From a virus, in the IMG/VR virus record IMGVR_UViG_3300044614_001157, positions 1 to 24,102 of that record: a stretch of 24,102 nt of DNA; one strand, given 5' to 3'. Position numbers and translations under genes: made by a program. Below the pieces are notes generated by a model, which worked only from the letters and a program-made list of their open reading frames with translations, searched no databases and had not been told where the DNA came from. Of the stretch, positions 1-24,102 are shown piece by piece. Each line of letters opens with the position of its first letter. The first letter of the stretch is position 1.

Positions 1-1
1 T

Positions 2-1345
2 TTAAAAACGGACACATATAAGTTTGTAAGGTCTTTTATGAACGTTTCTACAAAATATCACGTACAAGCAATACAAGTATCTTATTTGAATTTACTTGAT
101 AATAATGTAGGGCCTAAAGTTACAAAATTTTCAACACAATGTAAATTAACGTTTACTGAAGAAAACCCAGGAGGTGGTAAAACAAATAAGGCGGGTCAAG
201 TTCCTTATGATCTTTGGAATACAAATAAAGACCCACTTTTATGGTTTGAAACTTTTGCTGGAATGAAGAGAGGTAGGGCAAGAGTTCCTGAAGATTTTGG
301 TTGGAAATTAAATAATAATATTTACCCATACCCAACTTTATATAGTAAAGAATGTACAACAACTACAAATATTAATGAAAATAGAATTTATGAGCAAGCT
401 AATTTTGACAGATTTAAGACCACAAACCAAGTAAAATTAGACCCAATGTCAACCACCGCTGCGGGTATAAGAAAAAGTCAAAATGTTGTCAATCAAAAAA
501 AGATGATTGAGTTTAATAATGCGTTGGTACAACAAAAAAAATTAATACCACAATATTGTACAATGCCATTAAGGAGGGAGAAACGAGTGGCAAGAGGTGG
601 TAATGACCCTAAAATTATTGATGCTTATTTAAGTATGTATACCCTATGTAAGGATTTTGGTGGTTTATGGGTACGTGGGGCTAACACTGCAAACTATACG
701 TGTGGATGTAGGGATATGAATGCTGTTGATTTAAATATATCTGTTGATGATGGTAGAGGTTATCAAAATAGGATGGGTCAAACAATCTCACAAAATATTA
801 ATAAAACACAAACATCAAAAAATTGGTCAAACGCGGATAATCAACAACTAGTGATTAATGTATTTGCTTTAGCGTCGGCGTTCATACCTGTTGTTGGTCC
901 TGTAATATCTGCGGGTATCAGTCTTGGAAGTGCAGCCGCACAATACAGAAAAGGTAATCATAAAGCGGCGGCGGTTGAATTACTTTTTGCATGTTTACCT
1001 TTTATAGGTAAAATACCAGGTTTAGGTAAAATGAGTACAGATTTAGCTAGAATTATAAAAATAAAACTAGTAAGAGGTACCCCCATGACATTAACAGAAT
1101 TTAACGCATTAAAAAATGTCATAGCTTATGATACTTACATTTCCACAAAAGTTGGTCAATATTTAGAAAAACAGGCGGTGAGTGAGGTATCTAAAAATTT
1201 AATAACCACTGCGGTTAAAAAGACAGAGGCAAAAGTGGTTCAAATGGCTGGTTTACCGACATACGGAGACATTAAAAAGAAAGCCGCAGGAGAGACAATA
1301 TCAACAACTACAGGTGCCGAAGACTCCAACAACCAAAAGGGCTAA
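2..1345 (+). CDS. large phage protein, probably virion-associated, 5' end probably outside window
   Basis: The frame is open to the left edge of the window, and the codons before the first ATG (position 38) read as ordinary protein, so I treat this as the 3' part of a longer gene. A start at 38 is possible: a TAAGTTTG sequence at 19-26 could be a promoter -7 element. The visible ~440 residues are rich in Asn, Thr and Lys. A hydrophobic, Gly/Ala-rich stretch lies at about residues 275-330 (counting from Met 38), containing FIPVVGPVISAGISLGSAA and LLFACLPFIGKIPGLG. It looks like two or three membrane-active helices, as in pore-forming or tail-tip proteins. Two Cys pairs precede it. I do not recognise the family. 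The next gene follows 35 bases later behind its own promoter. A virion role is inferred only from size and context. Confidence 0.75.
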   Translation, partial: LKTDTYKFVRSFMNVSTKYHVQAIQVSYLNLLDNNVGPKVTKFSTQCKLTFTEENPGGGKTNKAGQVPYDLWNTNKDPLLWFETFAGMKRGRARVPEDFGWKLNNNIYPYPTLYSKECTTTTNINENRIYEQANFDRFKTTNQVKLDPMSTTAAGIRKSQNVVNQKKMIEFNNALVQQKKLIPQYCTMPLRREKRVARGGNDPKIIDAYLSMYTLCKDFGGLWVRGANTANYTCGCRDMNAVDLNISVDDGRGYQNRMGQTISQNINKTQTSKNWSNADNQQLVINVFALASAFIPVVGPVISAGISLGSAAAQYRKGNHKAAAVELLFACLPFIGKIPGLGKMSTDLARIIKIKLVRGTPMTLTEFNALKNVIAYDTYISTKVGQYLEKQAVSEVSKNLITTAVKKTEAKVVQMAGLPTYGDIKKKAAGETISTTTGAEDSNNQKG

Positions 1346-1358
1346 TTTTAAAATAAGA

Positions 1359-1369
1359 TATATTTATAA
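1359..1369 (+). promoter_or_regulatory. phage-type promoter element TATATTTATAA
   Basis: TATATTTATAA lies 11 bases before the ATG at 1381. Nearly the same sequence precedes about ten genes in this window, including the only minus-strand gene in the matching orientation, so I read it as the -10-like part of a phage-specific promoter. The start of transcription is not known. Confidence 0.5.
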
Positions 1370-1380
1370 TAAAATAGACT

Positions 1381-1818
1381 ATGAAAAAAATAATAAGATT
1401 AACAGAATCAGATTTAACAAGGATTGTTAAACGAGTTATCCAAGAGGATAAATCAAAAATGTCACACAGTAAAGACATGCCAAAAAATCCTCTTAGAAAA
1501 TTGGAAAGAGAATTAAGTAAAGCCGGACATAATTCAAAATTATCAGGAATCAATTTAGATTTTATTACAATAAAAAGAGACGATGAGGAAGACTTACAAG
1601 TAACGGTTAACGATAAAGGTCAATGTATAGTTCAACCAAGAAGTGCCAAAAATGAAAAAGATAGAGTATTACTTAAAACCACTCAAAGACATAGTGGAGT
1701 TTTTGAAGACACACTTGAATCAGGAATTGATCATGTTATTTCCTTTTTAAAAAGAAGAGATAAGAAAAAAGATGGTGGGTTTCCTGAAGAATATAGACCA
1801 TCACACATTAAAAGATAA
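1381..1818 (+). CDS. tagged phage protein with RLTESDLTRIVK N-terminus
   Basis: A 145-residue protein whose first 22 residues (MKKIIRLTESDLTRIVKRVI, then QE) are almost identical to the N-termini of the genes at 1825 and 6241. The tag is predicted to be an amphipathic basic helix and ends I-Q-E, which resembles the (I/L)-x-E cleavage consensus of T4-type prohead proteases. T4 internal proteins carry a comparable N-terminal capsid-targeting sequence. The rest of the chain (KSKMSHSKDMPK to the C-terminal RPSHIKR) is basic and soluble, with a central beta-rich part near FITIKRDDEEDLQVTVNDKGQ. I do not recognise a domain. It has its own ATATTTATAA-type promoter and is 6 bases from the next gene. 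A packaged internal virion protein is my inference. Confidence 0.85.
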   Translation: MKKIIRLTESDLTRIVKRVIQEDKSKMSHSKDMPKNPLRKLERELSKAGHNSKLSGINLDFITIKRDDEEDLQVTVNDKGQCIVQPRSAKNEKDRVLLKTTQRHSGVFEDTLESGIDHVISFLKRRDKKKDGGFPEEYRPSHIKR

Positions 1819-1824
1819 AAAATT

Positions 1825-2046
1825 ATGAAAAGAATAGTTAGATTAACAGAATCAGACCTTACAAGAATTGTTAAAAGAGTAATTAATGAAGATGAATCAA
1901 AACTTTCTGGTGATTTTGAAAGTGAAATGAGAAAACTATTAAATGACTTTGAAGATAAGGGTATGTCTCTTGAACAAATACATAGACAACTAAAAACATG
2001 GCAACAAAGTATAAGTGCCAAAATTTATAGAAAAAAAAATAAATAA
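1825..2046 (+). CDS. small tagged phage protein
   Basis: A 73-residue protein made of the shared 22-residue N-terminal tag (ending V-I-N-E) and about 50 further residues predicted to be helical (EMRKLLNDFEDKGMSLEQIHRQL) with a very basic end (KIYRKKNK). It starts 6 bases after the preceding tagged gene and probably shares its message. If the tag is cut after INE, the mature part would be a small basic peptide, as in T4 internal proteins; that is inference. No enzymatic motif is visible. Confidence 0.85.
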   Translation: MKRIVRLTESDLTRIVKRVINEDESKLSGDFESEMRKLLNDFEDKGMSLEQIHRQLKTWQQSISAKIYRKKNK

Positions 2047-2052
2047 AAACAC

Positions 2053-2082
2053 TTGTTTATTAGAAAAAAATACCTATCTTTG
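2053..2082 (+). promoter_or_regulatory. Bacteroidota housekeeping-type promoter
   Basis: TTG at 2053-2055 and TATCTTTG at 2075-2082 are separated by 19 bases. This matches the known Bacteroidota -33 TTG / -7 TAnnTTTG consensus. It faces the small ORF at 2131 and the first tRNA block. Confidence 0.7.
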
Positions 2083-2113
2083 TAGAGTAAATTAAAACTT
2101 TTAGAAATAACGA

Positions 2114-2124
2114 TATATTTATAA
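2114..2124 (+). promoter_or_regulatory. phage-type promoter element TATATTTATAA
   Basis: A perfect copy of the TATATTTATAA element 6 bases before the ATG at 2131. It lies 31 bases after a host-type promoter, so two promoter types stand in tandem here. Confidence 0.5.
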
Positions 2125-2130
2125 CAAAAA

Positions 2131-2238
2131 ATGAAAACAAACCTTAGACATATGGTCCTTTGTAACAAACCGAACAATCAGTGGTCGTTTAGTTATATTA
2201 CGCCTAAACCGTCGAGGGTATTTTCACTTATGAGTTAA
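2131..2238 (+). CDS. tiny ORF of 35 residues, or a leader RNA
   Basis: An ATG 6 bases after a TATATTTATAA element opens 35 codons (MKTNLRHMVLCNKPNN...) ending in TAA, followed within 40 bases by a strong intrinsic terminator. The peptide resembles no family I know. The DNA can also form hairpins (GTTTAG with CTAAAC), so the unit could be a small RNA rather than a gene. A parallel unit (same promoter, tiny ORF, terminator) stands at 7624-7788, also just before a tRNA block. Confidence 0.4.
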   Translation: MKTNLRHMVLCNKPNNQWSFSYITPKPSRVFSLMS

Positions 2239-2271
2239 AAACGTTTAACAAATAAATAAAAGAAATGTAAA

Positions 2272-2306
2272 ACCCGAGACGTAAAAAATCTCGGGTTTTT
2301 TGTTTT
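2272..2306 (+). terminator. intrinsic terminator
   Basis: CCCGAGA pairs with TCTCGGG across a short A-rich loop and is followed by TTTTTTGTTTT. It closes the small unit at 2114-2238, just upstream of tRNA-Thr at 2312. Confidence 0.85.
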
Positions 2307-2311
2307 ATATT

Positions 2312-2384
2312 GGTTTCTTAGTATAGTTTGGTAATATCCCGGCTTTGTAACCCGGAGTCATCGGTTCGAACCCGATAGAAACCT
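2312..2384 (+). tRNA. tRNA-Thr(TGT)
   Basis: Acceptor GGTTTCT pairs with AGAAACC. The T arm is ATCGG-TTCGAAC-CCGAT. The anticodon loop is TTTGTAA (anticodon TGT), closed by CCGG/CCGG pairs with a C-C mismatch next to the loop. No CCA is encoded. Confidence 0.88.
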
Positions 2385-2395
2385 CAAAAGAAAAA

Positions 2396-2412
2396 GTTCT
2401 TTGACATATTGG
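2396..2412 (+). promoter_or_regulatory. boxA-like antitermination site (copy 1)
   Basis: GTTCTTTGACATATTGG closely resembles the boxA of Bacteroidota rRNA leaders and the bacterial boxA consensus (TGTTCTTTGAAA), which binds NusB-NusE in other bacteria. It lies between tRNA-Thr and tRNA-Gln. Three more copies occur at 7841, 8030 and 9485. Confidence 0.6.
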
Positions 2413-2420
2413 CCTTATAA

Positions 2421-2491
2421 TGTTCCCTCGTCTAATGGCAGGACACGCGGTTTTGGTCCGTGGAATCGAGGTTCGAGTCCTTGGGGAACAA
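2421..2491 (+). tRNA. tRNA-Gln(TTG)
   Basis: Acceptor TGTTCCC pairs with GGGAACA. The anticodon arm is CGCGG-TTTTGGT-CCGTG (anticodon TTG), with a normal T loop TTCGAGT. It starts 8 bases after boxA copy 1. Confidence 0.93.
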
Positions 2492-2499
2492 CAATAATT

Positions 2500-2585
2500 G
2501 GAAGTCTAATTTAGCCGGCGCTAAACATAGTCTTGAAAACTAGTGGTACTGAAACACGTATGGGGATCGACACCTCAGGCTTCCT
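2500..2585 (+). tRNA. tRNA-Ser(TGA)
   Basis: A long class II tRNA. Acceptor GGAAGTC pairs with GGCTTCC, the anticodon loop is CTTGAAA (anticodon TGA), and there is an extended variable arm. The T loop reads GATCGAC, so position 54 is not the usual T. CCA follows directly at 2586-2588, possibly by chance. Confidence 0.85.
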
Positions 2586-2598
2586 CCAAAAAAAATAA

Positions 2599-2672
2599 CT
2601 AGGTGTAGCTCAGTTTGGTAGAGCGGGGAGTTTGGGACTCTCAGGCCGGAGGTTCGAGCCCTCTCACTTAGA
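2599..2672 (+). tRNA. tRNA-Pro(TGG)
   Basis: Acceptor CTAGGTG pairs with CACTTAG. D arm GCTCAGTTTGGTAGAGC, anticodon loop TTTGGGA (anticodon TGG) and T loop TTCGAGC are all canonical. Confidence 0.93.
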
Positions 2673-2733
2673 CTAAATAAAATAAACAAATAAAAACAAG
2701 TGTTATGGAAAGTGACAAGTATGACAAACAGAA

Positions 2734-2808
2734 GATCTCGTAGCTCAGTTGGTTTAGAGCACTCCACTTTTAATGGAGGGGTCGTGAGTTCGAGCCTCAC
2801 CGGGATCA
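2734..2808 (+). tRNA. tRNA-Lys(TTT)
   Basis: Acceptor GATCTCG pairs with CGGGATC. The anticodon arm is CTCCA-CTTTTAA-TGGAG (anticodon TTT), with D and T arms canonical. The next promoter begins 9 bases after its end. Confidence 0.94.
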
Positions 2809-2816
2809 CAAAAAAA

Positions 2817-2847
2817 TTTGGTAGATTAAAAAAAAGTATTATCTTTG
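2817..2847 (+). promoter_or_regulatory. Bacteroidota housekeeping-type promoter, leaderless arrangement
   Basis: TTTG at 2817-2820 and TATCTTTG at 2840-2847 are 19 bases apart. The ATG of the next gene begins 4 bases after TTTG, so the message should be leaderless or nearly so. The same 4-base gap is seen at 18902 and 22192. Confidence 0.7.
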
Positions 2848-2851
2848 TAAT

Positions 2852-3067
2852 ATGAAAACAATAAAAGAAATTAAGAAAGGACTACCAAAAGGAATGGTTA
2901 AAGTTGGTGAAGAATGTGAAAGAGCTATTGTACGATTAATAAAACAAGGACAAACTCAAGAACAAGCAACAAACACCGTTCTAAGACTTTTGAATGATAG
3001 TAAACCTTATTTAGAACAAGGAATGTACTCTACCACAATTGAAAGTATTAAAATGATAACATCATAA
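2852..3067 (+). CDS. small phage protein inside the tRNA cluster
   Basis: A 71-residue, mostly helical, Lys/Glu/Gln-rich protein (KTIKEIKKGLPKGMVKVGEE) with no Cys cluster, signal peptide or membrane segment. It has its own host-type promoter with the ATG 4 bases after the -7 element. If transcription really starts at or after the ATG, an alternative start is Met 15. The stop lies 3 bases before tRNA-Val. I do not recognise the family; small phage proteins of this kind are often regulators, but nothing here proves that. Confidence 0.75.
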   Translation: MKTIKEIKKGLPKGMVKVGEECERAIVRLIKQGQTQEQATNTVLRLLNDSKPYLEQGMYSTTIESIKMITS

Positions 3068-3070
3068 AAC

Positions 3071-3144
3071 ACACTCTTAGCTCAGATGGTAGTAGCGGTA
3101 GTATTACAAACTACAGGTCACAGGTTCGACCCCTGTAGGGTGTA
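3071..3144 (+). tRNA. tRNA-Val(TAC)
   Basis: Acceptor ACACTCT pairs with AGGGTGT (one wobble). The anticodon arm is GTAGT-ATTACAA-ACTAC (anticodon TAC). The T arm is ACAGG-TTCGACC-CCTGT. Confidence 0.92.
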
Positions 3145-3154
3145 CAAAAAATAA

Positions 3155-3240
3155 GGGAGAGTTGAGCAATTGGTTGGCTCAGCAGACTGTAAATCTGTCG
3201 TCGTGAGACCTTGGGGGTTCGAGTCCCTCCTCTCCCACCA
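3155..3240 (+). tRNA. tRNA-Tyr(GTA) with encoded CCA
   Basis: A class II tRNA. Acceptor GGGAGAG pairs with CTCTCCC, the anticodon loop is CTGTAAA (anticodon GTA) and the variable arm is long. Discriminator A is followed by an encoded CCA at 3238-3240, which most tRNAs in this window lack. Confidence 0.94.
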
Positions 3241-3244
3241 CAAT

Positions 3245-3317
3245 GGACAAGTAGCTCAATTGGTAGAGCAATCGGCTGTTAACCGATAGGTTACAGGATC
3301 GTACCCTGTCTTGTCCG
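3245..3317 (+). tRNA. tRNA-Asn(GTT) with A54/T58 T loop
   Basis: Acceptor GGACAAG pairs with CTTGTCC, and the anticodon arm is ATCGG-CTGTTAA-CCGAT. The T arm reads ACAGG-ATCGTAC-CCTGT, so the near-universal T54-A58 pair is replaced by A54-T58. The same swap occurs in the Ile and His tRNAs below. Confidence 0.93.
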
Positions 3318-3318
3318 C

Positions 3319-3368
3319 AACCACCGAGAAGTGACTGACGAGTCCGCTGACGAGCTGAGGGGGTGGTT
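3319..3368 (+). ncRNA. compact RNA with twin GACG hairpins between tRNA-Asn and tRNA-Ile
   Basis: A 7-bp closing stem (AACCACC 3319-3325 with GGTGGTT 3362-3368) begins 2 bases after tRNA-Asn. Inside are two tandem hairpins with the same loop: GACT-GACG-AGTC (3333-3344) and GCT-GACG-AGC (3346-3355). The result is a small three-way junction. It contains CTGACGAG twice, but the GAAA box of a hammerhead ribozyme is missing. I know no matching family. Confidence 0.4.
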
Positions 3369-3393
3369 AAGAAATACCCCTAAATACGTACCA

Positions 3394-3466
3394 GCTCACG
3401 TAGCTCAATTGGTAGAGCGCCGATCTGATACGTCGGAGGTAATGGGATCGTAACCCGTCGTGAACA
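3394..3466 (+). tRNA. tRNA-Ile(GAT) with A54/T58 T loop
   Basis: Acceptor GCTCACG pairs with CGTGAAC except for a C-A mismatch at the second pair. The anticodon arm is CCGAT-CTGATAC-GTCGG (anticodon GAT). The T loop is ATCGTAA, again with A54 and T58. Confidence 0.9.
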
Positions 3467-3482
3467 CAAAAAGGGGAATAAC

Positions 3483-3523
3483 TAGTGTGGGTGCCCCAAC
3501 TACTGCAGGAGTACCACACTCTA
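3483..3523 (+). ncRNA. small stem-loop RNA before tRNA-Ser
   Basis: AGTGTGG (3484-3490) pairs with CCACACT (3514-3520). An inner hairpin TACT-GCAGG-AGTA (3501-3513) stacks directly on the 3' strand. It fills most of the gap between tRNA-Ile and tRNA-Ser(GCT). No function is known to me. Confidence 0.35.
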
Positions 3524-3524
3524 C

Positions 3525-3610
3525 GGAAGATAAACCTTGATGGCGATAGGGTCCGCCTGCTAAGCGAGATGTACCCGTAAGGGTGTTTGGTTCGATTCCA
3601 ATGTCTTCCG
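3525..3610 (+). tRNA. tRNA-Ser(GCT)
   Basis: A class II tRNA with acceptor GGAAGAT/GTCTTCC, anticodon loop CTGCTAA (anticodon GCT), variable arm ACCC-GTAA-GGGT and discriminator G, which is typical of Ser. Confidence 0.93.
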
Positions 3611-3614
3611 CAAA

Positions 3615-3686
3615 TGCCGATAGGAGAGGTTTCCGGTCCGGGCTCATATCCTGGATGTCATTGGGTTCGATACCCTTTATCGGTAC
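3615..3686 (+). tRNA. tRNA with CAT anticodon (elongator Met or Ile2)
   Basis: Acceptor TGCCGAT pairs with ATCGGTA. The anticodon arm is CCGGG-CTCATAT-CCTGG (anticodon CAT). The 1-72 pair is closed, so this is not the initiator. The T stem TTGGG/CCCTT has two T-T mismatches. Sequence alone does not separate Met from lysidine-modified Ile2. Confidence 0.87.
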
Positions 3687-3691
3687 TATAT

Positions 3692-3765
3692 GGTGTATGT
3701 AGCTCAGTTGGTAGAGTGTCGTTCTGTGAAAGCGGAGGTCGTGGGATCGTGACCCATCATACACA
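3692..3765 (+). tRNA. tRNA-His(GTG) with A54/T58 T loop
   Basis: Acceptor GTGTATG pairs with CATACAC, with an extra 5' G at 3692 in the G-1 position. The anticodon loop is CTGTGAA (anticodon GTG). The T loop ATCGTGA again has A54 and T58. Confidence 0.92.
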
Positions 3766-3771
3766 CAACAT

Positions 3772-3843
3772 ACCTTCGTAGCTTAATGGAAAAGCCTTAG
3801 AATACGAATCTAATGATTGGGAGTTCGACCCTCTCCGAAGGTA
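3772..3843 (+). tRNA. tRNA-Arg(ACG)
   Basis: Acceptor ACCTTCG pairs with CGAAGGT. The anticodon arm is TTAGA-ATACGAA-TCTAA (anticodon ACG). The T loop is TTCGACC. Confidence 0.91.
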
Positions 3844-3844
3844 C

Positions 3845-4017
3845 AAAAGATGATAAGAAGCGTAGAATGACAGACGTGGAGAGACGTGTCGCAAGGGTAC
3901 AAACTAAGGAAAGGTATTCAATCTTAATTGTATTGATGTAATAACCCAACTCTCTAATGGTGTGTGAAGCTTTGATAGAAGTAGCGGGATTCCTGATAAA
4001 GTCATTCATCATCTTTT
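3845..4017 (+). ncRNA. 173-nt structured RNA between two tRNA-Arg genes
   Basis: AAAAGATGAT (3845-3854) pairs with ATCATCTTTT (4008-4017), and GAATGAC (3865-3871) pairs with GTCATTC (4001-4007). The 3' strands are contiguous and the 5' strands are separated by a 10-base bulge. Internal helices include GACGTG/CGTGTC with a GAGAGA loop and TCAAT/ATTGA. The element starts 2 bases after one tRNA and ends 5 bases before the next, so tRNA processing would release it. No reading frame or known RNA family fits. Confidence 0.55.
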
Positions 4018-4021
4018 ATTC

Positions 4022-4093
4022 GCCCCTTTCGTATAATGGAAGTACAACACTCTTCTAAGGTGTCAGGTCGGAGTTCGAGTCTCTGAGGGGGTA
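4022..4093 (+). tRNA. tRNA-Arg(TCT)
   Basis: Acceptor GCCCCTT pairs with AGGGGGT (wobbles included). The anticodon arm is ACACT-CTTCTAA-GGTGT (anticodon TCT). The T loop is TTCGAGT. Confidence 0.93.
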
Positions 4094-4109
4094 CGGATCC
4101 GATGTCGGT

Positions 4110-4125
4110 CCCGAGCTAGGTCGGG
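4110..4125 (+). other. short hairpin between tRNA-Arg and tRNA-Trp
   Basis: CCCGA and TCGGG enclose a 6-base loop GCTAGG. It has no U-tract, so it is not an intrinsic terminator. It could be a processing signal. Confidence 0.3.
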
Positions 4126-4131
4126 CAATTT

Positions 4132-4203
4132 GCGTCTCTGGTGTAATAGGTAGCATGATGGATTCCAAACCCATCGGTCAGGGTTCGAGACCTTGGGGAC
4201 GCG
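4132..4203 (+). tRNA. tRNA-Trp(CCA)
   Basis: Acceptor GCGTCTC pairs with GGGACGC. The anticodon loop is TTCCAAA (anticodon CCA) and the discriminator is G, as usual for Trp. Confidence 0.93.
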
Positions 4204-4216
4204 CTAAAAATTTAAT

Positions 4217-4247
4217 TTTGTTAATTAAAAAAAAATACTTATATTTG
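4217..4247 (+). promoter_or_regulatory. Bacteroidota housekeeping-type promoter
   Basis: TTTG at 4217-4220 and TATATTTG at 4240-4247 are 19 bases apart. It drives the HNH nuclease and methyltransferase genes, and possibly the following tRNA-Phe. Confidence 0.7.
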
Positions 4248-4268
4248 TTTTATTAAATATTAAAAAAT

Positions 4269-4703
4269 ATGACTTTAAAAATTTCTAACATACAAAAACA
4301 AAAATTTTATGATTTAGGACATAAATTACCAAAATGTATAAATCCTGGATGCAATAACAATGTTGCTGTAAGAAATTGGTCCAATTGGTCTTTTAAATCT
4401 GAATGTCCACGTTGCCAAAAGGCAAGAAAGAAGGGTGTTGTTATTGAGGGTATCACTATACATAAAAAAAAATATTGTGAAAATATAGACGGTCATTTAG
4501 GTTTTATGTGTCCTGTTCCTAGTATAGAAAATTGGAAAGGGTTTGAGGTTGGATGTTTAGATTTAGATCACATAGATGGAGACCACAATAACAATTCAGT
4601 AGAAAATGTTAAAACTTATTGTAAATTGTGTCACAATAGAAAAAGTATTGAGAGCGGTGACTGCTCTAATAAAAAAGATTCGGCAAGAACATTTAACACA
4701 TGA
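4269..4703 (+). CDS. HNH endonuclease with zinc-binding Cys pairs
   Basis: A 144-residue protein. The C-terminal half contains LDLDHIDGDHNNN (about residues 98-109) followed by TYCKLCHNRKS, the HNH ββα-metal motif with D100-H101, an Asn cluster at 107-109 and H122. Cys pairs at 23/28, 46/49 and 118/121 suggest structural zinc sites. HNH nucleases of this size in phages are either free-standing homing endonucleases or restriction-type nucleases. The stop overlaps the start of the next gene, a DNA methyltransferase, by 4 bases, so the two are translated together. The pair could be a small restriction-modification unit or a homing nuclease beside a protective methylase. The unit lies between tRNA-Trp and tRNA-Phe behind its own host-type promoter. 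Confidence 0.9.
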   Translation: MTLKISNIQKQKFYDLGHKLPKCINPGCNNNVAVRNWSNWSFKSECPRCQKARKKGVVIEGITIHKKKYCENIDGHLGFMCPVPSIENWKGFEVGCLDLDHIDGDHNNNSVENVKTYCKLCHNRKSIESGDCSNKKDSARTFNT

Positions 4704-5485
4704 AACAAAAAATTATATGTAAAGATTGTCTTTTAGGTATTAAAGACATTAAAAATGAAACAATACACTTAACTTGGACATCACCACCATACTTTAATGC
4801 AAAATCTTATAGTACATGGGAAACATATGATGATTATTTATCGTTTCTTAAAGAAGTGTTTTCTGAAGTGTTTAGAGTAACTAAAGAAGGTAGAATGTGT
4901 GTTGTTAATTTATCTCCGGTAATAATACCTAGAGAAAATAGGAATTGTGAGAGTAAAAGATTACCAATACCCTTTGATTTTTTTCCAATAATGAAAGAAA
5001 TTGGTTGGAAATATTTAGATGATATTGTGTGGGTAAAACCTGAAGGAGCGGCAATAAATAGAAATGGAGGGTTTTACCAACATAGAAAACCAGTTGCATA
5101 TAAACCAAATTTAGTGTCTGAAGTAATATTTGTTTTTCAAAAACCGGCAAGTTTTCTTATAGATAAAGTTGTTAGATCTTATAAAGGTGAAATTTTAGAA
5201 AAATCACTGGTTAATGAAACTTATGAGAGGAGTAATGTTTGGACGATAAACCCCGAAACTAAATCAAAACATTTAGCACCATACCCTGAAGAGTTATCAG
5301 ATAAAATTATAAAATATTATTCTTTTGTTGGTGATATTGTTTTAGATCCATTTTTAGGTTCGGGAACAACATTATTATCTTGTGAAAAATTAGATAGGTT
5401 AGGTATTGGGTTTGATATACATGAGGAATACTGTGAAATGTGTACTGATAGAATTAATGATTGGGTTAATAAACATAAAAAATAA
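4700..5485 (+). CDS. beta-class DNA methyltransferase (N4-cytosine or N6-adenine)
   Basis: A 261-residue SAM-dependent DNA amino-methyltransferase. The catalytic motif IV, TSPPY, is at residues 27-31 and the SAM-binding motif I, DPFLGSGTT, at 216-224. Catalytic motif before SAM motif is the beta-class order. SPPY is common in N4-cytosine enzymes but also occurs in adenine enzymes. The length is typical of a complete stand-alone methylase; the target site cannot be read from the sequence. It overlaps the HNH gene by ATGA. The stop codon TAA (5483-5485) is immediately followed by the first base of tRNA-Phe, so this message and the tRNA are probably co-transcribed and cut apart by RNase P. Confidence 0.93.
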   Translation: MKQKIICKDCLLGIKDIKNETIHLTWTSPPYFNAKSYSTWETYDDYLSFLKEVFSEVFRVTKEGRMCVVNLSPVIIPRENRNCESKRLPIPFDFFPIMKEIGWKYLDDIVWVKPEGAAINRNGGFYQHRKPVAYKPNLVSEVIFVFQKPASFLIDKVVRSYKGEILEKSLVNETYERSNVWTINPETKSKHLAPYPEELSDKIIKYYSFVGDIVLDPFLGSGTTLLSCEKLDRLGIGFDIHEEYCEMCTDRINDWVNKHKK

Positions 5486-5561
5486 GGAACTATGGTGTAA
5501 GTATGGTGTGTCACGCTGGTCTGAAAAACCAGAGGTTGCGGTTCGACTCCGCATGGTTCCA
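5486..5561 (+). tRNA. tRNA-Phe(GAA)
   Basis: Acceptor GGAACTA pairs with TGGTTCC. The anticodon arm is CTGGT-CTGAAAA-ACCAG (anticodon GAA), and the T arm is TGCGG-TTCGACT-CCGCA. Its first base directly follows the methyltransferase stop codon. Confidence 0.94.
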
Positions 5562-5577
5562 CAAAAAAATAGAAATA

Positions 5578-6033
5578 ATGAACAGAGTATTTAGAACGGT
5601 TAACGGTGAAACAATTCCTGATGTGGTAAAACATACCTTAGATGTTCTAAAAGAATGTCCATGGGTGGAAGTACACATCGGTACAGACTCACAAAACCAC
5701 AGAAGAAGTACCGTGTATGTTACGGTAATAGCTTATAGGTATGGGAATCGTGGTGTCCACTACATACTACATAAACAGAAAGTGAAAAAAATTAAAGACA
5801 AATGGACACGTCTTTGGAATGAGGCCGATTATTCAATTGAGGTTGCGGAATGGTTAACCAAAAAAGTAAAGGTACAAGTTGAGATTGACTTAGATTATAA
5901 TAGTCAAGAAAAACATTTCAGTTCAAAATTGGTTCAACCTGTTGTTGGGTGGGCAACATCTTTGGGGTATAAAACAAACATTAAACCCGACAACCAAATT
6001 GCAACAAAAGCGGCAGATCACCACTGCCGTTAA
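5578..6033 (+). CDS. RNase H-fold protein, YkuK/DUF458-like
   Basis: A 151-residue protein. The longer frame begins inside tRNA-Phe, so I place the start at the ATG at 5578, 16 bases after the tRNA. The core begins VEVHIGTDSQNHRRSTVYVTVI, a first beta strand with the Asp of an RNase H-like active site. It continues with a YNSQEKHFSSKLVQPVVGW strand/helix and ends NQIATKAADHHCR, where the terminal Asp is a candidate metal ligand. This arrangement matches the YkuK/DUF458 family of predicted RNase H-like nucleases. The role is unproven; RNA or DNA processing is likely from the fold. The stop is 5 bases before tRNA-Cys. Confidence 0.8.
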   Translation: MNRVFRTVNGETIPDVVKHTLDVLKECPWVEVHIGTDSQNHRRSTVYVTVIAYRYGNRGVHYILHKQKVKKIKDKWTRLWNEADYSIEVAEWLTKKVKVQVEIDLDYNSQEKHFSSKLVQPVVGWATSLGYKTNIKPDNQIATKAADHHCR

Positions 6034-6038
6034 TATAT

Positions 6039-6110
6039 GCTCAGGTGTCTGATAGGTAAAGTCCCGGTCTGCAAAACCGTGGTATGTGGGTTCAAATCCC
6101 TCCCTGAGCT
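6039..6110 (+). tRNA. tRNA-Cys(GCA)
   Basis: Acceptor GCTCAGG pairs with CCTGAGC. The anticodon arm is CCGGT-CTGCAAA-ACCGT (anticodon GCA). The T loop is TTCAAAT. Confidence 0.93.
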
Positions 6111-6119
6111 CAAAAACAG

Positions 6120-6200
6120 GCCTTCGTGGTGGAACGGTAGACACATCCGGCTTAGACCCGGATTCCGAAAGGAGTGAGAGTTCGAGTCTCTCCGGAGGTA
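6120..6200 (+). tRNA. tRNA-Leu(TAG)
   Basis: A class II tRNA with acceptor GCCTTCG/CGGAGGT, anticodon arm TCCGG-CTTAGAC-CCGGA (anticodon TAG), a short variable arm TTCCGAAAGGAG, T loop TTCGAGT and discriminator A. Confidence 0.93.
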
Positions 6201-6212
6201 CAAATCTTTATT

Positions 6213-6240
6213 ATCAACATATTTATATTAAAATGTTGAT
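6213..6240 (+). promoter_or_regulatory. phage-type promoter inside an 8-bp inverted repeat
   Basis: ATATTTATAT at 6219-6228 is the phage promoter element. It is enclosed by ATCAACAT (6213-6220) and ATGTTGAT (6233-6240), which abut the ATG at 6241. The repeat could be an operator or could fold the start of the message. Confidence 0.45.
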
Positions 6241-7353
6241 ATGAAAAGAATTATTAGACTAACAGAATCTGATTTAACAAGAATAGTTAAACAAGTTATT
6301 CAAGAACAATCAGAACACGTTAAAAATTTATATAAATCGTGGGCCAATAAAAGGAGTGGGAATCCCGAAAAAGCATTATCAATTATTGATGATGTTTTTA
6401 AATACCAAAAACAATTATCAAAAAAAGATTTTGCTCAATATTCTTCATACGAAGAATTGGTTGGTGATTTAAATAGAATTAAACAAGCCGCCAAATCAGA
6501 GGATGCCACAAAAATTTATGAAGATAAAGATTTGTTGGTATTAAAGGCAAACACACACGAAGCAAGTTGTAAATATGGTGCAGGATCTAAATGGTGTACA
6601 ACCGCAAAAGATGATAGTTCATATTGGAGAAGACATAATGATACTGGAACTGAGTTCTTTTGGATATTCAAAAATAAACCACAAGATGATCCGAATCATA
6701 AATTTTCTTATCACGTAAAAATAACTGGAGAGCCTGATTGGTGTAATGCGGTTAATAATTGTATGTCAACTTCAAGATTATCTGAAGAGTCTTATCCAAA
6801 GAAACATCCAAGATATACTGAAATTATTGAAAAATTACAAGAAATTCATGATGCTAGAGGATTGAAAGCACCAGAAAAAAGTGAAAGACAACGACTTATT
6901 AATCAAATTGTAGATTGGGTTAGTGAAAATTTTGATGAAATTGAACCTATAATCCTTGATAATGATACTATTAATGATATTGTAAACAATTGTACTTCAT
7001 TTTTTTTAGATAGTGATGTATATGATTATTTACCATTTGATATAGATTTAGATGATGAAGACGCGACAGATGAATTTATCAGTAATTTAGAAAAAGAAAT
7101 AAGAAACAATTTTGTACCAGATGTTGATGGGTCATCATTTGAAATTATTCATGGTTTATCGTGGTTAATTAATGATAATTTTGAAGACCCAATTGATTAC
7201 TTAAACGCACACACACCGGAAGAGGTAATTAATGAATTAGGTGAAATGGATTCAAGAGGTCTTGAAGAAATTATTAATGAAGTACTTTATGGTGGAATTA
7301 CAGATCAATTAGTAGATTTCACTCTATATTACGGAGATAATTATCAACCATAA
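6241..7353 (+). CDS. tagged phage protein with ASCKYGAGSKWCT motif
   Basis: A 370-residue protein that begins with the same 22-residue tag as the genes at 1381 and 1825 (ending V-I-Q-E). The middle, about residues 90-145, has YEDKDLLVLKANTHEASCKYG, GSKWCTTA and EFFWIFKNK. This pattern (AS-x-YG-x-G-[ST]-KWC followed by an aromatic strand) is shared by many uncharacterised phage proteins as far as I recall; its biochemistry is not known to me. The C-terminal 180 residues are strongly acidic and helical (DIDLDDEDATDEF). If the tag works like a T4 capsid-targeting peptide, this protein would be packaged and injected. It sits between tRNA-Leu(TAG) and an RNA-only stretch and has its own phage-type promoter. 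Confidence 0.88.
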   Translation: MKRIIRLTESDLTRIVKQVIQEQSEHVKNLYKSWANKRSGNPEKALSIIDDVFKYQKQLSKKDFAQYSSYEELVGDLNRIKQAAKSEDATKIYEDKDLLVLKANTHEASCKYGAGSKWCTTAKDDSSYWRRHNDTGTEFFWIFKNKPQDDPNHKFSYHVKITGEPDWCNAVNNCMSTSRLSEESYPKKHPRYTEIIEKLQEIHDARGLKAPEKSERQRLINQIVDWVSENFDEIEPIILDNDTINDIVNNCTSFFLDSDVYDYLPFDIDLDDEDATDEFISNLEKEIRNNFVPDVDGSSFEIIHGLSWLINDNFEDPIDYLNAHTPEEVINELGEMDSRGLEEIINEVLYGGITDQLVDFTLYYGDNYQP

Positions 7354-7355
7354 TA

Positions 7356-7387
7356 TTTGATTAATTAAAAAATAAGTTATATATTTG
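7356..7387 (+). promoter_or_regulatory. Bacteroidota housekeeping-type promoter for a non-coding RNA
   Basis: TTTG at 7356-7359 and TATATTTG at 7380-7387 are 20 bases apart. No gene follows for 270 bases, so the product is likely the structured RNA that begins near 7393. Confidence 0.65.
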
Positions 7388-7392
7388 TATTG

Positions 7393-7600
7393 TGATTGGT
7401 TGATGACTCCCACCGGTAAAATAGGTTGAGTCTCCCACACAAAAAACTGGGTTTGGCCACCCGGAGGTTAGCTAACCAAAAATTAACGAGGGTTAAGGTA
7501 TGTGTCCCCATTATACACGATTTTGGGTTTTGATACAAGGAAGGTTGGACACTAATTCGTGATTAAATGTGTTCTTGTAGTTAATTTTATTTTAAAAAAA
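7393..7600 (+). ncRNA. multi-hairpin RNA with its own promoter
   Basis: About 200 bases without a usable reading frame, directly behind a good host-type promoter. Successive helices are visible: GACTC...GAGTC enclosing ACC...GGT (about 7405-7434), CTGGGT-TTGGCC-ACCCGG, GGTTAGCTAACC, TTAAC-GAG-GGTTAA and GTGT...ACAC. The exact 3' end is uncertain; no U-tract terminator is seen before the next promoter at 7624. I know no matching family. Confidence 0.45.
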
Positions 7601-7623
7601 CTTGACACTTTTGAAAAGTAGCA

Positions 7624-7634
7624 TATATTTATAA
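7624..7634 (+). promoter_or_regulatory. phage-type promoter element TATATTTATAA
   Basis: A perfect TATATTTATAA preceded by TTGACACTTTTGAAAAGTA (7602-7620). A similar TTTTGAAAAGTA precedes the kinase promoter at 12147, so an upstream element may be part of this promoter class. Confidence 0.5.
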
Positions 7635-7656
7635 GACAAAACAAATAAAAACGCAA

Positions 7657-7731
7657 ATGAAAAATTTACATATCATACTATTAGGCGGATTGGCGATAGC
7701 TGAGGATCGTTCCTTTAGGGAGGTGGTATGA
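7657..7731 (+). CDS. tiny ORF of 24 residues, or a hairpin RNA
   Basis: ATG at 7657 opens MKNLHIILLGGLAIAEDRSF..., 24 codons, between a phage-type promoter and an intrinsic terminator. The first half is hydrophobic. The DNA also forms a long hairpin (ATCATAC near the start pairs with GTATGAT at the end), so this may be an RNA rather than a gene. It parallels the unit at 2114-2306. Confidence 0.3.
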   Translation: MKNLHIILLGGLAIAEDRSFREVV

Positions 7732-7755
7732 TAATTTAATACATAATAAATTTTG

Positions 7756-7788
7756 AAACCCATCTCCAAAAGAGGTGGGTTTTTTTGT
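7756..7788 (+). terminator. intrinsic terminator
   Basis: AAACCCATCTC pairs with GAGGTGGGTTT (11 bp, one wobble) across CAAAA and runs into a T-tract. It ends the small unit at 7624-7731 just before the promoter at 7798. Confidence 0.88.
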
Positions 7789-7797
7789 TTAAGGGTA

Positions 7798-7826
7798 TTG
7801 TGGAATTAAAAGTTTTTTGTAACTTT
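7798..7826 (+). promoter_or_regulatory. Bacteroidota housekeeping-type promoter
   Basis: TTG at 7798-7800 and TAACTTTG at 7820-7826 (with t7819 in the run) are about 19 bases apart. A boxA-like site follows at 7841 and tRNA-Leu at 7871, the order expected of a stable-RNA leader. Confidence 0.65.
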
Positions 7827-7840
7827 GTAAAACAAAAGAG

Positions 7841-7856
7841 GTTCTTTGACATAATG
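7841..7856 (+). promoter_or_regulatory. boxA-like antitermination site (copy 2)
   Basis: GTTCTTTGACATAATGG lies between the promoter at 7798 and tRNA-Leu(TAA), as boxA lies between promoter and mature RNA in rRNA operons. Confidence 0.6.
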
Positions 7857-7870
7857 GTGATGAATAAAAT

Positions 7871-7954
7871 GGTTCGGTGGTGGAATTGGTATACACGACA
7901 GGTTTAAGCCCTGTTGCCCTTTGAGGCTTGTGGGTTCGAGTCCCACTCGGACTA
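7871..7954 (+). tRNA. tRNA-Leu(TAA)
   Basis: A class II tRNA with anticodon arm ACAGG-TTTAAGC-CCTGT (anticodon TAA), a variable arm TGCCCTTTGAGGCTT and T arm GTGGG-TTCGAGT-CCCAC. The acceptor GGTTCGG/TCGGACT contains several wobble pairs. Confidence 0.92.
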
Positions 7955-7957
7955 CAG

Positions 7958-7981
7958 AAAAAAAGTTTAAAAAAGATTTGG
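7958..7981 (+). repeat. 24-base direct repeat overlapping a promoter (copy 1)
   Basis: A run of A, then GTTTAAAAAAGATTTGG, is identical at 7958-7981 and 9208-9231. It provides the TTTG (-33) part of two tRNA/ncRNA promoters, so the promoter region was duplicated as a cassette. Confidence 0.6.
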
Positions 7982-8008
7982 CAGATTAAAAAAGATTATA
8001 TATCTTTG
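7977..8008 (+). promoter_or_regulatory. Bacteroidota housekeeping-type promoter
   Basis: TTTG at 7977-7980 and TATCTTTG at 8001-8008 are 20 bases apart, followed by a boxA-like site at 8030. Confidence 0.7.
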
Positions 8009-8029
8009 TAAAACAAATAAGGAAAAAAG

Positions 8030-8045
8030 GTTCTTTGAAATATTA
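8030..8045 (+). promoter_or_regulatory. boxA-like antitermination site (copy 3)
   Basis: GTTCTTTGAAATATTA starts 21 bases after the -7 element of the promoter at 7977 and precedes the structured RNA at 8052. Confidence 0.6.
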
Positions 8046-8051
8046 AAAATA

Positions 8052-8142
8052 TGTGGTTGTAAGAAACGGGAAACTCGTAAAGTGCATTAACCTGTTGACT
8101 CAAGATGGTGAAACGAGAGTTTGAGTCAACTACTAAACTACA
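8052..8142 (+). ncRNA. 91-nt structured RNA with possible pseudoknot
   Basis: TGTGGTT (8052-8058) pairs with AACTACA (8136-8142) as a 7-bp outer stem. GTTGACTCAA (8094-8103) pairs with TTGAGTCAAC (8121-8130) as a 10-bp perfect hairpin. CTCGT (8074-8078) can pair with ACGAG (8113-8117) in that hairpin's loop, which would make a pseudoknot. The element lies between boxA copy 3 and the tRNA at 8149. Confidence 0.45.
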
Positions 8143-8148
8143 AATTAT

Positions 8149-8223
8149 GGTGCGGTAGCTCAGTTGGTAGAGCAAGGAGACGGAAACCTCCTGTGCCGAT
8201 GGTTCGATTCCATTCCCACACCA
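8149..8223 (+). tRNA. tRNA-like gene with 8-base anticodon loop, identity unclear
   Basis: The D arm GCTCAGTTGGTAGAGC and the T arm GATGG-TTCGATT-CCATT are typical. The anticodon stem AGGAG/CTCCT encloses eight bases, ACGGAAAC, with no T at position 33, so the anticodon cannot be named. The acceptor GGTGCGG/CCACACC has one C-A mismatch and one spare C next to the T stem. It may be a decayed tRNA, one with unusual decoding, or one affected by a sequencing error. Confidence 0.6.
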
Positions 8224-8230
8224 CAAACAT

Positions 8231-8314
8231 AGCGGGATAGTCAGTAGTTGGTAGCTAGCGAGGCTCATAACCTTGTGTCGAAAGGCCCCGGTGGTTCGAG
8301 TCCACCTCCCGCAA
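8231..8314 (+). tRNA. initiator tRNA-fMet(CAT) with lengthened variable loop
   Basis: GCGGGA pairs with TCCCGC while the first position (A8231 against A8313) is unpaired, the known mark of bacterial initiator tRNAs. The anticodon arm is CGAGG-CTCATAA-CCTTG and the T arm is GGTGG-TTCGAGT-CCACC. The variable region TGTCGAAAGGCCCC has 14 bases where about 5 are usual. Confidence 0.88.
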
Positions 8315-8317
8315 CAA

Positions 8318-8396
8318 GTGTTGTTCCCTTGAGAAAGGAATGTAGGAGTAACAAATATAGACGTTAACAACACCGAGGAACTCAACCTCAAATTTG
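8318..8396 (+). ncRNA. repeated structured RNA, copy 1 (GTGTTGTT family)
   Basis: GTGTTGTT (8318-8325) pairs with AACAACAC (8366-8373). TTCCCTTGAGAAAGGAA folds on itself, and GAGG-AACTCAA-CCTC (8375-8389) forms a second hairpin. The first 23 bases are identical to copy 2 at 9644, and the last 30 differ at only three positions, all of them outside the stems. The middle differs in sequence and length (about 26 against 51 bases). Conserved ends with a variable insert suggest a functional RNA. Confidence 0.6.
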
Positions 8397-8476
8397 CTGA
8401 TGTACCAGTGGACGCTTATATCGTCCATACCTGTAGCGGTAAGTTGAAAACGTTGGTTCGAATCCAACCGTCAGTA
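8396..8476 (+). ncRNA. tRNA-like RNA with normal acceptor and T arm but odd core
   Basis: GCTGATG pairs with CGTCAGT (7 bp), and GTTGG-TTCGAAT-CCAAC is a perfect T arm. No usual D arm is found. Instead a strong TGGACG-CTTATAT-CGTCCA hairpin stands only 7 bases after the acceptor, followed by TACC-TGTAGC-GGTA. If the first hairpin is an anticodon arm, the anticodon would be TAT in a D-armless tRNA. A half-tRNA fused to another RNA is the alternative. Confidence 0.45.
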
Positions 8477-8478
8477 CG

Positions 8479-8692
8479 GGAGTGTAGACAGTAGAGTTCT
8501 GTCAGAGAGAAGAGGGTGACACGCACTTAAAATAGGGGTCACAAGGCATCTGACCGTTTAGTAGTTTTGGGCGATAAAAACTAACGTTTTGTGGAGATAG
8601 TTTAACGTATAAACTTACACCCGTGTTGTTAGTAGGTTTGATCACCCCATTCACGTTAAGTGACGAAACTACCCAAGGAGTAGTCACACTTC
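8479..8692 (+). ncRNA. 214-nt structured RNA ending at tRNA-Gly
   Basis: GGAGTGT (8479-8485) pairs with ACACTTC (8686-8692). Three more pairs (GAC with GTC) are possible past a bulged A. Internal hairpins include GACAG-TAGAGTT-CTGTC (8487-8503) and GTGAC...GTCAC (8516-8542), plus an 11-pair imperfect arm near 8553-8585. It begins 2 bases after the tRNA-like element and ends at the base before tRNA-Gly, so it fills the gap exactly. Open frames across it contain no protein-like sequence. Confidence 0.5.
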
Positions 8693-8764
8693 GCAGGTAT
8701 CGTATAACGGTTATTACTTCTGACTTCCAATCAGAAGATCTCGGTTCGATTCCGGGTACCTGCT
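8693..8764 (+). tRNA. tRNA-Gly(TCC)
   Basis: Acceptor GCAGGTA pairs with TACCTGC. The anticodon arm is TCTGA-CTTCCAA-TCAGA (anticodon TCC), and the T arm is CTCGG-TTCGATT-CCGGG. Confidence 0.93.
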
Positions 8765-8765
8765 C

Positions 8766-8959
8766 AAATAAACCTTACAGAAGTCCGAATAGCGCGGATG
8801 AAAGGAACCTTGGCTCTCATAGGATCGCAACCTTTACGGAGAGTTTGAATGTCCCAAGGTACTCTGTAATGGACCCTGCTCTGATGTGCACGTCAACAGG
8901 TGATGGGGAACAAACCATCGATCAAATCCAAACCCGTGGTGAGCACGGAAGGTTTATTT
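8766..8959 (+). ncRNA. 194-nt highly structured RNA closed by an 11-bp stem
   Basis: AAATAAACCTT (8766-8776) pairs perfectly with AAGGTTTATTT (8949-8959), which is followed by more T. Inside, ACCTTGG (8807-8813) pairs with CCAAGGT (8854-8860) and encloses CTCT/AGAG. TTACAGA (8775-8781) can pair with TCTGTAA (8863-8869). CCTG/CAGG (8875-8900), GATGG/CCATC (8902-8919) and CCGTG/CACGG (8934-8948) follow, the last abutting the closing stem. It starts 1 base after tRNA-Gly. No known family is recognised. Confidence 0.55.
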
Positions 8960-8969
8960 TTTTTTATGG

Positions 8970-9046
8970 GCCTGATGCCGACGGCAGGTCGACTGATTTG
9001 CAATCAGATCGTTTGGGTTCGATTCCCACAGTGTCCACGAAGACCG
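8970..9046 (+). tRNA. probable tRNA-Ala(TGC), imperfect
   Basis: The anticodon arm CTGA-TTTGCAA-TCAG gives anticodon TGC, and T arm TGGG-TTCGATT-CCCA is clear. The acceptor GGGCCTG pairs with CAGTGTCC only if one T is bulged. The D region is a tight hairpin TGCC-GAC-GGCA without the usual GG. It may be a diverged tRNA or a tRNA-like hybrid. It is the only Ala candidate in the window. Confidence 0.5.
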
Positions 9047-9133
9047 GAGTAATTAACCGAGTCCTAACAAGAAGATGGGTCATATATCACAGTGTAGTTT
9101 GGTACCAATAATTCCTGTCTGTCCTCTTGAATA

Positions 9134-9206
9134 ACTACTTATGGTGTAAATGGAGAGCACGTCGGCACCTAGCCGGAAGATGTAGGTTCGAGTCCTATGG
9201 GTAGTT
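9134..9206 (+). tRNA. tRNA-like gene, anticodon uncertain (possibly CCT)
   Basis: Acceptor ACTACTT pairs with GGGTAGT (two wobbles), the D region GGTGTAAATGGAGAGCAC resembles neighbouring tRNAs, and the T arm GTAGG-TTCGAGT-CCTAT is normal. The anticodon arm is read best as GTCGG-CACCTAG-CCGGA, giving CCT (Arg) but with A instead of T at position 33. The identity is unsure. Confidence 0.6.
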
Positions 9207-9207
9207 C

Positions 9208-9231
9208 AAAAAAAGTTTAAAAAAGATTTGG
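9208..9231 (+). repeat. 24-base direct repeat overlapping a promoter (copy 2)
   Basis: Identical to 7958-7981, and again ends in the TTTGG that serves as the -33 element of a promoter. Confidence 0.6.
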
Positions 9232-9258
9232 TAGATTGAAATAAAATACCTATCTTTG
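9227..9258 (+). promoter_or_regulatory. Bacteroidota housekeeping-type promoter for tRNA-Glu
   Basis: TTTG at 9227-9230 and TATCTTTG at 9251-9258 are 20 bases apart. tRNA-Glu begins 11 bases after the -7 element, so the primary transcript has only a very short leader. Confidence 0.72.
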
Positions 9259-9269
9259 TGAGAGTTAAA

Positions 9270-9343
9270 CGCCCGTTGGACAAGCGGTTTAAGTCGTCTC
9301 CCTTTCACGGAGAAGATCATGGGTTCGATTCCCATACGGGTGA
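9270..9343 (+). tRNA. tRNA-Glu(TTC)
   Basis: Acceptor CGCCCGT pairs with ACGGGTG. The anticodon arm is TCTCC-CTTTCAC-GGAGA (anticodon TTC), and the T arm is ATGGG-TTCGATT-CCCAT. Confidence 0.92.
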
Positions 9344-9405
9344 CAATAGGACGAACAACGCGACCGCAGGAGTTGTACCTTTATGGTTTTGTAATGTGGT
9401 TTTTT

Positions 9406-9477
9406 GGTCCATTGGTGTAACGGCTAACATATATCCCTGTCACGGATATGCTTCGGGTTCGATTCCCGGATGGACCG
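9406..9477 (+). tRNA. tRNA-Asp(GTC)
   Basis: Acceptor GGTCCAT pairs with ATGGACC. The anticodon arm is TATCC-CTGTCAC-GGATA (anticodon GTC), with discriminator G as usual for Asp. The 60 bases before it hold a small hairpin (ACAAC...GTTGT) and nothing else I can name. Confidence 0.94.
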
Positions 9478-9484
9478 CACAAAG

Positions 9485-9503
9485 TGTTCTTTGAAAATAT
9501 TGA
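9485..9503 (+). promoter_or_regulatory. boxA-like antitermination site (copy 4)
   Basis: TGTTCTTTGAAAATATTGA is the best match to the general bacterial boxA (TGTTCTTTGAAA). Its end overlaps the 5' strand of the stem that closes the next structured RNA, an arrangement like the leader and processing stem of a pre-rRNA. Confidence 0.65.
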
Positions 9504-9637
9504 TAGTGGACGCCTCTACTTATGTTGTCGACGAACTAGGTAGGTCAAGGATAGTCATCACCCTTCTGCCGGTGCACCCTAAAACTCGGGCAAGCAGTTA
9601 AGATTGGAGCGAGACCGGGTACTCCATCACTATCAAT
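9499..9637 (+). ncRNA. 139-nt RNA enclosed by a boxA-linked processing-type stem
   Basis: ATTGATAGTG (9499-9508) pairs with CACTATCAAT (9628-9637). Next to it GGA/TCC adds three pairs past an AT bulge. The inside is rich in G+C and has short helices such as GGAG...CTCC (9606-9624). It has no T arm and does not look like 5S rRNA. The 5' strand overlaps boxA copy 4. Confidence 0.5.
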
Positions 9638-9643
9638 AATATT

Positions 9644-9824
9644 GTGTTGTTCCCTTGAGAAAGGAAATATAAAGATGAGTGACATTACTTGAATTATGGA
9701 AAACATAATCGTACACTACAACACAGAGGATTTCAACCTCAAATTTGGTAAATGTAATTAGGAGGTAAAAGTGAAATTCTTACCTTAATTAGTGTAGGTG
9801 TATCAGCAACCTAATTACATTACC
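9644..9824 (+). ncRNA. repeated structured RNA, copy 2, with long 3' hairpin
   Basis: GTGTTGT (9644-9650) pairs with ACAACAC (9718-9724), and GAGG-ATTTCAA-CCTC (9726-9740) forms the second hairpin. Both ends match copy 1 at 8318. The variable insert holds its own hairpin ATTATG-GAAAA-CATAAT. Directly downstream GGTAAATGTAATTAGG (9747-9762) pairs with CCTAATTACATTACC (9810-9824), 15 bp with one bulged A, enclosing AGGTAA/TTACCT. Copy 1 has the tRNA-like element in place of this extension. Confidence 0.58.
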
Positions 9825-9858
9825 TTTATAATCAGGTAACACCTTTGTCCTGTATTGT

Positions 9859-9870
9859 GATATTTATTAA
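9859..9870 (+). promoter_or_regulatory. phage-type promoter element GATATTTATTAA
   Basis: A variant of the ATATTTATAA element 14 bases before the ATG of the nuclease gene at 9884. Confidence 0.4.
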
Positions 9871-9883
9871 TAAACTAAATATT

Positions 9884-10270
9884 ATGAAAACACAAGGTGA
9901 TAATGCTGAACTTAAATTTATGTTATTCAGTTATGAATTAGGATATATAATATCAAAACCATTTGGGGATAATAGTAAGTATGATTTAATAATTGATAAC
10001 GGAGATTCTTTAGAAAGAATACAAATAAAATCAACAAGTAGAAAAGACACTTCATCCGGAATGGATTGTTATAGTTGTTCTGTTTGCTCAGGGTCAAAAT
10101 TGAAAAAAAAATATAACGAAAAAGATGTTGACTTTATTGTTATTTATGTGATACCTGAAAATACTTGGTATAAAATACCAACAAAAGAAATAAAAGGAAA
10201 GACAGTAAAATTATACCCCCATAGGAAATCACAAAGAAACACCTATGAAAAGTATAGAATCTTGTCCTGA
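9884..10270 (+). CDS. PD-(D/E)XK endonuclease of the group I intron-type (PDDEXK_5-like)
   Basis: A 128-residue protein. I choose the ATG at 9884 because the upstream extension overlaps the promoter region. The pattern GDNAELKFMLFSYELGY, KPFGDNSKYDLII and ERIQIKSTS gives the E, the D of the PD-like strand and the Q/E-x-K pair of a PD-(D/E)XK nuclease core. The layout matches the family containing I-Ssp6803I, a homing nuclease encoded in a tRNA-fMet intron. Here it sits in a tRNA cluster and is flanked by repeated structured RNAs (9644, 10313, 10487). I see no group I intron core around it. It is likely a selfish, free-standing homing nuclease, but another DNA-cutting role is possible. Confidence 0.8.
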   Translation: MKTQGDNAELKFMLFSYELGYIISKPFGDNSKYDLIIDNGDSLERIQIKSTSRKDTSSGMDCYSCSVCSGSKLKKKYNEKDVDFIVIYVIPENTWYKIPTKEIKGKTVKLYPHRKSQRNTYEKYRILS

Positions 10271-10312
10271 CTACGTGGGAAAGATTCATCCCGAAATTAG
10301 AACATGGATCAC

Positions 10313-10405
10313 AAACACGTAAACCTAAGTACCCATACCGCTGACGGTGGGCTAAGTAAGATACAATTTCGTACCGCGGGAAGTAGAATGCTTAGGAGCG
10401 TGTTT
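10313..10405 (+). ncRNA. covarying RNA pair, copy A
   Basis: The outer stem is AAACACG (10313-10319) with CGTGTTT (10399-10405). An internal loop TAAA/AG follows, then inner stem CCTAAG (10324-10329) with CTTAGG (10391-10396). The core shares GTACC, GGGCTAAGT, ATACAATT and AGTAGAATG with copy B at 10487. The inner stem differs from copy B at two positions, both compensated, and the outer stem is wholly different yet still paired. That is direct evidence for a selected RNA structure. Confidence 0.7.
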
Positions 10406-10422
10406 TTAAATTATAAAAAATT

Positions 10423-10485
10423 ATGACACCATTATTGTTTTTAATATTTATTTTATTTATCTTTGGGGTAAGAAAAAGAAGATAA
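10423..10485 (+). CDS. 20-residue membrane micropeptide
   Basis: ATG at 10423 opens MTPLLFLIFILFIFGVRKRR, a single hydrophobic helix with a basic tail, the usual design of a very small inner-membrane peptide (N-out, C-in). It lies exactly between the two covarying RNAs. Its AT-rich coding sequence matches the phage's other genes and contrasts with the G+C-rich RNAs on both sides. A role in holin regulation or toxicity is only a guess. Confidence 0.45.
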   Translation: MTPLLFLIFILFIFGVRKRR

Positions 10486-10486
10486 G

Positions 10487-10582
10487 TTTTTGATAAACTC
10501 AAGTACCTGTACAGCGGTGAGTAACGGGCTAAGTTATATACAATTCCTCGGAGCTGGGAGTAGAATGCTTGAGAGTCAAAGG
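10487..10582 (+). ncRNA. covarying RNA pair, copy B
   Basis: Outer stem TTTTTGA (10487-10493) with TCAAAGG (10576-10582), internal loop TAAA/AG as in copy A, inner stem CTCAAG (10498-10503) with CTTGAG (10568-10573). The second and third pairs of the inner stem are T-A and C-G here but C-G and T-A in copy A. The core motifs GGGCTAAGT, ATACAATT and AGTAGAATG are kept, and a small hairpin before AGTAGAATG keeps its pairing with a changed loop. Confidence 0.7.
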
Positions 10583-10585
10583 TTG

Positions 10586-10699
10586 GTCAGGAGCGTAATG
10601 AGGCACGGTGCCGAGTCCTAAAAGTACCACGGTCCATAAGCATTTGGACGCGAGAAACTATAAGGGTTGCTCATTGTGGGTTCGACTCCCTCCCTGACA
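10586..10699 (+). ncRNA. tRNA-like hybrid with enlarged core
   Basis: GTCAGG (10586-10591) pairs with CCTGAC (10693-10698), and GTGGG-TTCGACT-CCCTC is a T arm (one T-T mismatch). About 84 bases stand where a D arm and anticodon arm should take about 45. They include GGCA-CGG-TGCC and GTCCA...TGGAC hairpins. No convincing 7-base anticodon loop is visible. It follows covarying RNA copy B after 3 bases. Confidence 0.4.
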
Positions 10700-10700
10700 T

Positions 10701-10792
10701 CACCGGTTACTTGATTCCTGGTAGTAGAGTAACAACCATTGGGGAATTCGGGATGTCCCGCGAATGGTGGTGTAAGATAAGAGAAACTTACA
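10701..10792 (+). ncRNA. multi-hairpin RNA between tRNA-like hybrids
   Basis: CACC (10701-10704) can pair with GGTG (10769-10772) around two hairpins: GTTACT/AGTAAC (10706-10733) and ACCATT/AATGGT (10735-10768, with inner GGG-ATGT-CCC). TGTAAG/CTTACA (10771-10792) follows and would compete for two bases with the outer stem. No family is recognised. Confidence 0.4.
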
Positions 10793-10825
10793 ACGGTAGA
10801 GTACCATAAACAAAAGAAACAAGAC

Positions 10826-10859
10826 GTAGAGGTGACTCTGCGTTGGCGCAAATCTCTAC
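10826..10859 (+). other. stem-loop with TGCG-TTGG-CGCA tip
   Basis: GTAGAG (10826-10831) pairs with CTCTAC (10854-10859) and encloses the perfect hairpin TGCG-TTGG-CGCA (10839-10850). It could be the 5' domain of the next tRNA-like element. Confidence 0.35.
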
Positions 10860-10865
10860 CAACTT

Positions 10866-10957
10866 AGTCAGGTTGGTACAAGGTCGGTTCGAGTCCGATG
10901 GAAGGTCATGGATGTCGGGTAGCTCCCTGTAGAGAGGTTCGATTCCTCTCCTGACTA
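10866..10957 (+). ncRNA. tRNA-like hybrid with two T arms
   Basis: AGTCAGG (10866-10872) pairs with CCTGACT (10950-10956), next to T arm AGAGG-TTCGATT-CCTCT (10933-10949). A second T-like arm GTCGG-TTCGAGT-CCGAT lies inside (10883-10899), and no anticodon arm is evident. In an alternative fold TACCAAC (10857-10863) pairs with GTTGGTA (10872-10878) around an 8-base loop TTAGTCAG. It may be a fusion of two tRNA remnants or a functional tRNA-like RNA. Confidence 0.4.
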
Positions 10958-10962
10958 CACTT

Positions 10963-10982
10963 GACATTATTAAATTAATGTC
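10963..10982 (+). other. 7-bp inverted repeat GACATTA/TAATGTC
   Basis: GACATTA-TTAAAT-TAATGTC overlaps a TTGACA sequence and is followed by TTATTATTATAC. It could be an operator over a promoter for the tRNA at 10997, or a weak terminator of the RNA cluster. Confidence 0.35.
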
Positions 10983-10996
10983 TTATTATTATACAA

Positions 10997-11070
10997 AACC
11001 GGGTAGCTCAGCTGGTAGAGCAATCCTTTTTAAACAGGACGTGTCATTGGTTCAATCCCTTTCCCGGTTT
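10997..11070 (+). tRNA. tRNA with 8-base anticodon loop, probably Lys-like
   Basis: Acceptor AACCGGG pairs perfectly with CCCGGTT, and the D arm GCTCAGCTGGTAGAGC is typical. Anticodon stem TCCT/AGGA encloses eight bases, TTTTAAAC. TTT (Lys), TTA and TAA are all possible readings. Lys is most plausible because the gene is class I, which argues against Leu, and because most genes here end in TAA, which argues against an ochre suppressor. The T stem ATTGG/CCTTT has two T-T mismatches. Confidence 0.65.
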
Positions 11071-11094
11071 TTTTATTTATAAAATTAAAATATT

Positions 11095-11301
11095 ATGAAA
11101 AAGTTTCTTTTATTGGTTTTGTCTTATGTTCTGTCATTCAGTATTGTTTGGATTGGTTTGGGGTTGTTCAAATACTATTTGGAATCAGAATCATCAATCG
11201 GAACTTTTTTAATTGGATTAGTTGGTTTTTTCGTTGCCATTAATCCTGCTATGGATGTATGGGAAAAATTATTCAAACGCTGGTTTAAAATCAAAGAATA
11301 A
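11095..11301 (+). CDS. small membrane protein with two helices
   Basis: A 68-residue protein with two hydrophobic segments, about residues 3-26 (FLLLVLSYVLSFSIVWIGLG) and 36-52 (IGTFLIGLVGFFVAINP), joined by a short polar loop, with a basic C-terminus (KLFKRWFKIKE). A second-helix Pro and the size fit holin-like or antiholin-like proteins, but no family is recognised. It is the first protein gene after the RNA cluster and 24 bases after the last tRNA. Confidence 0.75.
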   Translation: MKKFLLLVLSYVLSFSIVWIGLGLFKYYLESESSIGTFLIGLVGFFVAINPAMDVWEKLFKRWFKIKE

Positions 11302-11355
11302 TAATTTAATAGTATGATCCACTCAAGAGGAGTGTTGGAACGGAGTTTGTTAATC

Positions 11356-11364
11356 TATTTATAA
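11356..11364 (+). promoter_or_regulatory. phage-type promoter element TATTTATAA
   Basis: TATTTATAA lies 10 bases before the ATG of the micropeptide at 11375. The gap from 11302 to here also holds a CACTC...GAGTG hairpin. Confidence 0.4.
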
Positions 11365-11374
11365 AAAAAACACT

Positions 11375-11458
11375 ATGGAAATAATTATCGCATGTTTAGT
11401 ACCGATCGCGTTGATAGGTATTATGGTAGTATCTTATTTGACCTACAAGGGGAGATAA
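11375..11458 (+). CDS. 27-residue membrane micropeptide
   Basis: ATG at 11375 opens MEIIIACLVPIALIGIMVVS plus YLTYKGR: one membrane helix with an acidic start and a basic end. It lies between a phage-type promoter and the shared terminator at 11461. It is too short for family assignment; I infer a single-span inner-membrane peptide. Confidence 0.55.
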   Translation: MEIIIACLVPIALIGIMVVSYLTYKGR

Positions 11459-11460
11459 AA

Positions 11461-11480
11461 AAAGGGACCGAAGTCCCTTT
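11461..11480. terminator. bidirectional terminator with UUCG loop on the minus strand
   Basis: AAAGGGAC-CGAA-GTCCCTTT is a perfect 8-bp hairpin between converging genes. Read on the minus strand it is a UUCG tetraloop hairpin followed by a run of seven T, which is ideal for ending the gene at 11484-12092. Confidence 0.85.
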
Positions 11481-11483
11481 ATG

Positions 11484-12092
11484 TTATTTAATGTCTGTTG
11501 ACTCTATTAGAGTATATGAAAACTTGTTTCCGTGAATTTTAGATGCCTTCTTACATAAAGACATAAACACATCAAAGTCTTTTACTCTTTTAAATACTTG
11601 ACAACCCTCACTCCAATTTTCTACCCACTGAGAGTCTTGACCTGCTTTGTGGATGTTAATACCAAAAATACCTGTATCAGTTTTTGTTTCTTCAAAAATA
11701 AGGTCTTTGTTTACATCTCTCCAAACAGTTACATTACCAAGTCTTTGACAAAGAGCTTCGTATTTTCCTTGATGCAAATCAATTTTCCATACGCCTCTGT
11801 ATTGTCCCGGTACTAATCTTGCAACACCATTTTTGTTATGGAATTGTTGTACACCCTTTTTACCTGGATCACATGTTGCCATCCAACAATAGTATTGCCA
11901 AGCACCTTTTTCATCTTTAAATGATAATGTAAGGTGATCATCAAACACGTTTGTTACTTTTTTTGCAACTGAAGGTGCGTTATTTCTTACTCCTACGATA
12001 TTCACATCGTAACTTTTGTTGTTTGCGTCTTCAAACCAAACATACCCTTTGGCTTTTACGGCAGCCTCAACCTGTTCTCTTGTGTAACTCAT
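11484..12092 (-). CDS. L,D-transpeptidase-like (YkuD-type) enzyme
   Basis: A 202-residue protein and the only gene on the minus strand. Residues 141-167 (GIFGINIHKAG, then ENWSEGCQVFK) resemble the H...S-x-G-C active-site signature of YkuD-type L,D-transpeptidases, with H148 and C164 as the candidate pair. The N-terminal half (WFEDANNKSYDVNIVGVR) looks like a beta-rich domain. No signal peptide is seen, so it would act in the cytoplasm, in the virion or after release through a holin. Remodelling or cutting of peptidoglycan fits the nearby lysis genes. It has a phage-type promoter at 12107-12118 and its own UUCG terminator, so it is an independent unit. Confidence 0.7.
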   Translation of the reverse strand: MSYTREQVEAAVKAKGYVWFEDANNKSYDVNIVGVRNNAPSVAKKVTNVFDDHLTLSFKDEKGAWQYYCWMATCDPGKKGVQQFHNKNGVARLVPGQYRGVWKIDLHQGKYEALCQRLGNVTVWRDVNKDLIFEETKTDTGIFGINIHKAGQDSQWVENWSEGCQVFKRVKDFDVFMSLCKKASKIHGNKFSYTLIESTDIK

Positions 12093-12106
12093 AATAATTA
12101 ATTTTC

Positions 12107-12118
12107 ATTATAAATATT
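12107..12118 (-). promoter_or_regulatory. phage-type promoter element on the minus strand
   Basis: Read on the minus strand the sequence is AATATTTATAAT, about 14 bases before the ATG at 12092. It is the same motif in the same sense relative to its gene as on the + strand, which supports it as a directional promoter element. Confidence 0.5.
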
Positions 12119-12146
12119 GTGATTTTTGAAAAGTAAAGAGTTAAGG

Positions 12147-12158
12147 TATATTTATTAA
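12147..12158 (+). promoter_or_regulatory. phage-type promoter element TATATTTATTAA
   Basis: TATATTTATTAA ends 1 base before the ATG of the kinase gene, with TTTTGAAAAGTA upstream as at 7609-7620. If this is a -10-type element, the message would be leaderless or start at an internal codon. Confidence 0.45.
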
Positions 12159-12159
12159 T

Positions 12160-13758
12160 ATGATTAAAAAACGTAAACTATTAATAATACCATCTGTAAT
12201 ATTGATGGTTATTTTTCTTTTAACTAAAATTTTTGTTTTATCGGGTCTTATTGAAGCCACTGATATAACAAGAATTATTGAGATATCTTGCTTTTTATTA
12301 TTTTCCCCATTATTTTATTTCTTAATGAAATCTCAAACCGTAGAATTAAAAGGTGAATTATTAAAACAAATAAAAGATAGTGAGGATTTTATTGATTCTG
12401 CAACCATTGTTTCTGTTGCCGATAAATACGGTAAAATTACATACGTTAATAAAAAATTTGAGGAGGTTTCAGGTTGGTCTTTAGATGAGGTTAAAGGTGA
12501 AGATCATAGTGTTGTTAACTCTGGATTACAACCTGATGGGTATTGGGGTAAGATGTATGAAACCGTTATGAAAGGTGAGATATGGAATGATGTTGTGACC
12601 AATAAAGGAAAGTCAGGAGAACTTTATTATGTTGATACATATATTAAGGCAAAATTTGACAAGAATGGTAAGTTGGAAGGGTTTTCATCAATTAGACAAG
12701 ACGTTACGGAGCTTAAGAAAAAAGAAGTGGAAATTCGTAATAGAATGAACGCAATAAATAAATCTAATGCTGTTATTGAGTTTGATTTGGAAGGAAACAT
12801 AATTTTTGCTAACGAATTGTTTTTAACAACTATGGGTTATTCATCAATTGATGAAGTTGCAGGAAAACACCATAGAATTTTTATAGACGAAGACCATTCA
12901 AAAAGTGAGGAGTATTCACTTTTTTGGAAAAAATTAAATGACGGTATATTATTTACTGGTGAAATCACTAGAGTTAAAAAAGATGGTTCTTTAGTTCATC
13001 TACAAGCAACATACAATCCGATTGTTGGTTTGGATGGTAAGATTTATCGTGTTATGAAAATAGCAACAGATGTTACCAATTCTTACGAACAAAAGAAAGA
13101 GATTGAAAAGAAAAATACCTATTTAGAACATGCGGCAAAGATATTAAGACACGATATGCACTCAGGTATCAATACATATATGCCAAGAGGGTTAAGTTCT
13201 TTAGAGAGAAGATTAAAACCCGAAGACATATCCGATTTAAAAATAGAGGCACCAATTAGAATGATTAAGGAAGGTCTTAAACATTCACAAAAAGTGTATA
13301 AAGGGGTATATGAGTTTACAAATCTTGTTAAAAAAGACGTTGTCTTAAATAAATCGGAATGTGATTTAAAAGTGATCCTATCTGATTATCTATCATCAAC
13401 CGCATATAGTAGTCAAGTTATTATTGAGGACTTACCAACAATAGAAGTAAACGAGGCGTTATTTTGTACTGCAGTAGATAACCTTATTAGGAATGGTTTA
13501 AAGTATAATGATTCTGACACTAAGTTTGTTAAAATTTATTATGATGAGAATAATATATACATTCAAGATAATGGTAGGGGAATCACACAACAAGATTTTG
13601 ATCACCTACGTAAACCATACGTAAGAAAAGAAGGACAAACAGAATCAGGTACTGGTTTGGGATTAAATATTTGCGTTGCAATTTTAGAAGAACACAGGTT
13701 TACTATTACTTGTGAGAAGAATGAAATAGGAACAAAAATGAAAATAAAAATAAAATAA
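12160..13758 (+). CDS. membrane-bound PAS-PAS sensor histidine kinase
   Basis: A complete 532-residue kinase. Two membrane helices lie at about residues 8-30 and 39-58 with almost no periplasmic loop, so sensing is probably cytoplasmic or within the membrane. PAS 1 is at about 74-190 (SVADKYGKITYVNKKFEEVSGW) and PAS 2 at about 195-310. The phospho-acceptor is H331 in AAKILRHDMHSG. The ATPase domain has D440-N441 and N445 (N box), D470-N-G-R-G (G1) and G497-T-G-L-G501 (G2). All catalytic boxes are intact. The receiver gene follows 14 bases later, then a coiled-coil membrane protein and the endolysin. Phage-encoded two-component systems of this completeness are unusual. No haem or flavin motif is evident. 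Confidence 0.95.
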   Translation: MIKKRKLLIIPSVILMVIFLLTKIFVLSGLIEATDITRIIEISCFLLFSPLFYFLMKSQTVELKGELLKQIKDSEDFIDSATIVSVADKYGKITYVNKKFEEVSGWSLDEVKGEDHSVVNSGLQPDGYWGKMYETVMKGEIWNDVVTNKGKSGELYYVDTYIKAKFDKNGKLEGFSSIRQDVTELKKKEVEIRNRMNAINKSNAVIEFDLEGNIIFANELFLTTMGYSSIDEVAGKHHRIFIDEDHSKSEEYSLFWKKLNDGILFTGEITRVKKDGSLVHLQATYNPIVGLDGKIYRVMKIATDVTNSYEQKKEIEKKNTYLEHAAKILRHDMHSGINTYMPRGLSSLERRLKPEDISDLKIEAPIRMIKEGLKHSQKVYKGVYEFTNLVKKDVVLNKSECDLKVILSDYLSSTAYSSQVIIEDLPTIEVNEALFCTAVDNLIRNGLKYNDSDTKFVKIYYDENNIYIQDNGRGITQQDFDHLRKPYVRKEGQTESGTGLGLNICVAILEEHRFTITCEKNEIGTKMKIKIK

Positions 13759-13772
13759 AAAAAAAGAAAAAA

Positions 13773-14210
13773 ATGATTGACTCAATTTTATTGGTAGATG
13801 ATGAGGATTTATTCCATTTGGTATTTGAAGACGCTTGTTCATTACTTGACATAAGTTTGTCTTTAACCGCATTAAATAGTTCTGACGAAGCTGCAAAGAA
13901 ATTTGAAAAATGGTTCAAAAGTGGGGACGATAACGATAAACCTGAATGTGTGTTTGTTGATTTAAACATTATTGGTAGTTCTTTTGATGGTATAGAATTA
14001 ATTAGAAAAATTAATTTTGAATATGGTAATCACGTAGTTGTTGGTATTATATCATCGTCAAACGAACCTGAAGAACAAGCAAAGGCGGTTCAAGCCGGTG
14101 CTCAGTTTTGGATTATTAAATCTGACGATATTGAACCTCGTTTAGAAGAGTTCAGAAAAGATTATGAAGGGTATAAAAATAGAACATTACCATTTAAAGT
14201 TTACAAATGA
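13773..14210 (+). CDS. single-domain response regulator (receiver protein)
   Basis: A 145-residue CheY-like protein without an output domain. It has the acidic pair D9-D10, the phospho-acceptor D63 in VFVDLNI, the switch Ser cluster at 94-96 (GIISSS) and the conserved K116 in FWIIKS. It starts 14 bases after the kinase and is almost certainly its partner. With no DNA-binding domain it must act by protein contact; the overlapping downstream gene (ATGA, 14207-14210) encodes a coiled-coil membrane protein that is a natural candidate target. It could also feed phosphate into a host relay. Confidence 0.94.
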   Translation: MIDSILLVDDEDLFHLVFEDACSLLDISLSLTALNSSDEAAKKFEKWFKSGDDNDKPECVFVDLNIIGSSFDGIELIRKINFEYGNHVVVGIISSSNEPEEQAKAVQAGAQFWIIKSDDIEPRLEEFRKDYEGYKNRTLPFKVYK

Positions 14211-14884
14211 TAAAAATAGATAGTAATACTAAAAAAACATTGATGGACTTATACCTTAAAAAAGGTATAGGTCTTGAAGGTAATATTACTAAACTTATTG
14301 ATACTGAAAATGATGAAGATTTTAAAAACTATTTAAAAGATTGTGAAACAAAAGACGGAGACAAAAGAAGAAAACGTCTTGAGATGACAAAAAAAATACA
14401 AAAACAAAATGAAGAACTTGTAACGTTAAATGAAAAAAACGAAAAAATGATGGAGGACCTTCAAAACAAAATCACAGAAATAGAAGAGTCCAAGTTAACA
14501 TTTGAAGTTCAAAACAGAGAACTTAACGAATGGAAAAAAGAAAATTTAGAACTTACAGAAAAACTTCAAACAGAAATGATGAAGTCCGAAAAGGCGAGAG
14601 TTGATGCTGAAGCAGCAAAACAAAATGCAGAAAATGATTTAGATTTATTACAAAAGAAAACACAAAACGAACTCATATCCACAATAGTTAAAGTGGCTCT
14701 TTGGGTTATCATGGGTGTAGGTGTTGTCACTACCGGCGTATATGTTTTAACATTATTTGTTGGTAAGGACACCCAAGTTATCAGTGCTGCTTGGTCAAAC
14801 ATATTTGGTATTCTTTTAACAAACGCTTTTTCAATAGTAGGAACAATTATGGGTATAAAATACGCAACAGAAAATAAACAATAA
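14207..14884 (+). CDS. coiled-coil protein with two C-terminal membrane helices
   Basis: A 225-residue protein. An N-terminal helical part (about 1-50) is followed by a long coiled coil, about 55-155 (EELVTLNEKNEKMMEDLQNK, EIEESKLTFEVQNRELNEWK). Two membrane helices follow at about 162-183 (VALWVIMGVGVVTTGVYVLT) and 195-215 (NIFGILLTNAFSIVGTIMG). It would be anchored in the inner membrane with the coiled coil in the cytoplasm. It overlaps the receiver gene by 4 bases and precedes the endolysin by 11 bases. I infer an effector or scaffold of the two-component system, perhaps controlling lysis. No family is recognised. Confidence 0.85.
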   Translation: MIKIDSNTKKTLMDLYLKKGIGLEGNITKLIDTENDEDFKNYLKDCETKDGDKRRKRLEMTKKIQKQNEELVTLNEKNEKMMEDLQNKITEIEESKLTFEVQNRELNEWKKENLELTEKLQTEMMKSEKARVDAEAAKQNAENDLDLLQKKTQNELISTIVKVALWVIMGVGVVTTGVYVLTLFVGKDTQVISAAWSNIFGILLTNAFSIVGTIMGIKYATENKQ

Positions 14885-14895
14885 AACAAAAACGT

Positions 14896-15720
14896 ATGTT
14901 ATTAAAAGTAGGATCTACAGGAGAAGATGTAAAAAAACTCCAAACAAAATTAGGATTAACCGCTGATGGTTCTTTTGGACCTAAAACTGAAACGGTGGTA
15001 AAAGAATGGCAAACTAAAAACGGATTAACCGCTGATGGTATTGTTGGTGACGGTACTTGGTCTAAAATGTTCGGGACAACTCAGGTGGTTAAAGAAGATG
15101 TTGTTATTCAACCTGCAGGTGGATTAAACATTCAAAAATTAAAAGGACACATTCCGGATGTTGTTATCGCACAGATTCCTGAAACTGCAAAAAAATTTAA
15201 TATCACAAGTAACTTGAGACTTGCTCACTTCTTATCACAATGTGGACACGAGTCAGGTGGTTTTAAAGCAGTATCAGAAAATTTAAATTATTCTGCTGAT
15301 GGATTAAAAAGAACGTTTGGTAAATACTTTCCTGGTAACTTGGCTGAATCATATGCTAAACAACCTGAAAAGATCGCATCAAGAGTTTATGCTAACCGTA
15401 TGAGTAATGGAGATGAAGCATCAAAAGAAGGGTTTAAATTTAGAGGAAGAGGTTATATTCAATTAACAGGAAAGGCGAACTATACTAGTTTCACTAAATT
15501 TATTGGCGAAGATTGTGTTTCGAACCCTGACTTAGTTGCAACTAAATACCCATTGGCATCTGCGGCATTTTTCTTTGACTCAAACAAACTTTGGTCAATA
15601 TGTGATAAAGGAGCTGATGATGCTACGGTTACTGCGGTAACAAAAAGAGTAAATGGAGGAACAATAGGTCTTGCGGATAGAATTAAACACTTCAAAGAGT
15701 ATTATAACTTATTAAAATAA
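14896..15720 (+). CDS. endolysin: peptidoglycan-binding domain plus GH19 muramidase/chitinase-fold domain
   Basis: A 274-residue protein. Residues 1-60 are a PG_binding_1 domain (VGSTGEDVKKLQTKLGLTAD, TWSKMFG). From about 75 to the end is a glycoside hydrolase family 19 domain with HFLSQCGHESGGFKAVSEN; E119 and E128 are the likely catalytic acids. FRGRGYIQLTGKANY and KRVNGG are typical family motifs. There is no signal peptide, so release to the wall needs a holin. It lies in an operon after the kinase/receiver/coiled-coil genes, and a holin-like gene follows one gene later. The role is degradation of host peptidoglycan at lysis. Confidence 0.95.
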   Translation: MLLKVGSTGEDVKKLQTKLGLTADGSFGPKTETVVKEWQTKNGLTADGIVGDGTWSKMFGTTQVVKEDVVIQPAGGLNIQKLKGHIPDVVIAQIPETAKKFNITSNLRLAHFLSQCGHESGGFKAVSENLNYSADGLKRTFGKYFPGNLAESYAKQPEKIASRVYANRMSNGDEASKEGFKFRGRGYIQLTGKANYTSFTKFIGEDCVSNPDLVATKYPLASAAFFFDSNKLWSICDKGADDATVTAVTKRVNGGTIGLADRIKHFKEYYNLLK

Positions 15721-15729
15721 AATAAAAAA

Positions 15730-16584
15730 ATGGCAGAAAATAATACAATATTTTTTAAACTTGAGGAATACTACGACAACGATGGATCTAAGGAGTTACA
15801 AGCATCTACCGGTGTAAGTGGTAAGGTTAATATCTCAGTAATTAATTTACTAAATAAGGAAACCGCTGCGGATCAACCTAGAGAAGTTGTTGGTTTAACT
15901 CCACTATCACGATACACCATAAATGATACGACAGAAAATTTATTTAGTGTTAGTTTTATAACTGACAATGATGGGTATACTAAAGTTGACCTATCCAAAA
16001 TGTTATTAAACACTACATTTATAAAGTTTTATCAAAAGTACAAAGGTGAGGTAACTTTAAATGTAACAATTGAAATACCAAAAACAGATAAATATAACGT
16101 TTTTGTTGGTAACGCTAAAATAACACCATCGTGGAAAAAAGAAGAATCAGGAATTATATTTGAAAGTTATGACTATTACAACAATGACGACACCATCATT
16201 TTATCACCAATTGAAGATAAAGTGACTGATTTGGCAACATTAAGACAAACATATAAAACAGTTGAAGAAAATTACCTTTTAGTTAAAAAAAGATATGAGA
16301 GTCAAATTGTTGGTGAGGTTGATTTAGAAATTGATACTACGGAAACTTATGAACCTAAAAGTCTTAAAACCGTTATAACAAGATTATTAGAATTTCAAGT
16401 GGGTACTTTACAACCGGCACTTGAATATACAAAAACCGCAAAACTAACAACAGAATACGACAGGTTAAACACAATGGATAAATTAGTTAATATTTTATCT
16501 AAAATGTATCCAAATATTACTATTGAAGATGGTGAAGGTATTCCTTATAATTCGGATATTGATCCAAAATCGGAAACATTGTAA
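15730..16584 (+). CDS. phage protein of unknown function between endolysin and holin-like gene
   Basis: A 284-residue acidic, soluble protein. The first half is beta-rich (KVNISVINLL, GYTKVDLSKMLL, YKGEVTLNVTIEIPKTDKYN), while residues from about 165 are helical (DLATLRQTYKTVEENYLLVK). It has no Cys, signal peptide or membrane segment. The pattern suits a virion or tail-associated component, but I do not recognise it. It begins 9 bases after the endolysin and ends just before a phage-type promoter. Confidence 0.8.
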   Translation: MAENNTIFFKLEEYYDNDGSKELQASTGVSGKVNISVINLLNKETAADQPREVVGLTPLSRYTINDTTENLFSVSFITDNDGYTKVDLSKMLLNTTFIKFYQKYKGEVTLNVTIEIPKTDKYNVFVGNAKITPSWKKEESGIIFESYDYYNNDDTIILSPIEDKVTDLATLRQTYKTVEENYLLVKKRYESQIVGEVDLEIDTTETYEPKSLKTVITRLLEFQVGTLQPALEYTKTAKLTTEYDRLNTMDKLVNILSKMYPNITIEDGEGIPYNSDIDPKSETL

Positions 16585-16593
16585 TATTTATAT
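16584..16593 (+). promoter_or_regulatory. phage-type promoter element ATATTTATAT
   Basis: ATATTTATAT followed by ATAAATA makes a near-palindrome just after the preceding stop codon and 26 bases before the holin-like ATG. Confidence 0.4.
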
Positions 16594-16619
16594 ATAAATA
16601 AACTTTTAAATTTTCAATT

Positions 16620-16787
16620 ATGAAACTTACAAAAGAACAAGTATTAGGTATTGTTAGACACACATTAACATTTGTTGGTGGTATTGTTGTAATGAAAGGT
16701 CTTGTTGATGAGGCAACCGTTACTGAGATCATCGGTGGAGTTATGACGTTAACTGGTACTATTTGGTCAGTTATTACCAAAAAATAA
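16620..16787 (+). CDS. small holin-like membrane protein
   Basis: A 55-residue protein (MKLTKEQVLGIVRHTLTFVG onwards). Two short hydrophobic segments are at about 9-26 (LGIVRHTLTFVGGIVVMK) and 36-52 (EIIGGVMTLTGTIWSVI), separated by a short polar hinge (GLVDEATVT), with a KK end. This layout matches small phage proteins usually annotated as holins and found near endolysins. It would make the membrane lesion that lets the GH19 endolysin reach the wall. It has its own phage-type promoter and is followed by a terminator. Confidence 0.75.
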   Translation: MKLTKEQVLGIVRHTLTFVGGIVVMKGLVDEATVTEIIGGVMTLTGTIWSVITKK

Positions 16788-16806
16788 TTTTATTAAATTA
16801 ATACTT

Positions 16807-16834
16807 AACCCCCATAAATAGTGGGGGTTTTTTA
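16807..16834 (+). terminator. intrinsic terminator after the lysis genes
   Basis: AACCCCCA pairs with TGGGGGTT across TAAATAG and runs into a T-tract. It closes the kinase-to-holin gene block. Confidence 0.9.
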
Positions 16835-16842
16835 ATTTAAGA

Positions 16843-16853
16843 TATATTTATAA
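16843..16853 (+). promoter_or_regulatory. phage-type promoter element TATATTTATAA
   Basis: A perfect TATATTTATAA 6 bases before the ATG at 16860, just after a terminator. Its place between terminator and start codon makes a promoter function likely. Confidence 0.55.
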
Positions 16854-16859
16854 TTTAGT

Positions 16860-17468
16860 ATGGAAAATTATGTAGGAATAATAATCGCATTTATAACAGG
16901 TGTGATTGGTCCAATTTTGGTTCTTTATATAAAGAGTAGATTGGAAAAGAAGGAGAAACCAGACATGGTTAAAGAAACTTTAAGAGTTTCAGAGTTGGTT
17001 ACAAACAAGATAGAACATATAAAAGAAGAGTTTAATGCTGACAGAGTTTGGATTACACAATTCCATAACGGAGGAAACTTCTACCCAACAGGTAAGTCAA
17101 TGGCGAAGTTTTCAATAATGTATGAGACCGTACATCCGGGAGTAACATCAGTACAAAACAATTTCCATAATATACCGGTTAATTTATTTTCAAAGTCAAT
17201 CAATCAACTATTAAGTAATGATGTAATTGAAATACCGGACTATAAAGACGAGACAATAGCTACTTATGGTTTAAAATATATTGCAGAAGATACTGGATGT
17301 AAATCAGGTTATTTATTTGCTATTAAAACTATTGATGATAGATTTATTGGGACTTTAGGTGTTGAATATACAAAAAGAAAAACGAAATTAAATATTGAAT
17401 CAATAAATCATTTATTAGTACACGCAACATCACTTGGTGGTGTTTTAATGACTCACTTACAACAATGA
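16860..17468 (+). CDS. membrane-anchored GAF-like protein
   Basis: A 202-residue protein. One membrane helix is at about residues 4-24 (YVGIIIAFITGVIGPILVLY), then a charged linker. A GAF/PAS-like alpha-beta domain follows from about 45 (ADRVWITQFHNGGNFYPTGK, then SGYLFAIKTIDDRFIGTLGV). The domain should face the cytoplasm. GAF domains bind small ligands or mediate dimerisation; the ligand is unknown. It overlaps the next gene by 4 bases. A sensory or scaffold role near the two-component system is possible, but they are separated by a terminator. Confidence 0.82.
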   Translation: MENYVGIIIAFITGVIGPILVLYIKSRLEKKEKPDMVKETLRVSELVTNKIEHIKEEFNADRVWITQFHNGGNFYPTGKSMAKFSIMYETVHPGVTSVQNNFHNIPVNLFSKSINQLLSNDVIEIPDYKDETIATYGLKYIAEDTGCKSGYLFAIKTIDDRFIGTLGVEYTKRKTKLNIESINHLLVHATSLGGVLMTHLQQ

Positions 17469-18118
17469 GACAACAAATTATAGAATCACTTATTGGTAGA
17501 ATTACAAACCGGTTAATCAACGAAAGAAAGTCAGATGAGTTATCAATAAAACTTTCCCGAATGGTTATCAAGCAATTTAAAAAAGATGAGGACTTTGAGT
17601 TGTATGATTTAAGATTTGACAGGGGAGATGAGTATGCGGTCTTTGATTTTAAGTGTTATTTTTTGGAGGATATTGATTTGGACGATCCATTCTCAATACA
17701 TGCTGAGGCAGATATGGAAGAGATATATATGGAGATCACATTCAACCCACAACATTTTCCTAAAAGTATGAGTGATTTGGTTGCTGAAGTTAAAGAAACT
17801 ATTGAACACGAGTTAGAACACGTTGAACAACAGAATTTTGAGGATATGGAATTTGAACGTGAAGATGATATTGAAGACGATGAAGAATATAATTTTAAAT
17901 ACCTCACATCAAAAGTTGAAATACCCGCATATGTTAGAGGATTAATAAAAAGATCCAACACCAAAAAAATGTCATTGTCCGATGCTATGGAAGAATGGTT
18001 TAAAGAAAACAAAAGAAATTTTAAAGACCCCAAAAAAGATTGGTCAAGAGTTAAAAAAGTTTGGATGAAATATGCCTCCGAAATGAGAGGAAAAGAAAAA
18101 ATCAAAAAATTTAAATAA
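17465..18118 (+). CDS. HExxH peptidase-like phage protein with a diverged tag
   Basis: A 217-residue protein. HELEH at residues 115-119 (ETIEHELEHVEQQ) fits the zinc-peptidase HExxH motif. The surrounding sequence is very acidic (EREDDIEDDEEY). The N-terminus ESLIGRITNRLINE (7-20) aligns with ESDLTRIVKRVINE of the tagged genes at 1381-1825 without gaps, with identities at E, S, R, I, R, I, N and E, and ends in the same I-N-E. It may therefore carry a diverged copy of the same targeting tag. A third zinc ligand is not obvious, so activity is unproven. It overlaps the GAF-like gene by 4 bases. Confidence 0.82.
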   Translation: MRQQIIESLIGRITNRLINERKSDELSIKLSRMVIKQFKKDEDFELYDLRFDRGDEYAVFDFKCYFLEDIDLDDPFSIHAEADMEEIYMEITFNPQHFPKSMSDLVAEVKETIEHELEHVEQQNFEDMEFEREDDIEDDEEYNFKYLTSKVEIPAYVRGLIKRSNTKKMSLSDAMEEWFKENKRNFKDPKKDWSRVKKVWMKYASEMRGKEKIKKFK

Positions 18119-18121
18119 AAG

Positions 18122-18153
18122 TTTGTTTTATACCAAATGTTTTCCTAACTTTG
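18122..18153 (+). promoter_or_regulatory. Bacteroidota housekeeping-type promoter
   Basis: TTTG at 18122-18125 and TAACTTTG at 18146-18153 are 20 bases apart, and the ATG follows at 18168. It starts the run of small accessory genes. Confidence 0.7.
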
Positions 18154-18167
18154 GTAAAAAATAAATT

Positions 18168-18605
18168 ATGAGTGTAAAAAGTTGGACTAGACGATTGTAT
18201 AAACGTTTAAAAGTAAAATTCTATATTTGGGAAAGAGGACATAAGTGGTTTAAAGCACCAGAAGACTCAACAGGTTATGAAAATATCACAACCGCGATTG
18301 TTAGAAAAATGATCAATCATCCCGATTCTAAATTTACCATTGCTCCACTTTCAGGTAAAAGATATATAGTCAATAAGACTTTGGATATTTTTATCATTAT
18401 GGAGGATAGTAAAGTAGAAATCACCAACCACGTTTATCATTATGTTTCAACATTAGGTCAAAGAGACTTACAGAAACTCAAAAAACTTTACGATACCAAA
18501 GTGGAGGATCAAAGAACTAATTATGAGGAAGAAATCAAATCTCAAATAACAAATACATTACAATCAATTTATGATAAAATCAATAAACAATCAGCCAATA
18601 ATTAA
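18168..18605 (+). CDS. phage protein of unknown function
   Basis: A 145-residue protein with a very basic start (SWTRRLYKRLKVKFYIWERG), a central mixed region (FTIAPLSGKRYIVNKTLDIF, IIMEDSKVEITNHVYHYVS) and a helical end with coiled-coil character (LQKLKKLYDTKVEDQRTNYE). No catalytic motif or membrane helix is visible. It is first in a run of short genes behind a host-type promoter. It overlaps the next gene by 35 bases in another frame. Function unknown. Confidence 0.82.
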   Translation: MSVKSWTRRLYKRLKVKFYIWERGHKWFKAPEDSTGYENITTAIVRKMINHPDSKFTIAPLSGKRYIVNKTLDIFIIMEDSKVEITNHVYHYVSTLGQRDLQKLKKLYDTKVEDQRTNYEEEIKSQITNTLQSIYDKINKQSANN

Positions 18606-18783
18606 TACACCAAAGGGTGTTGGGCAAATTGAAAAACTTTACGTGTCTGATCTTGGATTTTTGATGGTGAGGGTTTATTTTGATAACGGCACGTACACAA
18701 CCTATAATATGGGAAAACACGATATTCAAAACAACCTGATCACCAACCAATTATTTGAAGATGAAAGTAAAACTTTTGGTTGA
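18571..18783 (+). CDS. small beta-rich phage protein
   Basis: A 70-residue protein whose core, TPKGVGQIEKLYVSDLGFLM followed by VRVYFDNGTYTTYNMG, looks like a small KOW/SH3-type beta barrel. The family is unassigned. The first 12 residues lie over the end of the upstream gene; no better start is available before the conserved-looking part. The end overlaps the next small ORF by 23 bases. Confidence 0.7.
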   Translation: MIKSINNQPIINTPKGVGQIEKLYVSDLGFLMVRVYFDNGTYTTYNMGKHDIQNNLITNQLFEDESKTFG

Positions 18784-18910
18784 TAACGAGATAACCGAAG
18801 GGGTTGTTGAGATTGATGAAAGATTTTATGGTGGCAAAAAAGTAATTTACCAAAATAAAGAAAAAATAATGTGTGTTATATCAATAAATTTAGTTACCTT
18901 TGTATTATGA
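18761..18910 (+). CDS. small hypothetical protein
   Basis: ATG at 18761 opens 49 codons starting MKVKLLVDNEITEGVVEIDE, and the first ~37 residues look protein-like (RFYGGKKVIYQNKEK). The last dozen codons run across the promoter of the next gene and look incidental. It overlaps the preceding gene by 23 bases. Probably real but unproven. Confidence 0.5.
   Translation: MKVKLLVDNEITEGVVEIDERFYGGKKVIYQNKEKIMCVISINLVTFVL
18895..18902 (+). promoter_or_regulatory. possible host-type -7 element, leaderless arrangement
   Basis: TACCTTTG ends 4 bases before the ATG at 18907, the same gap as at 2847 and 22192. The -33 partner is weak (TGTG near 18872). Confidence 0.4.
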
Positions 18911-19125
18911 AAAAATTATTAATTATGTTATGTCTTGTGTCCTGTACATCAAACGGGTACAAGTACAAAATTGAAGGTGTGGTTGAAACAAAAGATGGTG
19001 GACATCCAGCAGTCTGGTATACCGACACAATAAGTTTTGATGGTGATACTGCGTATTACTTTAATAGTGATGGTAGTGAAGTAAGAATCAGTCCTCCATA
19101 TGTTATTAAAACGATTAAATTATGA
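18907..19125 (+). CDS. small lipoprotein (1 of 3)
   Basis: A 72-residue protein. I use the ATG at 18907, because MKKLLIMLCLVSCTS is a complete lipoprotein signal with lipobox Cys 13. The mature part is about 60 residues, beta-rich (YKYKIEGVVETKDGG, DTISFDGDTAYYFNSDGSE). It overlaps the next gene by 4 bases. Two more small lipoproteins follow within 750 bases. Phage lipoproteins of this kind often change the host surface, for instance blocking a receptor against superinfection; that is inference. Confidence 0.8.
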   Translation: MKKLLIMLCLVSCTSNGYKYKIEGVVETKDGGHPAVWYTDTISFDGDTAYYFNSDGSEVRISPPYVIKTIKL

Positions 19126-19394
19126 ATGTGAAAGAATTAAACGACGGAGAACTTTTAGATTTGGCTCGGAAAAATTTGGCAATTGCCGATAAACACATGT
19201 ACTCAACAATAATCTTAACTATTGTATCACTTATACAATCTATCTTATTATTTTTTAATTTTGTTGGAGTAGTTAGTTTTTTAATTGTATACCTAATCTG
19301 TTTTTTATTATATCTTTATCATAGAAAAAAACAAGAAAAATATATGAAGGTTGTTGACGAAGCACTTAAAGAATTTACATCAAGAGAAATTTGA
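19122..19394 (+). CDS. small two-span membrane protein
   Basis: A 90-residue protein with a soluble N-terminus (NVKELNDGELLDLARKNLAI), two adjacent membrane helices at about 27-47 and 50-67 (ILTIVSLIQSILLFFNFVGV, VSFLIVYLICFLLYLY) and a charged tail (HRKKQEKYMKVVDEALKEF). Both ends should face the cytoplasm. It lies between two lipoprotein genes with short overlaps, so it is probably part of the same envelope-modifying group. Function unknown. Confidence 0.8.
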   Translation: MNVKELNDGELLDLARKNLAIADKHMYSTIILTIVSLIQSILLFFNFVGVVSFLIVYLICFLLYLYHRKKQEKYMKVVDEALKEFTSREI

Positions 19395-19396
19395 TT

Positions 19397-19645
19397 ATGA
19401 AAAAAATGTTATATATATTTGTTCTGTGGTTGGTAACGAGTTGTTCAAACTGGCAATATAAAGATTTCACATATTTGAAATGTAAAAAGTTGGATAAAAT
19501 ACATGTCCATCTGTATTATCACGAAACTTGTGAATGGAATTGTTTAAACATGGACCATCAGTACATTTTAGTTGTTGATACTGTTAGGGTTAAATATAAA
19601 ACAGATAAAAACGGAGATTTAAAAAAAATAAAACTAATAAAATGA
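19397..19645 (+). CDS. small lipoprotein (2 of 3)
   Basis: An 82-residue protein. The frame could open two codons earlier at a TTG, but the ATG at 19397 gives a clean signal MKKMLYIFVLWLVTSCS with lipobox LVTSC. The mature part is rich in aromatic residues and contains further Cys (YLKCKK, ETCEWNCLNM). It overlaps the next gene by 4 bases. Unknown function; surface or periplasmic location is inferred. Confidence 0.8.
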   Translation: MKKMLYIFVLWLVTSCSNWQYKDFTYLKCKKLDKIHVHLYYHETCEWNCLNMDHQYILVVDTVRVKYKTDKNGDLKKIKLIK

Positions 19646-19905
19646 AGAAAGTATTTTTAGCGATTTTAATGGGTGTTATGGTAACATCTTGTACAGAAAA
19701 CGAAAGAGTTAAAAGTTTTGGCGGTGAAGGAACAATACATCTACCAAAAGGACGTAAATTGGTGACTGTTACTTGGAAAGAAACCCAAATTTGGTATTTG
19801 ACACGTCAGATGGATTCTAATGATGTTGCCGAAACATATCAATTTCACGAAGAATCATCTTGGGGTGTAATTGAAGGAACTTATAACATTATAGAAACTA
19901 AGTAA
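19642..19905 (+). CDS. small lipoprotein (3 of 3)
   Basis: An 87-residue protein with signal MKKVFLAILMGVMVTSCTEN, lipobox VTSC and Cys 17 as the acylated residue. The mature part is short and beta-rich (KLVTVTWKETQIWYLTRQ). It stands in the same overlapping series as the two lipoproteins before it. Their mature sequences do not resemble each other clearly. Confidence 0.82.
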   Translation: MKKVFLAILMGVMVTSCTENERVKSFGGEGTIHLPKGRKLVTVTWKETQIWYLTRQMDSNDVAETYQFHEESSWGVIEGTYNIIETK

Positions 19906-19906
19906 T

Positions 19907-20158
19907 ATGACAGAAAGAGAATTAATACTTTTAGGGTTTAAAAGTGAGGAAATCAGAGAACACGATGAAGATGAGTCCTATTACTATGTTCTTGATATTG
20001 TGGACGGTTTAACCTTTATTACACCAACTAACGAGGAAATAAAGGAAGATAAATGGTACGTTGATTTTTTCAATACTGATCCACTTGTTAGATTTCACGA
20101 GTTCGGTGAATTACAAGGATTAATCAACCAGTTAACAAGGGCAATAATAAAAAAATAA
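19907..20158 (+). CDS. small acidic phage protein
   Basis: An 83-residue acidic protein (ELILLGFKSEEIREHDEDES, YYYVLDIVDGLTFITP) ending in a helix (ELQGLINQLTRAIIKK). The pattern of a LGF start followed by YY strand and FITP recurs in many uncharacterised small phage proteins. It starts 1 base after the last lipoprotein stop. Function unknown. Confidence 0.78.
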   Translation: MTERELILLGFKSEEIREHDEDESYYYVLDIVDGLTFITPTNEEIKEDKWYVDFFNTDPLVRFHEFGELQGLINQLTRAIIKK

Positions 20159-20168
20159 AAATAAAAAA

Positions 20169-20354
20169 ATGGAACAAAACAACGGAATTTTGCAAGGAGC
20201 TTTAATGGAACAACATAGAAGAATCATTAATGAAATTGCAGACATTAAAGCAGAAAAGTTTGAATTAACTGAAGAGGATAAACAAAAAATTTCAAAATTA
20301 GAATTTCAATTAAAAGAAATTGCTCAAAGATTGTACGTACTTTATAATAAGTAA
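20169..20354 (+). CDS. small helical phage protein
   Basis: A 61-residue, wholly helical protein (RRIINEIADIKAEKFELTEE, KISKLEFQLKEIAQRLYVLY), likely a two-helix coiled-coil hairpin. It has no catalytic or membrane feature. It is followed 2 bases later by the next gene. Unknown. Confidence 0.72.
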   Translation: MEQNNGILQGALMEQHRRIINEIADIKAEKFELTEEDKQKISKLEFQLKEIAQRLYVLYNK

Positions 20355-20356
20355 TA

Positions 20357-20728
20357 ATGAAGAAAATACCAACACACGATCCACAGACCGGAGAACTTAA
20401 TCCTTACTACGAAGAACTAACAGGTGAGAAAAATCCATTATCAAAAGATGTGGAAAATGAAAGGTTTGATATTCCAAGATTTGTCGGTAGAAAGTTTAGG
20501 TATAATGGAAAATATGGATTATCAACTTGGACCGATACTGTTAAAAGGATATCATATAGACAAGGGGTAGTATTTGATAAACCATTAAAGTTTAAAGTAC
20601 CAAAAAAAGGTGAAGACTTTAAAGCAGAAAAAATAAACATTATTGGTTATAACATTGAATTAGATGTAATATCCTCAAGATCCGGACAAGTTTATGAATT
20701 TAAGAATTGTGTTTTTATAAATGATTAA
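20357..20728 (+). CDS. phage protein of unknown function
   Basis: A 123-residue soluble protein with a polar start (PTHDPQTGELNPYYEELTGE) and a beta-rich remainder (RFVGRKFRYNGKYGLSTWTD, FKAEKINIIGYNIELDVISS). It has no signal peptide, membrane segment or catalytic motif. It lies between a helical protein and a two-span membrane protein. Not recognised. Confidence 0.78.
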   Translation: MKKIPTHDPQTGELNPYYEELTGEKNPLSKDVENERFDIPRFVGRKFRYNGKYGLSTWTDTVKRISYRQGVVFDKPLKFKVPKKGEDFKAEKINIIGYNIELDVISSRSGQVYEFKNCVFIND

Positions 20729-20743
20729 TATATAAAAAATGAA

Positions 20744-20938
20744 ATGAAGTTTTTTAAAGTGTTTCTGATGTGGTTAGGCTTTATCGCAATCGGAACAATG
20801 TTTGGCGAATATGTCGTCAGTAGAGAAGTAAACGGATTCCTCCAACTGTTAAGTTTCGTTGGTGTTGTTGGACTCCTTATGTATGTAATAAACGAAACAA
20901 TAAAATTATTTAACAAAAAAGAAGAAAAAAATGATTAG
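20744..20938 (+). CDS. small two-span membrane protein next to the prohibitin homologue
   Basis: A 64-residue protein with helices at about 4-23 (FKVFLMWLGFIAIGTMFGEY) and 32-52 (FLQLLSFVGVVGLLMYVINE), with a lysine-rich tail (LFNKKEEKND). It overlaps the SPFH/prohibitin gene by 8 bases, suggesting that the two are made together and may interact in the membrane. The function is inferred only from this context. Confidence 0.78.
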   Translation: MKFFKVFLMWLGFIAIGTMFGEYVVSREVNGFLQLLSFVGVVGLLMYVINETIKLFNKKEEKND

Positions 20939-21878
20939 TACTTTAATTTTTATTTTAGGATTGGTAATTGCTGGATTTGTAGCATTTACAACAAGAGACC
21001 GAATGTATGTAACAGGAACAGACAGATGGGGTGATAGTAAAGAGATGTTTAATACTATGTGGATAGTTAAACCAATTGGTATTTTTGTCTTGGCTATTAT
21101 AATCTCTAGCATCCAACCATTCGCATTAGATAGAGTAGATGCTGGACACGTTGGGATTAAAGTTAATTTAACCGGTGACAAAAGAGGTGTGTCAAGTTAT
21201 GAATATAAAACGGGGTGGGTATTATACAATACTTGGACAGAACAGATGTTAGAGTTTCCTACATACCAACAACATATTGAATATAAGGATCAGACCGTGA
21301 TTACAAAAGGTGGATTTGCAGCAACAATTAAACCAAGTTTTAACTATTCATTAAAACCGACGGCAATTGGTAATATGTTTGAGAACTTACGTTTAGATAT
21401 AAAACAAATTGAACAAGGATGGTTAATGAACGCAATTGTCTCTTCAGTAAATGACGTGGCTAATAAATGGGAAGTGGATGCTATCTTTAATAAAAGAGAG
21501 GAATTTGAAGCGGCTATTGTTGCTGAGTGTAATAAAAGATTATCTAAATGGTTTGAAGTATCACAGTTAAGAACTAACATCACACCACCAAAAGCACTAC
21601 AACAGGCGATTGAATCTAAAACAAAGGCGGTTCAGGAGGCACAGGCTGCGATGCAACGTAAGTTAGTTGCGGAAGCTGAAGCTCAAGAAAAAATCGCAAT
21701 CGCTCGTGGAGATTCGGCAAAAGTTATAATTGACGCACAAGCCTTGGCCTTGGCAATGAAGTTAAAACAAAAAGAAATTACACCTCTTTATGTTGAATAT
21801 TTGAAAGCACAATCTTGGGACGGAAAACTTCCTACAACAGTTGCGGGTGGATCAGGAACATTTTTAAACATTAAATAA
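20931..21878 (+). CDS. SPFH/prohibitin (band 7) family membrane protein
   Basis: A 315-residue protein. Membrane helices are at about 3-22 and 46-65. The SPFH domain begins near residue 68 (DRVDAGHVGIKVNLTGDKRG) and runs to about 235 with typical strands (YQQHIEYKDQTVITKGG) and the prohibitin-like AIVSSVNDVANKW. A coiled coil at about 225-275 is rich in Ala, Glu and Lys (QEAQAAMQRKLVAEAEAQEK). Family members form large ring-like membrane scaffolds and protect or guide membrane proteases such as FtsH. Phage copies have been proposed to act in superinfection exclusion or in protecting phage proteins; here the role is inferred. Confidence 0.92.
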   Translation: MISTLIFILGLVIAGFVAFTTRDRMYVTGTDRWGDSKEMFNTMWIVKPIGIFVLAIIISSIQPFALDRVDAGHVGIKVNLTGDKRGVSSYEYKTGWVLYNTWTEQMLEFPTYQQHIEYKDQTVITKGGFAATIKPSFNYSLKPTAIGNMFENLRLDIKQIEQGWLMNAIVSSVNDVANKWEVDAIFNKREEFEAAIVAECNKRLSKWFEVSQLRTNITPPKALQQAIESKTKAVQEAQAAMQRKLVAEAEAQEKIAIARGDSAKVIIDAQALALAMKLKQKEITPLYVEYLKAQSWDGKLPTTVAGGSGTFLNIK

Positions 21879-21879
21879 T

Positions 21880-22131
21880 ATGATAAGAAATTTTAGTTTT
21901 ATAATTTTATTTATAATATTAACATCTGTATTATTTAGTTGGTTTGTGTACATCTCAATCCAAAATGATAAAGTTTGTGATGAGTTAGTAATATTAAATG
22001 ATGGATCACAAATTGAAGCAACACAGGTAATATCATATGAAAGTGGAATGAGTACCATAAAAATGTGTAACGGACAATGGATGGACACACCAACCGTTAA
22101 TATAAAGATGGTCAAACCTATTGAGAAATAA
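21880..22131 (+). CDS. small membrane-anchored protein
   Basis: An 83-residue protein with one N-terminal hydrophobic helix (FSFIILFIILTSVLFSWFVY), then about 55 residues (VCDELVILNDGSQIEATQVI) that would lie outside the cytoplasm. Two Cys could form a disulfide. It starts 1 base after the prohibitin stop and is followed by a terminator. Not recognised. Confidence 0.76.
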   Translation: MIRNFSFIILFIILTSVLFSWFVYISIQNDKVCDELVILNDGSQIEATQVISYESGMSTIKMCNGQWMDTPTVNIKMVKPIEK

Positions 22132-22139
22132 GATTCAAA

Positions 22140-22172
22140 CCCCACCTTCTACCGGTGGGATTTGTTTTTTTA
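22140..22172 (+). terminator. intrinsic terminator
   Basis: CCCACC (22141-22146) pairs with GGTGGG (22154-22159) and is followed by a T-rich run. The next promoter starts inside it. Confidence 0.85.
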
Positions 22173-22192
22173 ATTTAATTTTTTTACATTTG
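22161..22192 (+). promoter_or_regulatory. Bacteroidota housekeeping-type promoter, leaderless arrangement
   Basis: TTTG at 22161-22164 and TACATTTG at 22185-22192 are 20 bases apart. The ATG at 22197 is 4 bases after TTTG, so the message should be leaderless or nearly so. Confidence 0.7.
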
Positions 22193-22196
22193 TATT

Positions 22197-22712
22197 ATGA
22201 AAGCAAAACTGATTAAGACTGATTCCAATTATTATCTGTATGTTGATGGAAAAATAATTGCGTCAACAGAATATGTTGAAGGAAATCAAAAACTCTTCAA
22301 ACAAAACTGTGATGAGATATTTGGTGTAGTTGATGTTATTGATGTTGTATATAAACAAGTTAGAAACGGATTTGATGGGGTTATAGATTCATTCACTGAA
22401 GCATTTGCTAAAGAATGTATCAACAAAGCAATTGAGTTGAACAAAGACAAGGTATTTACTTTGGAGGATGTTAGAAAAGCATATATGGATGGAGTGTCTA
22501 ATGGTCATAATTTTGGTTATCCTGCAATAGACCACACAGATAAATATATCCAATCCCTTCAACAACCAACAGAAATTGATGTTGAGATTAAAATGGAACC
22601 TTGTTTCTATGACCAATCATTAGGTGGATTTTCAACATCGTATACTGAAGACAAACCAAAAGAACAACCAAAACTTGACGAGAACGGATGTTTAATTTTA
22701 AAAAAAGCATAA
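22197..22712 (+). CDS. phage protein of unknown function
   Basis: A 171-residue protein starting with a beta hairpin (AKLIKTDSNYYLYVDGKIIAS) and a central helical region containing KECINKAIELNKDKVFTLED and VRKAYMDGVSNG. It ends in a flexible Pro/Lys/Glu-rich tail (EDKPKEQPKLDENG). The middle (a predicted helix with KAIELNKDKVF) resembles phage proteins of unknown function in gut and aquatic Bacteroidota phages, as far as I recall. It leads an operon behind a host-type promoter. Confidence 0.8.
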   Translation: MKAKLIKTDSNYYLYVDGKIIASTEYVEGNQKLFKQNCDEIFGVVDVIDVVYKQVRNGFDGVIDSFTEAFAKECINKAIELNKDKVFTLEDVRKAYMDGVSNGHNFGYPAIDHTDKYIQSLQQPTEIDVEIKMEPCFYDQSLGGFSTSYTEDKPKEQPKLDENGCLILKKA

Positions 22713-22713
22713 A

Positions 22714-22950
22714 ATGGAAAATAGAAGCACACACTACGGAGACGTATCAAACTGGATTGAAAAGATAATTGATTCTTGTGAAACATACCAACAAACATTT
22801 ACCGCTAAAAAATTGATTAGTAATTTTGCAAAACAATTAAGAACTAAATCTCCAGATAAATACTGGAACAGTTATCAATACACAGTTATTGACCCACTTA
22901 ATGATTTGGTAAGAATTAAACGACAATCATTCATAAATAAATCGGAATAA
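22714..22950 (+). CDS. small phage protein
   Basis: A 78-residue, mainly helical basic protein (DVSNWIEKIIDSCETYQQTF, AKKLISNFAKQLRTKSPDKY) ending SYQYTVIDPLNDLVRIKRQS. The second half could be a winged-helix-like fold, which would suggest nucleic acid binding; this is weak. It shares its last base with the first base of the next gene. Confidence 0.75.
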   Translation: MENRSTHYGDVSNWIEKIIDSCETYQQTFTAKKLISNFAKQLRTKSPDKYWNSYQYTVIDPLNDLVRIKRQSFINKSE

Positions 22951-23267
22951 TGGAAGAAGTAAAATATCCAATAGGTGGATTTGCTCCTGGGTTTTATCAC
23001 TGTAATTGTATAACATGTAAGAATACTTTTTCAGGTGATAAAAGATCCGTTCAGTGTGAACCTTGTGCTATTGAAATGGTTAGAACTAAAATAGTTGAAA
23101 GTGAAAATGGTGGATTTGAAATTGAACAAGATTATTTACAAGGTTTTATTGATCAGTTCGGAGATGGTCCATTAGGTGAATTGGATCCAAATGAATGGAC
23201 GGCACCTGATTTTTTAGAATGGTTAAAACTTAACAAATATAAAATTATAAAAGAAAATAAAATATGA
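22950..23267 (+). CDS. zinc ribbon phage protein
   Basis: A 105-residue protein. Its N-terminal FYHCNCITCKNTFSGDKRSV carries Cys 20/23, and CEPC carries 36/39, together a CxxC...CxxC zinc ribbon with the GDKRS motif common in small phage proteins. The C-terminal part has PNEWTAPDFLEWLKLNKYK. It may contact DNA, RNA or protein; family members are uncharacterised as far as I know. It overlaps the next gene by 4 bases. Confidence 0.82.
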   Translation: MEEVKYPIGGFAPGFYHCNCITCKNTFSGDKRSVQCEPCAIEMVRTKIVESENGGFEIEQDYLQGFIDQFGDGPLGELDPNEWTAPDFLEWLKLNKYKIIKENKI

Positions 23268-23452
23268 ACAACAACCCCTTTGATCCAAATATGTTTAAAA
23301 ATTTGGAAAACGTAATGAAAGGTTTTCAACAACCACAAAACAATAACGGATTTTTTAATTTTAATAAGATTAAAAAATATTTAATAACATTTATTGTTTC
23401 AATATTTGTGTCAGGATTTGCATTAGGATTGGCAATTGGATTATTATTTTAA
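23264..23452 (+). CDS. small single-span membrane protein
   Basis: A 62-residue protein with an Asn/Gln/Phe-rich N-terminus (NNNPFDPNMFKNLENVMKGF) and a C-terminal membrane helix (YLITFIVSIFVSGFALGLAI). The N-terminus should face the cytoplasm. No family is recognised. It overlaps the zinc ribbon gene by 4 bases. Confidence 0.76.
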   Translation: MNNNPFDPNMFKNLENVMKGFQQPQNNNGFFNFNKIKKYLITFIVSIFVSGFALGLAIGLLF

Positions 23453-23464
23453 AATTAAAAAGGC

Positions 23465-23614
23465 ATGGAAAAAGTAATTGAAGTAAATTTAGGAATTGGA
23501 ATGAATATGTTATTCCCTGAAACAGTAAAGATCGTTATTGAAGACGATACAGATGATGAAACAACTAAAAAACCAAGTAAGGTTAAACCGGAAATAGAAA
23601 TAGAAAAGGAGTAG
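23465..23614 (+). CDS. small acidic protein
   Basis: ATG at 23465 opens 49 codons (MEKVIEVNLGIGMNMLFPET...) ending in an acidic, Lys/Pro-rich tail and a TAG stop. It follows the preceding gene by 12 bases in the same direction. Composition and placement look like a real gene, but it is too short to classify. Confidence 0.6.
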   Translation: MEKVIEVNLGIGMNMLFPETVKIVIEDDTDDETTKKPSKVKPEIEIEKE

Positions 23615-23666
23615 GGGTTTACCCTATATTTTAACAAAAAAACTTTTTTAATCAAAATAAATTGTT

Positions 23667-23674
23667 TAAGTTTG
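23667..23674 (+). promoter_or_regulatory. possible host-type -7 element
   Basis: TAAGTTTG lies 17 bases before the ATG at 23692. No clear TTG is present at the -33 position, so the call is weak. Confidence 0.35.
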
Positions 23675-23691
23675 TATAAAAAAGATAGAAA

Positions 23692-24102
23692 ATGAAAAAC
23701 ATACATTTATTACCAACAGAAAAACCAAGTAGGTTAACTAAACCTGGTGGGAGTTCATCCATTAAACTTTATACTAATGGATTAACTAACACACCAAAAG
23801 GACATTGTAAGAATTATCATTTATACATCACTTCTAACGAAGAAATTAAAGAAGGAGATTATGGATTAATTGGAAAAGAAGTTGGTAAAATTATATTAAC
23901 TGAAGATGGGTATGAATTTTTAATTGGCAAAGGAGTTTCTTATGAATATGGAGATTATCATTCTTTGCAAAAAGTTTGTAAAAAAATCATCCTGACAACA
24001 GACCAAGATTTAATCGCAGATGGTGTACAAGCTATTGATGATGAGTTCTTAGAATGGTTTGTTAAGAATCCAAGTTGTGAGTTTGTTGAAATTAGAAAAT
24101 AT
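23692..24102 (+). CDS. phage protein of unknown function, 3' end outside window
   Basis: 137 codons are visible before the window ends, with no stop. The sequence runs KNIHLLPTEKPSRLTKPGGS, then YHLYITSNEEIKEGDYGLIG, KKIILTTDQDLIADGVQAID and DEFLEWFVKNPSCEFVEI. The last two segments are a motif that I recall from many short phage proteins of Bacteroidota and other phages; their function is not known. It is preceded by a weak host-type promoter and a 77-base gap. Confidence 0.85.
   Translation, partial: MKNIHLLPTEKPSRLTKPGGSSSIKLYTNGLTNTPKGHCKNYHLYITSNEEIKEGDYGLIGKEVGKIILTEDGYEFLIGKGVSYEYGDYHSLQKVCKKIILTTDQDLIADGVQAIDDEFLEWFVKNPSCEFVEIRKY

What the first reader, a model, noticed from the sequence alone, without database searches (positions are those of the whole stretch)
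10313..10582. Two copies of a new RNA motif with compensatory base changes
Copies A (10313-10405) and B (10487-10582) share GTACC, GGGCTAAGT, ATACAATT and AGTAGAATG. Their inner stems are CCTAAG/CTTAGG and CTCAAG/CTTGAG: two adjacent pairs changed on both strands. The outer stems differ completely but both pair, and the internal loop TAAA/AG between the stems is unchanged. Such a pattern within one genome is strong evidence for selection on RNA structure. The invariant internal loop and core suggest a binding site.
Basis: seen in the sequence. Interest (0 to 1): 0.82.

Follow-up and report, generated by a model that had tools for sequence, protein, structure and literature searches.

The report
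Pseudoknotted phage RNA between tRNA genes
Large bacterial viruses carry, among their transfer-RNA genes, a previously uncatalogued ~94-base knotted RNA whose core is almost unchanged across distantly related viruses and is in one virus group built into a ribosome-rescue RNA (tmRNA), which suggests a new RNA part used in viral control of protein synthesis.

Summary
Copies A (10313-10405) and B (10487-10582) belong to a real RNA family with no Rfam match. I found 162 members (117 distinct sequences) in IMG/VR phage contigs. They score 56-114 bits; the next match scores 20.6. Covariation supports stems P1-P4 and a pseudoknot, and a tree-aware null leaves nine proposed pairs at E<0.05. A second pseudoknot (CCC/GGG) is plausible, but its pairs barely vary. 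The RNA lies on the tRNA strand, and three quarters of contexts are within 12 nt of a tRNA or tRNA-like gene. Twenty of twenty contigs of 140-317 kb hold exactly one copy. Blastn finds it in no cultured phage. In one phage group it sits inside a tmRNA, where the last pseudoknot (PK4) normally lies. Best reading: a stand-alone RNA gene released by tRNA processing, acting in trans, probably on the translation apparatus. Family and structure are well supported; function is inferred. A ribozyme, a decoy RNA and a mobile RNA module remain open.

The parts
10313..10405 (+). Copy A of the RNA (ACG/CGU subtype), 93 nt
   Evidence: CM R1 103.2 bits, E 6e-26
10487..10582 (+). Copy B of the RNA (GAG/CUC subtype), 96 nt
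   Evidence: CM R1 98.9 bits, E 1e-24
10313..10319 (+). A: P1 5' strand AAACACG, pairs with 10399-10405
   Evidence: P1 covariation; dispensable in some homologues
10399..10405 (+). A: P1 3' strand CGTGTTT
   Evidence: as above
10320..10323 (+). A: internal loop TAAA (opposite AG 10397-10398)
   Evidence: TAAA/AG exact in only 55 of 117 homologues
10324..10331 (+). A: P2 5' strand CCTAAGTA, pairs with 10389-10396
   Evidence: 6 of 8 pairs change on both sides; four pairs E<0.05
10389..10396 (+). A: P2 3' strand TGCTTAGG
   Evidence: as above
10332..10334 (+). A: CCC, proposed second pseudoknot with GGG 10349-10351 (tentative)
   Evidence: always complementary but nearly invariant (CCC/GGG 109, CCU/GGG 8 of 117), so not proven
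10338..10341 (+). A: P3 5' strand CCGC, pairs with 10376-10379
   Evidence: C-G/A-U/U-A exchanges; a P3 pair exceeds all 200 nulls
10376..10379 (+). A: P3 3' strand GCGG
   Evidence: as above
10344..10346 (+). A: P4 5' strand ACG, pairs with 10370-10372
   Evidence: ACG/CGU <-> GAG/CUC <-> GCG/CGC
10370..10372 (+). A: P4 3' strand CGT
   Evidence: as above
10349..10365 (+). A: conserved terminal loop GGGCTAAGTAAGATACA
   Evidence: conserved also in a scan that did not require it; the pair C10352-G10356 becomes U-A in 8 of 117
10366..10369 (+). A: pseudoknot P5 5' strand ATTT, pairs with 10381-10384, crossing P3 and P4
   Evidence: covarying Y-R pair: C-G 77, U-A 34, U-G 5, mismatch 1; E=0.035
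10381..10384 (+). A: pseudoknot P5 3' strand AAGT
   Evidence: as above
10423..10485 (+). Small ORF MTPLLFLIFILFIFGVRKRR between A and B; conserved next to the RNA in about 20 loci (association, not part of the RNA)
10586..10698 (+). tRNA-like RNA (acceptor GTCAGG/CCTGAC, T-arm) starting 3 nt after copy B; context

Best explanation
Shown: A and B are two copies of a phage RNA family of about 94 nt with stems P1-P4 and a pseudoknot (AUUY in the terminal loop with RAGU after P3). The core is nearly invariant, and the RNA is normally single-copy and lies in the tRNA array. Inferred: it is transcribed with the tRNAs, and its ends are made by the enzymes that trim the flanking tRNAs (RNase P at the downstream tRNA 5' end; RNase Z or exonucleases at the upstream 3' end), with P1 or P2 closing the released RNA. 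It then works in trans as a rigid binding module, most likely on the ribosome or a translation or tRNA factor, during phage takeover of protein synthesis. Placement in tRNA operons and fusion into a tmRNA in one phage group point that way.
For: 162 members, clear score gap. Covariation on the exact proposed pairs. tRNAs near the element are on its strand 754:10. 97 of 129 distinct contexts have a tRNA or tRNA-like gene within 12 nt, 21 on both sides. Exactly one copy in 20 of 20 contigs of 140-317 kb, as expected of a dedicated RNA gene rather than a repeated processing signal. Carriers span two terminase lineages only ~27% identical. No fixed downstream protein gene. In L128, L163 and L359 (and truncated L153) the RNA lies inside a phage tmRNA with an intact tag frame, between the PK2/PK3 region and the 3' half of the tRNA-like domain. 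16 of 20 large carriers encode a tmRNA. T4 offers a precedent for stable non-tRNA RNAs in a phage tRNA cluster (PMC3014915, PMC9697503).
Against: No expression, probing or binding data. The tmRNA fusion is probably one event in one phage group, and tmRNA is common in this lineage with or without the element, so the link to translation is suggestive only. One relative with 26 tRNAs and a tmRNA lacks the element, so it is not essential everywhere. About a dozen of 129 contexts (for example L018, L092, L123, L022) show no recognised tRNA or tRNA-like gene nearby.
Confidence: 0.5

Rival explanations
1. A self-cleaving ribozyme that separates neighbouring tRNAs in the primary transcript, in the manner of the HDV-like theta ribozymes of gut phages.
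For: Compact pseudoknotted fold with an invariant core, directly next to tRNA ends. Theta ribozymes set a precedent in phage tRNA arrays (PMC10879173).
Against: No Rfam ribozyme family matches, even at E<=5. Usually one copy per genome among 20-30 tRNAs. No conserved position 5' of P2 that could be a fixed cleavage site; P1 and the internal loop vary or are missing. The distance to the tRNA 3' end is not fixed, unlike theta ribozymes, 77% of which are within 1 nt of it (PMC10879173). Cleavage inside a tmRNA (L128) would destroy it.
Confidence: 0.15
2. A decoy or antagonist RNA that occupies a host defence factor or RNase (for example a tRNA-cleaving nuclease), a form of trans-action aimed at immunity rather than translation.
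For: Strongly conserved, binding-like core, phage-only distribution, tRNA-array setting.
Against: No partner known. Very strict sequence conservation across divergent phages is unusual for an arms-race component. Fusion into tmRNA is not predicted.
Confidence: 0.15
3. A mobile or modular RNA cassette that spreads between phages and inserts at permissive sites (tRNA spacers, tmRNA PK4 site) without a dedicated partner.
For: Found at many different places in the arrays. Sister phages carry a different core subtype at the same locus with the same P1/P2 flanks (window A versus L002). Insertion in tmRNA.
Against: Single copy in all 20 large contigs. Purifying selection with compensatory changes. 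No terminal repeats or linked enzyme seen.
Confidence: 0.1
4. A cis-regulatory aptamer (riboswitch) controlling the genes that follow.
For: Fold and invariant terminal loop resemble aptamer domains.
Against: What follows is usually a tRNA or tRNA-like gene of varying identity 1-10 nt downstream. No conserved terminator or ribosome-site switch; P1 sequence and U-run vary.
Confidence: 0.06
5. Chance similarity or a recent local duplication without selection.
For: Two nearby copies in one window.
Against: 117 distinct homologues with covariation; slid controls collapse. A and B belong to different subtypes.
Confidence: 0.01

Closest known systems
T4 RNAC and RNAD (stable RNAs of the T4 tRNA cluster)
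   Same: Small non-tRNA RNAs encoded in the tRNA cluster of a T4-type phage; function unknown (PMC3014915); reported as late RNAs and checked by Northern blot (PMC9697503).
   Different: Model R1 does not match them (best E about 1). RNAC has a tRNA-like T-arm, and RNAD resembles a different hairpin element of this window.
Theta ribozymes (HDV-like, phage tRNA-associated)
   Same: Pseudoknotted small RNAs next to tRNA genes in phages (PMC10879173).
   Different: No Rfam ribozyme hit; usually single copy; no fixed cleavage boundary at a tRNA 3' end; different stem order.
tmRNA pseudoknot PK4 (RF00023)
   Same: In L128, L163 and L359 the element occupies the site just before the 3' half of the tRNA-like domain where PK4 normally lies.
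   Different: tmRNA pseudoknots are simpler and shorter; R1 finds no match in the ordinary tmRNAs of 16 carriers (one R1 hit per contig, although tmRNA is present).
freshwater-1 (RF02979) and GOLLD (RF02032)
   Same: Structured RNAs of environmental phages lying in the same tRNA arrays.
   Different: Separate families at other positions; no match to the element.
Twister ribozyme
   Same: Chain of stems whose terminal loop pairs back to an internal loop; UAA-like internal loop (recalled from general knowledge).
   Different: No Rfam match even at E<=5; the internal loop is not conserved here and P1 can be absent.

Membership tests
Any Rfam 15 family | Match at the curated threshold | tested here: not met
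   No match at A or B even at E<=5; none at the element in 12 further loci except an enclosing tmRNA in L128
Theta / HDV-like ribozymes | Cleavage site within a few nt of a tRNA 3' end | tested here: not met
   Upstream distance to a tRNA or tRNA-like end varies; <=3 nt in 33 and <=10 nt in 43 of 129 contexts
Theta / HDV-like ribozymes | Self-cleavage in vitro | not testable with these tools
   needs a bench assay
Twister ribozyme | Conserved internal-loop cleavage site between P1 and P2 | tested here: not met
   Loop varies, P1 missing in the Gly-Gln subgroup; no Rfam hit
T4 RNAC/RNAD | Sequence and structure homology | tested here: not met
   R1 against T4 tRNA region with filters off: best 8.2 bits, E about 1
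T4 RNAC/RNAD-like stable RNAs | Non-tRNA RNA gene on the tRNA strand inside a phage tRNA cluster | tested here: met
   754:10 tRNAs on the same strand; 97 of 129 within 12 nt
T4 RNAC/RNAD-like stable RNAs | Accumulates as a discrete stable RNA | not testable with these tools
   no transcript data
tmRNA domain | Part of a tmRNA throughout the family | tested here: not met
   Only in one phage group: L128, L163, L359 and truncated L153; other carriers have it separate from their tmRNA
Riboswitch | Lies in the 5' UTR of a conserved gene with an expression platform | tested here: not met
   Flanked by varying tRNAs or tRNA-like genes

The most novel reading that the evidence does not exclude
The RNA is a detachable translation module of large phages: a pseudoknotted RNA that binds the ribosome or a ribosome-rescue factor in trans, and in one phage group has been fused in cis into the phage's own tmRNA in place of its last pseudoknot.
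Probability: 0.25. Interest if true: 0.9.

Novelty: categorically new. Interest (0 to 1): 0.68.

Why it matters
It adds a compact, strongly conserved, pseudoknotted RNA to a place (phage tRNA clusters) where stable RNAs of unknown function have been known since T4. Its presence inside a tmRNA gives a first testable hint of what such RNAs do. The family definition (P2-P5 core plus model) is enough to search metatranscriptomes and to design probing, cleavage and pull-down tests. 'Categorically new' here means a new RNA family with no match among 4227 families; the general habit of large phages to keep extra RNAs in tRNA arrays is known.

Tried and rejected
Rfam at gathering and permissive thresholds: no family at the element itself. 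Cultured phages by blastn with copy A and with the tmRNA-embedded form: no match, so no annotated isolate could be used. Bacterial and archaeal genomes: a single hit, on a short contig of an uncultured MAG. T4 RNAC/RNAD as homologues: rejected. Variants lacking the first G of GGGC: none; variants at the first T after ATACAA: three only. The second pseudoknot CCC/GGG is consistent but not proven, since the pairs hardly vary and its extension (columns 23-24 with 39-40) pairs in only about half of sequences. Universality in the lineage: rejected, because one terminase relative with 26 tRNAs and a tmRNA lacks it; the other terminase relatives lacking it were mostly short fragments or without tRNAs and so uninformative. 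Folding the core alone by energy fails to show the pseudoknotted form, as expected of a program without pseudoknots.

Full report
Observation. Copy A spans 10313-10405 and copy B 10487-10582. A 50-nt block is 76% identical between them. The inner stems differ by two adjacent pairs changed on both sides, and the outer stems differ but both pair. No Rfam family matches either copy, even at E<=5. The window is a 24-kb fragment of an IMG/VR virus with 22 tRNA genes.

Family. A scan of viral contigs with the core returned at least 120 stretches. Most are clear homologues and a few are coding false positives. A covariance model (R1) built from 56 sequences found 162 members in the loci held, at 56-114 bits, with the next match at 20.6 bits. 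Because the first scan required the loop sequence, I ran a second scan that required only the flanking strands. The loop is still close to GGGYUAARU...AUAYRA in nearly all new members. Searches for variants gave none lacking the first G of GGGC and three altered at the first U after AUACAA. 35 columns are at least 97% conserved in 117 distinct sequences, with the reservation that part of the sample was chosen by sequence.

Structure. From the outside in: P1 (about 7 bp, sequence free); an internal loop; P2 (8 bp); CCC RYA; P3 (4 bp); P4 (3 bp); a terminal loop GGGCUAAGU NNN AUACA AUUY; then the 3' strands of P4 and P3; then RAGU AGAA and P2. AUUY pairs with RAGU and crosses P3 and P4, so the RNA is pseudoknotted. 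On alignment A1, 91.4% of cells pair, against 75.6% in shuffles and 37-46% when partners are slid. 294 cells are changed on both sides, against 106. RNAalifold, given no structure, returns P1-P4. I then simulated each column independently along a FastTree tree (my own R-scape-like null, 200 replicates). The strongest pairs are the proposed ones: three in P2, one in P3 and one in P4 exceed every null. The second P4 pair, a fourth P2 pair, one P1 pair and the pseudoknot pair (C-G 77, U-A 34, U-G 5, C-A 1; E=0.035) are at E<0.05. CCC with GGG could form a second pseudoknot; it is always complementary but hardly varies. A C-G pair inside the loop (columns 44 and 48) becomes U-A in 8 of 117 sequences.

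What is not conserved. The internal loop TAAA/AG is exact in 55 of 117. In a subgroup lying between tRNA-Gly (in one case tRNA-Tyr) and tRNA-Gln (for example L062, L077, L098, L115, L151, L155), P1 is missing and the element begins at P2, next to the tRNA. Another subgroup has an alternative loop (TT/TCT) with a well-paired P1. The functional unit is therefore P2 to P5, about 65-75 nt.

Context. In the loci, tRNA genes near the element are on its strand 754 to 10. Of 129 distinct contexts, 97 have a tRNA or tRNA-like gene within 12 nt, and 21 have one on both sides. Each of 20 contigs of 140-317 kb has exactly one copy; two copies, as in the window, are the exception. Carriers fall into two terminase lineages about 27% identical. 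The nearest cultured relative of one is Flavobacterium phage immuto (55%). Blastn found the element in none of 50,697 phage records, and a pattern scan of 84,980 prokaryote genomes gave one hit, on a MAG contig. One relative chosen by terminase has 26 tRNAs and a tmRNA but no element, so it is not universal.

tmRNA. In L128 the element lies inside a tmRNA (RF00023, 62.4 bits, cut-off 47; tag frame ends ADLAVAA*). It sits between the PK2/PK3 region and the 3' half of the tRNA-like domain, where other tmRNAs of these phages keep PK4. L163 and L359 have the same arrangement, L153 is truncated, and the tmRNA of L163 is a clearly different allele. The copies come from separate metagenomes, so an assembly artefact is unlikely, but it looks like one fusion event. 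16 of the 20 large carriers encode a separate tmRNA elsewhere; tmRNA is also present in relatives without the element, so co-occurrence alone proves little. Huge phages are already known to carry tmRNA (PMC7162821).

Mechanism. Single copy, the tRNA strand, tight packing between tRNAs, closing stems at the ends, an invariant pseudoknotted core and no fixed protein gene downstream fit a stand-alone RNA gene that tRNA-processing enzymes cut out. The tRNA setting and the tmRNA fusion suggest work on the translation machinery. The release and the partner are inferred, not shown. The ribozyme rival is weakened by single copy, varying distance to tRNA ends and survival inside a tmRNA, but only a cleavage assay settles it. 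The riboswitch rival lacks a target gene. A decoy against host nucleases and a mobile RNA module remain possible.

Comparison. T4's RNAC and RNAD are the best-known extra RNAs of a phage tRNA cluster, with unknown function (PMC3014915) and Northern support (PMC9697503). The element is not homologous to them. Theta ribozymes (PMC10879173) also sit next to phage tRNAs but have a fixed cleavage boundary at the tRNA 3' end. No known family accepts the element.

Side findings. The same arrays hold more than 100 distinct tRNA-like RNAs with constant acceptor and T-arm and a hypervariable middle, a T4 RNAD-like hairpin element and a conserved 20-aa hydrophobic peptide next to the element.

Noticed in passing
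10586-10698 and 10866-10958; many loci L001-L118: More than 100 distinct tRNA-like RNAs (60-190 nt) with constant acceptor AGTCAGG/CCTGACT, often a Leu-like D-arm and a T-arm, but a hypervariable middle and mostly no recognisable anticodon arm; ARAGORN misses many. They recall tmRNA tRNA-like domains and T4 RNAC.
   Followed up: partly
8324-8400 and 9650-9745: Second recurrent RNA element (GTGTTG TTCCCTTGAGAAAGGAA ... CAACACAGAGGA), often just upstream of the main element; its hairpin resembles T4 RNAD (TTCCCTGAGTAAGGAA).
   Followed up: partly
10423-10485: 20-aa hydrophobic peptide MTPLLFLIFILFIFGVRKRR, conserved with conservative changes and RKRR end in about 20 loci; its stop codon abuts or overlaps the element.
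   Followed up: partly
12160-13758 and 13773-14210: Phage-encoded PAS-PAS histidine-kinase-like protein followed by a response-regulator receiver domain (Pfam): a possible two-component pair in a phage.
   Followed up: partly
1381-1818, 1825-2046, 6241-7353: Three different ORFs begin with nearly the same ~20-aa N-terminus (MKRIIRLTESDLTRIVKRVIQE), as if a shared targeting or cleavage tag.
   Followed up: no
10996-11071: tRNA with a four-base anticodon call (ttaa) by ARAGORN, i.e. an enlarged anticodon loop.
   Followed up: no
9884-10270: PD-(D/E)XK endonuclease (PF11645) directly upstream of copy A inside the tRNA array, possibly a homing-type enzyme.
   Followed up: no
8865-8926: freshwater-1 RNA (RF02979) in the same array; GOLLD RNAs in L059 (6014-6428) and L062 (4451-4861) near the element.
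   Followed up: no
L343-L355: Full-length tmRNA genes are common in these large T4-type phages, several missed by ARAGORN.
   Followed up: partly
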